NCBI GenBank assembly: GCA_949297125.1
Contig: CASFRS010000004.1
Span: 1-64,000 of the forward strand
Direction of reading: 5' to 3'
Source: an uncultured Bacteroidales bacterium
GTDB lineage: Bacteria > Bacteroidota > Bacteroidia > Bacteroidales > G3-4614
Length of the DNA stretch: 64,000 nucleotides
Made by a program: the position numbers and the translations under genes. How positions within the stretch are numbered: position 1 is the stretch's first letter; each line of letters begins with the position of its first letter. Shown piece after piece: positions 1-64,000 of this stretch. The notes under the pieces were generated by a model. That model saw nothing but the letters and a program-made list of their open reading frames with translations, ran no database searches and was not told the DNA's origin.

Positions 1-125
1 AAATCCAATGCGCATACCGCATCCTCACCTACAAAGAGTCGCTTATGTTATGGCAGACTTCTATCATGGGCTTTGGCAAACAAGGTTACTTCGACTGGAT
101 AATCCCTGCAATAAATACACTTTGA
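1..125 (+). CDS. C-terminal end of an unidentified gene
   Basis: An open frame enters from the left edge and stops at 123-125, giving about 40 residues that end in aromatic and glycine-rich sequence (GFGKQGYFDWIIP). There is no second open frame of similar quality, and the stretch 126-267 has no convincing coding frame. The piece converges on the broken res gene that follows. No family is recognised, and the fragment may itself be part of the decayed restriction locus. Confidence 0.3.
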   Translation, partial: IQCAYRILTYKESLMLWQTSIMGFGKQGYFDWIIPAINTL

Positions 126-267
126 GAATCCGGCAAACACTGAAATGACATCTGGCAAAGTTAGTTGCTACATCTGCTCTATATATCCCAATTACCGAAA
201 TTAGAAGTCCATTACAGTACTTTGCTCAAACTGGCAGCAGCGTATTAGGAACAGATGAAAAGTCAGA

Positions 268-1062
268 TTAAATCTGTTTAACTAAGTCGTGATCATAAGC
301 CTTAACGGGGTTTAGACTATATATTAGATTATATTTATTGCGATGTGTTGCCGAATGATGCAGCGTGCAAAGAGGATTGAGATTGGCAATTGCCGCAATT
401 CGCTTTTCCGACTCCATATTTTGTGGTTCATCAACGATGACAATAGGATTGACTGATCGAATGAACCGAATAGGCTCCTGCCCGTTGAGTTTATTGTTTG
501 GTTTGTTGATTACATTCTCATCCTTGGCGAAAGAGTCGACATTGATAACTAACACCTCAATATTATTCCTTGTAGCGAAACCTCATAACTGGGATATTTT
601 ATTCCGATCATAGACATAATAACGAATCGGGACATTGTCATAAAGCGTTTGAATGTGGTTGTGCGTAATCTGCAGATTCTTTAACACACCTTCACGAATC
701 GGCACGGACGGTACTACAATTACAAATTTCCGGAATCCATACAATCTATTCAATTCATAGATTGTATGCAGAGACATAGGTTTTACCTGTTCCTGTCTCC
801 ATTACTATGGAGAAATGTATCCCACTCAGTTTCTCGGAAGCAGGAATATCATTCCGCTCCTGAATTTTTTGCAGATTGGTTAATATTTGAGATTCATCCA
901 AAACCAATCTATTGCCAACACCAGCTATTAAATTGAGCACGCCGTCTTCATTCAGATTATACTGATAATCTGAATCACAGAGCGATTGTCCTTCAAATAA
1001 ATCGACAACTGCTCGTATGGCATCCTGCTGATAGCCTAAATTGGATTCAAAGGTTAGTTTCG
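268..1062 (-). pseudogene. res: type III restriction enzyme Res subunit, broken
   Basis: Three successive leftward pieces in different frames read as the start of a type III Res helicase-nuclease. The first (about 1062-755) begins KLTFESNLGYQQDAIRAVV and carries the Walker A segment METGTGKT. The second (777-583) continues with IVVPSVPIREGVLKNL. The third (555-268) has the type III form of motif II, VDEPQNMES, and motif III, HHSATHRNKYN, before a stop. The helicase C-terminal lobe and the nuclease domain are missing, so no active enzyme can be made. The reading begins directly after the stop of the TOPRIM-like gene at 1066, as if res had been the last gene of a mod-AAA-TOPRIM-res operon. No convincing ATG start remains. 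Confidence 0.8.
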
Positions 1063-1065
1063 TTA

Positions 1066-1731
1066 TTACATATAATTTAATGTCCGATACGTATTACGGA
1101 CCTCCTCTTGAAATCTCTGATATGAATTTAGTAACGATAGTCTATCTAAACCTATTTTATCACCTATAATTGCATATAAATCGGAGATTGTTAAACGCTG
1201 ACGCCGTTTAGGAAGATCAGATTGTGCAATTCTAATAGCCTCTTCAATTACTGCCTTAGGATCAGCTATTGATTCAGGATCCTTATTAATCCTTAAATCA
1301 TTATCTGATTTTGTCGTTCCGATTTCAGACTTCAATAAATCTTTATCTGCCAACATCCATGCTTCCATCATTCGCACGGGTATTACAGGTGTTAATATTT
1401 TACAATAATCATCACCTTGTTTATCCAATTCCTCTTGCGCAGGATCGATATTGTACCTTCTCCTTCCATCATACGTTTCCCTGTCTGCATCTGCATGAAT
1501 TGCCAATACCATCATACCAAAATCTTTGACTCCGTTATACGAGGCCTGCTTTACGTATTCAACAAATGACCGCCCGGTTTTTTTAGTATTAAGTCTGCGT
1601 ATATCAATGTCTATATCCGGCCTACACTCTCTCAATGCAACTTCCTGAAATGTACGGCGTACTATGCTCTCAAAGAACTGAATATCCGTAGTTCCCTCAG
1701 TAGCCAGTCCAATAAAAATCTGTACAACCAT
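1066..1731 (-). CDS. TOPRIM-like DUF4276-type protein, partner of AAA ATPase
   Basis: A 221-residue protein. It opens with FIGLATEGTTDIQFFE, where the acidic residues of EGxTD match the first TOPRIM-type metal site, and it has a later acidic cluster, LAIHADADRET, matching the DxD element. This pattern is typical of DUF4276 and OLD-like nucleases that sit next to AAA ATPases. The ATG at 1731 is preferred over an upstream frame extension because AAGGAG and a GAGG lie just before it, and it sits 4 bases after the ATPase stop. The inferred job is a metal-dependent nuclease effector controlled by the ATPase. It could be an inactive sensor if the metal residues do not align. Confidence 0.65.
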   Translation of the reverse strand: MVVQIFIGLATEGTTDIQFFESIVRRTFQEVALRECRPDIDIDIRRLNTKKTGRSFVEYVKQASYNGVKDFGMMVLAIHADADRETYDGRRRYNIDPAQEELDKQGDDYCKILTPVIPVRMMEAWMLADKDLLKSEIGTTKSDNDLRINKDPESIADPKAVIEEAIRIAQSDLPKRRQRLTISDLYAIIGDKIGLDRLSLLNSYQRFQEEVRNTYRTLNYM

Positions 1732-1735
1732 AACC

Positions 1736-3136
1736 TCAGCACTCCTTCTTAATAGATTCATTGTCATTAGACTGCATAAATTCATTCATCATTTGCAAAG
1801 TCGATTTTGACTCCTGTTCAGAGAATATAATTTTTGTTTGCAATGGATTGTTTTTGGGAACAGGCGTTATTTTGGTTGCTAATAATTTCTTTTTTTCTTC
1901 ATTTACAGAGCATATTCTAACAACCACCCGTGCAAAGTCAATGGAGACAAACGGCGATGAAAGCCATTGGTAGATTGCAGAAACAAAAACAGTAGAATGG
2001 GTATTAACAATTACTTGGCGTAGTGGCATATCGGTATTACTGAAATCCGTAGATAAGTCTTTTAGAAGATCTGCCATCATCTTAATTCTAAAAGGATGTA
2101 TTCCATTTTCGGGCTCTTCGAAACATAATAATCCTTGGTGTTTGTTGTCTATATATAAGATGCATAATGTCAGAATGCGGAGCGTCCCTTCTGATAATAC
2201 ACGGGAAGAGTACTCTTTGCTGTCTACATCATGCAAGATAACTACATATTGTTTATTTTCGACATCGTCAAATACATCCACATCAATAAAACTTGGTAGA
2301 AATGAATGTAATCTACGAGATATCTCTTTCATGTTATAGCTATCCTCTTGCTTGATGCGAAACAATGCTGCGGCAAGATTTTCTCCAGTAGCACTAATTA
2401 TATCTTCTCCGCTTGTTTTACTTGTTGGAAGCCGAAGGCTCTCAGGATTTAATCGTAAAAAACGCCAGCTTTTCATCTCTTCTTTTGCAGCAAGAATGTG
2501 TTTGAAATCCACAGAATCAACACTGCTTAGAACTGTTCTAGTGGTATTATTCAATGGATATATCCGTTTTTTTCCTTGCGATCCATCCTGAGGAACTATG
2601 ATAGAATCAATACCATTATATCTTTCTGTATATATATATGGTATCTGACGTTTGCCTGTGACTACTTTGGGACGCCATATTTCAGCATATTTTGACGGGA
2701 TAATCTTAATCCATTTATCTTTGTTATGTTTTATAGTATCTAAATATTCATGTATGACTTCAATATCCTCCATCCCAACACTATTGGTGAAGCGGCGTAG
2801 TATTAATTCATAACGAAGCCTAGTATAACGCAATTTAGCTGTTGCCCCCCATGTGTCAGTCACAGTTGGATTGACCAACATTTCAACTACAAAGGACATT
2901 TCCTTTGCAACAGAATGATCATCATACTGGGTAAAAAGTTCCAACAGATCACCGCGCTGTTTTCTAAATGCACGTTGAATCTTATCTGTATCAGCCAATG
3001 CTGCTAATAAATGGAAAGCATCAAAGAGATTGCTTTTCCCTGCTGCATTTGAGCCAGCAATCACTGTGAACGGGGTAAAATCCATTTCGAAATTTTGAAA
3101 TGATTTAAACCCGTCTATCTTAATATAGGTAATCAT
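1736..3136 (-). CDS. AAA ATPase, OLD/ABC-like (AAA_21 type)
   Basis: A 466-residue ATPase of the SMC/ABC-like AAA class. Visible motifs are the N-terminal strand YIKIDGFKSFQNF, Walker A GSNAAGKSN at about residue 30, a signature LSEGTLRIL at about 317, Walker B LLCFEEPENGIHP at about 337, and the switch histidine in VIVNTHST at about 380. Proteins of this build pair with TOPRIM-like nucleases in several anti-phage systems (PARIS, Gabija and OLD-like pairs). The gene is followed after 4 bases by the DUF4276-type gene, so they are co-translated. It starts 12 bases after a type III Mod remnant. A two-gene abortive-infection module is the most likely role, by inference. Confidence 0.75.
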   Translation of the reverse strand: MITYIKIDGFKSFQNFEMDFTPFTVIAGSNAAGKSNLFDAFHLLAALADTDKIQRAFRKQRGDLLELFTQYDDHSVAKEMSFVVEMLVNPTVTDTWGATAKLRYTRLRYELILRRFTNSVGMEDIEVIHEYLDTIKHNKDKWIKIIPSKYAEIWRPKVVTGKRQIPYIYTERYNGIDSIIVPQDGSQGKKRIYPLNNTTRTVLSSVDSVDFKHILAAKEEMKSWRFLRLNPESLRLPTSKTSGEDIISATGENLAAALFRIKQEDSYNMKEISRRLHSFLPSFIDVDVFDDVENKQYVVILHDVDSKEYSSRVLSEGTLRILTLCILYIDNKHQGLLCFEEPENGIHPFRIKMMADLLKDLSTDFSNTDMPLRQVIVNTHSTVFVSAIYQWLSSPFVSIDFARVVVRICSVNEEKKKLLATKITPVPKNNPLQTKIIFSEQESKSTLQMMNEFMQSNDNESIKKEC

Positions 3137-3147
3137 AACTCCTTTAA

Positions 3148-3609
3148 TTATATCGTCTTAAATTCTATCCCACCATCTCGCATTTGCAGGACGGTATTGG
3201 TTTTCAACTGATCGTTGCCCTCGAACAAATTGTCAAGTGCAATGACTTTTGGGGGATGTGCCGCCAAATCCGCATCAACCGTTTCCTGAGTTGCTGATTC
3301 CAGTATCAGAATCAACTCGCCGTCATTCACCGTATAATATCCAGCCTTGTGTACGATACGACTGTTCAGATCCTTGCCGTTTTTCAACAGCAGTTCATAA
3401 ACCATATTTTTAACTATCCCATTTTTTCCCACTGTGTAACATGTGGAAAAATTACCCCCAGTTTCATTCTTTAATCTATTGAGGGCCGCAAGTTTCTTAA
3501 CTATTGCTATTACCCAACCTGCAATAGTTTTACCTTCAAGGTCTACAGAAGCAAAAAGCTTAGTCATATCTATACATAGATCTTTCAATTGGTCATTATT
3601 GCCCACCAT
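3148..3609 (-). pseudogene. mod: C-terminal remnant of type III methyltransferase Mod
   Basis: This 153-residue frame begins at an ATG but lacks every catalytic motif of a DNA methyltransferase. Its last half (YELLLKNG, then AGYYTVNDGELILILE, and finally LDNLFEGNDQLKTNTVLQM with GIEFKTI) has the layout I know from C-termini of type III Mod proteins, the part that contacts Res. The N-terminal 60 residues do not resemble Mod. With the broken res gene at 268-1062 it frames the AAA/TOPRIM pair, so an ancestral mod-AAA-TOPRIM-res order is likely. The family call rests on memory of the motif; the alternative is a different small protein that shares this tail. Confidence 0.55.
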
Positions 3610-3680
3610 TATACTTAAAATATATTTTTACCAAGATACAGCATTAAAATTAAGTACACTCTCAGTATAAATAAGCGCTA

Positions 3681-4064
3681 TCAAATCACGCTAATTAATG
3701 CAATAAAATCCTCTTTTGAAGAAATCTTCTCTTTGAGTTTGACGAGTCCATAAATCATTAAGATTCTTACATATCGATATGGTGTAGTACAATTAGGATA
3801 TATCCCTTTTATAACAGTGGCAATCTTACCATCAGGATCAATTCCACCAGTACTATAATTTGAACCATTATTATTATAAATATCCGGCTGCACCTTACTT
3901 GTAAGGATAGACTCAATATTTATTTCATCACGACAATATTTTAAGGCATAGGCCATCCCAAATTTTGCAGCATCCTGATTATCATCGAAGAAATACTTTT
4001 CTGCAAAATCATTAGCGATTTCTGTGGCTATAGAAGAAAGCCTAAATTGTACTAAATCTTCCAT
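3681..4064 (-). CDS. 127-residue protein downstream of DndD-like ATPase
   Basis: A small protein of unknown function. The start MEDLVQFRLSSIATEIANDF and the following helix (AKFGMAYALKY) recall the size and position of DndE-type small partners that follow DndD, but I see no diagnostic DndE motif. The middle holds a Gly/Asn-rich loop (NNNGSNYSTGGIDPDGKIATV) and the C-terminal third is helical. It begins 2 bases after the stop of the ATPase gene, so it is the last gene of the methyltransferase-helicase-ATPase operon. A DNA-binding or adaptor role is only inference. Confidence 0.55.
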   Translation of the reverse strand: MEDLVQFRLSSIATEIANDFAEKYFFDDNQDAAKFGMAYALKYCRDEINIESILTSKVQPDIYNNNGSNYSTGGIDPDGKIATVIKGIYPNCTTPYRYVRILMIYGLVKLKEKISSKEDFIALISVI

Positions 4065-4066
4065 GG

Positions 4067-6043
4067 TTATTCTATTTCTGTTTCAAATTCAGATCTTTGC
4101 TTAAGATAGATATCTTTCAAGTATTTTTCTGACAACAGATCTTTGGCATCACTCTGACTAACCTCAGTCGGATATGCAAGCACGATAATCTGTTCTCCAA
4201 GGACAGGTAGCGATCTCAATGTATTATTTCTATGCCTAGGATCAATTCTCTGGAATGTGGAATCCATAACAATAGGTCCTGAGATGGGGGCATTCTTATG
4301 CAATGCTCCTACAAGGGAAAGGGCTACAACCTGCTCATATCCAGCCGAACGATTGGGAACAATCCGACCATTGCTTGTCACAATTTCGAGCCCATAGTTA
4401 TCATTTATTTTTAACCCTTTATAGGCTGGCATGTGAGATATCTCTGTAAATATATCTTCAGCATCAGCCTGCACTCGATCTTTCAAATCCGCTCTAAACT
4501 TCGATACGGCCTTTTCAAATATTTCTTGAACAGCCTTGCAAAACGCAAGATCTTCAGAAGCCTTTTTGCCATCAGCATTTGATTGTTTTAAAATCTTAGC
4601 ATTTAATTTTTCAATCGAAGCCTGATTTTCTGAAATTGCCTCATCCTGCTTAGTTATACCCTCCTCCAATAAGGTCAATTCTTGGAGTTTTTTCTTATAC
4701 ATTGGTTGTAGTCCCAAAATTTCTGTATCTGTAGATGAGTTATGGAACCCCGCTTTTTTCTTCTTAATCTCAGCTAAATCAACCTCATCCAAACTTATCG
4801 CAGACTGTTTAGAATAAATATTATTTAATAAATTTATGAGGGACTCTTTATCAACATTCCTTTTAAAGCCATTAAATCTATCTATAATTTGCCTAGCATA
4901 CATTATTTCCTCCGAATTCTTTGATTCGTCCGACTTCTTTAAAATTGCTAATTTTTCACGCAAACTAGATATATCTTCAATGGTTAGATTATTATTACAT
5001 ACCGGACACGAAGAGACTTCTCCTTTAACAATTTTATCTAATATTGCAACTATGACCTCTTTTGTCTTAATATCCCCAATGCGGGATAACAAAGAATTTA
5101 ATTCTTCATTTTTCGTGTCAATAATCTCTTGGATAACCTTATCAAAAATAACACTCCAAGCAAATTTCATTTTTGCCTTAAGGTCATTTACGTCATTCTC
5201 CAAAAGAAGACGATTTGTCTCAATCTGAGATTTTTTTTCTCTTTCTTGGGCAAGTAATTCTGCGTACCTCTGATTTGCAGCAAAAGCATCCTCGATCTCA
5301 GAGATTTCATTTTGAAGTTTCATCCTTTGTTCTTTCATCTCTTTTATAGATTTCTTAAGTTCCTCATCATGCAATAAGAACCCAGACAACACAGATGAAT
5401 CATTTTTTGTTCTTTCGTTTGCGGCTGAAACCTTAGTGTATATCTGTTGGTATATCGTAGTTATACTCAGAAGATTTTTATTTGCCCCTTCAAGAATGGG
5501 AAGACCCAAAATATTTTCGATAGAAGTCTTGATAACATCACTACTTGATGATGAATCTTCAAGAAGATTCTCATACTGTCTTAATAATTCGCCGTCGAAC
5601 AAATAAAAACGAGATATTTTTTCTGGCAAAACTGTGTTAAGAAAGTGTTCAGCTTCATCTTGGCTCATCATAGACCCAAAATGTTTTAGATATAACTTAT
5701 GCTCATAATCCGAATCATTTTTCCCAGAAGTGCCAGGCAGTCTTTTAAGCATACGGGTAAGTTCATAATCTTCATTATCATATGTCATAAAAAGCTTAAC
5801 ACTCATATTCTTCTGAGCCTCTACTGCATCAATATTTACGAATTTTGCCAATTGGCACTCCTCGTAATTTCTATTGTATACAATTCCCCATAAGGCAAAA
5901 CGAATACAATTAAGTAGCGACGTCTTTCCCACGCCATTCTCGCCCCAGACAAATGTAACACCATCACCGGCAGGGAACTCCAAAATCTGGTTATTTTGGT
6001 ATGGGCCAAAGTTGTCGATGATAAGTTTATTAATTCGTAACAT
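4067..6043 (-). CDS. DndD-like SMC/Rad50-family ATPase
   Basis: A 658-residue ATPase with globular ends and a long coiled coil. Walker A is WGENGVGKTSLLN near residue 35. Coiled-coil arms flank a CPVCNNN motif near residue 350, similar to a zinc hook. A signature-like stretch, SAGYEQVVALSLVGAL, follows at about 570, and the Walker B region reads PIVMDSTFQRIDPRHR, close to the DndD form. DndD acts with DndB, C and E in DNA phosphorothioation, but none of those enzymes is present here. The start codon overlaps the stop of the 63-residue gene by one base (TAATG), so translation is coupled. In this operon it probably senses or loops DNA and drives the helicase/nuclease partner. Confidence 0.75.
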   Translation of the reverse strand: MLRINKLIIDNFGPYQNNQILEFPAGDGVTFVWGENGVGKTSLLNCIRFALWGIVYNRNYEECQLAKFVNIDAVEAQKNMSVKLFMTYDNEDYELTRMLKRLPGTSGKNDSDYEHKLYLKHFGSMMSQDEAEHFLNTVLPEKISRFYLFDGELLRQYENLLEDSSSSSDVIKTSIENILGLPILEGANKNLLSITTIYQQIYTKVSAANERTKNDSSVLSGFLLHDEELKKSIKEMKEQRMKLQNEISEIEDAFAANQRYAELLAQEREKKSQIETNRLLLENDVNDLKAKMKFAWSVIFDKVIQEIIDTKNEELNSLLSRIGDIKTKEVIVAILDKIVKGEVSSCPVCNNNLTIEDISSLREKLAILKKSDESKNSEEIMYARQIIDRFNGFKRNVDKESLINLLNNIYSKQSAISLDEVDLAEIKKKKAGFHNSSTDTEILGLQPMYKKKLQELTLLEEGITKQDEAISENQASIEKLNAKILKQSNADGKKASEDLAFCKAVQEIFEKAVSKFRADLKDRVQADAEDIFTEISHMPAYKGLKINDNYGLEIVTSNGRIVPNRSAGYEQVVALSLVGALHKNAPISGPIVMDSTFQRIDPRHRNNTLRSLPVLGEQIIVLAYPTEVSQSDAKDLLSEKYLKDIYLKQRSEFETEIE

Positions 6044-6234
6044 TATGACTTTGATTTAATGGTATTATCTATAACTATTCGAATAGCATTTTGTGATTTA
6101 GAACTATCATCCATATTCTCAATCTGAGCATTAAGAACCGCCTCAATAAATTGAGCGGGAATATCGGGATGTTTACTCGACCGGATTTCTTCTAAGATAT
6201 CTCTGATCTTATTTAATTCGTTACTCATTTTCAT
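6043..6234 (-). CDS. 63-residue helical protein between helicase and ATPase
   Basis: A short acidic-to-basic helical protein (ELNKIRDILEEIRSS, later SQNAIRIVIDNTIKSKS). It overlaps the end of the helicase gene by 14 bases and the start of the ATPase gene by one base, so it is translated as part of a chain. Two ATGs are possible, at 6234 and 6228. No family is recognised. The strict overlaps on both sides argue that it is real and makes a small subunit of the complex. Confidence 0.6.
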   Translation of the reverse strand: MKMSNELNKIRDILEEIRSSKHPDIPAQFIEAVLNAQIENMDDSSKSQNAIRIVIDNTIKSKS

Positions 6235-8344
6235 GGCCGATATTATTAGTTAATAATGTGTCATCTATGTTATGTTTTAATGCAATAATTCTTAACTGAG
6301 TAATACAAGACGGATCTTTTGACCACATTCCAAATTGTATACATCTAGCCAACTCTGTCGCAACCATATCATTCCGTCTAATTTCATCGACTTTGTCTGA
6401 AAAGTCTGGGACAACAACAGCATCATACAACCAAGAATAATACTTACCTGCATATTTCCGCAAAATTCGACCTCTTCGCTGAATGTACTCTCTCGGATTC
6501 TGTGACGAGGCCAAGATTATAGCATGTGAAGTAGCGGGAATATCAACTCCTTCATCCAAACATTTTATAGAAACAATAACTCCACCACAGTCATTAAAAT
6601 AGTTCAATGTTGCACTTTTATCCCCTGGCATATCTGCATAGTATTCGTATGCATCTACATTTGGGTTTGTTGATATTTCTTTTAATACATCATGTAATTG
6701 ATCCTTGTCTTCACAATATATAATCCATCTCTGTCCACTACTATATTCTTCATCAAGTATTTGCTTTGCTAATGCAACTTTTCCTCTGGCTTTCTTGATA
6801 ATACGACATCTTTTTAATAAAAGAGATTGCATATATTGATCATTGGAAAAAGAATATGATGCATCATGGGCACACCTCGCATATCGTATACCTATTTCCT
6901 CTGTAAGTTCACTCCATACTTGTTGCTCAAATGAGGTCAATTGCACGACCTTAGGCCGATAATAATATGGGGTTAACACCTGATCGTCAATGGCATTTTT
7001 TAAAGTATATGGAGGTTCTATTATTCCCCCAAAGTACTCTATAATGGCTTGAGTTCCTTCAGGATCACCATATCTACGCGGAGTCGCAGAAAGCCCCAAA
7101 CGGTAACCGGCATCTATTACGAAAAAATTTCGCCTATTCAAGCTGCCCATTCTATGAACCTCATCAGCGACAACAAATAAATGTCCTCCATGTTTTATTC
7201 GTTGTATAAATCTGGGCATAACAGCCGTATCCATTGTTGATATGACAACCGTATTGTTTTTATCACTTTTTTGCGTAGCTGCCTCTAACACACCTTCTTT
7301 ATTCCATCTATTATGACTATCTCCACATAAAATAATTCGGAGATTTACATCTGACAAAGTAAGTCTTATTTCTTTATCCCACTGCGATAATAAATCAGTT
7401 GATGGGACTAAAACAATGATACTCTTATGTTCTTCTAACGCTTTCCTTATTGCACAAATTGCAGTATATGTCTTACCACTACCCGTAGCATGTTCAAAAA
7501 TTCCACGATGCTCTTGCTTTACCCATTTTTCTAAAGCATCAATTTGATGCTTTCTTGGCAACCTTTCAAATGATTTATCAGCAGCCCAATACCGCGCCAA
7601 ATCAACCTTAACCTTAATCTCCTCGACTAATGTTTCCCAATGTACTTTGGCAATTTTGTCTTTAAACCGAATCTTAATATCCTCAGGCAATGGAGTTATC
7701 TCAATCATTGGAGCTTTATTATTCCAAAGCATTTCAAAATAATCTTGAGTATCTCCGACTCTTTCTCTATCATTACTTTCTTGCCAATTAGTAAACACAT
7801 CTATGGATTCAAAATTTCCATCATCTGAAAGTCCTTTATATGTTTCATTTAATGAACCTCTAAACATTATAGCATTATCACCTTGATAGAATATGCCGGC
7901 TTTATCATGGAAAAGCCTTTTAATATCCCCCTCACCTTCTCCATACGCAATTTTTATTTCAATTACATTCGTAGCAATGAGGCATGCAAGCACTTGACTT
8001 GGTTTTTCCAACTCGCTACTAGCAAAAAGAGAGTCTATTTCCTCTACTAACGCACGATGCAAAATTTCATCTTTTTTTGCGAACTCTCCTGTTTTAATCG
8101 CTTTAATATCTTCGTCAGATAAGCATGGAGAACAAATAATTCGCATTTTTCCTCCATTATGGACGAAATCCTTAAGAGCATTCCATGCAATTATATAAAT
8201 TGTACTACCAAAATAACCTGATAGACGATCATATGAGGTTGCTGCAGACATACAGGGGATGTAAAACTCCTCTGCAATATTATCATTTACCTTGTTATAT
8301 GTCCTTTTTAAAACAAGGTCCTCATATTTGATCCTTTTGTTCAT
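6221..8344 (-). CDS. PLD-like nuclease fused to DEAH helicase
   Basis: A 707-residue protein with two parts. The N-terminal part (about 1-210) is phospholipase-D-like: DRLSGYFGSTIYI is followed by an HxK element in LFHDKAGIFYQGD and by GSLNET. The C-terminal part is a superfamily 2 helicase: Walker A ATGSGKTYTA at about 285, DEVH box in VVADEVHRMGS at about 395, SATPRR at about 425, and motif VI QRRGRILRK at about 620. PLD-helicases of this build act as restriction effectors, and DISARM uses a separate PLD nuclease. The start overlaps the methyltransferase stop as ATGA. It is probably the DNA-cleaving motor of the operon, restrained by the methyltransferase mark. Confidence 0.8.
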   Translation of the reverse strand: MNKRIKYEDLVLKRTYNKVNDNIAEEFYIPCMSAATSYDRLSGYFGSTIYIIAWNALKDFVHNGGKMRIICSPCLSDEDIKAIKTGEFAKKDEILHRALVEEIDSLFASSELEKPSQVLACLIATNVIEIKIAYGEGEGDIKRLFHDKAGIFYQGDNAIMFRGSLNETYKGLSDDGNFESIDVFTNWQESNDRERVGDTQDYFEMLWNNKAPMIEITPLPEDIKIRFKDKIAKVHWETLVEEIKVKVDLARYWAADKSFERLPRKHQIDALEKWVKQEHRGIFEHATGSGKTYTAICAIRKALEEHKSIIVLVPSTDLLSQWDKEIRLTLSDVNLRIILCGDSHNRWNKEGVLEAATQKSDKNNTVVISTMDTAVMPRFIQRIKHGGHLFVVADEVHRMGSLNRRNFFVIDAGYRLGLSATPRRYGDPEGTQAIIEYFGGIIEPPYTLKNAIDDQVLTPYYYRPKVVQLTSFEQQVWSELTEEIGIRYARCAHDASYSFSNDQYMQSLLLKRCRIIKKARGKVALAKQILDEEYSSGQRWIIYCEDKDQLHDVLKEISTNPNVDAYEYYADMPGDKSATLNYFNDCGGVIVSIKCLDEGVDIPATSHAIILASSQNPREYIQRRGRILRKYAGKYYSWLYDAVVVPDFSDKVDEIRRNDMVATELARCIQFGMWSKDPSCITQLRIIALKHNIDDTLLTNNIGHENE

Positions 8345-9669
8345 TCTCCAATTAATCTTGCTTTAATAGCCTTAGATAAATACTCTGCCCGTGCAGCATA
8401 CAACACCTCTCCATTTGTTTTAACTCCCCTAGCAACTTTCTCTTGCATAGCACGTAGGATTAAATCATCTTTACACTGGACATTAGCATTATAAGAGAAG
8501 TTTTTATGCTTTTCCGCATCATACAAGACAAACACGTCATAATCTTCAACATACGAGACTAACAGAGCATATGCAGAAGAATCAAAATTACCTCTTTGTC
8601 CTTTTTCTTGATTGGGAACATTCAAATTAAACTTATACTCATGAATACTCCTTCCTCCAGGTGGGTTCGTTGCAGGAAATGCATAAATAAGCAATTCAAT
8701 TGGGATTGGGCTCGAAAGCTTAAGTTTTAAGGGCCTTTCGTTAAGGGCACTATGTTCCACAACTGCAATTCCAAGAGATTGAATAAACTTCCGCTGAATG
8801 GACTCCCTTTGTTTGGATATTTTGCTTACCATAGCCAATTCCTCCGATAAGATATCTAATGAATGACTCGAATATTCAACATACTCCTTGCTGATGTCAT
8901 ATCCGGCAAAACGTCGTCCAAGCCTCAAACACTCATACCCAGTAGTCCCGGATCCAAGCCATGGATCAACAACCAAATCTCCTTCTTTCGTACATGCTTT
9001 AATATATTTAGCAGGAAGGTATCCTGGTTGCACAGCCTGATGTTCTAATTGTTTAGACGACACACTTCCCTTTATAACATTAAGAGGAAGTGCTCCTTTG
9101 GGATTTGGTTTTATATGTTTGGCTTTCCTCACATAAGAAAGTCCATTCGCACGAGGTTTAAACTCATTATGAGCATACGCCTTTAATGTCTCAGCATCAT
9201 ATTCTCTCCGAATATCATCTATATTTATTTTCCATTGTGGACTAACAGAAAACCATAGATTCTGTTCATAGGCATCTTGACAAGCGACACGAAGTCCTGT
9301 AGGGACAGGATTATCTTTAATCCATATTTCAATGTCCACACAATAGAGATGCCATCTTTCCTCTAATTCAATCGCTAATTTTTCGACAATCAGAGATCGA
9401 GTACTATTTATTCCTTTGCGAGGTTTTTCTCTATTAGCCTTAACATTAATAACCAAAAAGCCATCGTCACGAAGCTTTGCACATGCGGCATCGATAAAAG
9501 GCGATATTTTATCTATATACTCCGCAGAAGACCAATTACCATAATTACGATCAGCATTGGGGTATGGAGGAGACCCATAAACCAATTTGATAGATTTATC
9601 AGGAAGAGACAAAATTCCTTTTGCCCCATCAACACATTCAACAATATAATCTTTGTTATTCCTTTTCAT
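8341..9669 (-). CDS. SPPY-type DNA methyltransferase with C-terminal extension
   Basis: A 442-residue adenine/cytosine-N4-type methyltransferase of the beta order. Motif IV is VYGSPPYPNADRNY near residue 35, and the AdoMet motif I is DPWLGSGTTGYECL near 245. SPPY at motif IV is usual for N4-cytosine enzymes. About 150 residues follow motif I, with a conserved-looking block (IHEYKFNLNVPNQEKGQRGNF, then YDVFVLYDAEKHKNF) that resembles domains fused to or next to type II restriction enzymes. I use the ATG at 9669; a TTG at 9684 is an alternative, and both lie inside the preceding gene. Two different methyltransferases in one operon suggest an asymmetric recognition site. Confidence 0.8.
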   Translation of the reverse strand: MKRNNKDYIVECVDGAKGILSLPDKSIKLVYGSPPYPNADRNYGNWSSAEYIDKISPFIDAACAKLRDDGFLVINVKANREKPRKGINSTRSLIVEKLAIELEERWHLYCVDIEIWIKDNPVPTGLRVACQDAYEQNLWFSVSPQWKINIDDIRREYDAETLKAYAHNEFKPRANGLSYVRKAKHIKPNPKGALPLNVIKGSVSSKQLEHQAVQPGYLPAKYIKACTKEGDLVVDPWLGSGTTGYECLRLGRRFAGYDISKEYVEYSSHSLDILSEELAMVSKISKQRESIQRKFIQSLGIAVVEHSALNERPLKLKLSSPIPIELLIYAFPATNPPGGRSIHEYKFNLNVPNQEKGQRGNFDSSAYALLVSYVEDYDVFVLYDAEKHKNFSYNANVQCKDDLILRAMQEKVARGVKTNGEVLYAARAEYLSKAIKARLIGE

Positions 9670-10540
9670 TCCCCTCACGCTCAATTCTTAATGTTGCGAG
9701 TTCACAATAATCATTATTAGCATCTATTCCTATCCAACGTCTATGATGGAGTTTCGCAACTAAACACGTTGTTCCCGAACCAGAGAAAGGATCAAGAACG
9801 ATATCACCTTTATTGGTTCCAGCCAGAATAAAGAATTCCGCTAGCTTTTCTGGGAATCTTGCCGGATGGCTCAAACCTCTTTCTTTACAAAGTTTAAAGA
9901 ATAAATCATTACTATTCGTATTGCCAATAGAAATTACACTTCCAGGGTCAGATCCACCGTTATTTTTCCATTTTATTCCACAATTAAAATTATGGGTACT
10001 GGGGCGAGTATTCTCAGTTCTACCTCCTTTTCCTTTGCCGTCGAGAAATTTCTGCATATCCTTGCTATAAGGTTTCCGAATCGGATCCATATTGAAAGTC
10101 CACTTCTCTGATTTACTAAACCAAAAACAATATTCATGAGATTTTTTTGTTCTCCCATATTTCCCCGTAGAATAAATATTAGGCGGAGTTGCCGGATTAT
10201 ACCAAATATAATCGCGTACTAAATGAAAATGGAGTTCTTTGCAAAGGTATACGACCAATTCAAAAACATATATTTGCTGGACACCATTTACTACCTTGTC
10301 ACTAATATTCAAAACAAAACTTCCATCGTTCTTTAAAACACGATAGATCTCTTTTGCCATTGGTTTAAACCAATCAAGATATTCTGCAGGAGACGAAGAA
10401 GTATTTTCAATAGCGTAATTTCTTTTATCAGCGTATGGAGGAGATGTTAGAATAAAATCGATACTATCATCATCAAGATTTTTTAACACCTCTTCACATC
10501 TTCCGTTTATTATCCTATTTTGAATCTCTTCCGGCCTCAT
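9656..10540 (-). CDS. SPPY-type DNA methyltransferase, first gene of operon
   Basis: A 294-residue DNA methyltransferase. Motif IV is LTSPPYADKRNY near residue 33 and motif I is DPFSGSGTTCLVAKL near 255, the beta-class order. TSPPY suggests N4-cytosine methylation. The middle has W-rich target-recognition sequence and a run of polar residues around 170-215. It starts the leftward operon that continues through the second methyltransferase, helicase, small protein, ATPase and 127-residue protein, all with overlaps or 2-base gaps. The enzyme should protect host DNA from the PLD-helicase effector. Confidence 0.85.
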   Translation of the reverse strand: MRPEEIQNRIINGRCEEVLKNLDDDSIDFILTSPPYADKRNYAIENTSSSPAEYLDWFKPMAKEIYRVLKNDGSFVLNISDKVVNGVQQIYVFELVVYLCKELHFHLVRDYIWYNPATPPNIYSTGKYGRTKKSHEYCFWFSKSEKWTFNMDPIRKPYSKDMQKFLDGKGKGGRTENTRPSTHNFNCGIKWKNNGGSDPGSVISIGNTNSNDLFFKLCKERGLSHPARFPEKLAEFFILAGTNKGDIVLDPFSGSGTTCLVAKLHHRRWIGIDANNDYCELATLRIEREGNEKE

Positions 10541-10824
10541 ATATCTAATATATCAATCAATTTATGATTGCAACTCATTTATTAGTAGCGTTATTTAACT
10601 GATAAGAATTAACTGCACCTTGCACAAGGTGCTATATTTTACAAAGATACATAATTCACATATAAGAATATAGTTTATTATTATGTTTCTCAAAAATTAA
10701 CACACATATCAAGCAATGTCAAAACTAATATTTGTGATGAATTATCCCAATACTCCCTCGATCTTGGTCTATTTCTATACAACTCGTATAAAAATAAGCC
10801 AAATCTTTTATTACCATCAATCCG
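10541..10824 (-). promoter_or_regulatory. leader/promoter region of the methyltransferase operon
   Basis: This AT-rich stretch lies before the first methyltransferase gene. Reading leftward it has a TATCTTTG box at 10649-10642, matching the Bacteroidetes -7 consensus TAnnTTTG, about 100 bases from the start codon. No good -33 TTTG is seen at the usual distance, so this is a weak call. The rest of the stretch holds no gene that I can support. Confidence 0.4.
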
Positions 10825-11286
10825 TCAAGCGATGACCATTACACACGCCTCGGGCTGCCATTCTGTAAGTGAAATAATCGCCTGATATTGCTCTATAGTC
10901 AGAGGTGAATCGCCATCGTCCGTACATTCGTATTCCCATGGCAGTTCATAAACGGAACCTTCTTCCTGATAGCCCATATAGTTGTGAAAGGAGTCGGGGA
11001 CAATCCGTACATAATCCTCTTCGAGCAGGGTTCTTAGGAGTTTCTCCGCATCATATATCAGCAGCGGTGTCCCGGCCTTATACAAGGCTGTCGCTACTTC
11101 GATGGCCAATCCGGCATTGGCAGAATAACTGTTGGAGACAACGATTATCCAGCCCTGCTGACGCTTGTTTGAGGCAAAGATATTCAAGCGCGAAAGTCCC
11201 AACTCACCGTAGTGGTCCGTAGCAAACCGTATTAAATCCTCCGGGCTGTCATTTCCTAAAATTGGTTGACGGGATTTGATATTAAA
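10825..11286 (-). pseudogene. 5'-truncated gene of unknown function
   Basis: A frame of 153 codons is open from 11286 to the stop at 10825 but holds no ATG. It starts straight after an in-frame stop and the first usable codon is a TTG at 11202. The readable part (SPEDLIRFATDHYGELGLS, VVSNSYSANAGLAIEVATAL, GTPLLIYDAEKLL) looks like a normal alpha/beta protein with an acidic tail. The missing start and the low-complexity DNA just upstream point to a gene cut at its 5' end. Family not recognised. Confidence 0.5.
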
Positions 11287-11289
11287 TTA

Positions 11290-11995
11290 ATTATGTTTAT
11301 TTGCAGCAAGTATAATTCCTATTGCAAGTTTATGATTATTTACTTTTCTCTGTTGGCATCCTTGATTTTATTGAAAATCATTTTGTCTAGCTATTCATTT
11401 TTCAATATACCGTTCACCCTTTCATCAGTCGCCTTATCATTAGGGAGATAAGTCTTGTGTCATGCCAATCCTAAAGTGTTGCTCTTGCTATATTGACTTT
11501 TTCTGAATTTAGTTGACAGTTTAGAACTTTGCATTTTTTCAAGCGAATAGAACCTATTATCCTACACTTTTTCAAGCGAATCAGACTCCCTTTATACACT
11601 TTTCCATCAAAATTGAGGCTTGAGAACTACACTTTTCCATGAAATCATCACTTTTACTTTATCCCCGTATTCATATATACATTTATTAAAGTAAAGTCAG
11701 AACAGAGGGAAGAAAAGGGATGGCTGCGCCAGAAGAGTCAAACCCGATTTGCCGAAGTCCATAAATGATACTACCTTTTCTCATTTGGCTGCAAGACCTA
11801 TAGGCGAATGTTGAGCATCCCGTAAAGGGGCCACTTTTCTACGGATTTTGGAGGCTACTTTATTTCTGGGCAGTAGGGTCAGTTTTGAGCGGATTTTCCA
11901 TTTCAGCAAATGATAAGTTATAGGCAGTAATTAAAAGGCAAATACAATAATAGCAAATTTTAGTGTCCGATTTTTTAGAATGGATACATAATAAT
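11290..11995. other. non-coding scar with short direct repeats
   Basis: About 700 bases without a credible gene. Two direct repeats stand out: TTTTTCAAGCGAAT occurs at about 11535 and 11569, and TACACTTTTCCAT at about 11594 and 11628. A phrase about 'cacttttctacggattt' near 11831 is echoed loosely near 11891 by 'cagttttgagcggatttt'. The stretch looks like the remains of an insertion or of intergenic mobile DNA between the defence operon and the PrfH-RtcB island. No transposase remnant was recognised. Confidence 0.4.
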
Positions 11996-12595
11996 TCATA
12001 ACGTTCCCGAGAATGTTTTTACGGGATTCCCACGCAAAAGTGTAGTATGTTTGCCCCACTTGGACGCACGGAAAGATGCTGCGGCTGAGTCTTTTCTCTG
12101 CTGTAGCTTCAGAAGAAGCAGGCTACGAGCCATTTCCTTGTTCTGTGGCTGTGAACGTTGGGCACTGCATTTGACAGAAATCCCGGTCGGTCGGTGAGTG
12201 GCACGGACAGCCGACTCCACTTTATTGACGTTCTGTCCGCCATGTCCTCCCGAACGCATGGTTTCGTAAACAATATCTTTGTCTGACACGTTCGGTAATG
12301 CTACGAGGTCAATAAACTCCACACCGACAAACCAGTTCTTACGGGGATGACCGGGGCGGTAAGGATTTGATGTCGCCCGCCAGAGAACCGTTCCGCTCCA
12401 TGCCTGTTCCTTAGCCGGACTTACTTCTGCAATAAACAGCATCGACATGTAGCAGTCAAGTTCCGTATTGTGCGGTTCGCTTTCCACGATTTCCGCATCC
12501 GGGAAGTCCTTCAGCAGTTCACAGGCTATAAGCGTAATGGCGCGGGCGCACTCCACAGGCCCCCGTCCGGCCGTAAGTTGTATATACTTTTTCAT
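11996..12595 (-). CDS. prfH: peptide chain release factor homologue PrfH
   Basis: A 199-residue class-I release-factor-like protein. It has the catalytic GGQ loop in [21 protein letters not shown] at about residue 115 and the usual basic tail, but lacks the N-terminal and codon-recognition domains of full PrfA/PrfB, as expected for PrfH. It overlaps the rtcB stop as ATGA, the operon arrangement known for PrfH-RtcB2. In that system PrfH recognises ribosomes whose 16S decoding centre has been cut, releases the nascent peptide, and RtcB reseals the RNA. It is the last gene of the leftward island. Confidence 0.9.
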
Positions 12596-13791
12596 TTGGG
12601 AATATCTTTGATATTTATGCGGGGTTTGACTAGCGTGATGACTTCGGCTGTCGGCTCAATCAGGCGCAATATCTCTTCCATAGGCTTGTACGCCTGTGGC
12701 GATTCGTCGAGCGTACCGGGACAAACGGACGTGGAAAATATACCGTTCATTGACTTTTCAAACTCATCCATCGCGATATTCTTCTTGGCTGCGTTTCTTG
12801 ACATGGCACGCCCTGCGCCATGCGGAGCGGAACAGTTCCATTCGGCATTTCCTTTGCCCACACAGATGGCTATGCCGTCGCGCATGTTGAAAGGCAGGCA
12901 GAAGCGTTCTCCTTCAGCGGCTTCAACTGCCCCCTTGCGCAGCATGGGAAATTCTTCGCAAACGGATATATAATTGTGCGTGGTGAATATGGATTCCGTG
13001 CATTTGGTCTTGCAGAGTTTTTTCAAGATTGCGAAGATACGGTCTCGAATGACATGGTGGTTATATAGGGCATACGCCTGAGCCACGACCATATCAGAGA
13101 TATAACCGTTAAGTGTATCGTCCCACAAATAGCCGATAAATTGCGTCCGTTTGGGATTCTGAGCGATGTTGTGCCAATGATTGGCCACTTTAATCCCCAC
13201 GTTCCGTGAACCGCAATGTATCGTGAGCCATCCCTTATGCGTTTGTTCGTCCTCACCGTATTCAATGAAGTGGTTGCCCCCGCCGAGCGTTCCGAGGCTT
13301 TTATAGAAAACAGCTTCCTGAAGCTTTATCCTGCGGCAGAAGTCATAAATAAAGCGGGCATCAATGCGCGGCGCTTCGTTAATCAGTTCAGGAGCGGATG
13401 AGCGTGCTTTCCGGTATTGCGAGTCAAGAAAGCGGAACAGTTCCTTTTCGTTCAGACTGTTTTTCTTGCAAATCTCCATACCGGTCGGGATAGTTTCACG
13501 GATTCTGTGGTCAAGCAAGGCAAAGTCTTCCGGTGCGACCGCGGAAGACAATCTGTGCATGGAAATAGTACACCCGATGTCTACACCAACATGGTCGGGA
13601 TTAAGGTATGCACCAATCCTATACGCCGTGCCCACATTACAGTAATTTCCAGCATGGACATCGGGCATCTGCACTATTCTGACAGATTCAAAAGCCGGAT
13701 GGTCGCATTGTGCCTTAATCCACTGCAAAGCAGCATCCTCTATATTCTTTGCGAATATCTCTGCCGATGTGTATTGTCCTGTAACTGTCAT
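12592..13791 (-). CDS. rtcB: RNA ligase RtcB (RtcB2-type, PrfH-linked)
   Basis: A 399-residue RNA ligase that joins 2',3'-cyclic-phosphate and 5'-OH ends through a GMP-histidine intermediate. Visible signatures are [15 protein letters not shown], the metal-binding [17 protein letters not shown], and the guanylate site HGAGRAMSR. The ATG at 13791 is preferred to a TTG 3 codons earlier. The gene overlaps prfH by four bases. In this pairing its substrate is expected to be 16S rRNA cut at the decoding centre by colicin-E3-like toxins, rather than tRNA introns. It follows a uracil-DNA-glycosylase-like gene by 66 bases. Confidence 0.92.
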
Positions 13792-13857
13792 ATTATACAA
13801 ATCATTATTCCATATTACTTGATTTTCATGGTATTGGTTTTGCTTTATTCACTAGAA

Positions 13858-14616
13858 TTAGAGATCTTGATTTTCCGTAGACAGCTTATCACATATAAAC
13901 TTTATTTTATAAGCATCCGTATTAGGATTCCAATTTCTTGCTCTCACATGTGGTATATTGACAGACGGCTTATCAATTCCTTGGATTCCGGCAATTCCGT
14001 CCTGGGCTCTCTTTCCCATGCATAGCACCCGCAGATTACCTTGCCCTTTGAGTCTGGTTATCTCATTTCCAAGTATTTTTTTATCAAAATCACATACCAT
14101 ATACTTATGGCCGTGGAAATAGTATTTGAATATATCTGTACAATAAACGTTATATCCCCTTTCGACAATACTACGAATCAAATCATAGTAAATCTTCACG
14201 CGCCAGCTTTTTTTCTTTCCGTTTGACAATTGCGTGGCTTTGAAATTGCCGTCAGGAAAATAATGTAGCGCGTATGGTGTGCCTACTACAACATATTTAT
14301 TACGATTCTCCTTCGTGCAAGTAAAGTCATGACAGAACGTTTCATCCCAATAATCCGTGTCTCTCAACGGATCTTGCGCCAGAAGCAATATTGTTTCATT
14401 AGTGATACCTGTATCGGGCGTCCAAAGAACCGGAACATCTATACCGGAAACATTATCTTGCCGCCAAATATCATTATCTCTAATTGTCTGGTACTCTTTT
14501 TTCCCAACGTAAGCGAAATCGCCCCTTTGTAATGTTTCAATAATCTGTTTAATTTCATTATCGGTATAATTAAGTTCCGATAAAACAAACCGAGAAAAAG
14601 TAAAATTTTGTTTCAT
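13858..14616 (-). CDS. uracil-DNA-glycosylase-fold protein (short paralogue)
   Basis: A 252-residue protein. The segment ILLLAQDPLRDTDYW near residue 78 matches motif 1 of the uracil-DNA glycosylase fold (GQDPY type), and NIPHVRARNWNP near 228 sits where the His motif of the second active-site loop falls. A Gly/Ala segment, LCMGKRAQDGIAGI, lies between them. A longer paralogue with AQDPLRG and VPHISGLA is 2.7 kb upstream at 17340-18290. The Asp and His are kept, but the usual Tyr of motif 1 is Leu, so activity on uracil is uncertain. Its place next to rtcB suggests nucleic-acid damage processing. Confidence 0.6.
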   Translation of the reverse strand: MKQNFTFSRFVLSELNYTDNEIKQIIETLQRGDFAYVGKKEYQTIRDNDIWRQDNVSGIDVPVLWTPDTGITNETILLLAQDPLRDTDYWDETFCHDFTCTKENRNKYVVVGTPYALHYFPDGNFKATQLSNGKKKSWRVKIYYDLIRSIVERGYNVYCTDIFKYYFHGHKYMVCDFDKKILGNEITRLKGQGNLRVLCMGKRAQDGIAGIQGIDKPSVNIPHVRARNWNPNTDAYKIKFICDKLSTENQDL

Positions 14617-14659
14617 GTTTTGGTGTCTTTAAATAATACAATTAGAGAATCAAATTAAT

Positions 14660-15472
14660 TTATATTTGTGGTATATCATATGTACAAACCGCTTGCGCCA
14701 GATTCATATCAAGCAGCAGTTCATTACCCGCATTTTTCTCGTTGTATTCCGGATATGAAACCACGAGACAGCGTTTGTGATACTTGCGAGCAAAACGCAT
14801 GGTGTGCATACTTCCGCTCTGCTGTGGACATTCTGCCAAAATAACTGTGTTTGACAACGCTGCCTGCAATCTGTTGCGTGCGACAAGCCTTGTCGGATTG
14901 GCTTTTACTCCGAAAGGCTGCTCGGAAAGGACAAGTCCGCCGTTTCCCAGAATCCGTTGCTGTAGAGGAGCGTTTTCTTTCGGGTGCACAATATTAAGTC
15001 CGGAGGCGACAATAGCTATCGTCCGCCCTCTGGCATCAAGGCACCCCTCGTGTGCCGCCTTGTCGCAGCCTAAAGCAAGACCACTAACGATGATGTTGCC
15101 TTCTTCCGCAAACTGTTTTCCTAACTCATACGCTTTTCTCTGTCCGATTGGTGAAGCCGCACGCGCACCAATGATGGCAATACGGTTGGCTTTCGTATCG
15201 AGAAGCGACATATCGCCTAAGCAATGAATCATGGGCGGACAATCGAGTCCTATTTTTCTGAGTGAATCTGGAAAGAGTCCGTCTTGAAATGTCAGTGTAG
15301 TAATACCATACCTCACTTGCATTGAAATCACACTTTCAGCTTTGGCAATGTATGTTTCAAAAGCTTCCGCATACTCTTCCGGTGCAAGATTAGGATTCAT
15401 TATCCGTGATGACGTAATCCCGGCATATTGCATACAAAGAATATCTTCCGTACTTAATATACAGTCGTTCAT
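14660..15472 (-). CDS. DprA/Smf-like single-domain protein
   Basis: A 270-residue protein with the DprA Rossmann core: IAIIGARAASPIGQRKAYELG at about 95, IVSGLALGCDKAAHEG at about 125, then TIAIVASGLNIVHPKEN, and EQPFGVKANPTRLVARNRL near 185. It lacks the C-terminal winged-helix of housekeeping DprA. DprA-like proteins without that domain occur in mobile elements and in phage-response islands, where they may bind single-stranded DNA or nucleotides. It is part of the leftward island, 18 bases after the GNAT-AAA gene. Confidence 0.8.
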   Translation of the reverse strand: MNDCILSTEDILCMQYAGITSSRIMNPNLAPEEYAEAFETYIAKAESVISMQVRYGITTLTFQDGLFPDSLRKIGLDCPPMIHCLGDMSLLDTKANRIAIIGARAASPIGQRKAYELGKQFAEEGNIIVSGLALGCDKAAHEGCLDARGRTIAIVASGLNIVHPKENAPLQQRILGNGGLVLSEQPFGVKANPTRLVARNRLQAALSNTVILAECPQQSGSMHTMRFARKYHKRCLVVSYPEYNEKNAGNELLLDMNLAQAVCTYDIPQI

Positions 15473-15490
15473 ATTGTCTTTTTGTTTTAG

Positions 15491-17239
15491 TTATAAGTTC
15501 CCTCTGTAAAGCGACGGAATATCAATCTCATTGCATAGGCACCATAATTCCGTATCGCCCCAGTCGGATTCAACCGTAAAGAAACCGTATCTGTCAGGTT
15601 CTGATATGACCGTACTATGCCCGATTCGCTTGCCGATATATGTAGCCAATGATGAGGTTGCCTGCCATTCTATATCCACATCGCATTCAAACATTTCATT
15701 TATCAAGTCCATGTTCTTTTTCGGCTTTTTCTTGTTTTCATCCGTACCAATGATTTTCCGCAACCAATCTGCTACCGTTTCGTTGTAAACCAAATGGTCT
15801 TTAATATAGCCTTTCAGTTCTTGATGGGATTTCAAGTCAAGGTTGTCGAAACGGATAATCTGCATTCTGTATTTAGCCTTCGGAATGTTTAAAGTAGAAT
15901 CTGACGGAACAGCCCCCATAATATTGCATTCGTCAATAATGGCCTTCAAAATGTCTATGGTGGAGATTTCCAGACTGTCAACCACTTTCAGTACTTCCTC
16001 CTTCAAAGATGTGTCTTTTAGGTTGTCATCTATAATATCATTGACTGCCTTTGCCGATAAATTTGAAAACTCCTTGATATAACGGATACGCCCCGGACGC
16101 CCCAAAAGGTTTTCGTCAATCGACAGCTTGTTTGTTGTCAGAATATACAGTTTCCGCATGTCGTTATAAACTCCGTCAATCATTTTGAGCAGGACTTCCT
16201 GCTCTTCGCGGAACGTTTTTTCTGCCTCGTCAATAAGGATTATTCCTTCGAAATGCAGCGATTGTATAAACTCCAGCATCCCTTCAACTGGTTTCGAAAT
16301 GACAATTACAGGCAGTCCAATGCGGTTGCAGAGCAGTTTGGCTGCGATTGTCTTTCCCGTTCCTTTAAGTCCGTTGAAAATCACACCGAGATTTTTGTTG
16401 CTTACTCTAAACAGGTCTGAAGTCCATGTTTTTATGATTTTTGATATTATCTCTTCGCTGTCAAGGTCATAAATCTTAAAATCGAACCGGAAAGTGTCAT
16501 CTATCTTCTCCAGTCCCAAACGTTTTGTCTGCGGATGCTCATAGATGCGGAATATCCCGTTACCGGGCGAAGTAAGCAACGAAGCATATCCGGGAATCGG
16601 GAAAAGAATGCCACCGTCATTAATCCATTTCTGCTTTGAGGCTATGGTCTGCTTTTCCTTACGTACTTTTTCATCAGGATTGAGGTATTCTTCCTTATAA
16701 AGGGTATAATATTCAAGGTCGACAATTTCATCAAGATAATTCATGCCGCATTTCCTTTCCAGACCTTCGTATGTGAAGCCGCTTTTCAGGGCGACCCTGC
16801 GTGAGGCGTCATTACGTGGAAGGACTGCAATGGTCAGCGAATCAGCCATCCGTTCATCGAACAAGTAACGTTTCATCCTCTCCACGACTTCGGTCATATA
16901 GCCTTTCCCTCGGAACTCTTTATGGATAAAATAACATATCTCGTAATTGCATTTTTCGCCAGAAACGGTATTTGTCTTGTGCGGAGTGATTTCAAAAACA
17001 CCGAGAACCTTGCCCGGAAGGTCCTTTTCCGAAATACAGAACATTAGTCCGCTATTCATCTCCCTACGGATTTTCCCTTCGGCCTCGCTAAGTGTGTTCA
17101 TCGGTCTGAAGCCGGTACTTGCCGCTATTTCCTGGTCGCTCATCAGAGTAAAAATATCTTTAACATCATCTTCCTCTGGTGTCCTGATAATAAGCCTGTC
17201 TGTTGCCAGCCCGATTTTCTGTGGCTTTACGTCATTCAT
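15491..17239 (-). CDS. GNAT acetyltransferase fused to AAA+ ATPase
   Basis: A 582-residue fusion. Residues 1-190 are a RimJ/RimL-type GNAT domain: it starts GLATDRLIIRTPEEDDV and has the acetyl-CoA loop FRGKGYM near 115 and GFTYEGLERK near 150. The middle (about 285-440) is AAA+: Walker A FNGLKGTGKTIAAKLL, Walker B GIILIDEAEKTF, sensor TTNKLS, and Arg-rich GRPGRIRYIKEF. A C-terminal tail of about 110 residues is unrecognised. The ATG at 17239 fits the GNAT start; the frame stays open to 17302. The fusion may link acetylation of a target to ATP-driven remodelling. A GNAT-AAA+ fusion is unusual to my knowledge. Confidence 0.75.
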   Translation of the reverse strand: MNDVKPQKIGLATDRLIIRTPEEDDVKDIFTLMSDQEIAASTGFRPMNTLSEAEGKIRREMNSGLMFCISEKDLPGKVLGVFEITPHKTNTVSGEKCNYEICYFIHKEFRGKGYMTEVVERMKRYLFDERMADSLTIAVLPRNDASRRVALKSGFTYEGLERKCGMNYLDEIVDLEYYTLYKEEYLNPDEKVRKEKQTIASKQKWINDGGILFPIPGYASLLTSPGNGIFRIYEHPQTKRLGLEKIDDTFRFDFKIYDLDSEEIISKIIKTWTSDLFRVSNKNLGVIFNGLKGTGKTIAAKLLCNRIGLPVIVISKPVEGMLEFIQSLHFEGIILIDEAEKTFREEQEVLLKMIDGVYNDMRKLYILTTNKLSIDENLLGRPGRIRYIKEFSNLSAKAVNDIIDDNLKDTSLKEEVLKVVDSLEISTIDILKAIIDECNIMGAVPSDSTLNIPKAKYRMQIIRFDNLDLKSHQELKGYIKDHLVYNETVADWLRKIIGTDENKKKPKKNMDLINEMFECDVDIEWQATSSLATYIGKRIGHSTVISEPDRYGFFTVESDWGDTELWCLCNEIDIPSLYRGNL

Positions 17240-17271
17240 CTTTATGCTGCTTTTATGGTTACACACAAAAG

Positions 17272-17312
17272 TATTGCGGAGATGTATCATTTGCCGATAC
17301 ATCTCCGCAATA
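17272..17312. terminator. 17-bp perfect inverted repeat
   Basis: Two 17-base arms (17272-17288 and 17296-17312, core TTGCGGAGATGTATC) pair perfectly around a 7-base loop. The hairpin starts 28 bases after the stop of the uracil-DNA-glycosylase-like gene and ends 33 bases before the GNAT-AAA start. Leftward the stem is followed by TACTTTTG, a short T-run that also matches the -7 consensus TAnnTTTG. It may be a terminator, a protein-binding operator, or both. Confidence 0.6.
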
Positions 17313-17339
17313 TTGTACCTTAAAAGTGTCTCCTTGCCG

Positions 17340-18290
17340 TTATTTGACTTCGCTTATAATATATTCAGCATATCTTTCTACAAGTTCTTCTATAGTAGTT
17401 TTTCTATTTTCATCCAATTCGAAAAAATTCTTTTGTTTTTTTGCGGCAAGTCCTGAAATGTGAGGAACATGCAGTAATCTTGCATCGTTACCGATTAATT
17501 CATGACAATAGACGTATGCTTCATTGCCCACAGCCACTATTCTTTGTGGATTAACGATTCCTATCTCTTTTTGCAGAATGGCCTTGTATATGTTTTTCTT
17601 TTCTTTAGAGTAATCGGCGGATTCCTTATGGTCATATACAAAATATTTTCTGCAGTCGGTAAGGTAAACGCCATAACCGTGTTCAATAAGTTTTTCAACA
17701 AGCAATGCCATTCTGCCACCTCCATTCTTTTTATCCCTCCAACTTTTACCATGCAGTCCAAACGGAGAAGCCACCAATGCGTCTATGCAGATATAATCTT
17801 CTTTGTATCCGGTTTTTCCCTTTGGAAATTTATCAATATCTGAGTACCATGTATTACCTCGCAGTGGATCTTGTGCCACAAGCATAATCCGCTTGTCATT
17901 ATTTTTCATGTTGAACCATGTAGGTAGGTCAAGGCCTATCGCTCCGCGTTTTTCTGTGCGTGTAGTCAAATCCTTGAAATCAGGATGAGTTATAGGTATA
18001 GGCACGGTAATAGTGTCTTCATAATAACGGTTCCAACCCTTAGGAGTGAATGGTTCAACTCCTTTACTAAATTCCCAAACACAGGCTTCTCTTCCCGATT
18101 TTATCAATTTCCCGGCTTCTTCTTTGGAATAATTGAAGAAATTGCGGTACATGTCATCATATCGCAACTTTATCTTTTCCAATTGTTCTTTGCCTAAAAT
18201 GTCATTTGCCAGCATGTCGTAAATCCGGCAGGCAATATCTTTGTCATCTAAAAATTTAGAATAAAGTTTAGAATAATGTGTTGTTTGCAT
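17340..18290 (-). CDS. uracil-DNA-glycosylase-fold protein (long paralogue)
   Basis: A 316-residue protein. Motif 1 is IMLVAQDPLRGNTWY near 137, a SPFGLHGKSW segment follows near 175, IVAVGNEAYVYCHEL near 255, and LLHVPHISGLAAKKQ near 275 is the His loop. The N-terminal 120 residues are extra relative to the short paralogue at 13858-14616 and include YEDTITVPIPITHPDF. The shared AQDPLR and PHxxG blocks make the two genes diverged copies. It follows the metallophosphoesterase gene by 17 bases and ends before the strong hairpin at 17272-17312. Substrate unknown. Confidence 0.6.
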   Translation of the reverse strand: MQTTHYSKLYSKFLDDKDIACRIYDMLANDILGKEQLEKIKLRYDDMYRNFFNYSKEEAGKLIKSGREACVWEFSKGVEPFTPKGWNRYYEDTITVPIPITHPDFKDLTTRTEKRGAIGLDLPTWFNMKNNDKRIMLVAQDPLRGNTWYSDIDKFPKGKTGYKEDYICIDALVASPFGLHGKSWRDKKNGGGRMALLVEKLIEHGYGVYLTDCRKYFVYDHKESADYSKEKKNIYKAILQKEIGIVNPQRIVAVGNEAYVYCHELIGNDARLLHVPHISGLAAKKQKNFFELDENRKTTIEELVERYAEYIISEVK

Positions 18291-18307
18291 TGTTATATTT
18301 GTTTCGT

Positions 18308-18901
18308 TTATAATTCTATGAGGTTCGGCATTCTTAAATCAGAATAATCAGCATTCATTATCACTCCATTGGAAAAGGTTGTCCCGTTAAAGACTGTTGT
18401 TCCATGCTGGGAGTGTATATGCCCGAAAAGATGCAGCCGAGGTTGGACAACCGAAATACGGCTAAGGAGTTCTTCCGAGCCGTAATTGATATTGTCGTCG
18501 AAGTCGAGGATGCCGAAAGGTGGCGTATGGGTAATGAGAATGTCCGTATCATCGGGGATATTTGCATAATGTCTGGTTTGGCGGTTACTAATGCAATCGC
18601 CCATGAACATCGGAACGCCATAGAATTTTACACCACTTATTTCCGCTCCGGAATTACATAGATAATGCACATTGGGGTCGAGTCCGTCAATATTGGCACC
18701 ATACAGGCATTCATCGTGGTTGCCGCAAATGAATATCTTTTGCGGATAAGGAAGGTCGCAGAACCATTTCATGAAGTCCAAGGCTTCCTGCACACTCCCG
18801 TTCATGGTAAAGTCGCCGGAATGCACAACGATGTCAGCCCGTGGCAAATAGTGTATATGTCTGTGGCAACCGTGTGTGTCGGAAATATGTAATATTTTCA
18901 T
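18308..18901 (-). CDS. calcineurin-like metallophosphoesterase
   Basis: A 197-residue phosphoesterase with every metal-binding block: HISDTHG at the N-terminus, VVHSGDFT, FICGNHDE, ITHTPPFG and LFGHIHSQHG. The ATG at 18901 places the first metal motif 5 residues from the start; upstream in-frame residues are not needed. It is the first gene of the leftward island, which suggests cleavage of a phosphodiester, for example a nucleic-acid end or a cyclic nucleotide. The exact substrate cannot be told from sequence. Confidence 0.85.
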   Translation of the reverse strand: MKILHISDTHGCHRHIHYLPRADIVVHSGDFTMNGSVQEALDFMKWFCDLPYPQKIFICGNHDECLYGANIDGLDPNVHYLCNSGAEISGVKFYGVPMFMGDCISNRQTRHYANIPDDTDILITHTPPFGILDFDDNINYGSEELLSRISVVQPRLHLFGHIHSQHGTTVFNGTTFSNGVIMNADYSDLRMPNLIEL

Positions 18902-18921
18902 TTCTAATGCTTCTTTGCCTA

Positions 18922-18929
18922 CAAAGATA
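18922..18929 (-). promoter_or_regulatory. -7 box before the leftward island
   Basis: TATCTTTG reading leftward matches the Bacteroidetes -7 consensus TAnnTTTG and lies 20 bases before the metallophosphoesterase start. A TTG lies 14 bases upstream and another 26 bases upstream, neither at the best 19-20 spacing. Confidence 0.45.
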
Positions 18930-19042
18930 GGAGGTTGCTGGCTCAATCTGCGATACAAGATGAAACAACTCCAATGCTGCATATAAAAGCGAGACAAGTT
19001 GAAGATAATTTTGCAATGTAATGAGGTAAACTATATAAAAAT

Positions 19043-19654
19043 ATGTGTGCAAAATTAGTTCAAAAGAATCAAGTAAAGCCAATTGCCATCTATGTGCATG
19101 GTCTTGGATCCGGAGCTGCATCGACAACAGTCAGGACAGTATGTAAAATATTCTACGAATACGAGTGGACAGCAATTGAGGTAAATGAAAATCCATTTGA
19201 ATCGATAGAAAAAATAGATGCAGTTGTTAATGAATTCAAACCATCCTTATTGATGGGGACTTCATTGGGCGGATATTATGTTTTTTATGCTGATGCACCA
19301 TGTGCGACGAAGGTAATTTGTAACCCGGCAATGAATATTGCGGAACTTATCCGTTCCAAGATAGGATTCGGGACATATTCCTACTTTGTGGAACGGCAAG
19401 ACGGCAATACAGAATATACACTTGATGAGGCGGTTTGCAGGCGTTTCCTGGAATATAGCAAGAAACATAAGGCAGTGAGCGGGGCAAGGAACTATGCCTT
19501 GTTCTCCGTACATGACGAACTTATAGGGGATACCAATATGCTTGACAATATGGCAATGATTTTCGAATCTGGTTACCAATTATTGTTGGATTCCAATGGA
19601 GGGCACCGTCTCCGGGCAGCATCCCTAAAACTGTTACACGAAAAAATAACTTAA
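19043..19654 (+). CDS. YqiA/UPF0227-like alpha/beta hydrolase
   Basis: A 203-residue small esterase-like protein. AIYVHGLGSGAASTT supplies the oxyanion strand, LLMGTSLGGYYVFY holds the nucleophile Ser, ALFSVHDELIGD holds the acid, and SNGGHRLR the final His. It is divergent from the metallophosphoesterase gene with about 140 bases between, and is followed by the WYL regulator. Substrate unknown. Confidence 0.75.
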   Translation: MCAKLVQKNQVKPIAIYVHGLGSGAASTTVRTVCKIFYEYEWTAIEVNENPFESIEKIDAVVNEFKPSLLMGTSLGGYYVFYADAPCATKVICNPAMNIAELIRSKIGFGTYSYFVERQDGNTEYTLDEAVCRRFLEYSKKHKAVSGARNYALFSVHDELIGDTNMLDNMAMIFESGYQLLLDSNGGHRLRAASLKLLHEKIT

Positions 19655-19846
19655 GAATAAATATATCCATTATGAAAACTATAGAGGTTCATGACGTTTC
19701 ACAGACGACATTAGGCAAAACACATTCTTGGAGCATTATTTTCATCAATGTGTTAAATAATAGAATTAATTATGCTGTATTTACCAATATGTTACATTGG
19801 GTGCAACAAGTTCTTGTTAACTTTACAGCAACCAACAAGATGCAAT

Positions 19847-20752
19847 ATGATACAACTTCAAAAATACACATGGCTGATAGATACTATCCGCAAGGCGGGA
19901 AAGATTTCTTTGGAAGAAATTTCCGACCGTTGGGTGCGCAACAAGGACTTGAGTGATTACAAGCCTTTGAGCCGTGCTACATTCAACCGATGGAAAGATG
20001 CTATTTTCAGCCAGTTCGGAATTATCATCTCATGCCAAAGAACCGGTGGTTATCTTTATTATATAGAGAATCCGGAGGACATTGATGAAGATGAACTTAA
20101 AAAATGGATGCTCGACTCGTTTGCCGTAAGCAACCTGATTAGCGAGAACCTTTCACTGAAAGACCGAATTCTTGTCAGCAAGATTCCGTCTGCACGTGAT
20201 CACTTGACAACATTGCTTGAAGCGATGAGGGAAAACCGTGTTGTGGCAATCACTTATTGTGGATTCCATAAGTCTAAAAGCCACAAATTCCAGATAGAGC
20301 CTTGCTGCGTAAAGTTGTTTGAAAACCGCTGGTATGTTCTGGCACATAATTCCCATTATGATGACTATCGGATTTACGGATTGGACCGTATAGAAGATTT
20401 GGAAATGACAACGGACACATTCAAACTTCCAAAAGATTTCTCCGCATCAGATTATTTCTCAAATTATTACGGAATTATATCCGACAGCAGGATAAAGCCC
20501 GAAAGGATAGTTCTCAGAGCCTACCGTGATCATATTCCCTATATGAACTCGCTTCCTTTGCATCATAGCCAGAAGTTGCTGGAAGATAATGGTGAATATG
20601 CCGATTTTGAGTTATTCCTTGCTCCTACATTCGATTTTATAATGAGGTTGCTCAGCGCAGGAGCCATGATAGAAGTCATTTCCCCGGCATCATTAAGAAA
20701 GACATTGAAAGGATGGGTGTCGGATATGTACAACCTGTATAAAAACGATTGA
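19847..20752 (+). CDS. WYL-domain transcription regulator
   Basis: A 301-residue regulator. The N-terminal 90 residues form a winged-helix region (YTWLIDTIRKAGKISLEEIS, then FNRWKDAIFSQFGI). The WYL domain follows near 130-220: AITYCGFHKSKSHKFQIEPCCVKLFENRWYVLAHN, and YRIYGLDRIEDLEMT. The C-terminal extension is the usual WCX part. The ATG at 19847 gives a start just before the winged helix. WYL proteins bind nucleic acid or nucleotide ligands and often repress defence operons. Facing the RtcB/DprA/UDG island, it is its likely switch. Confidence 0.85.
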   Translation: MIQLQKYTWLIDTIRKAGKISLEEISDRWVRNKDLSDYKPLSRATFNRWKDAIFSQFGIIISCQRTGGYLYYIENPEDIDEDELKKWMLDSFAVSNLISENLSLKDRILVSKIPSARDHLTTLLEAMRENRVVAITYCGFHKSKSHKFQIEPCCVKLFENRWYVLAHNSHYDDYRIYGLDRIEDLEMTTDTFKLPKDFSASDYFSNYYGIISDSRIKPERIVLRAYRDHIPYMNSLPLHHSQKLLEDNGEYADFELFLAPTFDFIMRLLSAGAMIEVISPASLRKTLKGWVSDMYNLYKND

Positions 20753-20862
20753 CCATGCGGGATTTTGCAACATTACTCTAATTCGTGAATGCATCTTGCT
20801 TTTAGTTGCCTTCAGTTGATGAGAATCCTGCTTACTTTCGCACCTTCGCAACGAAAGAAGAC

Positions 20863-21108
20863 ATGTGGACTACTGGCGGATATGGTAGTTTTCCCAGTGG
20901 TTCTGATTCACGTGAGAAGTGCGGTAAAACGGACGGCTTCGAGAAAGGGTGTGCCTTGATACGGGCAAACCACGGGGTCGATCCCGCTGTCGGGGATTAT
21001 GAAGACTGGGCCGCCAATTACGCGCAGGCACTGTGGCTTGAACAATGGCGGTTGCGGAATCTGAATAGGATGTTAGTCGCGATGTTCAGTAGTGGTAAAA
21101 ACGGATGA
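20863..21108 (+). CDS. small phage-type protein
   Basis: An 81-residue protein from the ATG at 20863 (MWTTGGYGSFPSGSDSREK, ending WLEQWRLRNLNRMLVAMF). The upstream frame is open only to a stop at about 20803, with no ATG, so the gene is either this short or cut at its 5' end. Its Trp/Arg-rich helix and its place next to a tape-measure remnant suggest a tail or scaffold-associated gene of the ruined prophage. It converges on the small membrane gene and overlaps its 3' end by 36 bases. Confidence 0.4.
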   Translation: MWTTGGYGSFPSGSDSREKCGKTDGFEKGCALIRANHGVDPAVGDYEDWAANYAQALWLEQWRLRNLNRMLVAMFSSGKNG

Positions 21109-21255
21109 TCCCTTGTCCTTTCTGAAAAGGGACAGGAAACCTTTTACCACACCTTGGTAGACGAAGTAAAGCAGCATGATCGGAAATCCCACGACAAGGG
21201 CGAACCATGCTATAACCGTGAAGATGGATGCCAAAAATGTAAGAAGCGTTTCCAT
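21073..21255 (-). CDS. 60-residue membrane protein
   Basis: A small protein with one or two hydrophobic segments (LLTFLASIFTVIAWFALVVG and PIMLLYFVYQGVV) followed by a short basic cytoplasmic tail. A consensus promoter lies 22-51 bases before the ATG, so expression is plausible. Function unknown; small holin-like or toxin-like proteins have this layout. It is convergent with the small phage gene 20863-21108. Confidence 0.5.
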   Translation of the reverse strand: METLLTFLASIFTVIAWFALVVGFPIMLLYFVYQGVVKGFLSLFRKDKGSSVFTTTEHRD

Positions 21256-21276
21256 ACTGTTATTTATAACCTGTTA

Positions 21277-21306
21277 CAAAGGTAACGATTTTTTTAAGAA
21301 TGGCAA
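21277..21306 (-). promoter_or_regulatory. promoter of the small membrane protein gene
   Basis: Reading leftward, TTG at 21306-21304, a 19-base spacer and TACCTTTG at 21284-21277 match the Bacteroidetes -33/-7 pattern. The -33 overlaps the start of the tape-measure pseudogene on the other strand. Confidence 0.6.
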
Positions 21307-21665
21307 GTGTATTTGATTATCAGTTTAATATCGGAGGTAACTTTACCGCTGCAAAAAAAACACAGCCAAGAGTGCAGGCCATTTCAATACAGCCGTAAAG
21401 GGTACGCACGACTGGCACGGCAAATTGAGTCAGGCGCTGGCGATATGGGATTTGGCGAGTAATTATGTAGGCAAGTTTAATGATACGATAGGTACTCTAT
21501 CTGCTTCGGGCATATCGCTCAACCGCCAGATGCACGGTTTGAGTGCGATTGCAGGTGTTACGGGTGCAGATCTCAAAAAACAGAGAAATATGCTCGCCAA
21601 AGTGCCGAGGCTTTTGGGGTCGGTGCTACAACTTTTGCTGAAGCACGTAAACTGCTGTTTAATTG
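21300..21665 (+). pseudogene. phage tape-measure protein, frameshifted N-terminus
   Basis: The start MASVFDYQFNIGGNFTAAK at 21300 breaks in a run of nine A at 21353-21361. The next frame continues SAGHFNTAVKG, SQALAIWDLASNYVGKFND and GLSAIAGVTGADLKK, and after a second shift near 21580 a third frame gives KYARQSAEAFGVGATTFAEA. Together these read as the N-terminus of a phage tail tape-measure protein. Everything downstream is missing; the DNA from 21665 to about 22010 is debris. Confidence 0.65.
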
Positions 21666-22014
21666 ACTGTCCTCCAAACGCAATACCCCCAAGAAAAAAC
21701 AGCAATCTCTTGATATCGGGCATGACGGGTGTAGCCCGGCATATTAAACTTAAGGCCCCGTTCTTATTTACTATTGCCTTACTATTATTGGCTGATATTA
21801 CGCAAGACTGTTCCTGAAAAACATTCAAAAAAGGCAAAAGATATGGCGACAAGCACGCGGATACAGGGCAAGGACAACGGCATCAGCCGGTTCTAACTGT
21901 TATGCCTACTCGCATGGGGCTTTTGAAGAATGAGAACTCTGTGGCATTGCTTTCAACTCCGACTTCAAAGGAGAAAAAGTAAAAAAACAGCCTGCAAAGG
22001 GATGAAAAAAGCAA

Positions 22015-22326
22015 ATGGACCCCGTCGGAACAGGAACTGTTAAAGCCGTGATAGACCACGAACTCGGGCACGAAATAGACAGGCTTATAGGCTTGCGTAT
22101 CGACACCGACTTCTTGAAACTACATGGAGAGGAAACCAAAAACGGCAAACAGTATGTCATCGACAACCTTTCCAAGTATGCCAACACCAACACAGCTGAA
22201 TTTATAGCCGAGGCTTGGAGTGAATTCCTGAATATCGAAAAACCGCGACCGATAGCGGCTGCGGTTGGTAGGTTGGTAATCAAAAAATACAAAGGAAAAA
22301 ATGGTCACACCTCTTCTTCCACATAG
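22015..22326 (+). pseudogene. metallopeptidase fragment of a phage MuF-type protein
   Basis: A 103-residue frame holds GTVKAVIDHELGHEIDRLIGL, a zincin HExxH motif, and TAEFIAEAWSEFLNI, which carries the third zinc ligand. It resembles the C-terminal metallopeptidase domains attached to phage head-morphogenesis (MuF) proteins. The body of the protein is absent and the upstream sequence is frameshifted debris. It ends inside a convergent small gene at 22305. Confidence 0.6.
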
Positions 22327-22529
22327 ACGCGCATTGTTATCCGGGGTTTGTCCGTGGCAAATACATAATCGCCATGCTGCCCATCCACGACTTTCGTATG
22401 GCTTTCGGCATCGCAGTATATTTCCAACGGTATTGTTTCAAACGCCCGGCAGGAAGTTCCGCCGAGATAGTGTTTGCAATCCGCACACTCGTAAGGCATA
22501 GGTCTGTCTTTATCAACTATATGTTTCAT
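22305..22529 (-). CDS. 74-residue cysteine-motif protein
   Basis: A small protein with CADCKHYLGGTSCRAFETIP, a compact zinc-ribbon-like C-x2-C...C pattern seen in various small prophage and defence-linked proteins, then an acidic end (VYVEEEV). It converges on the metallopeptidase fragment and overlaps it by 22 bases, the position an immunity or regulatory gene would hold. A good promoter lies upstream. Function unknown. Confidence 0.5.
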   Translation of the reverse strand: MKHIVDKDRPMPYECADCKHYLGGTSCRAFETIPLEIYCDAESHTKVVDGQHGDYVFATDKPRITMRVYVEEEV

Positions 22530-22546
22530 TCAAGCATTATTTAGCA

Positions 22547-22576
22547 CAAAGGTACTCATTTATAGGCTTACAACAA
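22547..22576 (-). promoter_or_regulatory. promoter of the cysteine-motif gene
   Basis: TTG at 22576-22574, 19 bases, and TACCTTTG at 22554-22547 form a Bacteroidetes-type promoter ending 18 bases before the ATG. Confidence 0.6.
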
Positions 22577-22590
22577 TGATTGACTCTGCC

Positions 22591-22790
22591 CGGCTCGGCA
22601 TAGACAAATAAATTTGTCTTTGCTCTCGCCTTTCACTAATTTGGCTTCGCCGAATATAGGCTGCGGCTCGGCATAGACAAATAAATTTGTCTTTGCTCTC
22701 GCCTTTCACTAATTTGGCTTCGCCGAATATAGGCTGCGGCTCGGCATAGACAAATAAATTTGTCTTTGCTCTCGCCTTTCACTATATTTG
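22591..22790 (+). repeat. 73-bp tandem repeat carrying promoter elements
   Basis: Three copies start at 22591, 22664 and 22737 (CGGCTCGGCATAGACAAATA...). Each carries AAATTTG, then 20 bases, then a -7-like box. Copies one and two read TAATTTG, one base short of consensus, while copy three reads TATATTTG at 22783-22790, a full match with TTTG at 22759-22762. The same repeat family occurs in the other orientation before yicC at 40150-40280. Confidence 0.8.
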
Positions 22791-22795
22791 CACAT

Positions 22796-22995
22796 GAATT
22801 AGAGTGTTCGCACTTAATTCTTGCACGAAATAGCCTAATCGTCGTCAAACTACCACAACAGACCATAATACAGGCTGATTATCGACTTGCCCGCGGGTTA
22901 AGCGTGTACTGCGTCATATACGTAGAACCGCTCCTATGGGTAAGTTGGCTGTGGTAGGCCATGACGACGTTGGGTTGTGGTTCTACGTTTTTTTG
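22796..22995 (+). ncRNA. candidate structured RNA with terminator
   Basis: It lies 6 bases after a consensus promoter (-7 at 22783-22790). It starts with a hairpin closed by a UUCG tetraloop (22796-22806 with 22811-22820). Two long-range helices pair CGTCGTCA 22840-22847 with 22962-22969 and CTACCACA 22850-22857 with 22950-22957. ACGTAGAACC 22920-22929 pairs with 22979-22988 and is followed by a run of seven T, like a terminator. The last helix crosses the first two, so a pseudoknot or a two-state switch is implied. No RNA family is recognised. A 65-codon frame overlaps but looks accidental. Confidence 0.5.
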
Positions 22996-23038
22996 TGCTT
23001 GACTGCTAAGAGCAACCCGAATTCCATTACTGATAATT

Positions 23039-23132
23039 CCCTTTAATCGTACCATATGGAATTGAAATTGCGGTAAGTGTGCAATTTGTCGTAATCGCCA
23101 ATCCCTTTAATCGTACCATGTGAAATGGAAAT
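23039..23132 (+). repeat. pair of CRISPR-like direct repeats
   Basis: Two 30-base units, at 23039-23068 and 23103-23132, share 27 of 30 bases (CCCTTTAATCGTACCAT... ending in GAAAT) and are separated by 34 bases. Length, spacing and the ATTGAAAT-like end are those of a CRISPR repeat, but there are only two units and no cas genes in the window. A third, weaker match (about 23 of 30) lies at 26288-26317. Confidence 0.45.
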
Positions 23133-24788
23133 ACAACAAGGAAAAAGATAGAAAAGCTCCTCTGCGACCTGCAATCGGGCGTTACGGCTGCCATAGTGAA
23201 CGGAATACGGAGTGAATGGACGCTTGCCAACAACAAGAACAGCGAACTCGCCCGGCAGGTGTTCGGGGATAACGTCGGCAAACTGACACAGGAACAGTAT
23301 CGCCGTTATTTCAGCACCAACGACAACGCACGGGTGGCTTTCGAGAAGCGCAAGGTAAACGGGCTTAACCTCTCCGACAGGGTGTGGCGGTACACCGACC
23401 AATTCAAGACTGAAATCGAATTCGGCTTGGACGTCGGCATACGCAACGGCCTTTCGGCGGACGACATGTCGCAGGAACTCCGGCAATACCTGAAATACCC
23501 CGACAAGCTCTTCCGGCGTGTCAGGGACGAACACGGGGAGTTGCAGCTATCCAAACGTGCGGCGGCGTTCCACCCCGGACGGGGCGTATACAGAAGCTCG
23601 TACAAGAACGCGCGGCGCCTGGCCGCCACCGAAACCAATATGGCCTACATGACAGCCGATTACGAGCGTTGGCAGCAGCTTGATTTCGTTGTTGGTATAC
23701 GCATAGAGCTGTCGAACAACCACACGCTCAACGGGCAGCCATTTCACGATATCTGCGACGAACTGAGCGCGCCGCTCGGCAGCACGAACACCGAAGGCAA
23801 AGGCTGTTATCCCAAGGACTTCAAGTTCACCGGCTGGCATCCGCTGTGCCGTTGCCACGTCATAACGATATTGAAAACGGACGAGGAAATAGCCGAGGAT
23901 ACACGGCGAATATTGGCAGGCGAGCCGCTCGACGGTAGGAGCGTGAACCGTGTCGATGATGTGCCGGGCGAATTCAAGAAATGGCTTGACGACAACGAGG
24001 AACGTGCGAAGCGCAGCTATTCCGTGCCGTACTTTATCAAGGATAACGAAAAGTACTTGCCGAAAGGTTACAAGGACATGTATGGGCTTAAAACACCATA
24101 CGCCACCTATGCCGAATACGAGGCGGCAATGGCGTATAACAAGAAGCATGCGAATTTCTCCGACGCGGTTAAAAAGAATAACCGAGAATTATCGAATGTG
24201 CTGCCTATACTGCAGGGCAGGATAATGAACTTCACGGAAGCCGACGGAAGCAAGTGCAACCCCAATTATTTACTTGCCAATGCTGAAGATTTGGGTTATC
24301 GTCATAACTGCCAGACCTGTACGATGGCCTACGAGCTTCGCCGTCGTGGGTTCGATGTGGAGGCCAAACCTAATCCTGTATTGAAAGGTTACAGTAAGTA
24401 TAGGGCTATGAATAGGTTTTATGCAATAAACAATTGTGAATGGACAGACCGATTCCTGACAGCGGGCGGAAAGAGTGTTGAATATGAATTGTCGATAGGG
24501 ATAAAGGACACCGGGTTTTCCAAGCTTAAATTCATCGAGGATAAGACAGCCGCAAAGGGTCGTTACGAGGTTTACTGCACATGGAAAAATGGCGATGCCC
24601 ATGTCTTCATTGTTGAGCGACAAAAAGACGGCAATTTGTTATGGTTTGACCCACAATCAGGTCGCCGTGGCGGTGCGATGGATTTCTATGACGACATCAA
24701 CAAGATGAAACACAACCTTATAGGCATTTTGCGCATTGACGACAAGTTAATTAATCCGCTGTTTGCTTCTCGAGTCCAAAGGAAATAA
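23124..24788 (+). CDS. MuF-type phage protein with papain-like toxin domain, 5' truncated
   Basis: The frame is open from just after a stop inside the second CRISPR-like repeat to 24788 (554 codons) with no ATG near its start, so the N-terminus is lost. Its first 260 residues match phage Mu F/SPP1 gp7 head morphogenesis proteins: ARRLAATETNMAYMTADYERW, then HPLCRCHVITIL. The C-terminal 180 residues look like a papain-fold toxin: candidate Cys in RHNCQTCTMAYELRRRG, candidate His in AHVFIVERQ, candidate Asp in LLWFDPQSG. MuF proteins carrying such domains are thought to deliver toxins with the virion. The domain call comes from motif order, not alignment. Confidence 0.7.
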   Translation, partial: NGNTTRKKIEKLLCDLQSGVTAAIVNGIRSEWTLANNKNSELARQVFGDNVGKLTQEQYRRYFSTNDNARVAFEKRKVNGLNLSDRVWRYTDQFKTEIEFGLDVGIRNGLSADDMSQELRQYLKYPDKLFRRVRDEHGELQLSKRAAAFHPGRGVYRSSYKNARRLAATETNMAYMTADYERWQQLDFVVGIRIELSNNHTLNGQPFHDICDELSAPLGSTNTEGKGCYPKDFKFTGWHPLCRCHVITILKTDEEIAEDTRRILAGEPLDGRSVNRVDDVPGEFKKWLDDNEERAKRSYSVPYFIKDNEKYLPKGYKDMYGLKTPYATYAEYEAAMAYNKKHANFSDAVKKNNRELSNVLPILQGRIMNFTEADGSKCNPNYLLANAEDLGYRHNCQTCTMAYELRRRGFDVEAKPNPVLKGYSKYRAMNRFYAINNCEWTDRFLTAGGKSVEYELSIGIKDTGFSKLKFIEDKTAAKGRYEVYCTWKNGDAHVFIVERQKDGNLLWFDPQSGRRGGAMDFYDDINKMKHNLIGILRIDDKLINPLFASRVQRK

Positions 24789-25032
24789 ATCCGCCATATC
24801 CGTTACGATCCATAATATCATAGAGCCGTCTGAAATCTTCGTATTCAGAAACTATTCCATTTTTTAACGATACAAACACAGGGGCGTTAGGAGGACCGGG
24901 AAACCAATGTTCCTTGTCCTCCACGCCCAAGCTATATATCTCACAGCCGTCAATATCGCATAGGTATGCAGCCATTCTGTCAAGACCCAGCCTTTCGGCT
25001 TCGTCCAACACTATCTTCGGTATCTTTTTCAT
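24751..25032 (-). CDS. candidate immunity protein for the papain-like toxin
   Basis: A 93-residue acidic protein (KKIPKIVLDEAERLGLDRMA, ISLG-type strand YSLGVEDKEHWFPGP, tail YGGFISFGLEK). It converges on the MuF-toxin gene and overlaps its last 38 bases. The ATG at 25032 is used; a TTG at 25062 with GAGG upstream is an alternative. The size, acidity and position fit an immunity protein, but no immunity family is recognised. Confidence 0.5.
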   Translation of the reverse strand: MKKIPKIVLDEAERLGLDRMAAYLCDIDGCEIYSLGVEDKEHWFPGPPNAPVFVSLKNGIVSEYEDFRRLYDIMDRNGYGGFISFGLEKQTAD

Positions 25033-25080
25033 ATCGCCCACAAACTTAGTTATTTTCCTCAAATTCGCCGTATTTCAGCT

Positions 25081-25374
25081 TTACTTTTCGCAATCGTGTA
25101 ACTTATTGTCCGTCTGATTATCGCCCGTTGTCGGGGCTTTGCTTTGTTTCTTCCGCCGGATATGTTCGACGGTTATCGTACACTTGCGCCCCTTGTATGG
25201 AACGCCGTCCGATACTCCGATGTTCCACAGCCGGGAAACCTTGCACCCGACCTGTTCCGGGGCGAACTGCTCATAGATGGCGGCAAGGCTCGAAAAGTTA
25301 AACGCCGTCCGCTCGTCGCCCTCTATGGGAGGCTCTTTAAACTCGACCCGGTAAAACCAATCCTTTGTTCCCAT
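25081..25374 (-). CDS. 97-residue prophage protein
   Basis: Starts at ATG 25374, sharing one base with the stop of the previous gene (TGATG), with GGAGG upstream. Aromatic N-terminus (GTKDWFYRVEFKEPPIEGDE), then a beta-rich core with CKVSRLWNIGVSDGVPY and a basic linker KKQSKAP, and a polar tail. No family recognised; it is coupled to the 74-residue gene before it. Confidence 0.5.
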   Translation of the reverse strand: MGTKDWFYRVEFKEPPIEGDERTAFNFSSLAAIYEQFAPEQVGCKVSRLWNIGVSDGVPYKGRKCTITVEHIRRKKQSKAPTTGDNQTDNKLHDCEK

Positions 25375-25598
25375 CAATCGCCTCCCTCCTGTTTTCGGTT
25401 GATAATTATTTCGCTCTTGATTGAGAAATCCCAATCCCTGATGTCGTCCTCGGCTGTCGGCTGAATTTCGACCTTGCCGAGTTGCCCGGCGATGCCTTTC
25501 TCCGCTATCGCCTCTGCCTCCTGTCGGCTGTACGCCGCCACTATGACCTGCCCGTTGAACACGAGCCTCGCTCTGATTTTGTACTGTTTCTTCGCCAT
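25374..25598 (-). CDS. 74-residue basic protein
   Basis: Starts at ATG 25598 with GGAGAAAAG seven bases upstream. MAKKQYKIRARLVFNGQVIV, then YSRQEAEAIAEKGI, ending EIIINRKQEGGD, reads as a small beta-alpha protein. It is the first gene of a two-gene leftward operon that follows the TTATCG repeat field. Function unknown. Confidence 0.5.
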   Translation of the reverse strand: MAKKQYKIRARLVFNGQVIVAAYSRQEAEAIAEKGIAGQLGKVEIQPTAEDDIRDWDFSIKSEIIINRKQEGGD

Positions 25599-25632
25599 TG
25601 TCTTTTCTCCGTTTAACGCCCCCACTATATGT

Positions 25633-25722
25633 GTCAGGCGTTATTCCCCAACCCAAAGATTGGAGGCGTGGTCGCCTGACCCGTAAGGGTCTTTTTTTAG
25701 ACTACGTTAGTAGTCTTTTTTT
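25633..25722 (+). terminator. stem plus two consecutive rightward terminators
   Basis: GTCAGGCG (25633-25640) pairs with CGCCTGAC (25673-25680). It runs into GACCCGTAAGGGTC with seven T (25678-25698), and then AGACTAC-GTTA-GTAGTCT with a T-run (25699-25722). Both T-runs end rightward transcripts, yet no rightward gene precedes them, so they may close a short RNA antisense to the start of the 25598 gene. Confidence 0.6.
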
Positions 25723-25829
25723 CTAATAATCCTGATATAGGATTATCTCTATTTTACTGTACTCTATTTTCTTTTACTATACTATGTGTACTTTCGCCGT
25801 GAGAACGCCTTAATTTTTAAGTTATACGT

Positions 25830-26030
25830 GCGATAACACGGCTTCTGAATAATTATCGATAACGATAACCATATATGAATGTGATTATCGTAAGCGATAA
25901 CGGATTTTAGGGTGGTCGGACTTTTGCCAACTTTTTACCCGGTTTTTGGTAGATTTTCCTTGATTTCATAGAAAAACAGCATCTAAAAAAATCATATCGC
26001 AGCGATAATTGAATTATCGTCGGCGATAAC
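25830..26030. promoter_or_regulatory. field of TTATCG/CGATAA operator-like repeats
   Basis: At least eight copies of CGATAA or its complement TTATCG lie in 200 bases, several as inverted pairs: 25853-25869, 25883-25901 (GATTATCGTAAGCGATAAC) and 25994-26030. They sit between the truncated 91-codon gene and the start of the two-gene operon at 25598. A prophage repressor operator or an origin iteron field are both possible. Confidence 0.55.
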
Positions 26031-26305
26031 TACTTGAAAATACTCTCAATCGGATAACAGGCGTTCTTGCGCTTGACAGTCCGGGCTACATCTTCGCCCC
26101 ACACTGTGGCGATAATGCGTATGGCGTTCAAATCTCCGTCCCAGTCTATGCAGCACTCGTGATTGTCATATTCATAGAAATATACCTCCTGCGGGTCGCA
26201 TTCTGCCTTTATTTTGGCATCGATGCTTTCATAGAACTCAAACAGGCGTTTCGCCCCGACTTTTGTAGCGAAGCCTCTGCCAACATTTCTTTGTAACCGT
26301 ACCAA
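26030..26305 (-). pseudogene. 5'-truncated prophage gene
   Basis: A 91-codon frame (FATKVGAKRLFEFYESIDAK, YFYEYDNHECCIDWDGDLNAIR) without an ATG. Upstream, the same frame runs back without a start to the recQ stop at 26354. The body looks like genuine protein, so its 5' end was lost where the accessory block meets recQ, next to a weak copy of the CRISPR-like repeat. Family not recognised. Confidence 0.5.
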
Positions 26306-26353
26306 ATGGAACAGAAATGTGAATGATAAGGCTTCGGGTTCTTGGCAGTATGG

Positions 26354-28264
26354 TTAGTGGGGCAGGGTGTAGCGGTTGTCTTTGTTTTTGCCTATGTACC
26401 CTTCGTCTTCAAGAAAGCGGACAACCTCAATTACATTGTCGGTTTTGTACGGCAGTTCTTCGGCAATTTCTTTTGCCGACATAGGTCTTTTTGCAATGGC
26501 TATTTTTATGGCATGCAGTATTTCCGCAAACTCTCTTTCCGTTATTTCATCGCTCTCCTTTTTCAGGCAGTTGTCGCACATGCCGCATGGACGGCTACCC
26601 TTTTCGCCGAAATACTCCAGCAGTATCTGCTGACGGCATTTCTTGTCGTGGGTCGCGTATAAAATCATCATCTCTATCCTGTCGGTAAACCGTTCTTTAC
26701 GCTCTTCATAAACGTTTTTGGGAATGGCGACGTATTTCTGCTCTTCCCTTGGGGCCGTAAAATAGATATAAGGAGTCTGCTTGCGCGGGATATAATGGAT
26801 TATTTTCTGTTTTGAAATAGAAACTAGCGATTTGTATACCTCATCAACCGTCAGCCCAGTGCGGCGGGCTATGACATCGGGCTGAATCGGCGAATATTCG
26901 GTAAAGAGTCCGCTGTAAGAGCGCATCACGCATTCCAGGACCGTCTCGTCCGTCGGGTCGGTCGGAGACCACCGGTACAGTTCTTCCCTGTCGGTTATAA
27001 TCATCAGCCGGGCTGCGGTATCGACATTCTCGACGTACTCAATATATCCGCACAGTTCCAGAATCTTCAATGCGTTGTACAATGGCAGGAGAGGGTATCT
27101 GTACCGTTCCCCGAAATTGTTTATCTCAAAGTCGTACATGCTGCCGTCGCCAAAGCCCACTGCAATCTGCAGGTAGTTGCATAACGATTCGTATACATTG
27201 CGTATGAACTCCTTGTCGGGAAAAGAATCGGAAATCCTTTTCCTGAGTACAAGTTTGTCCTTGTCGGAATACAAGGCAACCGCATAAGCCTTTTTCCCGT
27301 CGCGTCCGCATCGGCCCGCTTCCTGAAAGTACTCTTCCGGCGAATTTGGCAGGTCAATGTGCGCAACCAGCCTCACATCGGGCTTGTCTATACCCATTCC
27401 AAAGGCATTGGTGGCTACGATAACGCGGCATGCACCGTTTTTCCAAAGCTGCTGCTTTTCCCTTTTTACGTGCGAATCCAGTCCGGCGTGAAAATAATCT
27501 GCGCTTATATCGTACTCCTGCAGTTCCGATGCAATCTCCTTGCAGCGCCTTCTGTTGCGGACATATACAATTGCGCTGCCGGGCACCTTTTTCAGTATCC
27601 TTACCAGTTCGGAGGTCTTGTTGTCGGCTTTTCTCACAACATAAGCAATATTGTGCCGGGCAAAACTTGTCTTGAAAACATTCTCTTCCTTGAAAAGGAG
27701 GTTTTTCTGAATATCTTTCGCCACTTCCGGGGTAGCCGTGGCAGTAAGGGCCAGTACCGGCTTCCCCGGCAGCAGTTTCCGGAGTTCCCCTATGTTCATG
27801 TATGCAGGGCGGAAGTCGTACCCCCATTGCGATATGCAGTGAGCCTCATCCACGACAATCATCGACACCCGCATTAGTTTCAGTTTTTCCGCGAAAATAT
27901 CGCTCGATATTCTTTCGGGCGAGATATACAGCAGTTTGTAGTTGCCGTATATGCAGTTTTCAAGGGTAGTCCCTATTTCACTGCGGGACATTCCCGAGTG
28001 GACATGAGCGGCCTTTATATCTATCCTCCTCAGGTTCTGCACCTGGTCCTCCATAAGTGCGATAAGGGGTGTGATTACAATACAGATGCCGTCCATGGCA
28101 AGGGCCGGAACCTGAAAAGTAACCGACTTGCCGCCCCCGGTAGGCATCAAGGCCAAAGTATCCCTGCCCGAAAGGACGGAATTTATGATATCCTCCTGTA
28201 AAGGCCTGAAAGTATCGTACCCCCAGTAGCGTTTCAATATCGAATGTATGTCAGCCTCAAGCAT
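26354..28264 (-). CDS. recQ: ATP-dependent DNA helicase RecQ
   Basis: A 636-residue RecQ. Walker A is LMPTGGGKSVTFQ near 40, DEAH box VVDEAHCISQWGYDFRP near 135, motif III LALTATATPEV, motif VI QEAGRCGRDGK near 330, and the zinc site CRQQILLEYFG with CGMCDNC near 535. A winged-helix RQC-like region precedes the end; a classic HRDC domain is not evident. The ATG at 28264 begins MLEADIHSILKRYWGYDTFR. It is divergent from groES. Its 3' end marks the right border of the accessory block. Confidence 0.93.
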   Translation of the reverse strand: MLEADIHSILKRYWGYDTFRPLQEDIINSVLSGRDTLALMPTGGGKSVTFQVPALAMDGICIVITPLIALMEDQVQNLRRIDIKAAHVHSGMSRSEIGTTLENCIYGNYKLLYISPERISSDIFAEKLKLMRVSMIVVDEAHCISQWGYDFRPAYMNIGELRKLLPGKPVLALTATATPEVAKDIQKNLLFKEENVFKTSFARHNIAYVVRKADNKTSELVRILKKVPGSAIVYVRNRRRCKEIASELQEYDISADYFHAGLDSHVKREKQQLWKNGACRVIVATNAFGMGIDKPDVRLVAHIDLPNSPEEYFQEAGRCGRDGKKAYAVALYSDKDKLVLRKRISDSFPDKEFIRNVYESLCNYLQIAVGFGDGSMYDFEINNFGERYRYPLLPLYNALKILELCGYIEYVENVDTAARLMIITDREELYRWSPTDPTDETVLECVMRSYSGLFTEYSPIQPDVIARRTGLTVDEVYKSLVSISKQKIIHYIPRKQTPYIYFTAPREEQKYVAIPKNVYEERKERFTDRIEMMILYATHDKKCRQQILLEYFGEKGSRPCGMCDNCLKKESDEITEREFAEILHAIKIAIAKRPMSAKEIAEELPYKTDNVIEVVRFLEDEGYIGKNKDNRYTLPH

Positions 28265-28421
28265 AGCAGATGCAAATTTAGCATAATTGCCACAATCACA
28301 AGCAAAACGCGGCAATAAAGGGAAACCCGCACAAAAAACGCCACAAACACAATTTGCAAACTTGTCAGTATGCAGGCAAAATATATCTGTCGTTTTGTCA
28401 TATTTTATGCGGTACGGATGT

Positions 28422-28438
28422 TTGGCACAAAATTGGCA
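28422..28438 (+). promoter_or_regulatory. sigma54-like promoter before groES
   Basis: TTGGCACAAAATTGGCA keeps the GG and GC dinucleotides 12 bases apart that define -24/-12 sigma54 promoters. It lies 70 bases before groES. One base departs from TTGC. No sigma32-type system is known in Bacteroidetes, so a special promoter for a heat-shock operon is plausible. Confidence 0.5.
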
Positions 28439-28508
28439 GTAATAAAAGCAGCCGCAAGAAAATGCGGTACGGCAAAACAAAAATTACTAACTTTAAAATA
28501 TAAACAAA

Positions 28509-28781
28509 ATGAACATCAAACCGTTGGCAGACAGAGTATTGGTAAAACCTGCTCCTGCAGAAGAGAAGACAGTAGGTGGTATAATAATCCCCGACTCGGC
28601 AAAAGAAAAACCGTTGCAGGGTGAAGTTATGGCAACCGGAAACGGGACCAAGGATGAAGAAATGGTCGTAAAAGAAGGCGATACCGTACTTTACGGCAAA
28701 TATTCAGGAACAGAAGTGGAGTTCGACGGCGTAAAATACCTCATCATGCGCCAGTCCGACATATTGGCTGTATTGAAATAA
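28509..28781 (+). CDS. groES: co-chaperonin GroES
   Basis: A 90-residue Gro[22 protein letters not shown] at the start, mobile loop with [13 protein letters not shown], and [19 protein letters not shown] before the end. It caps the GroEL ring for ATP-driven protein folding. groEL begins 30 bases downstream. Confidence 0.97.
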
Positions 28782-28784
28782 TAA

Positions 28785-30455
<1,671 letters not shown>

Positions 30456-30505
30456 TTCCGTTCCGCGCCATAACATACGGCTCTTGAAAAACGGAGCTTT
30501 GAAAA

Positions 30506-30557
30506 TACCCGACCTTCTACCCGATACAGGTTCAAGAAGGTCGGGTTATTTTTTTTG
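30506..30557 (+). terminator. terminator of groES-groEL
   Basis: ACCCGACCTTCT (30507-30518) pairs with AGAAGGTCGGGT (30535-30546) and is followed by ATTTTTTTT, a classic intrinsic terminator. Confidence 0.9.
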
Positions 30558-30606
30558 TCTCTCTGCTGCCGGTTTTGTAAATTAGTGCCATAAATAAATC
30601 CGGAGT

Positions 30607-31164
30607 ATGACTGAACGAGAAAAGATGCTGGCAGGGTTGCCATATACAGCTTCATCGCCCGAGTTGGTAGAAGAACTGACAAACGTAAAGACGTTTCTGC
30701 ACGAATATAACATGTTGCTTCCGTCCGACAAAGAGACCATGCGCCGGATGCTCGACATGATATTGGGAGCGCACGGCGAACGCTTTACCGTATTGCAGCC
30801 GTTTTATTGCGACTATGGAAAAAACATAATGGTAGGTGAAGACTTCTTTGCCAATTTCGGATTTACGGTCCTCGACGAGGCCGTGGTAAAGATAGGCAGC
30901 AATGCCTTTATAGGCCCTAACGTCAGCATATATACAGCATGTCATCCGCTCGATCCCGAAGAACGGAACCGGGCGATAGAGTGGAGCAGGGGAGTAACGA
31001 TAGGCGACAATGTTTGGATTGGAGGCAGCGTAACTATATGTCCCGGAGTAACGATAGGCAACAATGTAACGGTCGGGGCGGGCAGCGTGGTTGTAAAGGA
31101 TATTCCGGACAATTGCGTAGCGGTGGGAAACCCTGCACGCGTAGTAAAGCGACTCTCATTATAA
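30607..31164 (+). CDS. maltose/galactoside O-acetyltransferase family
   Basis: A 185-residue left-handed beta-helix acetyltransferase: N-terminal EREKMLAGLPY typical of Maa, then hexapeptide repeats (VKIGSNAFIGPNVSIYTACHP with the catalytic His, VTIGDNVWIGGSVTICPGVTI, NVTVGAGSVV) and the end NPARVVKRL. It transfers acetyl from acetyl-CoA to a sugar. The metallophosphoesterase gene starts 12 bases after its stop. Confidence 0.9.
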   Translation: MTEREKMLAGLPYTASSPELVEELTNVKTFLHEYNMLLPSDKETMRRMLDMILGAHGERFTVLQPFYCDYGKNIMVGEDFFANFGFTVLDEAVVKIGSNAFIGPNVSIYTACHPLDPEERNRAIEWSRGVTIGDNVWIGGSVTICPGVTIGNNVTVGAGSVVVKDIPDNCVAVGNPARVVKRLSL

Positions 31165-31175
31165 AACCGGCCGGT

Positions 31176-31670
31176 ATGGTTAGGATAGGCGTTTTGTCCG
31201 ATACACACGGTTATTGGGACGACAGATACGTAAAATACTTTTCCCTATGCGATGAAATATGGCATAGCGGCGATATCGGTTCCGTTGAAATAATAGACCG
31301 TTTGCAGAAGATAAAGCCCGTAAGGGCGGTATACGGGAACATCGACGGGCCGGAAGTCAGGCAGCAGTGCCCAAAACACCAGCGTTTTACAATAGAGGGC
31401 GTACCGGTATGGATGACGCATATAGGCGGTTATCCCGGCCGGTATGCACCGGAAGTAAAACCCGAGATATTCCGTAATCCCCCGAAACTCTTTATATCCG
31501 GGCATTCGCACATACTTAAAGTAATGTACGACAACTCGCTCGGCCTTCTGCACATAAACCCCGGAGCGGCAGGAATATACGGCGCGCAGCGTGTTAGGAC
31601 GATAGTCTGCTTCAGTATAGACGGCACAGACTTCAAGGATATGGAGGTAATAGAAATGGCCAGGCAGTGA
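31176..31670 (+). CDS. YfcE/MJ0936-type phosphodiesterase
   Basis: A 164-residue metallophosphoesterase: IGVLSDTHGYW, EIWHSGDIGS, AVYGNIDGPEV, WMTHIGGYPG and FISGHSHILK give all five metal blocks. The Asn in GNIDG replaces the usual GNHD, as in this subfamily. Start ATG at 31176. It lies between the acetyltransferase and the thioredoxin-fold lipoprotein genes, with short gaps. Confidence 0.88.
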   Translation: MVRIGVLSDTHGYWDDRYVKYFSLCDEIWHSGDIGSVEIIDRLQKIKPVRAVYGNIDGPEVRQQCPKHQRFTIEGVPVWMTHIGGYPGRYAPEVKPEIFRNPPKLFISGHSHILKVMYDNSLGLLHINPGAAGIYGAQRVRTIVCFSIDGTDFKDMEVIEMARQ

Positions 31671-31677
31671 GGGAAAC

Positions 31678-32853
31678 ATGTCGGAGTATGGTAAAAGTAA
31701 AAAAACAAGGTTGCGCATGGATATCAAGATTAACTTAAAGGTGATTCTTGCCGGAGTTTTAGCAATATTTATGGCCGTTGCCTGCAATCGTGGCGACACT
31801 CAGGGTTTTGAAATATACGGTAAGGTAACAGGTGCGGATATGGAGGGAAGCCTGATATATCTTGCCGGGCTTGAGGGAAACACGTTGGTATATGCCGACA
31901 GTACGGTTATTGCCGACAGTGCTTTCCTTTTTACCGGGATACAGGACAAGCCTCAGTTAAAGTTTCTGATACCGTTGCGCAGTGTAACTCCTGCTTATGC
32001 GCCCAAACCGTTTATTCTTGAAAACGGGCACATAAACGCGATAATAAGCGACAGCGGAATGACCGTATCCGGTACTCCGCTCAATGACGGCCTCAACGAG
32101 TACAGAAGGAAGAAAACCGGGTTCAATACGGAAAAAAGAGAGCTGGACAACATGTACAAAGATTCCCTGCGACGGATGACGAGGGAGAAGGAGGCGATGT
32201 TCCTTGCCCGTTACCGGGCGATAGAAAAAAGCGAGGCCGATTATGTGGCTGGCGTTATAAGCATGAACAACGATAATGTTTTTGGCGGATATGTATTGCT
32301 TGAAAACCGATATATCCTGTCGAATGCACAGAAGCAGGCCATTTTGTCCGATGCCAAAGAAGAATTTTTCCTGTTGGACGGGATAGCATCTGTCGACGAG
32401 GCATTGAGGCGGAGGAACGAACTGAATGCAGGGCGCAAACTTCCCGACGTCGGGTTGCTCGATATCCGCGACGGAGCCATGCACCGGCTTTCGGAATATA
32501 CAGGAAATGGGACGTATATTGTCCTTAACATATGGGCATCGTGGTCGGCGCCGTCGGTTGCCGCAATGCACAATGTAAAGGCTCTTGCAGGAAAATACTC
32601 CCGGAAGGGGGTAAATGTGCTCTCCATATCGATAGACACTGTGGCCGACGAATGGCGGCGGGCGGTAAGGCGCAACGGAATGTACTGGATTAACCTTGCC
32701 GACCTGCAAGGGTGGGAGAGCGGCGTTGCAACGCGTTACCAGATAAATGCCATACCCGCATATATGCTGCTCAATGCCGACGGTACGATAATCATGCCGG
32801 AGGGAAGCCTTGAAGAGATAGATTCAAGATTGGAACAGTTGCTGGGAAATTAG
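31678..32853 (+). CDS. thioredoxin-fold lipoprotein lacking the CxxC
   Basis: A 391-residue envelope protein. A lipoprotein signal (LKVILAGVLAIFMAVAC) is near residue 35; the ATG at 31678 has AGGGA five bases before it, though the ATG at 31717 is also possible. An N-terminal DUF4369-like domain (FEIYGKVTGADMEGSLIYL) is followed by helices and a thioredoxin/AhpC domain from about 250. The active site that should read WCxxC reads WASWSAPSVAAM, so both cysteines are absent. The cis-Pro region (NAIPAYMLLNADG) is kept. A redox role is therefore unlikely; binding or scaffolding is more probable. Confidence 0.8.
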   Translation: MSEYGKSKKTRLRMDIKINLKVILAGVLAIFMAVACNRGDTQGFEIYGKVTGADMEGSLIYLAGLEGNTLVYADSTVIADSAFLFTGIQDKPQLKFLIPLRSVTPAYAPKPFILENGHINAIISDSGMTVSGTPLNDGLNEYRRKKTGFNTEKRELDNMYKDSLRRMTREKEAMFLARYRAIEKSEADYVAGVISMNNDNVFGGYVLLENRYILSNAQKQAILSDAKEEFFLLDGIASVDEALRRRNELNAGRKLPDVGLLDIRDGAMHRLSEYTGNGTYIVLNIWASWSAPSVAAMHNVKALAGKYSRKGVNVLSISIDTVADEWRRAVRRNGMYWINLADLQGWESGVATRYQINAIPAYMLLNADGTIIMPEGSLEEIDSRLEQLLGN

Positions 32854-33062
32854 GGGGGCAACACGTGTCAGAACCCGGGCTCTTGCCCTGGAGACTATAC
32901 GGCTGCGCCGCACGCATGGCGGCAAGGCATCCTTTGGCCGTTTGTCGTACCCGGCTATTGCCCGATACCGGTCGGGGGCATAAGCCTTCCGTTATGGAGA
33001 CTTGTACCCCCGATTGCAATACCCCGTATGTATAATGCTCAATCTATGCTGTACCGGCAAGA

Positions 33063-34205
33063 TTATCTGTTCTTGTACATGTCATCGTAGTATTTCTCAT
33101 ACTCGCCCGAGGTAATATTGTCCATCCACTCCTGATTGTCGAGATACCAGCGGACGGTCTTTTCTATTCCCTCCTCGAATTGCAGACTCGGTTCCCAGCC
33201 CAATTCCTTTTGCAGTTTGGAGGAATCTATCGCATAGCGCATGTCATGACCGGCACGGTCGGTTACAAAAGTGATAAGGTTCATATCCTCACCCTCTTTG
33301 CGCCCCAATAATCTATCGACGGTATTTATAACAACCTTTATAATATCTATGTTTTTCCATTCGTTGAATCCGCCTATGTTGTAGGTGTCGGCAATCTTCC
33401 CTTTATGGAATATCAGGTCTATTGCCCTGGCGTGGTCTTCAACGAAGAGCCAGTCGCGGACATTCTCCCCTTTGCCGTAGACGGGCAGCGGTTTTTTGTG
33501 CCGGATATTGTTTATGAAAAGCGGAATCAGTTTTTCCGGGAATTGATAAGGGCCGTAGTTGTTCGAGCAGTTCGTAACGATTGTCGGCATACCGTAAGTA
33601 TCGTGAAAGGCGCGGACAAAATGGTCGCTGCCCGCTTTCGATGCCGAATACGGGCTGTGCGGATTGTATTTCGTCTCCTCGCGGAAAAATTCCGTTCCGT
33701 ATGCAAGGTGATGTTCCGCCGACGAAGCCGTTGTCGAGAATGGCGGTTTGACGCCTTCCGGGTCGGTCAGTTCCAAAGCTCCGTAAACTTCGTCGGTGGA
33801 GATATGGTAAAAGCGTTTCCCGTCATATTTTCCGGGAAGAGATTCCCAATATAGTTTGGCTGCCTGCAGTAAACTCAATGTCCCCATTACGTTGGTGCGG
33901 GCAAAAGTGAAAGGGTCCTTTATCGAACGGTCCACATGGCTCTCTGCCGCAAGATGAATTATGCCGTCCACATTATACTGTTTCATCAGCGACATTATGG
34001 TATCGAAGTCGCAGATGTCTGCTTTTACGAATGTATAGTTGGCCAGGCCTTCAATATCCTTCAGGTTTGCAAGATTACCGGCGTAGGTCAGTTTGTCCAG
34101 GTTTATTATACGGTAGTCGGGGTATTTATTCACGAAAAGACGTACCACATGCGAGCCTATGAATCCGGCTCCCCCGGTGATTATTATGTTCCTTTTAAAC
34201 TCCAT
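33063..34205 (-). CDS. rfbB: dTDP-glucose 4,6-dehydratase
   Basis: A 380-residue SDR enzyme: NAD-binding ITGGAGFIGSHVVRLF, the substrate segment HLAAESHVDRSIKDP, the STDEVYG triad region near 140, and YSASKAGSDHFVRA with the catalytic Tyr/Lys. It turns dTDP-glucose into dTDP-4-keto-6-deoxyglucose. The loop near 155-180 is longer than in many RmlB proteins, as is common in Bacteroidetes. Last gene of rfbA-C-D-B, 42 bases after rfbD. Confidence 0.95.
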   Translation of the reverse strand: MEFKRNIIITGGAGFIGSHVVRLFVNKYPDYRIINLDKLTYAGNLANLKDIEGLANYTFVKADICDFDTIMSLMKQYNVDGIIHLAAESHVDRSIKDPFTFARTNVMGTLSLLQAAKLYWESLPGKYDGKRFYHISTDEVYGALELTDPEGVKPPFSTTASSAEHHLAYGTEFFREETKYNPHSPYSASKAGSDHFVRAFHDTYGMPTIVTNCSNNYGPYQFPEKLIPLFINNIRHKKPLPVYGKGENVRDWLFVEDHARAIDLIFHKGKIADTYNIGGFNEWKNIDIIKVVINTVDRLLGRKEGEDMNLITFVTDRAGHDMRYAIDSSKLQKELGWEPSLQFEEGIEKTVRWYLDNQEWMDNITSGEYEKYYDDMYKNR

Positions 34206-34247
34206 ACTCTCGATTTAAATTTTTTGTCGTATTGAAAAATATAAATG

Positions 34248-35123
34248 TTACAGGAGAGTTCCGCTTTTGATATTCGCCATGCACCTTTTTAGAGAATCTG
34301 TCCAGTACGGTACGGCAATGCCGAACGTCTCTTTTATCTTTGTCTTGTCGAGAACCGAATAGTTGGGACGAACCACTTTCGACGGGAATTCGCTGCTGTG
34401 GCACGGCCTGATGTCGCATGCCGTATTGCCGGCATATTCGGCAATCATCTTCGCGAAATCGAACCACGAGCATACCCCTTCATTTGAGTAATGGTATATG
34501 CCGCCGTTCCCCTCGTATTTCCGGGAATCTATAATATGTAGTATGGCCGAGGCCAGGTCCATTGCATAAGTAGGGGTCCCCGTCTGGTCGAAGACAACTT
34601 TCAGCACCGGCCTGGCAGAAGTGAGGTCAAGCATGGTTTTCAGGAAGTTTTTGCCGAACTCGCTGTAAAGCCATGCCGTACGTATTATCACGTAACGGCA
34701 TCCCGAAGAGATTACGGCCTTCTCGCCGTGCAGTTTCGTAATCCCGTAAACGCCGGTAGGGTTTGCAGGTTCGTCTTCCCTGCATGGTGTATTGTTCTTG
34801 TTCCCCCCGAATACATAGTCGGTAGAGATATGGAACAGCCATCCGTTTTTTTCACCTATTGCCGATGCAAGATTGGCAACCCCCGCTGCATTCAGCCGTT
34901 CGGCAAGTTCGCGGTCATCTTCGGCCTTGTCCACGTTGGTGTATGCGGCACAGTTTACTATAATACCTATATTGTTGTCGTTAACCGTTTCCTTTACGGC
35001 ACGGGCATCGGTAATATCCAGTTCCTCCACATCTGTGAAGATGAAATTGTCCCTGCACCGTTCCGATGCAATGCGTATTTCATTCCCTAACTGTCCGTTG
35101 GCGCCGGTTATCAATATATTCAT
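34248..35123 (-). CDS. rfbD: dTDP-4-dehydrorhamnose reductase
   Basis: A 291-residue reductase: NILITGANGQLGNEIR for NAD(P)H binding, VNCAAYTNVDKAE, HISTDYVFGG and YGITKLHGEKAV with the catalytic Tyr/Lys. It makes dTDP-L-rhamnose in the last step. The start overlaps the rfbC stop as ATGA. Confidence 0.95.
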   Translation of the reverse strand: MNILITGANGQLGNEIRIASERCRDNFIFTDVEELDITDARAVKETVNDNNIGIIVNCAAYTNVDKAEDDRELAERLNAAGVANLASAIGEKNGWLFHISTDYVFGGNKNNTPCREDEPANPTGVYGITKLHGEKAVISSGCRYVIIRTAWLYSEFGKNFLKTMLDLTSARPVLKVVFDQTGTPTYAMDLASAILHIIDSRKYEGNGGIYHYSNEGVCSWFDFAKMIAEYAGNTACDIRPCHSSEFPSKVVRPNYSVLDKTKIKETFGIAVPYWTDSLKRCMANIKSGTLL

Positions 35124-35695
35124 TCTGCGTATAGATTCTCGTTGAAGTCGAACGGATTGTCGAACTCTTCCAATAACGGGTTTATTGCGTCCTTCTCGCT
35201 GATAATGGCTTTTCCCTCGGGAATAATCCAGTCTATGTCCAGGCTTTTGTCTTTAAGCTGGATTCCGCCCTCCGACTGCGGGGCGTAGTAATTATCGCAT
35301 TTGTACTGGAAAACGGCTACATCGCTCAAAACCGCAAAACCGTGAGCAAAGCCGCGCGGCACATAAAACTGCAGATGGTTCTCTTCGTTGAGTTCTGCGG
35401 CAACATATTTGCCGTATGTGGGAGAACCTTTGCGGATATCTACCGCTATATCAAGAACAGCCCCTTTTACGCACCTGACAAGTTTGCTCTGCGTGAACGG
35501 GGGCCTCTGAAAGTGCAATCCGCGGATAACCCCGTACGATGACAGGCTCTCGTTGTCCTGGACAAACTTTACGGGCATGACCTTTTCGCAAAACTCCCTT
35601 TCAGAGAACGACTCGAAGAAGTAGCCGCGTTTGTCGTAAAATATCCGGGGCTTTACAATAAGCACCCCTTTTATTTCTGTTTCGATAATATCCAT
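35120..35695 (-). CDS. rfbC: dTDP-4-dehydrorhamnose 3,5-epimerase
   Basis: A 191-residue cupin epimerase: FFESFSEREFCE, the catalytic-His segment VIRGLHFQRPPFTQSKLVRC, VDIRKGSPTYGKYVA, and YVPRGFAHGFAVLSD. It prepares the keto sugar for RfbD. It starts 4 bases after rfbA. Confidence 0.95.
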   Translation of the reverse strand: MDIIETEIKGVLIVKPRIFYDKRGYFFESFSEREFCEKVMPVKFVQDNESLSSYGVIRGLHFQRPPFTQSKLVRCVKGAVLDIAVDIRKGSPTYGKYVAAELNEENHLQFYVPRGFAHGFAVLSDVAVFQYKCDNYYAPQSEGGIQLKDKSLDIDWIIPEGKAIISEKDAINPLLEEFDNPFDFNENLYAE

Positions 35696-35699
35696 GTCG

Positions 35700-36605
35700 T
35701 CAGTCCAAATTGCTTTCTCCGGTCTTTTTTACTTCATCTATAACCTTCAACAAGTATTTGCCGTACTGGTTTTTCAGCATCGGAGCTGCGATTTCCCGCA
35801 TTTTTTCGGCCCGAATCCACCCTTTGCGGAAAGCTATGCCTTCAAGGCATGCAACTTTCAATCCTTGCCGTTTCTCTATCACTTCAATGAAAATGGATGC
35901 CTCCGACAAGGAATCGTGAGTACCCGTATCCAGCCATGCGAACCCCCTGCCCAGAGTCTGTACTTTCAGCTCTCCGTCCGACAGGAATGTCTGGTTCACC
36001 GTCGTTATTTCCAGTTCGCCCCTTGGCGACGGCTTTATGCTTTTTGCAATATCCACAACGCGGTTAGGATAGAAATAAAGGCCTACCACGGCATAGTTCG
36101 ATTTAGGCTTTTCCGGCTTTTCTTCAATGGAAAGACAGTTGCCGTTGCTGTCAAATTCGGCAACTCCGTACCGTTCCGGGTCGTCTACCCAATAGCCGAA
36201 TACCGTAGCCTTGTTTTCCTGTTCGGCATTTCTGACTGCCTCCCTGAGCAGTTTTGAAAGGCCGTTGCCGTGAAATATGTTGTCGCCGAGAACAAGGCAT
36301 ACCGAGTCGTCCCCGATGAATTTTTCCCCTATTATGAAAGCCTGGGCCAACCCGTCGGGGCTCGGCTGTTCGGCATACTCGAATTTTACCCCGAAATCTG
36401 AGCCGTCCCCCAACAGCCTTTTGAATGCAGGCAGGTCGTCCGGTGTGGAAATAATCAGAATCTCCCGAATATCGGCCAGCATAAGGACCGATATGGGATA
36501 ATATATCATGGGTTTGTCGTATATCGGCAACAACTGTTTGCTGACACCCTTAGTAATAGGATACAATCTTGTGCCGCTACCTCCGGCCAATACAATACCT
36601 TTCAT
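35700..36605 (-). CDS. rfbA: glucose-1-phosphate thymidylyltransferase
   Basis: A 301-residue nucleotidyltransferase: [21 protein letters not shown] with the dTTP site, [32 protein letters not shown], and [14 protein letters not shown]. It makes dTDP-glucose, the first step toward dTDP-L-rhamnose for surface polysaccharide. First gene of the four-gene operon. Confidence 0.95.
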
Positions 36606-36799
36606 TTGTGCAGAATTAGGTTGGATCAGGTTTTTCGGGCAAAATGGCCTGGGCGTTTACGGTGCCGTCGGCTATAAACCCTTCAATTACGCAAATATAC
36701 TACTTTTTGCTTATATGGGAATATTCTGCCGTATATATAATCATCGCTTCATCCATAACGGGCGAAGCGAAAAAAATTGAGAATACAGGCTTGAAGATA

Positions 36800-37555
36800 T
36801 TATCCCTTTATTGCCTGCAGCCGCTTCCGGTAGTATCCGGTAACCCCCCTGGTGCGCAGGGCCTTGTATATCATCAGAGAAGCCCATGCATCGGTTGCGG
36901 CATAACGTTTCTGGGCATCGCTCAATATTTCGGCATCCCAGTTCGACATGCGTTGCGACTTGGAAATCTTCTTGCCGAACAGAATCGCATATATCTTTTG
37001 CAGGCTCTTCTCGCCGATATCGAACTTGTCCACCATTTCCTGAATTTCCACAAAGCCTTTCGGGGTAAAAGAGGCTACACGGTGCAGCATCAAGAAGTCG
37101 TCTTTCAGCGACACGCCCGCCTTTACAATATCTTCATTCTCGAAAAACCGCCTTATATCGTCCGTTATGCCTGTCAGGTTTATCCTGAAAAGGATGCAGC
37201 ATTCTTCGGTCGATATCTGCAGGAGCGATATTTTATTGCTTTTCCCTTTTCTGAAAGACGGCTTGCTTTCGGTATCGACCCCTACCATATTGAATTTCGA
37301 CAGGTATTCGATACCTTTTTTTACTTCCGCCACTGTCTGTATGACGATTATCCTGCCGGGAAAACTCTCTGTCTCCAGGTCGGCAACCTCTTCTTTCGAT
37401 ATCTTTATCTTGTCATTTGCCGGAGCTGTATCCCTTCGGATACCGTCTTTATCGCCCGTGTCCGTGGCGGCAGCGGCATTCGTCTCCGTGGCCGTGTTCT
37501 CCGTCCCCGCAATCGCATTCTTCTTCATCTTCCCTGTAAAGAGTTTCAATATCAT
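36800..37555 (-). CDS. 3'-5' exonuclease domain protein (RNase D-like)
   Basis: A DEDDy-type exonuclease. The Asp-Glu pair is in MVGVDTESKPSFRKG near 90, the second Asp is in VKAGVSLKDDFLMLH, and YAATDAWASLMIY holds the Tyr and last Asp. The first 60 residues are low-complexity (TENTATETNAAAATDTGD) and are read from DNA that overlaps the 3' end of the DUF5063 gene. Starts at 37555 or 37528 fit; both leave an overlap of at least 80 bases. Expected to act on RNA or single-stranded DNA. Confidence 0.8.
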   Translation of the reverse strand: MILKLFTGKMKKNAIAGTENTATETNAAAATDTGDKDGIRRDTAPANDKIKISKEEVADLETESFPGRIIVIQTVAEVKKGIEYLSKFNMVGVDTESKPSFRKGKSNKISLLQISTEECCILFRINLTGITDDIRRFFENEDIVKAGVSLKDDFLMLHRVASFTPKGFVEIQEMVDKFDIGEKSLQKIYAILFGKKISKSQRMSNWDAEILSDAQKRYAATDAWASLMIYKALRTRGVTGYYRKRLQAIKG

Positions 37556-38099
37556 TTTTATCGTCATCATCATGCGTTTGGTCATATTCATCCTCGTCGG
37601 GCATGTAGCAGAGCGCATGTAGCGGACGCATCACATTTACAGCCTTCTGTCCCCAGTACTCCCTGAAACTTTCCACACATTCGGTAAGGGCCGCCCTTGA
37701 CAGGTCGTCGTCGCCGAGCCGGTATACCGAAAGGAAATCCTTTAAGTCCTGGTAAATATCCGCAATATCTTCCGATATATACGCCGTAACGGGCGTATCG
37801 CTGTACTGCATGTCTTCAACGAACACTTCCAGATAAGCGTCGTGAATGCCGAGCAGGTTCTCCATGCCGCCCCTTATCTCGTTATAGGCCTCTTCCGTAA
37901 CGAACTTCTCGGGGTAATCCACATAATATTCTTCAGGCTCTATCAGCGAGGCCTTAAGGTACAGCAAGGGGAGCAGTTTTGTCATTTTGTCGGTGAATTC
38001 GCTTCTCTGCATACTTCCGACTCTTTCAACGAATGCGCAGAATTCCGCGCCTACCGTTACAAACTCCACGCTGTTTTTACCGTAAACATAACTGTCCAT
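37449..38099 (-). CDS. DUF5063 protein with Cys/His-rich tail
   Basis: A 216-residue protein of the Bacteroidetes DUF5063 family (VEFVTVGAEFCAFVERVG, LLPLLYLKASLIEPE, YWGQKAVNVMRPLHALC). The last 50 residues are acidic and then rich in Cys and His (EECDCGDGEHGHGDECRCRHGHG), a likely metal-binding tail. That tail is encoded by DNA shared with the next gene in another frame. Role unknown. Confidence 0.8.
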   Translation of the reverse strand: MDSYVYGKNSVEFVTVGAEFCAFVERVGSMQRSEFTDKMTKLLPLLYLKASLIEPEEYYVDYPEKFVTEEAYNEIRGGMENLLGIHDAYLEVFVEDMQYSDTPVTAYISEDIADIYQDLKDFLSVYRLGDDDLSRAALTECVESFREYWGQKAVNVMRPLHALCYMPDEDEYDQTHDDDDKNDIETLYREDEEECDCGDGEHGHGDECRCRHGHGR

Positions 38100-38101
38100 A
38101 T

Positions 38102-38674
38102 CTATCTGTATAAGCCGTTATCCATAATGTAATCCATTACGCCCGGGGGGACGCAATGGTTCAGCCTTTTGCCCTCTTTTACGCAATTTCGTATATATGT
38201 CGAAGATATATCCGTTTCGGGGGCATGGCAACAGGCAATGTTGCCGTTTCCAGGAACAGGAACGGCCGTATGCCCCGGACGCGGGAATATCAGTAACCCG
38301 AAATTCTCTATGATGTAATCGTGCCTGTACCATTTCCCGAAGATATTCCAGTTGTCCGCGCCTATAATCAGCCTGAAAGAGTGTTGCGGGTATTCACGGG
38401 CCAAAGCGTCGAGCATGTCGGCCGAATAGGACGGGACAGGCAATTTCGTTTCGATGTCGCAATATTTCATGCGGCTTTCCCCCCTTATGGCAATCTTGAG
38501 CATGGCTATGCGGTGTTTGATGTCCGATATGCCATCTGCCTGTTTAAGCGGGTTTTGCGGCGATACGGAGAACCATATCTCGTCCATTCCGGCAAATTCG
38601 CACATATGCTCGGCAATAATCATGTGCCCTATGTGTATGGGGTCGAACGAACCGGAAAAAACGCCTATATTCAT
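38102..38674 (-). CDS. nadD: nicotinate-nucleotide adenylyltransferase
   Basis: A 190-residue NadD: IGVFSGSFDPIHIGHMIIAEH is the nucleotidyltransferase core, and FRLIIGADNWNIFGKWYRH and SSTYIRNCVKEG follow. It adenylates nicotinate mononucleotide in NAD synthesis. Its start overlaps the gmk stop as ATGA. Confidence 0.94.
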   Translation of the reverse strand: MNIGVFSGSFDPIHIGHMIIAEHMCEFAGMDEIWFSVSPQNPLKQADGISDIKHRIAMLKIAIRGESRMKYCDIETKLPVPSYSADMLDALAREYPQHSFRLIIGADNWNIFGKWYRHDYIIENFGLLIFPRPGHTAVPVPGNGNIACCHAPETDISSTYIRNCVKEGKRLNHCVPPGVMDYIMDNGLYR

Positions 38675-39243
38675 TTCCCGTTCAAAAAACCGGTTAGCAC
38701 TTCCAGGGTTTCGGCTTTTGCCGTATCCAGGTCGTCGTTGAGGATAACCTTGTCGAATTTCGGCGCGTACGATATTTCGTATTCGGCTTTGGCAAGCCGT
38801 TTCTCGATAGTCTCCGCCGAATCTGTATTCCTGCCCGTAAGCCTTTCTCTCAGGGCCTCTATGCTCGGCGGCATTATAAAGACCGCCAGGGCTTCATCGC
38901 CGAATTTGTTTTTCAGGTTGACGCCACCGGCAACATCGATGTCGAAAACCACATTCTTGCCTTCGTCCCTCAACCGTTCCACTTCGCTCTTCAGCGTGCC
39001 GTAGAAATTATCCTTGTATACCTCTTCATATTCCAGAAATTCATTGTCGGCAATCTTTTTCCTGAACTCGTCGGGCGACAGGAAATAGTATTCCTTGCCG
39101 TTTTTTTCATTCCCCCTCGGCTGTCTTGAAGTCGCCGAAATTGAAAATGCAAGGTTCAGGCCGCATCCCAGCAGGTAGTTTACAATGGTCGATTTGCCCG
39201 AACCGGAAGGCGCCGAAAAAATTATCAGTTTGCCTTTTTCCAT
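38671..39243 (-). CDS. gmk: guanylate kinase
   Basis: A 190-residue kinase: P-loop IIFSAPSGSGKSTIVNYLL, SATSRQPRGNEKNGKEYYFL as the GMP site, and VVFDIDVAGGVNLK. It phosphorylates GMP. ATG 39243 is used; the frame also offers a TTG 2 codons earlier that overlaps the yicC stop. Confidence 0.95.
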   Translation of the reverse strand: MEKGKLIIFSAPSGSGKSTIVNYLLGCGLNLAFSISATSRQPRGNEKNGKEYYFLSPDEFRKKIADNEFLEYEEVYKDNFYGTLKSEVERLRDEGKNVVFDIDVAGGVNLKNKFGDEALAVFIMPPSIEALRERLTGRNTDSAETIEKRLAKAEYEISYAPKFDKVILNDDLDTAKAETLEVLTGFLNGK

Positions 39244-39245
39244 AA

Positions 39246-40118
39246 TCAAAGCGCGTTTAATATCTGTTCCTTGATTTGTTCCAGTTCATCTTTCATCTTT
39301 ACTACGATGCGTTGCATTTCGGCATGGTTGGCCTTCGAGCCGAGCGTATTTATTTCGCGTCCCATTTCCTGAGCAATGAACCCGAGTTTTTTCCCTTGTC
39401 CCTGTCTCCCCTCCATTGTCTCCATGAAATATTTGAGGTGGTTGTCCAGGCGGTGCTTCTCCTCATTGATATCCAGCTTCTCAATGTAGTATATAATCTC
39501 CTGTTCCAGCCTGTTCTTGTCGTATTCAGCGCCATGCAGCTTTTCCAGCCCTTCCATTATGCGGGCTTTTGTCTTGTCTATTCTCTCTTGTTCGTACGGC
39601 CCGACCTCTTTCAGCAAAGCCGCGATATTTTCTATTTTCCGGGCAAAGAGTTTCTGAAGCATTTCCCCTTCCTGTTTCCTGAAAGCATTTATGTGCTCGA
39701 GAGCCTCTTCCAGCCCGTTCATTATGGCCGTCTCTTCGTTTTCGTCTACAACGGGAGTTTCAGAGATGATGGCATCCGGAAGTTTCAGAAGCAGGGCGAA
39801 CCAGTCGTCGGGGGTGCTGATGCCAAGTTCTGCGGCAGAGTTTTCAATTTGCGCTTTATACCCTTTTAGCACTGCAGTATTTATAGTCGGGGTCTTTTCG
39901 CTTTTCTGGTTCTCTATCGAGATTGTCAGGTCTATCTTTCCCCGTTCCAGCGATTTTGAGACCATGTTCCTGATACGCCCTTCCAAACCGGAATAGGCGG
40001 ATGGAATCCTTGCGTACAAGTCCAGTTGTTTGCTGTTCAACGATTTTATCTCTATCGAAATATCACGGGACGGAAGTTTTACCGATGCTTTCCCGTATCC
40101 GGTCATTGAATATATCAT
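39246..40118 (-). CDS. YicC family endoribonuclease
   Basis: A 290-residue YicC/YloC protein: start MIYSMTGYGKASV, then SIEIKSLNSKQLDLYARIPS, a long helical centre, and the end LGFIAQEMGREINTLGSKAN with MKDELEQIKEQILNAL. Members of this family act as RNases. First gene of yicC-gmk-nadD-DUF5063-exonuclease; a consensus promoter lies 26-57 bases upstream. Confidence 0.92.
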   Translation of the reverse strand: MIYSMTGYGKASVKLPSRDISIEIKSLNSKQLDLYARIPSAYSGLEGRIRNMVSKSLERGKIDLTISIENQKSEKTPTINTAVLKGYKAQIENSAAELGISTPDDWFALLLKLPDAIISETPVVDENEETAIMNGLEEALEHINAFRKQEGEMLQKLFARKIENIAALLKEVGPYEQERIDKTKARIMEGLEKLHGAEYDKNRLEQEIIYYIEKLDINEEKHRLDNHLKYFMETMEGRQGQGKKLGFIAQEMGREINTLGSKANHAEMQRIVVKMKDELEQIKEQILNAL

Positions 40119-40143
40119 GGCAATAAGTTATGCTGTTTTGCCA

Positions 40144-40280
40144 CAAAGATAGTGAAAGGCGAGAGCAGAGGCAAATTTATTTGGCTATGCCGAGCCGCAT
40201 CCTATCTTCGACGGCAAGTCAAAGAAGTGAAAGGCGAGAGCAGAGGCAAATTTATTTGGCTATGCCGAGCCGCATCCTGT
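40144..40280 (-). repeat. 76-bp promoter-bearing repeat before yicC
   Basis: Two copies (starting at 40151 and 40227) of the same family as the repeat at 22591-22790, inverted. In the yicC-proximal copy, TTTG (40175-40172), 20 bases and TATCTTTG (40151-40144) form a full promoter. In the distal copy the -7 reads TTCTTTG and is damaged. A CGACGGCAAGTCAAAG block at 40211-40226 links this repeat to the 80-bp repeat at 40531. Confidence 0.8.
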
Positions 40281-40530
40281 TTTTGTCCGCCGGGCGAAGA
40301 TTCCCGGAGGGAAGGACATTCGCTGGCATAGTGAAAGGAATGAAACAACGAGCAGTCTGCGTTGCGGTTTTCGGGCTTCGCCCTCAACGGCGGCTTATGC
40401 CTGACGCACCCTGTATACGGTCCTCTTTTGCCCTGCTGATTTTCAATGCTTTGGGAAAACTGCTTAATAACACATTGCCGAAATATCAGTAAAATGGTGA
40501 AAAATTTGTACACGAGCCATTCATTTGTTA
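40281..40530. other. intergenic DNA between divergent yicC and tsaB
   Basis: No gene is supported. The right end carries TTTG at 40505-40508, 20 bases and TACCTTTG at 40529-40536, a rightward consensus promoter that runs into the 80-bp repeats. Confidence 0.5.
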
Positions 40531-40720
40531 CCTTTGACTTGCCGTCGAAAGCAGGATGCACTCGGCAAAGCCCCCGAACCTGTTCGGGTCCTGTGCTCTC
40601 GTTTTCGCTGCCTTTGACTTGCCGTCGAAAGCAGGATGCACTCGGCAAAGCCCCCGAACCTGTTCGGGTCCTGTGCTCTCGTTTTCACTGCCTTTGACTT
40701 GCCGTCGAAAGCAGGATGCA
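40531..40720 (+). repeat. 80-bp tandem repeat upstream of tsaB
   Basis: Copies start at 40531, 40611 and 40691 (CCTTTGACTTGCCGTCGAAA...), the third partial. Copies one and two are nearly identical over 80 bases. Only the first completes a TAnnTTTG box; the others read TGCCTTTG. Each full copy also holds CCCGAACCTGTTCGGG, a palindrome. Reading frames through this region are accidents of the repeat. Confidence 0.8.
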
Positions 40721-40840
40721 CCCGATGATTTGGCAGTATTGCCGCCGTCAATGCTTTGCGCCATTGCTGCGGCAACGGATTATATTTATGAATGGCGGTT
40801 GCGTCGAGCGGATTCCGCCGTGTTAAAACAAACTTAAGTT

Positions 40841-41545
40841 ATGCCTTGCATTATAAATATAGAGACTTCAACCAAGGTATGCTCGGCAGCCGTTACGGTA
40901 GACGGGACGGTGGCCGTGCAGAAAGTGTGTTACGAAGGTCCTTCGCATGCGTCGTTGTTGGGCGGATACGTAAAGGAACTGATGCGGTTCCTTAAAGACA
41001 ACCGCCTTAAGGCCGATGCAGTGGCCGTAAGTTCCGGCCCCGGGTCGTATACAGGTTTGCGTATCGGGGTGTCTATGGCCAAAGGGCTTTGTTTCGGGTT
41101 GGATGTGCCGTTGATATCCGTAACCACTACGCAGTTGCTTGCCGTTGAAGTAATGTTCAACGATTCTGTGAGTGAAGACGCGCTGTTGTGCCCTATGATC
41201 GATGCCCGCCGCATGGAAGTCTATTCGGCCGTCTATGACCGTGCCCTGTCGGAACGTGTGCCGCTGGGTGCATACATAATAGACGGGGAGAGTTTCAAGG
41301 ATGTTCTCGACTGCAACAAGGTGGTATTCTTCGGCGACGGTTCGGAGAAGTGCAAAAGCGTTATTACACATCCCAACGCCGTGTTCCTTCCCGATATAGT
41401 ACCCCTGGCCGCCAATATGCTTCCGCTTTCCGAGCGTTCTTTCCGGAACTGCGAATTTGAAGACGTGGCGTATTTCCAGCCCTCGTATATAAAGGAGTTC
41501 CAGGCTACCGTACCTAAGAACAAGGTTATAAATACCGGCGGATGA
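40841..41545 (+). CDS. tsaB: tRNA threonylcarbamoyladenosine protein TsaB
   Basis: A 234-residue ASKHA-fold protein: IINIETSTKVCSAAV, the SHASLL segment, and AVSSGPGSYTGLRIGVSMAKGL. It works with TsaD and TsaE to place t6A on tRNA. The start follows the repeat-rich leader by about 120 bases. Confidence 0.93.
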   Translation: MPCIINIETSTKVCSAAVTVDGTVAVQKVCYEGPSHASLLGGYVKELMRFLKDNRLKADAVAVSSGPGSYTGLRIGVSMAKGLCFGLDVPLISVTTTQLLAVEVMFNDSVSEDALLCPMIDARRMEVYSAVYDRALSERVPLGAYIIDGESFKDVLDCNKVVFFGDGSEKCKSVITHPNAVFLPDIVPLAANMLPLSERSFRNCEFEDVAYFQPSYIKEFQATVPKNKVINTGG

Positions 41546-41588
41546 ATACCCTTGTAAAAAAACCGACAAGAATTAAATACACTGTAAT

Positions 41589-42182
41589 ATGTTTGAATAC
41601 AACACACAGATGAAGAGACTGGTGCTTCCAGAGTACGGGCGCAATGTCCAGCGTATGGTTGACTATTGCCTGACCATAGAAGACAGGGAAGAGCGTACAC
41701 GCTGTGCTTACGCCATAGTAGCGACAATGGGGAATCTTTTTCCGCATCTGCGGGATATAGACGAGTTCAAGCACAAACTTTGGGATCATCTGGCTATAAT
41801 GTCCGATTTCAAACTTGATATAGACTATCCTTGCGAAATAGTAAGGCGCGAGAATTTGCGGACACGCCCCGAACCTGTCCCGTACAAACTCGAGCCGATA
41901 AAGTACCGCCATTACGGGAAACTTGTGGAGGAGATGCTCAAAAAGTCCTGCGAGTATCCCGAAGGCCCCGAGCGCGACGCATTGATTTCGCTGTTGGCCA
42001 ATCACATGAAAAAGTCCCTGTACACATGGAACAAGGAAGTGGTTGAGGACGACAAGATACTGAAAGACCTTAAAGAGTACACCGAGGGGAAGATAGACTT
42101 GTCGGTAGCCGACCTGAAACTGCGTTCGGCACGGGAATATGCGGCCAATAAAAAAGGGGGCATGCGCAAGCGCAACCAATAA
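41589..42182 (+). CDS. DUF4290 protein
   Basis: A 197-residue Bacteroidetes-specific protein: YNTQMKRLVLPEYGRNVQRM, then CAYAIVATMGNLFPHLRD and LANHMKKSLYTWNKE, with a basic C-terminus (KKGGMRKRNQ). Found beside murA in this phylum. Function unknown. Confidence 0.9.
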   Translation: MFEYNTQMKRLVLPEYGRNVQRMVDYCLTIEDREERTRCAYAIVATMGNLFPHLRDIDEFKHKLWDHLAIMSDFKLDIDYPCEIVRRENLRTRPEPVPYKLEPIKYRHYGKLVEEMLKKSCEYPEGPERDALISLLANHMKKSLYTWNKEVVEDDKILKDLKEYTEGKIDLSVADLKLRSAREYAANKKGGMRKRNQ

Positions 42183-42224
42183 CAGGAGGTGTAGATACAA
42201 CAACCGGAAAAAACAGAGCAATCC

Positions 42225-43541
42225 ATGTCATCATTTATAATAGAAGGGGGGCACAAACTCAATGGCGACCTTGTTCCGAAAGGGGCGAAAAACGAAGCGC
42301 TCGAAGTATTGTGCGCGGTATTGCTTACCGATGAAGAAGTGAAAATAAGCAATCTGCCAAACATAAGGGATGTCAATAACCTGATACAGTTGCTTTCCGA
42401 TATGGGCGTAAAGGTAACACGCACCGGAAAGGGCTCATATACATTCAAGGCCGACAGTATAGACATGGATTACCTTAACAGTCCCGAGTTTATAAACAGT
42501 TGTTCTTCGTTAAGGGGTTCCGTCATGATAGTAGGCCCGCTTGTCGCGCGTTTCGGGCACGCAATAGTGCCGAAGCCGGGCGGCGACAAAATAGGGCGTC
42601 GCAGGCTTGATACACACTTTCTCGGCATACAGAAACTCGGGGCGGAGTTCAACTATAATCCCGAAAAGCATATATACGAAATATCGGCCGACAAGTTGAA
42701 GGGGTGTTACATGCTGCTCGACGAGGCCTCCGTAACCGGAACCGCCAATATCCTTATGGCTGCTGTCCTGGCCGAAGGGACAACCACAATATACAATGCA
42801 GCCTGCGAGCCGTATTTGCAGCAACTTTCACGGATGCTCAATTCCATGGGTGCGAAAATAGAGGGGATAGGCTCCAATCTGTTGACAGTTCAAGGGGTGA
42901 GGTCGTTGAAAGGGTGTACGCACAGGTTGTTGCCAGATATGATAGAAATAGGCAGTTTTATAGGAATGGCTGCCATGACAGGTTCCGATATAAGGATAAA
43001 AGACGTGTCGTTCAAGGACCTGGGGATAATTCCCGACGTATTCCGCCGTATGGGGATAAAACTGCTCAAAGAAGGCGACAACATATATATCCCCCAGCAC
43101 GACAGGTACGAAATAGAGACATTCATCGACGGTTCCATAATGACCTTTGCAGATGCTCCCTGGCCGGGGCTTACCCCCGACCTCCTGAGCGTGATACTTG
43201 TAGTTGCCACACAGGCCAAAGGGAGCGTTCTGATACATCAGAAAATGTTTGAAAGCCGCCTGTTTTTCGTCGACAAGCTGATAGACATGGGAGCGCAGAT
43301 AATTCTGTGCGACCCGCACCGTGCCGTAGTGATAGGTCAGGCAAAGGAAATACCGCTAAGAGCCACCACAATGGTTTCGCCCGATATACGTGCCGGTATA
43401 GCGCTGCTTATTGCAGCCATGTCGGCCAAAGGTACAAGCACAATACACAACATCGACCAGATTGACCGGGGGTATGAAGACATAGATGTGCGTCTCAATG
43501 CAATAGGGGCATCGATAAAACGAATAGGAAACAATGATTGA
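42225..43541 (+). CDS. murA: UDP-N-acetylglucosamine 1-carboxyvinyltransferase
   Basis: A 438-residue EPSP-synthase-fold enzyme: IIEGGHKLNGDLVPKGAKNEALEV, RGSVMIVGPLVARFGHAIVPKPGGDKIG, and the C-terminal DIRAGIALLIAAMSAKGTSTIHN. It adds enolpyruvate to UDP-GlcNAc, the first committed step of peptidoglycan synthesis. In the catalytic-loop region the segment GGDKIGRRRLDTH carries Asp rather than the usual Cys, as in fosfomycin-tolerant members. It overlaps rimM by 8 bases. Confidence 0.93.
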   Translation: MSSFIIEGGHKLNGDLVPKGAKNEALEVLCAVLLTDEEVKISNLPNIRDVNNLIQLLSDMGVKVTRTGKGSYTFKADSIDMDYLNSPEFINSCSSLRGSVMIVGPLVARFGHAIVPKPGGDKIGRRRLDTHFLGIQKLGAEFNYNPEKHIYEISADKLKGCYMLLDEASVTGTANILMAAVLAEGTTTIYNAACEPYLQQLSRMLNSMGAKIEGIGSNLLTVQGVRSLKGCTHRLLPDMIEIGSFIGMAAMTGSDIRIKDVSFKDLGIIPDVFRRMGIKLLKEGDNIYIPQHDRYEIETFIDGSIMTFADAPWPGLTPDLLSVILVVATQAKGSVLIHQKMFESRLFFVDKLIDMGAQIILCDPHRAVVIGQAKEIPLRATTMVSPDIRAGIALLIAAMSAKGTSTIHNIDQIDRGYEDIDVRLNAIGASIKRIGNND

Positions 43542-44049
43542 TCGCTCTGCGCTTATTGAAATAGGGAAGATAGTAAAAACGCACGGAACGGGCGGGGAAG
43601 TGGTTGCATCGTTAACGGACGGCGACGTGGATTTCGACGCATCGGAATACCTCGTTTGCGACGTAGACGGCATATTCGTGCCGTTCTTTCTGGAATCGTA
43701 CAGGTACAGAGGGAACAATTCGGCAATACTGAAATTCTCCGATGTGGATGATATGCCGGATACCGCCGTATTGCTTGGCCGCAAGCTGTATTTCCCCAGG
43801 GAGAAGTGCGCCGGAGCAACGGCTCACCCCTCCATATCCGATACGCTTTGCGGATACCATATCATTATATCGGGAGGGAGGATAGGTGAAATAACGGCAA
43901 TAGGCGGAACGCCAGACAACCCCCTGTTTGCGGTTTCCGGCGAATCGAAAGAGTACCTTATACCGGCAACGGACGATTTTGTCGTCAGTATCGACGACGA
44001 TGCAAGAACAATAGAAATGGAGCTCCCGGAAGGCCTTCTGGAATTGTAG
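43534..44049 (+). CDS. rimM: 16S rRNA processing protein RimM
   Basis: A 171-residue ribosome maturation factor: ALIEIGKIVKTHGTGGEVVA, FVPFFLESYRYRGNNSAILKF, LLGRKLYFPREKC, and the PRC-barrel part GYHIIISGGRIGEITAI ending in IEMELPEGLLEL. It helps 30S assembly. Confidence 0.92.
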   Translation: MIDRSALIEIGKIVKTHGTGGEVVASLTDGDVDFDASEYLVCDVDGIFVPFFLESYRYRGNNSAILKFSDVDDMPDTAVLLGRKLYFPREKCAGATAHPSISDTLCGYHIIISGGRIGEITAIGGTPDNPLFAVSGESKEYLIPATDDFVVSIDDDARTIEMELPEGLLEL

Positions 44050-44169
44050 GGCATGCGGTACAGGCAGGGCAGGGCAGGGCTACCCTTACCGGGAAAGCTG
44101 GGAGAAAGAGGCGGAAACGGGATGAAGGAAATAAAACACACACAAACCAAACAAAAATAAAAACAGATT

Positions 44170-46389
44170 ATGAAGTATTTCAATTATTTGCTGCTTGGAG
44201 CAGTGCTGTTATCGGGAAACATGACAGCCGCCGAAGTCTCCGTATATCCGCAGCCGCGCAGTATGCAACTCTCACCGGAAACAGTGTCTGTTACATGCCG
44301 GCCCGAAATAGTCGGGCAGGACGAAGCCTCGCCCATTGCCGTCAAGAACATAGAGGCTCTCTTCGCCAACACGCCCGAAGCTACGGGCAAAACCGCCGGG
44401 CTTCGTATAATAATAGGCGAACGCGGCGACAAATCGGTGAAAAAATATGCACGCAACATACCCCGGAAAGCAGACGGGTACTATCTGAAAATATCCGGCA
44501 ACACGGCAGTGATAGCCGGTAATGACGAACGCGGAACATTCTACGGCGCTAAAACCCTCGGCCAGCTTCTTCAGGACGGCCAGCTCCCCGAAGTGGAAAT
44601 AACCGACTATCCCGTTGCCCTGTATCGCGGAGTTGTAGAAGGGTTCTACGGAACTCCGTGGAGCATGAAGGCCCGTGAAGAGCAGATGAAGTTTTATGGC
44701 GACTACAAAATGAACACCTATATCTATGCGCCCAAGGACGATCCGTATCACCGCTCGCCCAACTGGCGCGACCCGTATCCTGCCGAAAAGGCGGCCGAAT
44801 TGAAGAGCCTCGTAGATGCGGCAAATGCAAACGGGGTGGATTTCGTATGGGCCATACACCCCGGGCAGGACATAAAGTGGAACGATGAGGACCGCGATTT
44901 GCTGATACGTAAATTCTCCCAGCTTTACGAACTCGGTGTCCGTTCGTTTGCCGTCTTTTTCGATGACATAACAGGCGAGGGTACCGATCCCGTCCGTCAG
45001 GCAAAACTGTTGAACTACATCGACGACAACTTCATAAAAAGCAAACCCGACATCAAACCGTTCCTTATGTGCCCTACCGTATATACAGGTTCCTGGGGAA
45101 AGCAGAACGATTACCTCAAAACAATGGGCGACATGCTTAATCCGGACATAAACATAATGTATACGGGAGAAGAAGTTATAGTCTCCATAACGCGCGAAAC
45201 AATCGACTGGGTAAATTCCCAGATAAAACGCCCGGTATATATATGGTGGAATTTCCCGGTAACCGACTACGTGCGCAACAGGTTGTTGCTCGGGTCGGCA
45301 TACGGGAACGATACCACATTGACATCGGAAGATATAGTCGGGTTCCTTTCCAACCCCATGGAGCATTCCGAAGCGTCGAAGATTGCCATATACTCGATAG
45401 CCGATTATTCATGGAATCCGGCAACATTCAACAGCGAAAAATCGTGGAAAGACGCGATAGCCATGCTGATGCCCTCCGATGCCGATGCCCTTGAATGCTT
45501 CGCAAGCAACAACTCCGATCCCGGAACCGGGTGGTTCAACTGGCGACGCGACGAGTCTGTCGAAATAAAGCCGTATGCGGACAGGTATGCCGATGCCGTC
45601 AGGAAGGGAGAAAAGCCTGCCGCGGAAGATGCGGCGCGCCTGAAGTGCGAATTTGAGAAGATAGTCTCTTCGTCCGACCGTCTCCTCGCCAACACCGAAA
45701 ATGAAGCCCTTATGAAAGAGATAGGCACATGGGTACGCCAGTTCAAGCTTCAGGGCGAAACAGGCCGCGAACTGCTTGCAATGGCAGATGCATACTATAA
45801 TGCCGATACGGTACGGTTCGTAGCCGAGTACAAACACGTAAGAGCATTGCAGCGGCAGAGTTTCGTATTGGACCAGACCAACAACCAGAACGAGTACCAC
45901 CCCGGGATACTGGTCGGTACGCGGGTTATCCAGCCGTTCATTAACGAAGTATTCTCCAGCATAACCAAATCGTTCAACGCAAAATACGGAACTTCGCTCG
46001 AGATAATGTCCGAATACTCGCCGCACAAATTCCAGACGACCATAGAGCAGTTGAAAGGCGCACCTGTCCGCATAAAAGGAGAGAATATACAGTTGCCCCC
46101 GCAGCTGGAGGTAATACGCTGGGGTGCCGGACAATATGTGCAGGTAGACCTTGCAGAGGAGACCTTTGTGGTAAAAGCGCAGATAAATCTGGGAAATACA
46201 AAACCCGAAATATGGAAGTTCGAGATACTCGCCGATAACGGCGAATGGGTCGTATTGCCCCTAACGAATGAAAACGGCGATTTGACGGCAACTATCGACC
46301 GTAACATAAAAGGGGCCCGCCTGACAAACGCATCGGGCGACAACCTGGAAGTCTTCCTCAGAAGATGGGACCTTGTATTCAAGAAATAA
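44170..46389 (+). CDS. GH84 beta-N-acetylglucosaminidase
   Basis: A 739-residue secreted glycosidase with signal peptide YLLLGAVLLSGNMTAAEV. An N-terminal GH20b-like domain leads into the GH84 barrel: RGVVEGFYGTPWSMKAREEQ, YIYAPKDDPYH, and the two catalytic acids in AVFFDDITGEGTDP near 265. A helical domain and a C-terminal beta-sandwich with EVIRWGAGQYVQVDL follow. It is close in layout to the Bacteroides O-GlcNAcase homologue and uses substrate-assisted catalysis on GlcNAc. Confidence 0.93.
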   Translation: MKYFNYLLLGAVLLSGNMTAAEVSVYPQPRSMQLSPETVSVTCRPEIVGQDEASPIAVKNIEALFANTPEATGKTAGLRIIIGERGDKSVKKYARNIPRKADGYYLKISGNTAVIAGNDERGTFYGAKTLGQLLQDGQLPEVEITDYPVALYRGVVEGFYGTPWSMKAREEQMKFYGDYKMNTYIYAPKDDPYHRSPNWRDPYPAEKAAELKSLVDAANANGVDFVWAIHPGQDIKWNDEDRDLLIRKFSQLYELGVRSFAVFFDDITGEGTDPVRQAKLLNYIDDNFIKSKPDIKPFLMCPTVYTGSWGKQNDYLKTMGDMLNPDINIMYTGEEVIVSITRETIDWVNSQIKRPVYIWWNFPVTDYVRNRLLLGSAYGNDTTLTSEDIVGFLSNPMEHSEASKIAIYSIADYSWNPATFNSEKSWKDAIAMLMPSDADALECFASNNSDPGTGWFNWRRDESVEIKPYADRYADAVRKGEKPAAEDAARLKCEFEKIVSSSDRLLANTENEALMKEIGTWVRQFKLQGETGRELLAMADAYYNADTVRFVAEYKHVRALQRQSFVLDQTNNQNEYHPGILVGTRVIQPFINEVFSSITKSFNAKYGTSLEIMSEYSPHKFQTTIEQLKGAPVRIKGENIQLPPQLEVIRWGAGQYVQVDLAEETFVVKAQINLGNTKPEIWKFEILADNGEWVVLPLTNENGDLTATIDRNIKGARLTNASGDNLEVFLRRWDLVFKK

Positions 46390-46415
46390 AACCGTACGTA
46401 CTCCGATACGGATAA

Positions 46416-46450
46416 AAGAGCCCCGGCAACAACTGTTTGCCGGGGCTCTT
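46416..46450. terminator. bidirectional terminator after the GH84 gene
   Basis: AAGAGCCCCGGCAA pairs with TTGCCGGGGCTCTT around AACTG or similar loop bases. It lies 30 bases after the GH84 stop; T/A runs flank both ends weakly. Confidence 0.8.
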
Positions 46451-46582
46451 CCCGTAAAAAAAGAGACGCATGGAGCAAAAAAAGAGCCATTGCAGGTATA
46501 ACCGCATTGGCTCTGTATGGCAGAGGAAAATTATTCAGTGTGCGTATCTTCCAAATCGGCCGATGAAAAAGGTATCCTGCCG

Positions 46583-47089
46583 TTATATGTACCGTACGGC
46601 TTCTTCATCGAAAAACCCCTTGGCTTTGGGCGATTCGTCGGCAACCCCGATGGCGATTACCGCTACCGGAATGCTCTTTAAGCCGAACAGTTCCTTCAGC
46701 CCCTTAACCCTGCTTTCCACCGGATAACACCCGCACCAGCACGACCCGTACCCCAGGGCCGTAGCCTGAAGCAGGATATTTTCAATGGCGGCGGCACAGT
46801 CCTGCGGCCAGAACTGCACATCCAGTTCGGCCTGACATTCGGGCTTCCCGCAGACAACTATCGCAAGCGGTGCGGTTTTCAGCATTTTGCTGTATTCGTG
46901 GGCTTTCATAATCCCCTCCTTGGCCTTTTCGTCGGTAACTACAATAAACTCCCACGGCCTGCTGTTCACTGCGCTCGGCGCCATCATGGCCGCCTCCAGC
47001 AACAGCCGTACATCCTTGTCGGGAACAGGAATACCGGCCTTGAATTTCCTTATACTCCTTCTCGACATAATAGAATCTCTGCAATCCAT
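46583..47089 (-). CDS. nitroreductase family protein
   Basis: A 168-residue FMN nitroreductase: SIMSRRSIRKFKAGIPVPDK, AAMMAPSAVNSRPWEFIVV, and LQATALGYGSCWCGCYP. It starts at ATG 47089; a hydrophobic stretch upstream in frame is not needed. A Cys-rich CWCGC is unusual but known in Bacteroidetes members. Confidence 0.9.
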   Translation of the reverse strand: MDCRDSIMSRRSIRKFKAGIPVPDKDVRLLLEAAMMAPSAVNSRPWEFIVVTDEKAKEGIMKAHEYSKMLKTAPLAIVVCGKPECQAELDVQFWPQDCAAAIENILLQATALGYGSCWCGCYPVESRVKGLKELFGLKSIPVAVIAIGVADESPKAKGFFDEEAVRYI

Positions 47090-47299
47090 AACAACTGAAA
47101 AAATTATAAAGGTCAGTAATATATAAATATAACACAAGTATCAGCAAACGTGCCTTGCCCGTTAAAAAAGCAGGCAGATATAACATTGCCGGAGATGCGG
47201 CATACTCCGTCCGTGCCATGCTCCGTGCCCTTCCAGTTTGCGGCAGCGTATCGGACAAGGGGAGAGGGTAACCGTTGCGACCCGCCGCCTATGAAGGGC

Positions 47300-47785
47300 C
47301 TATGTTATTCTTTTGCATTTGCCGCTGAACCGTTCTATTGTCATACATACAATCTCGGTACGTCCGAACGACTTTTCGGCATACTTCATCCCCATGGCCA
47401 TATCATCGGGCGAATATTTCTCCAGCAGCAGTTTCAACGCGGCCATCCTTTCTTCGGGCGGAAGCCCCCTTGTCATGCTGCATTGCAAGACAACGCTTTC
47501 ATATGCTGTAGTGAACTTGTCCGGTACGACGTTCGTCTTGCCTACAATGCAAAGCGATGCTTTAGGCAGGAAGTCAATACATGCCAGTTTCTTTCCTTCC
47601 CGGGCGCAATGGAAATATATCCTGTCGGCACCGTCCCATACAAAACTTACGGGGATACCGTACGGAGAACCCTCCGGCGTTACAAGCGACACAATGCCGA
47701 ACTCCCCGTTTCTCAGCAAGTCAATCGCCCCGCTTTCATCGAGCAGCCTGTCCTGGCGTCTTACATCATCGTTACAATACAACAT
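47300..47785 (-). CDS. pyridoxamine 5'-phosphate oxidase family (NimA-like)
   Basis: A 161-residue split-barrel flavin protein: DDVRRQDRLLDESGAIDLLR, GSPYGIPVSFVWDGADRIYFH, KASLCIVGKTNVV and YESVVLQC. Such proteins include NimA-type 5-nitroimidazole reductases. ATG at 47785 is used instead of a TTG 9 codons earlier. Confidence 0.85.
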   Translation of the reverse strand: MLYCNDDVRRQDRLLDESGAIDLLRNGEFGIVSLVTPEGSPYGIPVSFVWDGADRIYFHCAREGKKLACIDFLPKASLCIVGKTNVVPDKFTTAYESVVLQCSMTRGLPPEERMAALKLLLEKYSPDDMAMGMKYAEKSFGRTEIVCMTIERFSGKCKRIT

Positions 47786-48236
47786 AACCCATTCAAAATC
47801 CGTAAACGGCAAATTACCATGTAAATATCTTATCCGCTTTTCCTCCGCTTCCCCTAAAAAGGGACAGATGCCGGTATTAATGACACCTGTCGGTCTTTTT
47901 GTTATGGCCCGCCGGGAAAGGACGGCCGTCTTCCCGGCGGGGGAAAAACGCTTCCGCTGCCGCGGTACGGGAAACCGTACTGCAAGTTAATAATAACTTT
48001 CCACGCAACAATACATGTTGGCGGAAATATTGGTATATTTGAATACCGTAATGTTCCGGAACAGGTTATATCCGCTGGCCCCGACATCCGGGCCAGTACC
48101 CCACACCAAGATACCGGCAGGCCCGTGCAAGGGCAAGGGAGGGCAACTCCCGCCCGGGGTGAAGCCCATGTTCCTGCAAAAGGCATGAGCCCTTCCGGCA
48201 CATGGCCGTGCAGCCGCACGGGGACACAAGAACCTG
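47786..48236. other. GC-rich intergenic region
   Basis: No gene is supported in these 450 bases. A GC-rich self-complementary stretch lies at about 48110-48230 (TGCAAGGGCAAGGGAGGG and TGCAGCCGCACGGGG), and TATATTTG at 48033-48040 matches a rightward -7 box, with no clear -33. Confidence 0.4.
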
Positions 48237-49310
48237 ATGGATAAAAGATGCAGATATATGATAATAGCGGTTTTGCTCCTGTTGGCCGTTGCAGGGATAA
48301 CATACATAATGGTCAGGCCGTCATTCGGGTATCTTCCCTCAGGCAGCAGGCTGGCTCGCATACAGGATTCCCCGAATTACAAAAACGGGCAGTTCCGCAA
48401 CATGTCGCCCTCTCCGGTAATGACAACCCGTAAAAGCCGCATAAGCGCATTGTACGGTTTCTTCTTCGCCGACAAGAAAGGGATACGGCCGTCCGCACCG
48501 CTCAAGGCCGTAAAGACCGACATCCGTACCCTTTCCGTGGATACTGACTGCATAATCTGGTTCGGGCACTCGTCCTACATGCTGCAGGCAGGCGGCAAGC
48601 GTTTTCTTGTAGACCCCGTATTCCATGCGGCTGCGCCGTTGAAAATCTTCAACCGTCCGTTTCCGGGAACCGACATATACCGTCCCGAAGATATTCCGCG
48701 GACAGATTATCTGATAATAACGCACGACCATTGGGATCATCTTGACTGCAAGACCGTAAAGGAACTGAACGGAAAAACAGGCAAGGTAATCTGTCCGCTC
48801 GGGGTAGGGGAACATTTCGAGCATTGGGGGTATGAACCCTCCCGCATTGTGGAACTCGACTGGTACGAAGAATTTACCGACGTGAACGGAATTGCCGTAC
48901 ATGCGCTTCCGGCGCGTCATTTTTCGGGTCGCGGCTTGAGGCAAAACAAAACCCTGTGGGCATCGTTTATGATAGTTGCTCCGGCAATGACGCTGTATAT
49001 AGGCGGCGACGGAGGTTACGACACCCACTTCGCGGAGATAGGGAGGCGGTTTTCACCCATTTCATGGGCTATCCTCGAAAACGGGCAATATAACGATGCG
49101 TGGAGATACATGCACACCCTCCCCCCGCAGTTGGAAAAAATCGCGGAGCAGATAAAACCTGGGCATATAATGACTGTCCACCACTCAAAATATGCTCTCT
49201 CCGTGCATCCGTGGGACGAACCATTAAAAAACGCGGTCAGGCTGAAATCAGCAGTAGCGGCCGATGTCGTTATTCCGGCAATAGGCGAGGTCGTACCGCT
49301 AAACCGGTAA
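48237..49310 (+). CDS. metallo-beta-lactamase-fold hydrolase (UlaG/NAPE-PLD-like)
   Basis: A 357-residue protein with an N-terminal membrane anchor (MIIAVLLLLAVAGITYIMV). The core has WFGHSSYMLQAGGKRFLVDP, the metal site LIITHDHWDHLD, HALPARHFSGRG and YIGGDGGYDTH. It resembles N-acylphosphatidylethanolamine hydrolase-like lactonases/phosphodiesterases. Substrate unknown. Confidence 0.88.
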   Translation: MDKRCRYMIIAVLLLLAVAGITYIMVRPSFGYLPSGSRLARIQDSPNYKNGQFRNMSPSPVMTTRKSRISALYGFFFADKKGIRPSAPLKAVKTDIRTLSVDTDCIIWFGHSSYMLQAGGKRFLVDPVFHAAAPLKIFNRPFPGTDIYRPEDIPRTDYLIITHDHWDHLDCKTVKELNGKTGKVICPLGVGEHFEHWGYEPSRIVELDWYEEFTDVNGIAVHALPARHFSGRGLRQNKTLWASFMIVAPAMTLYIGGDGGYDTHFAEIGRRFSPISWAILENGQYNDAWRYMHTLPPQLEKIAEQIKPGHIMTVHHSKYALSVHPWDEPLKNAVRLKSAVAADVVIPAIGEVVPLNR

Positions 49311-49569
49311 TGCGGGGCGCATGCTTGAACAAGCCGGCAGTAGCCGCCATATACTGCTGTCCGGTGAAAATGGTAAATGAAACAGTGGAATCCGTATCTC
49401 CATATACAAATAAGACAGATAATTTTGCCGTAACCGAAACGGGATGTCCCGAGACGCGCCGACCCGATTTCGGAAATATACGGGAGTCTGTCGCCGTGTC
49501 GACAGAAAAAAGCATGAACAGACAAAATGGACAATATTGAATACGCACAATAACAGTAAACCTGAACAA

Positions 49570-50748
49570 ATGATTATGAGTATGAACAATTTCGATTATC
49601 AAACGCCGACACGCCTCATCTTCGGTCGCGATGCGGTAGCCGGGCTTGCAGAGGTTATGAAACCTATAGGCAGGAGAGTATTGCTTACCTACGGCGGAGG
49701 AAGCATAAAACGCATAGGCTTGTACGACAGGGTAAAGGATCTTATGAAAGACTTTGAACTGTTTGAACTTCCGGGAATAGAACCCAATCCAAAATATACA
49801 ACCAGCGTGCTCGACGGGGTTCGCATATGCAAGGAGCATGACATAGAGGTAATTCTTTCTGTCGGAGGCGGTTCGGTACTCGACTGTTCAAAGGCCATAG
49901 CGGCGGGGGCTGTATATGACGGCGAGCCGTGGGACTTGATAACGGGAAAAGTCCCCACGCGCGGGGCATTGCCCATTGTAGACATAATAACGCTGGCCGC
50001 AACCGGCAGCGAGTATGACTGCGGCGGAGTAATCTCGCGCACGGAAACCAACGACAAGGTCGCATATATCGACCGTCATCTCTTTCCCGTATGTTCGTTT
50101 CTCGACCCTACCTATACGTTTACCGTAAATGCAAAACACACAGCCGCCGGGGTAGCCGATGCCATAAACCATGTCATGGAGCAGTATTTTACCGCACCTA
50201 CAAATTCCGTATCGGACGGTTTCTGCGAGACCCTTATAAAAACCCTGATGAAATATGCCCCTAAAGCGATTGAGACCCCCGATGACTATGAAGCACGGGC
50301 AGAAATAATGTATGCCTGCACGTTCGGGTGCAACGGCCTGCTTGCGCTCGGGACAGGCAATACCGTTTGGCAGATGCACGGGATAGAGCATGCCCTGTCG
50401 GCATATTACGACATAACGCACGGCGAAGGCCTTGCAATAATAACGCCGCATTGGATGCGCTACATATTGAGCGACAGGACAGTAGGCCGGTTCGTGAAAT
50501 TCGGGACAAACGTATTGGGAATATCCCCCGACGAAGCCCCCTACGCGATAGCCGAAAAGTCGATAAGCGGGATGTACGCTTTCTTTAAAAGTCTCGGTAT
50601 GCCCATGACACTGCGCGAGGTGGGGATAGACGATAAACGCCTTGAGGAGATGGCGCACCACATAGCCGTAAATGAAGGCCTCGATACCGGTGCATACGTC
50701 CCGTTGGGCGAACAGGATATTCTGGCAATATTGAAAGCTGCATTGTAA
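49570..50748 (+). CDS. iron-containing alcohol dehydrogenase
   Basis: A 392-residue group III dehydrogenase: PTRLIFGRDAVAGL, the dinucleotide site LSVGGGSVLDCSKAIA, LAATGSEYDCGGVIS, VADAINHVMEQYF with metal Asp/His, and MHGIEHALSAYYDITHGEGLAI with the other metal His residues. Close to the butanol dehydrogenase/YqdH branch. ATG at 49570, 49576 or 49582 are all possible. Confidence 0.9.
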   Translation: MIMSMNNFDYQTPTRLIFGRDAVAGLAEVMKPIGRRVLLTYGGGSIKRIGLYDRVKDLMKDFELFELPGIEPNPKYTTSVLDGVRICKEHDIEVILSVGGGSVLDCSKAIAAGAVYDGEPWDLITGKVPTRGALPIVDIITLAATGSEYDCGGVISRTETNDKVAYIDRHLFPVCSFLDPTYTFTVNAKHTAAGVADAINHVMEQYFTAPTNSVSDGFCETLIKTLMKYAPKAIETPDDYEARAEIMYACTFGCNGLLALGTGNTVWQMHGIEHALSAYYDITHGEGLAIITPHWMRYILSDRTVGRFVKFGTNVLGISPDEAPYAIAEKSISGMYAFFKSLGMPMTLREVGIDDKRLEEMAHHIAVNEGLDTGAYVPLGEQDILAILKAAL

Positions 50749-50886
50749 TATCCGCAGCGGGCGGCATGCAAGCCCCGTGTTCCCTGCATGCAAAGATAAG
50801 CCGTACCGGACTACTCCTTTGCGTGGTGTCCGGTACGGCTTTCCCGCCATATGCGGCAAGGTATGCGGAGTGGTGGAGACGGACGG

Positions 50887-51099
50887 TTATTCCCTATGCG
50901 GGTTTTCTTTCTCCGTCTTGCCGTCCGTTATGTCGCACTCCTTTTCAATGCTGTTCATCCCGTCCTTGAAACTGCGGATGCCTTTGCCTAACCCTTTCAT
51001 CAGTTCGGGAATCTTTTTCCCGCCGAAAAGCAACAGCACGACCAGGGCTATTACCAGAATCTCCTGCATCCCGATTCCGCCTAAAAGAAGAGTTGTCAT
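50887..51099 (-). CDS. tatA: TatA-type translocase subunit
   Basis: A 70-residue TatA/E: one membrane helix ([14 protein letters not shown]) followed by the amphipathic helix [20 protein letters not shown] and a charged tail. It is the last gene of the operon that also encodes a twin-arginine aldo/keto reductase, and begins 2 bases after the ECF-type gene. It likely serves export of that partner. Confidence 0.88.
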
Positions 51100-51101
51100 G
51101 G

Positions 51102-51614
51102 CTACTTCCTTATTATCCGGTTAATGAAAACATACCCTCCGGCAAGTTGCAGCAGCATGCCGGGCATGCCGATTCTGAAGTCCTGGAGTGCATCGTACAG
51201 CGAGCCCGTCATAACCCATTCGGCCAATGTGCCGAGGCACTGGTAAGAAAGAATTACTGCAGCAAGCAGCAACAGCGAGGCCTTCCTGAACTTGTAGGCC
51301 GCAATGCCGGCGGCAGTGGCCAGCAGAACCGATTTTACCATTATCGCAGGCAACGATGCCGGAGCCGGCATACCGAAAAGGAACGAATTTGCCAGCGGCG
51401 ACAGGACTGCAGTCAGCAACCCGACGCGCCACCCGTACTTATACGCCCCTGCGAGGGTGAAAAAATAGATAGGCAGCCACACTGTCCCGCCGTCGGGGAC
51501 AAGGTGAAAAAGCTGCGGGAAGACAATGTTGCCGGCGATAAAGGCCGCCGCAACGATGTAGGTCCTTAAATCGGAGTACTTGAAAGAATAAAAATTTACA
51601 GATTCAGTTTGCAT
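51102..51614 (-). CDS. ECF-type S-component-like membrane protein
   Basis: A 170-residue membrane protein with five or six helices: [75 protein letters not shown]. The pattern matches substrate-binding components of energy-coupling factor transporters. The ATG at 51614 is used. Substrate cannot be told. Confidence 0.7.
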
Positions 51615-51627
51615 GATATTGGATAAT

Positions 51628-52626
51628 TTAATCAAGACTTACAAGTTCGTATTGCATGCTGCCCATACCGAGACTTTCGGCATACTCCAGCATATGCATC
51701 CCGTTACGCGAGTTGATACGCTCGATAAGGGCTTCCTTCCCCTTGTCGTCCGATGCGCGTACAAGGTCTATGCAGGCTTTGTCGAGAGCCACCGGATCGA
51801 GCGAAGCAAGAATCCCTATATCGCCCATTTCGGGAGCTTCGGGAGTGGCAACGCAGTCGCAGTCGACCGACAGGTTGTTGGCAACGCTTATATATAGGAT
51901 GTTGTCGCCGCAGTGGTCCGCAACGGCCTTTGCCGCTTCCGCCATAGCTTCAAGGAAGGCATCCTGTTCGGGCAGGTTTTCCCATACGGCAACTCGGTCT
52001 CTGGTAGAACCGGCCGAATGAATCCATGCTTTCCCTGCCGATGAGGCGATACCTATGGAGATGTTCTTTATAGCCCCTCCGAATCCGGCCATGGGGTGTC
52101 CCTTGAAGTGCGACAGCACAACGGTAAAATCATAGTTCAGGTAGTTCTTGCCCACGAAATCCTCCTTAAGGTGTTTGCCTCCGGCAACAGGCAGGGCAAT
52201 CTCGCCGTCGGCATCCATTATGTCTACTGTGGCAATATCGGTAAATCCGTGTTCGCGTGCGGCTTCCAAATGGTTCTCAGTGTCGGCTCTCCCTCCTCCG
52301 TATGCGGTATTGCACTCTATAATAGTCCCGTTTACCTCTTTTACCAGCCCGGCTATAAGGGCGGGCGACAGATAATTGTCGTTGCCCGGTTCCCCCGTCG
52401 AGAGTTTTACTGCAACATTTTCCCCCGCTGCTTTGCGCCCCAGGGCATCATAAACCTTTTTCAGGTTCTCCGGGGTAATCTCCTTTGCAAAATAGACTTT
52501 CGGAATATCCTTCCTGTTGCCTCCAATATCCGATGCGCTCCTCGATGCGCTCAATTTGCTGCATCCCGGCAGGACCGCAAGAGCCATGAGCATCGGGAAT
52601 ATCGTGATAAAACCTCTTTTTTTCAT
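51628..52626 (-). CDS. DUF362 lipoprotein
   Basis: A 332-residue protein with a lipoprotein signal (FITIFPMLMALAVLPGC). The DUF362 core includes VAVKLSTGEPGNDNYL, NTAYGGGRADTENHLEAARE, VVLSHFKGHPMAGFGGAIKN, and CDCVATPEAPEMGDIGILAS. Many DUF362 proteins bring Fe-S clusters; here the CDC is retained. It overlaps no neighbour but starts 17 bases from the TonB gene end. Confidence 0.85.
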   Translation of the reverse strand: MKKRGFITIFPMLMALAVLPGCSKLSASRSASDIGGNRKDIPKVYFAKEITPENLKKVYDALGRKAAGENVAVKLSTGEPGNDNYLSPALIAGLVKEVNGTIIECNTAYGGGRADTENHLEAAREHGFTDIATVDIMDADGEIALPVAGGKHLKEDFVGKNYLNYDFTVVLSHFKGHPMAGFGGAIKNISIGIASSAGKAWIHSAGSTRDRVAVWENLPEQDAFLEAMAEAAKAVADHCGDNILYISVANNLSVDCDCVATPEAPEMGDIGILASLDPVALDKACIDLVRASDDKGKEALIERINSRNGMHMLEYAESLGMGSMQYELVSLD

Positions 52627-52643
52627 AATATCTCCTTCCTTTA

Positions 52644-54551
52644 TCATAAGTTAATATTGAACCCTCCCATAAAAGTGGCTTTGGGCATTGGAAAACCTGC
52701 TATTATTTCGTATCTGCTGGCCAGCAGGTTTTCGCCCCTTACCCATATGTCAATCCATTCGGCGGCCTTGAAACTGCCGTAAACGTTCCATAAAACAAAA
52801 TCTTCTGTTTTCACGTTGCTTCCCGTTTGGGTATATAACCCGTTTACATACTCTATTGTTGAGCTTGCCGACCAGCGGCCCATACCGAATGATGCCCCCG
52901 CATGCAACTTATGCTGCGGGGCGGCCGGTACGGGGTTCTTCATGTGAAGGTAACTGTAATTGGCGTTTACGCTCCAGTTGCGGTTTATATCGTATCTGAA
53001 CTGCATTTCCGCGCCGGCATTGTCGATATGGCCCGAATTTACATTCTTCGGCCTTCCGTTTATGACACCGGTATAAATCATGTTTGCGCCGTCTATATAA
53101 AACAGGTTAGCCCCGTATGTAATGCCTGCATCCGGGAACGACTGCGAGAAAGAGACTTCGTAGTTCCACAAGCTTTCGGCTTCCAAATCGGGGTTGGCCG
53201 AAGCGAACATGTACATTTCCTTTATTGTAGGATAGCGGAAACCGCGGCTTGCCATTAATTTAAGCCGTATCCCCCTGTCGAGGTTGAATGATACGCCGGC
53301 CTGCGGAACCCACTCCGTACCGGCATTGGAATGATGGTCTATGCGGACGGCAGCGTCGACAGTCATAATACGGAGCAGTGTCTGGCGCATCCCCAGGTAT
53401 CCTGCAATTTCATCTGCCGAGTTATCGGCCAGGCTTTTTTTCCCGCCGTTGGAATAGGCGTTCCAGGCCTTGCCGCCGAACCTGAAGTAATCGAATCCCA
53501 CGGTTATCGTATTCCCGCCGAAAAGTCGCAGGTTCTGGAATGCCGATACACCCAGCATGTTGTCTTTCGAGTTGAACAGGTAATCCTTCGGGCCGTCATC
53601 GTCATCCGGGTCGGCCGAATAACCGTCGTTAATCTTGTGTCGCCCCCAGTTATAAAAAACGCTTACGCTTCCCGAACTCCGTGCATGTTCGTTTTTGAGG
53701 TAGAGCGAAGCCGCCCCGCGCGTAACATGCTGGACGGCATCAATCAGCGGGCTGAACGTCTCCCCCGGGTTGGAGGCGTTGAAATGTGTAATGTTCGCGT
53801 CCCCTCCCAGTTCCCATTTGTCCGTGAAGTCGTACCCCAACCTGACATATCCGCCATACTGCTCAAACCCGAAATTGCGGCGATGCCCGTCCGTCCTGTT
53901 ATACGAACCGCTCGCCATGCTCGAGAACCCTCCTTTGCGTGCACGGTTTGATATTTCGCCCTGAAACGTGTTGAAAGAGCCGTAACCGGCATTGAGGTCC
54001 GTCTCAACGCCGTTGTCCGTCATCTGCCGCGTAACGATATTCACCACGCCGCCCATTGCATTCGACCCGTACAGTGCTGAAGCAGGTCCGCGGACAACCT
54101 CAACCCTTTCGGCCATCATGCTCTGGTAAGCATCGGGAACGGGATGCCCCATAAGCCCCATGTACTGCGGATGCCCGTCGACAAGGACCATTAATCCTCC
54201 CGAACTGCTGCTTATCCCGCGGATACTCATGTTGCCGGCAGAACCTCCCGATACGCCATACCCCATAATCCCCCTCGAAGTGCTGAAAAAGCCAGGTACT
54301 TCGCTCGTTATTACAGGCAGCAAATAAGGAGTATTCCTCTCCTCTATTATGTTGCGGCCTATTATTGAAATTGTCATCGGCAAATGCCTTATGTCGGTCC
54401 GGTTTCTGGTACCGGTAACCACCACTTCGTCGAGCGGATGCCCTCCTGCTACAGTGTCGGTTTCAGACAAGGCGCGCTCTTCCGTTTCGGCTGTTGCAGA
54501 AAATACGCCGCTTGCCGCCAGCAGTAATATAAACAGTATCTTTTTTCCCAT
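52644..54551 (-). CDS. TonB-dependent outer-membrane receptor
   Basis: A 635-residue receptor with signal peptide ILFILLLAASGVFSATA. TonB box region LDEVVVTGTRNRTDI, plug segments SIRGISSSSGGLMVLVDG and RVEVVRGPASALYGSNAMGGVVNI, then a beta-barrel ending in FMGGFNINL. It lacks an N-terminal carboxypeptidase-like domain, so it is not a SusC. The start overlaps the previous stop by one base. It imports a small ligand, perhaps the same as the ECF-type component. Confidence 0.92.
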   Translation of the reverse strand: MGKKILFILLLAASGVFSATAETEERALSETDTVAGGHPLDEVVVTGTRNRTDIRHLPMTISIIGRNIIEERNTPYLLPVITSEVPGFFSTSRGIMGYGVSGGSAGNMSIRGISSSSGGLMVLVDGHPQYMGLMGHPVPDAYQSMMAERVEVVRGPASALYGSNAMGGVVNIVTRQMTDNGVETDLNAGYGSFNTFQGEISNRARKGGFSSMASGSYNRTDGHRRNFGFEQYGGYVRLGYDFTDKWELGGDANITHFNASNPGETFSPLIDAVQHVTRGAASLYLKNEHARSSGSVSVFYNWGRHKINDGYSADPDDDDGPKDYLFNSKDNMLGVSAFQNLRLFGGNTITVGFDYFRFGGKAWNAYSNGGKKSLADNSADEIAGYLGMRQTLLRIMTVDAAVRIDHHSNAGTEWVPQAGVSFNLDRGIRLKLMASRGFRYPTIKEMYMFASANPDLEAESLWNYEVSFSQSFPDAGITYGANLFYIDGANMIYTGVINGRPKNVNSGHIDNAGAEMQFRYDINRNWSVNANYSYLHMKNPVPAAPQHKLHAGASFGMGRWSASSTIEYVNGLYTQTGSNVKTEDFVLWNVYGSFKAAEWIDIWVRGENLLASRYEIIAGFPMPKATFMGGFNINL

Positions 54552-54982
54552 TATACGCTGCTATTTCCGAAAAAACCTTTTATAAGCGAGACGCAGCCGA
54601 CCGCATCCGTCGCATCGGAACACAATTTCTCCAGCGGACACCAGTCCGTCCCCTTGCGGTTTATTATATGGTCGGTCAATACCCCGAAACTTATATTTAC
54701 ATTGTACGCATTGAACAGTTCTACGGCCGGGCGGCTTGCAGTAAGGGCATGAACCTTTGCCACCCGGCCCGTTATCATCAGGGCGGCGGCAGCCTTTCCA
54801 ACAACCTTGTCGGCAACGAACGCCCCCTCAAGCATCAACGGTTCATTCTCGACAAGGTACAGCAAATCGGCGACTCCCCTTTTAAAAAAGGGAGACATGC
54901 TGTCCCCTTTGCATATTACGCACGAACACCCTTTTTCAACAAGCAGGTCTACAGCCTGTTTCTCATCCAAGTTTCCCGTCAT
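54551..54982 (-). CDS. DUF1893 protein
   Basis: A 143-residue protein: CSCVICKGDSMSPFFKRGVADLL, VADKVVGKAAAALMI, YNVNISFGVLTDHIINRKG and a Cys-bearing tail (WCPLEKLCSDATDAVGC). DUF1893 proteins resemble cytidine-deaminase-fold enzymes in shape. Part of the redox operon; role unknown. Confidence 0.85.
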   Translation of the reverse strand: MTGNLDEKQAVDLLVEKGCSCVICKGDSMSPFFKRGVADLLYLVENEPLMLEGAFVADKVVGKAAAALMITGRVAKVHALTASRPAVELFNAYNVNISFGVLTDHIINRKGTDWCPLEKLCSDATDAVGCVSLIKGFFGNSSV

Positions 54983-55137
54983 AAAACAACCGTATCATAT
55001 AATTTGTTCCGGGGGCGAAAGCGGGAACAACCGCCCTTCCCGCGCGTGCGTACAGCATCGATAGAACCTTTTTGTTGCCGCACGGACTAAAGAGACGCCT
55101 TTTAAGAAAACGCGCATAAAATGGCATGCTTCCCATA

Positions 55138-56556
55138 TCAGAAGGGACGCCCCTGTTTAAGATCCTCCACGAATTTGTCTATCCGGCGCATTTCCCCGGG
55201 AATATCTATCCCCTGAGGGCAATGGACAACACACTCGCCGCAACCAGTACAATGGTCGGCCTGACGCAGGCGCGGCACGGAGCGGTCGTACCCAACAAGG
55301 AAAGCCCGACGGGCTTTCCGGTAATTGGAATCCTGCGACGAGGAGGGCATGTTCCCCTCGTTGATGCACTTGTTGAAATGCACCAGCACCCCGGGAATGT
55401 CAAGCCCGTAAGGACAAGGCATGCAGTAATTGCAGTCGTTGCACGGAATAGTGGGGTAGCGGAGCATTTGCCTGGCAATTTCTTCAAGAAACTCCATGTC
55501 GCTGCTGTCCAATACCTCCAAAGGGGAATATGTGCGGAGGTTGTCCTTGAGGTGCTCCATGTATGTCATGCCGCTCAAAACGGTAAGGACACCCGGGAAC
55601 GACCCGGCAAAGCGGAAAGCCCAGGATGCCACGCTCGAATCGGGACGTTTCTGTTTCAGCTTGGCTGCAATATGGTCGTGCACCGACGACAGGCGTCCAC
55701 CCAGGAGCGGTTCCATGATAATGGCAGGAATCCCTCTCTTGTGCAGTTCTCCGTAAAGATATTCGGCATTGGTATTCCGTTCGTTTACCTCCTTGGCATG
55801 TTTCCAGTCTACATAATTGAGTTGTATCTGCACAAAATCCCATTTGATCTTGTCGTGTATCGAAAGCAGATAATCGAAAACCTTTACATCCCCGTGGTAC
55901 GAAAATCCGAGATTCCTGATTTTCCCTTTCTCCCGTTCCGAAACAAGAAAATCCAGCATGCCGTTGTCGAAATACCTTGCATGGAGCGTCTCCATGCCGT
56001 TGCCCATACCCACCGAATGCAGCAGCATATAGTCTATGTAATCGACCTGCAGTTCCTTGAACGAGTTCCGGTACATTTCAAGCGAGGCCTCCCGGCTCCA
56101 TACCGCGGGCGACGAATTGGAAAGTTTCGTGGCTATGAAATATTTGTCGCGCGGATGCCGGCTGAGGGCAATACCCGTGGCGTGTTCCGATTTTCCCTTG
56201 CAGTAAACAGGCGACGTATCGAAATAATTCACGCCGTGTTCTATCGCATAATCCACAAGGCGGTTTACCATTTCCTGGTCAATCTCCCCGTCTCCGTCGC
56301 GTGCGCTTTCATTGTCTACCGTAGGCCACCGCATACACCCGTATCCGAGAATGGAGACCTTTTCGCCCGTCTTAGGGTTGGTCCTGTAAGTCATCCGGCC
56401 GGGAATCTTATCCGTATCCCTGTCCCGACCCGGCGTATCGTTTCCGTTACGGCAACCGGCAAGGGCTGCGGCCGTAACGGCCGCGCCGCCGCCGATGCGT
56501 TTCAAGAACTCGCGGCGGCCAATCTTTTTGTCATTGTCCATATTGTCCATCCCCAT
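55138..56556 (-). CDS. Tat-exported aldo/keto reductase with Fe-S domain
   Basis: A 472-residue protein. The twin-arginine signal GRREFLKRIGGGAAVTAAALAGC also ends in a lipobox. The AKR barrel follows: GYGCMRWPTVDN, YFDTSPVYCKGKSE, LHSVGMGNGMETLHA, and IMEPLLGGRLSS. A ferredoxin-like C-terminus has CNDCNYCMPCPYGLDIPG and HCTGCGECVVHCPQGIDIPG. It probably passes electrons from the membrane ferredoxin protein to a carbonyl substrate outside the cytoplasm. Confidence 0.9.
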   Translation of the reverse strand: MGMDNMDNDKKIGRREFLKRIGGGAAVTAAALAGCRNGNDTPGRDRDTDKIPGRMTYRTNPKTGEKVSILGYGCMRWPTVDNESARDGDGEIDQEMVNRLVDYAIEHGVNYFDTSPVYCKGKSEHATGIALSRHPRDKYFIATKLSNSSPAVWSREASLEMYRNSFKELQVDYIDYMLLHSVGMGNGMETLHARYFDNGMLDFLVSEREKGKIRNLGFSYHGDVKVFDYLLSIHDKIKWDFVQIQLNYVDWKHAKEVNERNTNAEYLYGELHKRGIPAIIMEPLLGGRLSSVHDHIAAKLKQKRPDSSVASWAFRFAGSFPGVLTVLSGMTYMEHLKDNLRTYSPLEVLDSSDMEFLEEIARQMLRYPTIPCNDCNYCMPCPYGLDIPGVLVHFNKCINEGNMPSSSQDSNYRKARRAFLVGYDRSVPRLRQADHCTGCGECVVHCPQGIDIPGEMRRIDKFVEDLKQGRPF

Positions 56557-56574
56557 AGATAATAGAATATAAAA

Positions 56575-58065
56575 TTATATGGTTCTGTGATTTTCGTGTC
56601 CCTCAACATACATTGCACTGAACGGCCTTGCCGGGCACAAATACTCGCATGCCCCGCATCCTATGCACTTTTCAGTATTCACGACCGGAATTTTAGGTGC
56701 TCCCGCTCTCTCGGGATTATCCACCATGGTAATCGCACCGGTAGGGCAGTGGACACTGCAATTATCGCACCGTACCCCTTCCGAAGCCGCAAGGCAATTA
56801 TCCCTGATCCATACGGCATGCCCTATCTGTATGGCCGATTTTTCAGCCGCATCGATTCCCCTTATGGCATTGGTAGGGCATACTTCCGAACATTTCGTGC
56901 ACTCCGGACGGCAGTACCCGCGTTCATAACTCATGACCGGTTGCATGAATGTCCCCACGCTTTCCGACGGGCGCAGTACATCGTTGGGACAAACCGAAAT
57001 ACACAACTGGCATCCCACGCAGAACTTGTCCATATTCCGTAGCGAGATTGAACCGGGGGGTACAAGGCGTGTCGCCCGCTCGGGAGCTTTCTTGTCGAGA
57101 ATAACCGCCAGGCCGCCGTCTACCTTTTTCTTCCCGGCCGAATATGCAGCAGAGGAAACCAACAGGCCGAGTCCCGCAATAGCTCCGCGGCGCGCCTTGT
57201 CGGTAGGGGTGCCCCCTTCGGTATCGGGCATCGACGTCTTCTTTGCCGTTTTCCTCAACCGGTAGCTAATGGCATGGCGGCTGCAAACATCGATACAATC
57301 CATGCATGCCACGCAACGGGAATAGTCTATACTGTGTTCCTTGTGGTTTATGCAGGCCGCCTTGCAGTTCCTTGCACAAAGCGAACATCCGTTGCATTTG
57401 TCCGGGTCTATAACCGGACGCAACAGCGAAAACTTCGACAACCACCCCAGAACCGTACCCACAGGACACACCGTATTGCAGTATGTACGCCCGTTGCGCC
57501 AGGCCATGATACCTGTTATTGCAAGCATAACGAACGAGATGCCCAGCACTGTACCGCTTTTTATCCAAACCTGAGTTTCATAAAAAGCGTAGCTGTCTAC
57601 CCGTTCGGCAATGGCGGCCAGCAAGTTGTTCCCTAATTTCCATAGCGGCTGCAGCAAGTTCCCTGCAATGCACCCGTAGGTGCTGTAAGGTTCAAGCAGG
57701 GTAACCAAAGCCCCCGACCCGACAACAAACGCTGCAATGAACAAGGCCAGGAAAAAGAGCCGTACCCATTGCAGAGGTCTGGAATAAGAGTAAGGCATGC
57801 GGCGTCCCTTTTTCCCTATCCATGCTATAATATCCTGCATTACCCCCAGCGGGCATATAACCGAACAGTATATGCGCCCGAATATCAGAGTCAGGACGAC
57901 GAGCGCTGTTACAACTGCGGCATTGGCGGCAAGAATAGCCGGAACAAGCTGGATTTTCGCCAGCCACCCCAGCCATTTGTGTATACACCCTGTAAAATCG
58001 AGGAACAACAGCGTGATAAATAAAAAGAACACGCAAGCGGCAATTAATCTGATTTTCCGTAACAC
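56575..58065 (-). CDS. membrane polyferredoxin (NapH/CcoG-like)
   Basis: A 496-residue protein with about five membrane helices at the N-terminus (LIAACVFFLFITLLFLDFTG; LVPAILAANAAVVTALVVL), two CxxxCP loops (YCSVICPLGVMQD, YCNTVCPVGTVLG), and multiple 4Fe-4S motifs: CNGCSLCARNCKAAC, CVACMDCIDVC, CVGCQLCISVCP, CTKCSEVCP, CDNCSVHCP and CIGCGACEYLCP. It can carry electrons across the membrane. The start is GTG at 58065. First gene of the redox operon. Confidence 0.92.
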   Translation of the reverse strand: MLRKIRLIAACVFFLFITLLFLDFTGCIHKWLGWLAKIQLVPAILAANAAVVTALVVLTLIFGRIYCSVICPLGVMQDIIAWIGKKGRRMPYSYSRPLQWVRLFFLALFIAAFVVGSGALVTLLEPYSTYGCIAGNLLQPLWKLGNNLLAAIAERVDSYAFYETQVWIKSGTVLGISFVMLAITGIMAWRNGRTYCNTVCPVGTVLGWLSKFSLLRPVIDPDKCNGCSLCARNCKAACINHKEHSIDYSRCVACMDCIDVCSRHAISYRLRKTAKKTSMPDTEGGTPTDKARRGAIAGLGLLVSSAAYSAGKKKVDGGLAVILDKKAPERATRLVPPGSISLRNMDKFCVGCQLCISVCPNDVLRPSESVGTFMQPVMSYERGYCRPECTKCSEVCPTNAIRGIDAAEKSAIQIGHAVWIRDNCLAASEGVRCDNCSVHCPTGAITMVDNPERAGAPKIPVVNTEKCIGCGACEYLCPARPFSAMYVEGHENHRTI

Positions 58066-58347
58066 GATTGCTCAGAATTAAGTTTAAAATATGATGAATC
58101 AGTAATCCGTATCAAACCGGATATGGCATGCAACCATGCAAATATAACCCGTGCTGTAAAAAACATTGCCAATAAAAACTACGGAAATCCTTACCAAAAT
58201 TACGGAATAAAAACCGTATCCGGCAATTTGTCTGCAAATAAAACCTCACATTCCGCAATAATGCAATTCTACGTTGTTTATAATGAAAAATAAAATGTTA
58301 TATTCGCAGCCGTAAATATATAAAAAAACAGAAAAACAGATAGTTGT
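58066..58347. other. AT-rich divergent promoter region
   Basis: Nothing coding is supported. The region lies between the leftward redox operon and the rightward nitroreductase lipoprotein, so it should hold both promoters. No full TTTG/TAnnTTTG pair was found on either strand. Confidence 0.45.
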
Positions 58348-59004
58348 ATGAAAAAAGGAATGTTAGGAAGAAGTTTGTTTTTTGCGGCAGTATTAGTAAC
58401 GGCAGTAACCTCAGGGTGCGCAAACCGCGGAAAATGCGGAGCAGAAACCGATAATGCCGTTTCGGGCAAGAACGAAGTAATAGAAACCATAATGTCGCGC
58501 AGGAGCGTAAGGAAGTACAAACCCGTTCCGGTAAACCGCGACACGATGGACATTATTCTGAAGTGCGGCATAAACGCGCCTAACGGACAAAACAAGCAGT
58601 CGTGGGAAATTCGGGTTGTGGACAATGCCGAATTCATAAACGGCGTTAGCGAACTGTATAAAAAACAGAATCCGCAGGCAGCGGCCGATACTGCATTCGT
58701 AAACATGTTCCGTAATGCGCCCACGGTAGTGTTTATAGCCAACGACCCATCGTACGGCATGTCGCAGATAGATTGCGGCCTCCTCGGAGAGAACATGATA
58801 CTTTCGGCATGGTCGATGGGGATAGGTTCATGTTGTCTTGGCGGCCCGGCGGCATTTATGAAATCCGATGCCGCAGCCGAGTACCTCGACAAACTCTCTT
58901 TCTCCGACGGTTACAACCTGTTGTATTGCATAGGATTCGGTTATCCCGATGAAACGCCCGATGCCAAACCGCGCAATGCAGACAAGATAAAATATATCGA
59001 ATAA
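58348..59004 (+). CDS. nitroreductase-family lipoprotein
   Basis: A 218-residue protein with lipoprotein signal (LFFAAVLVTAVTSGC) and a nitroreductase core: IMSRRSVRKYKPVPVNRD, ILKCGINAPNGQNKQSWEIRV, and LGENMILSAWSMGIGSCCLGG. Export of this FMN enzyme as a lipoprotein is less usual. It faces the redox operon and may use the same electrons. A terminator follows. Confidence 0.88.
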   Translation: MKKGMLGRSLFFAAVLVTAVTSGCANRGKCGAETDNAVSGKNEVIETIMSRRSVRKYKPVPVNRDTMDIILKCGINAPNGQNKQSWEIRVVDNAEFINGVSELYKKQNPQAAADTAFVNMFRNAPTVVFIANDPSYGMSQIDCGLLGENMILSAWSMGIGSCCLGGPAAFMKSDAAAEYLDKLSFSDGYNLLYCIGFGYPDETPDAKPRNADKIKYIE

Positions 59005-59030
59005 CGGACAGGCACCATATCCCCACATTG

Positions 59031-59073
59031 AAAACGGGGCGTTCATATCGTCAGATATGCGCGCCCCGTTTTT
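59031..59073 (+). terminator. terminator of the nitroreductase lipoprotein gene
   Basis: AAAACGGGGCG (59031-59041) pairs with CGCCCCGTTTT (59062-59072), with a further CATATC/GATATG stem inside and a T-run at the end. The phage-derived sequence begins 4-8 bases after it. Confidence 0.9.
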
Positions 59074-59076
59074 GTC

Positions 59077-62000
59077 TCCGAGCCTCTATGGTACGAAATG
59101 ACCGGAGAGCAGTTTGACGTAGCCATAGCTGAGCTGGGCGACACCGCCGACGCATTCATTGCCGACAAGATAAAAGAGGCGAAGAAAGCCAAAGAAAAAG
59201 CAGAAAAGGCAACCCCGACTTTACACAGATAACGCCAGAACAGGCAGCACAGATATTAACCGCCGAATATCCGGAGGACTACGAGGTATTTGTCAATAAC
59301 AAGGTCGCAGCAGCAGAGAAACGAACCAAAAAGGCAGGCAAGGCAAAACCGCAAAGCACCGACTTGTCGGATATAAAGGCCGAGAGAGAAGCAATAAGGG
59401 CAGAACAAACGGCGGCACAACAAGAATACGACTATTGGAATAACGTCAAAAAATTGCTCAACCGGCAAGACGTAAATACAACAGAGCAGACAGCCGAAGA
59501 ACAGGCGGCAGATGCAAACTTGTCTGTAGCCGAAAACGAAACATTGCAGCCTGGACAGACCGTAGAAGAAACGACCGCGGCAAAGCAGGAAGAGCAGCCG
59601 CAGTATCCTGTCGATGAATCCGGAGAGCCTCTATGGTACGAAATGACCGAAAAGCAGTTTGACGTAGCCATAGCTGAGCTGGGCGACACCGCCGACGCAT
59701 TCATTGCCGACAAGATAAAAGAGGCGCAGAAAGCCAAAGAAAAAGCAGAAAAGGCAAAACCCAAGTCAACAGAGTTTGCAAAGCGCAAAGCCGAGCAACA
59801 GGCCATAACCGCCGAGAAAGCTGCCGCACAAAAGGCTTATGATTACTGGACGGCGCAACAGGCAAGAAGAATCGGGGCATCACAAAGAAAGGCTCCACAA
59901 GTTACACAACAAGTCGGCGAAAATATAACGGGCAAGTATCAAACATCAAACCGCACATACGGCAATACAGATACATACATATTGCCCAACGGAGAAAAAA
60001 TAAACGGTCGTTACGTCATTGTAGAAGCAGACGCCATAACGCCAAGCCACGACGTAAACAATGGTTATCAAAAATCAGAAGGATTCCCGACCGACGAGAA
60101 CGGCAATACAATAAACGACAGAGACTATCAGGCAGATAAATCCGCACAGACTATTGTAGAGCAGAACGCAGCAAATTATGATGCACGCGCAATACAGACA
60201 CCCGTAATAGTAACAAATCAAGGAATAGTATTATCAGGGAATGGACGTACCATGTCCGGACAGATTGCATCAGGCCAAGGGACCGATACGGAATATTTGT
60301 CTTACCTAAAAGACCATGCCGGGAGGTACGGTTTTACGGCAGAGCAAATATCCGGGTATCAGCATCCACGGCTGGTATTAGAGGTATCGGATAACGTACC
60401 GTTAAACGCCGAAACATTTGCAAAATTTAATGCAGAAGATAAAAAAACAATATCGCCGACAGAAAAAGCAGTAAAAGCCGGGAAAACGGTAACGGATATA
60501 ACACTCGAAAAGATTGCCGCATTGCTCGACGACAAAGAAACCCTGTCGGACGTGTATGCCGACGAAACAGCAACAGCACAGATAATAAAAATCTTACAGT
60601 CAGACGGAGTAATTAACATTAACGAAGTAGCCGAACTGATGGACGGAAAGAAACTGTCAGCACAAGGCAAAGACTTCCTGGAAACATTGCTCGTAGGTAA
60701 AATATTAAACGAGCAGAGTGTTCGGCTGGTTGCCCAAATGCGTAATATAAGAGCCACAGTAATAAAATCAATAATGCCGCTCTTGAATAACAGCAGGTTG
60801 CGAAAAGGCCAAAATGGAGAGAATTATTCGTTGTCAGACGAGCTTAACAAGGCTATTGAGTTTATTTATGCGGCCGATAGAGCAAATATGCCGATTACAG
60901 ATTACATATCGCAGACTAATTTGTTCGATGCAAATCCGGCAGACATATACGATGCTGCAACTCAAATAATTGCAGTAGCATTGACTAAAGGGCAGAATAA
61001 TTTTAAACAGTTTGTTAATAAATATAATACGGCAGCAGAGCATGCCGCATCCGGACAAATTGATATATTTGCGGGTAGAATAAAAACAAAAGAAGAAATA
61101 TTAAAAGAAATAACAGGAACCTATGGAAACACCGGACAAGCAGCAGCAGACACCCAAAGTAGACTGGGAAACTCAAAAGTTAAATCTGGTATACAAAGCG
61201 TTCGTGGAGATGATGCAGGAAATAGAGGAGCAGACACCGGAGGACGAGGAACAGAACAAGGAACAGAACGAGTAACCACGACAGCCGACACAGCACAGAC
61301 GGCAGCGGCAGGACAGACAACGGAAACGCCCGGCGGACGTATAGAAGATTACGGAGAACAAATAGCTGGAGCGCGTAAAGACATATTGAGGGATCTTGCA
61401 AGGACCGTGGAAAATACCACCTTGCAGAGCCTTATATCACTCCCGTTTTCTAAAGCATTTAAACGTCCCGACTTGAAAAAAGCCCTTGAATCGGGCGCAT
61501 TACGAGAAAAAGACGTATATTTTGCAGAAGCAGTTATGGCTGCAACTTTGTCGCGTAAGAAGCCAAAAGCGGGGACAAGAAAAGACCGGATAGCAAAACT
61601 TGAGACAGGAAAAACCGGAGTTGAGAGTTGGGCAGAAGAGGCATTTTCAGGGATACAAATACTTAAAGAACTCTTTAACGCAGAAGAAACAGAACGTGAT
61701 GCGATAATTAAACGTACCTTATCTGTAAGGACTTATGGAGAGGAGCAAGTAAAAGCACACCAGCAAAAGTTGGAACAATGGAATCCCGGAAAAACATTTA
61801 ACGGCACCGCTTATCCTATCAATCAGATAGCTTTATTTTACGAAGTATTGAGGCAAATAAACTTAAGAGACAGGTATGATATATCATTCCCTGTTGTTGC
61901 CGCTGTACCAGATATAACTAATGACTATTATTATTTAATAACACCAAACGGAGAAAAACTATATTATTTACAAAATGCAAAGACTTTTGATAACGTTGTT

Positions 62001-64000
62001 AGCCAGATAACATATCTTACAAAACTATACAATGATATAGAAGTTTCAGAACATCCTCGCGAAACTTTTTCTTACAAAGGGAAAGAACCTATATATATCA
62101 CAAATGGATGGATTGTGTTTGAATATGCAAATCCTCGGTCATTAACACCAAAAAGATTAACATTTGATACCAAAGAACAGGCAGAAGCGTACAGGGAGAA
62201 AATAAATAAAGAAAATAATAAAAAATATGTATCAAAGCCTGTTGAAGACAAAGCACATAATGGTTATAAAAGGTATGAAGCAGTTTTTACCAATCCTATA
62301 ACAGGAGAACATTTAGGACTGGGTATAGAATACGATAGTAAAGAATCAGCGGAAGCGTCTCTTAAAGATGACTATCAAAAACTGAATGAAGCTGCAAACG
62401 AAGCTATTGCACAGAAAAACGCAGAAACAAAAGACAATAAAAAAGAGTTGCTCGAAATAATAAAATATTATGATTATGAAAATAAGAAATTTAAATACGG
62501 TATTATAATATCTGATAGCGCATCCAAAAATAATCCTTTTGATACCATGCCGTTATATTTTGCAGAAGGTATCGAAACAAAAGAAGAAGCATTGTCTTTA
62601 TTGGAAAAGAACAAAGACGATTGGGAAAAGAAAGCCAAAGAGGTTAAAGAGAGGAGACAAAAGTTTGTTTATTTTGACGGAGATGGACATACAAGAATAG
62701 GAGAAGATTACAGACAAGGTAAAAATGTGTCTGCCGAAGAGTTTGCAACAAAATTTGGTTTTAGAGGAGTACAGTTTGGCAACTGGACCAATCAAGAAGA
62801 TAGACAAGCTGCGCTTAATAATGCTTACGATTCTTTCATGGACTTATCTCGCATATTAAATGTATCCCCGCGAGCGTTAAGCCTTAATGGAGAGTTGGGT
62901 ATAGCTTTCGGTTCGCGAGGAAGCGGAAATGCAAATGCGCATTACGAAACAAAAGAAGTCGTTATTAATCTTACAAAGACAAGAGGAGCCGGGTCGCTTG
63001 CGCATGAGTGGTGGCATGCACTGGACAACTATTTTGCACGGCAATCAGATATACCGGCAGGATTTACCACAGCAGATAAGAATATAAAGTTACGCTCGGA
63101 AATGCGCGATGCTTTTGACGCGATTGTTGACAATATCAAAAAATCAGACTATCATTCCCGCTCGCGAAAAAGAGGTACTTATTGGGGATCGATAGAAGAA
63201 GAAACAGCTCGATTATTTGGAGAATGGATTGTAAAACAATTATCGCAGCATAACGCATATAATCACTTTTTGTCCGAAGGAACAGGAGATGCCCAGGAAC
63301 GATATGCACGTATGCAATACGAAATATATCAAGTCATAAACACCGAATTTAACCTGCACAAAGGAAAAGAACGGAAAGAACTTATGACATACGAGGAGTT
63401 TAAAAAAACACCTCAAGCATTGAGAGGTTTTGTATATCCGACAAAGGAAGAATTGGAAACTTTCGGAAAAGATTTGGATAATCTTTTTGATGTTATACAG
63501 GAACGTGTCGATGAAGAGACAGGCAACATTGCATTGTACAGAACAAAAGACACAGAAGAGCGTTACAGAGAATCCGAGGAGCCGGTATCCCGGCAAAAGC
63601 AAACAGGAATACCCTATCGGCTATCTGGAGAGCTGGATGAAAACGGACACCCGTTTGTTTTAGCTTCCGACGGAACAACTACATTCGGAGAAATTAGGGC
63701 GGATAGTGGATTGCAGCCTGCACCAATCAAATTAAGCAGGGGCATACAAGATGAAAACGGGAAAGGATATGGGCTTTTGCACATTGAAGCAAACCACGGA
63801 GAAGAGATACGCAAAGCCGGCTTTTCCTCAGTAAACGATTTTGTGTCGTTCATAGCACATAACTATGATAAAGACAATATCCGTGTAGGAAAACGCAGAC
63901 ATAACGGTAATATCACTTATCTGTTGCAGGTTACTGATTCGCATGACAATACTCTGTTTATTGAAATGTCAAGAGACGGGTCGTATTGGAACGTAAATAG
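59077..64000 (+). CDS. giant phage polyvalent protein, 5' truncated, runs off right edge
   Basis: One frame stays open from about 59211 to beyond 64000, nearly 1600 codons, without an ATG until 59643. The N-terminal part has two repeats rich in Glu/Lys/Ala coiled coil (ending in YDYW). A DdrB-like ParB domain follows (TPVIVTNQGIVLSGNGRTMSG near 60200-60260). An LPD1-like domain has LGIAFGSRGSGNANAHYETK and a HExxH-like AHEWWHALDNY near 63000-63030. The end of the window enters a nuclease-like domain of the PBECR type (HIEANHGEEIRKAGF). Such proteins are thought to enter the host with phage DNA and block host defences. The first 130 bases are a misplaced copy in another frame. Confidence 0.7.
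59080..59212 (+). repeat. 133-bp duplication inside the polyvalent gene, copy 1
   Basis: Bases 59080-59212 nearly match 59625-59757 (offset 545). Copy 1 is frame-shifted against the main frame at its right end. The pair suggests recombination between internal repeats when the gene was truncated at its left side. Confidence 0.85.

Follow-up and report, generated by a model that had tools for sequence, protein, structure and literature searches.

The locus and its six genes

The window analysed here is a stretch of 64,000 nucleotides from an uncultured Bacteroidales bacterium (GCA_949297125.1, contig CASFRS010000004.1, positions 1 to 64,000), of which positions 3681 to 10540 hold the cassette under study. 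The open reading frame list and the translations confirmed all six genes at the positions given in the original prediction. They lie on the minus strand and follow one another, in the direction of transcription, as M1, M2, PbeA, PbeB, PbeC and PbeD.

9656..10540, minus strand: M1, DNA methylase of the N4/N6 class, 294 aa (PF01555)
8341..9684, minus strand: M2–MTaX1 fusion, 447 aa, TTG start (PF01555 and PF20296)
8341..8799, minus strand: MTaX1 domain, residues 296–447 of M2, with a predicted PD-(D/E)XK-like fold
6221..8344, minus strand: PbeA, HKD (PLD) nuclease domain and SF2 helicase, 707 aa (PADLOC PbeA)
6043..6234, minus strand: PbeB-type small protein, 63 aa (Sp-DndD PF20306 below cut-off; position after PbeA)
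4067..6043, minus strand: PbeC, DndD-like coiled-coil ABC ATPase, 658 aa (PADLOC PbeC, CPVC hook)
3681..4064, minus strand: PbeD, DndE-type protein, 127 aa (two predicted ribbon-helix-helix units)
3702..10576, no strand assigned: block common to the window and locus L001 (nucleotide match with an uncultured Alistipes)

M1 and M2 overlap by 29 bp, M2 and PbeA by 4 bp, PbeA and PbeB by 14 bp, and PbeB and PbeC by 1 bp; PbeC and PbeD are separated by a 2-bp gap. The overlaps suggest that the six genes form one transcription unit. Scans for promoters and terminators returned sites at about shuffled level (38 against a shuffle mean of 33.0, and 5 against 4.3), and the promoter pattern had no match upstream of M1. 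An 18-base palindrome, GCACCTTGTGCAAGGTGC (10615–10632), which could possibly be an operator, lies some 75 bases upstream of M1 and beyond the block that L001 shares.

Further genes surround the cassette. At 1066–3136 on the minus strand, the gene of an AAA_21 ATPase (466 aa; PADLOC HEC-01A, E 6e-135) overlaps that of a DUF4276 protein (239 aa; HEC-01B, E 4e-65), and by these matches the two are a candidate for a separate defence pair. A 153-aa protein at 3148–3609 (minus strand), likewise outside the shared block, had no Pfam or NCBIfam match and showed weak PADLOC matches to the C-terminus of a type III methylase and to PDC-M71A. At 11996–13800 (minus strand), the gene of an RF-1-domain (PrfH-like) protein overlaps an RtcB ligase gene; presumably they are an RNA-repair pair.

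Predicted functions of the cassette proteins

Both methylases belong to the N6_N4_Mtase family (Pfam PF01555; E 1.9e-53 for M1 and 5.9e-33 for M2). In M1, SPPY at residue 33 is followed by DPFSGSGTT at residue 250, and in both proteins SPPY precedes the glycine-rich motif, which we take to be the permuted order of N4/N6 beta-type enzymes. The best solved relative of M1 was the N4-cytosine methylase M.PvuII (E 3.1e-49). Of the two SPPY methyltransferases originally proposed, both thus stand as PF01555 proteins, but the second is a methylase–MTaX1 fusion and not a methylase alone: MTaX1 (Methylase-associated X1, PF20296) was matched in its C-terminal part, at residues 330–440 (Pfam, E 3e-17). 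Paired methylase motifs recur in relatives: 12 further loci encode a single methylase of 1262–1351 aa in which DPPF occurs twice, and L026 has two open reading frames instead, each with one DPPF motif. An asymmetric site is a plausible, putative target of M1 and M2.

PbeA matched the PADLOC PbeA model with E 3.1e-210 and TIGR04095 with E 1.2e-102, the latter below the model cut-off. Its Pfam domains are ResIII and Helicase_C, with a weak PLDc_2 match (27.3 bits, cut-off 27). Residues H146, K148, G163, N166, E167, D394, E395, H397, Q622-R623-R624 and R626 were invariant across all 80 aligned rows, and as a prediction, the earlier reading of the PLD-helicase as a motor and nuclease is supported by this conservation of catalytic and helicase residues and by the PADLOC match. 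The protein has one HKD motif, however, and at the usual aspartate position the window has Y153 while other rows vary (T in 20/80, S in 18/80). Cutting by PbeA may hence need dimers or not happen. We consider it possible, though doubtful, that the cassette, though of this family, does not cut at all and that PbeC, PbeD and PbeA would instead clamp and translocate on unmethylated invader DNA and block its replication. The unconserved aspartate position agrees with this, as does an archaeal relative linked to phosphorothioation (DndCDEA–PbeABCD), in which viral DNA stayed uncleaved and replication was halted according to PMC6459918. Against it, the invariance of H146, K148, G163, N166 and E167 suggests selection on a nuclease site, and PMC10853773 argues for cleavage on the grounds that the HKD domain is present.

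The 63-aa PbeB was similar to Sp-DndD (PF20306) with E 0.0034, below cut-off. A small, fast-evolving protein between PbeA and PbeC is characteristic of the family, and with an iterated profile relatives of PbeB were found directly after PbeA in 73 of the 76 loci with room for one. Such retention would also suit an abortive response, in which a phage relieves inhibition by PbeB (or MTaX1), PbeA turns on the DNA of the cell itself and the infected cell dies; PMC10853773 proposes this for the family, citing the small, mostly disordered PbeB-type protein. Two dedicated methylases, or tandem ones with two motifs, point to self/non-self marking rather than to a suicide switch, and we regard an abortive role as unlikely.

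PbeC matched the PADLOC PbeC model (E 2.3e-153) and, below cut-off, the DndD-like model TIGR03185 (E 6.8e-36). The original view of a DndD-like ATPase as the likely DNA sensor is supported. A search of the PDB with PbeC returned Rad50 entries only. The apical hook expected of the family's ABC ATPase is present as a Zn-hook, CPVC, at residues 346–349. Among 76 family open reading frames of 600–760 aa, all 71 plus-strand PbeC relatives have CxxC at about the hook position, and the five without it are nearby minus-strand DndD-like frames. The motif is written 'CxC' in PMC10853773, as opposed to CxxC in the window.

From its structure model, the 127-aa PbeD is predicted to have a DndE fold made of two ribbon-helix-helix units, and the earlier statement that no DndE was seen is not supported. 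A PDB sequence search with a DndE profile returned no DndE, only apparently chance rows. The loops of the PbeD model comprise 5 and 6 residues and its last helix 10, closer to the clade-1 than to the clade-2 averages that PMC10853773 gives. There, Zn-hook ATPases are paired with clade-2 DndE, which has longer loops; the loop lengths are a point against the family reading favoured below.

Conservation, descent and family assignment

Relatives were collected from genome contigs in one scan with 25 aligned PbeA sequences, and the best 80 of 151 were used. The carriers among them include Mogibacterium pumilum (L008), Cohnella laeviribosi (L004) and Oscillibacter valericigenes (L020). In 79 loci, counted only where the contig continues, PbeA was followed by PbeB in 73/76, by PbeC in 72/73 and by PbeD in 69/69. 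All 17 two-methylase loci, a class with two separate small methylases that was defined by our own thresholds and by MTaX1 beside PbeA, show exactly the order M1–M2–MTaX1–PbeA–PbeB–PbeC–PbeD across Bacteroidota and Bacillota; PbeD is absent only from L012 and L024, where the contigs end before it. The arrangement thus recurs in other genomes, as the original prediction had anticipated, and is more than chance.

With L001 set aside, identity to the window in the remaining 16 two-methylase loci was 60–72% for M1, 58–73% for M2, 46–55% for PbeA, 32–60% for MTaX1 and 26–40% for PbeC; for PbeD it was 29–48% (14 two-methylase loci). The conserved methylases suggest, as far as sequences can tell, a single shared target site. 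Pairwise distances of all pairs of parts correlate (Spearman 0.60–0.81), as expected of a cassette that travels together, although shared ancestry of the hosts alone would also yield this. It is highly improbable that M1 and M2 are a solitary pair with no relation to the Pbe module beside them. The constant gene order, the overlapping reading frames, the correlated distances and the presence of the methylases inside the 6.9-kb block common to L001 all speak against such an accident. In its favour one may cite a clade of PbeA proteins without MTaX1, some loci of which show no such methylase nearby.

This clade of 28 loci (SH-aLRT 100) emerged in a PbeA tree of 80 sequences, namely 79 loci and the window; L021, with a short PbeA frame, was left out of the tree but included in the recount. 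MTaX1 lies beside PbeA in none of the 28 loci and in 50 of the 52 others (L021 included), a split of 50 versus 28 that is not a random sample because the 80 loci are the best of 151 and were found with the window's own kin. The two others that lack MTaX1, L035 and L036, are on contigs that begin 3 bases ahead of the PbeA match. The labels agree with the tree, needing 20 changes where shuffled labels need 51.4 on average, in this sample that centres on relatives of the window; in that test L063 carried the label "none" and L015 and L016 the label "truncated", though MTaX1 is present there. All five loci in which a DndD-like gene without the hook lies nearby fall within the MTaX1-free clade. In 24 loci, all of this clade, a family of 823–945 aa (655 aa in L072) is encoded downstream of PbeD; its representative, L054:14682-17477, matched HARE-HTH, RNA polymerase alpha-CTD and sigma-70 region 4. 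The Pfam identity of families c0 and c1 was taken from one representative each. Locus L044 (Actinocatenispora comari) has a tandem pair of PbeA–PbeC–PbeD sets.

Locus L001, from an uncultured Alistipes, aligned with the window from 10576 to 3702 (6877 columns, 96.7%), and elsewhere matched it in one 79-base stretch only; the six genes are thus shared without their neighbours and sit in unrelated surroundings in the two genomes, and this 6.9-kb block is likely a mobile cassette, judging from the alignment. G+C content is 36–38% over positions 1–12000, versus 40–53% in 25 of 26 further 2-kb steps. At E <= 1e-60, PbeA occurred in 4 of 393 genomes of the order, the other three at 31–37% identity; within the family, 1 of 8 genomes, the window's own, has it. 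Relatives were also found on 14 of 72,556 plasmids (29–41% identity, E <= 1e-60), in 2 of 50,697 phage records (31–32%, E <= 1e-40) and on 3 viral contigs (38–51%).

Taken together, the six genes probably constitute a methylase-linked PbeABCD (CxC ABC-ATPase–DndE) system, likely for ATP-dependent restriction-modification defence. PbeABCD was named in PMC6459918 (Xiong et al. 2019), which reports that 155 of 320 solitary PbeAC have base-modifying genes no further than 10 kb away; versions with cytosine methylases and MTaX1 are described in PMC10853773 (Rakesh, Aravind & Krishnan 2024), where the methylase-linked kind is already published as a prediction. The window shows what defines that version, permuted N4-type methylases (PF01555 twice) and MTaX1 (PF20296 once). 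The modification-linked defence logic first suggested for this operon is supported. Its novelty is not: that the set is a categorically new defence system is exceedingly improbable, since PbeA and PbeC match named PADLOC models and the gene combination is described in PMC10853773, even if PADLOC has no model matching the 63-aa or the 127-aa protein and the methylase-linked form had no type name that we could find. By these models, PMC6459918 and PMC10853773, the order is already catalogued, which the original prediction had named as something that would refute it.

Proposed site recognition and mode of action, and known systems

The window, L001 and L002 have MTaX1 fused to M2, and the other 15 of the 17 two-methylase loci have a separate gene for it between M2 and PbeA; elsewhere its gene overlaps PbeA. 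Among 101 MTaX1 proteins from a protein database, 24 also contain PF01555, one has an HNH_2 domain and one has PF14338, presumably Mrr_N. The MTaX1 protein of L028, the sole alphaproteobacterial one scanned with Pfam, has HTH_17 at its N-terminus, and that of L026 matches an excisionase HTH model. A PDB sequence search with the MTaX1 profile returned no nuclease, only apparently chance rows. Ten loci with large methylases encode a second MTaX1 protein (320–376 aa; e.g. L052:14711-15754) close to the Pbe cassette, in eight cases downstream of PbeD.

We may tentatively speculate that MTaX1 is a PD-(D/E)XK-derived recognition subunit that defines the methylation branch of Pbe and lends site specificity to the methylases as well as to the PbeA motor, in the way HsdS does in type I systems, while DndE would provide general DNA binding only. 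This is suggested by its fusion to a methylase here, its overlap with PbeA elsewhere and the single cases with HTH or HNH, and by M1 and M2 being 58–73% identical from Bacteroidota to Bacillota when PbeC and DndE are at 26–40% and 29–48%. A DndE that diverged while the methylases were conserved fits poorly with the idea that site specificity resides chiefly in DndE. As far as PMC10853773 and PMC6459918 show, what is new is the fusion of MTaX1 to a methylase, its occurrence throughout the branch and the prediction of its fold, although the fold may already be described in the source paper of MTaX1 (ref. 24 of PMC10853773). As the gene that defines the branch, MTaX1 hints at where site recognition may lie.

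In the restriction-modification system that we favour, M1 and M2 would methylate, probably at N4 of cytosine, both strands of one site and so mark self DNA, with MTaX1 as the DNA-recognition part common to the modifying and the restricting arms. PbeC and PbeD might assemble into a Rad50/SMC-like complex for scanning and bridging DNA. Where a site is unmethylated, PbeA would be loaded, its helicase would translocate, and either the HKD domain would nick or cut or replication would stall; PbeB may keep the complex in check. In the one relative tested, the archaeal one linked to phosphorothioation, any single pbe deletion impaired protection, a virus with phosphorothioate-modified DNA escaped and viral DNA was not seen to be cleaved (PMC6459918), whereas PMC10853773 argues that invader DNA is cut or that the cell kills itself. 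In the open literature searched, we came across no laboratory test of the methylase-linked form of Pbe.

The cassette was compared with several known systems. The anti-phage PLD-helicase families also combine PLD and helicase in one protein, but PbeA resembles them weakly (NF042964, 86.5 bits at a cut-off of 1100; PADLOC PLD_Helicase, E 3.9e-14). Of DISARM, no Drm model was among the 20 PADLOC families listed for the 707-aa protein (DrmA), and no DUF1998 turned up in the Pfam scan of ten proteins at 1066–11202 (DrmB). Dnd (DndBCDE) has a DndD-like ATPase and DndE in common with the cassette; however, DndD is without the Zn-hook of PbeC, and DndC (TIGR03183) had no match in the window's own genome (27 contigs, 99.79% complete), a search of unproven power, as 5 of 14 controls gave a match and 0 of 14 one above cut-off. 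By this same search, the phosphorothioate modification gene DndC that accompanies PbeABCD in PMC6459918 was likewise not found. Type I and type III restriction-modification systems also join an ATP-dependent motor with methylases and target marking, whereas the cassette has two permuted methylases, a Rad50-like ATPase and DndE; among the Pfam matches of the ten proteins there was no HsdM (N6_Mtase) or HsdS of type I, the methylases being PF01555.

Closest are the two published forms of Pbe. PbeABCD with DndCDEA (PMC6459918) has the same four genes in the same A–B–C–D order, and here methylases replace the phosphorothioate genes. The CxC systems of PMC10853773 share with the cassette the HKD and SF2 helicase protein, the small protein, the Zn-hook ATPase, DndE, N4-type methylases, MTaX1 and the lack of a detected DndC; they differ in that their text speaks of a gene coding for MTaX1, which here is fused to the second methylase, and in that the window has a CxxC hook and DndE loops shorter than the clade-2 averages. 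At 6.9 kb the cassette is a compact test case for whether a core of DndE and Zn-hook ATPase works with base methylation instead of phosphorothioation, and it is also suited to the question of PbeA cutting versus a replication block, on which PMC6459918 and PMC10853773 disagree.
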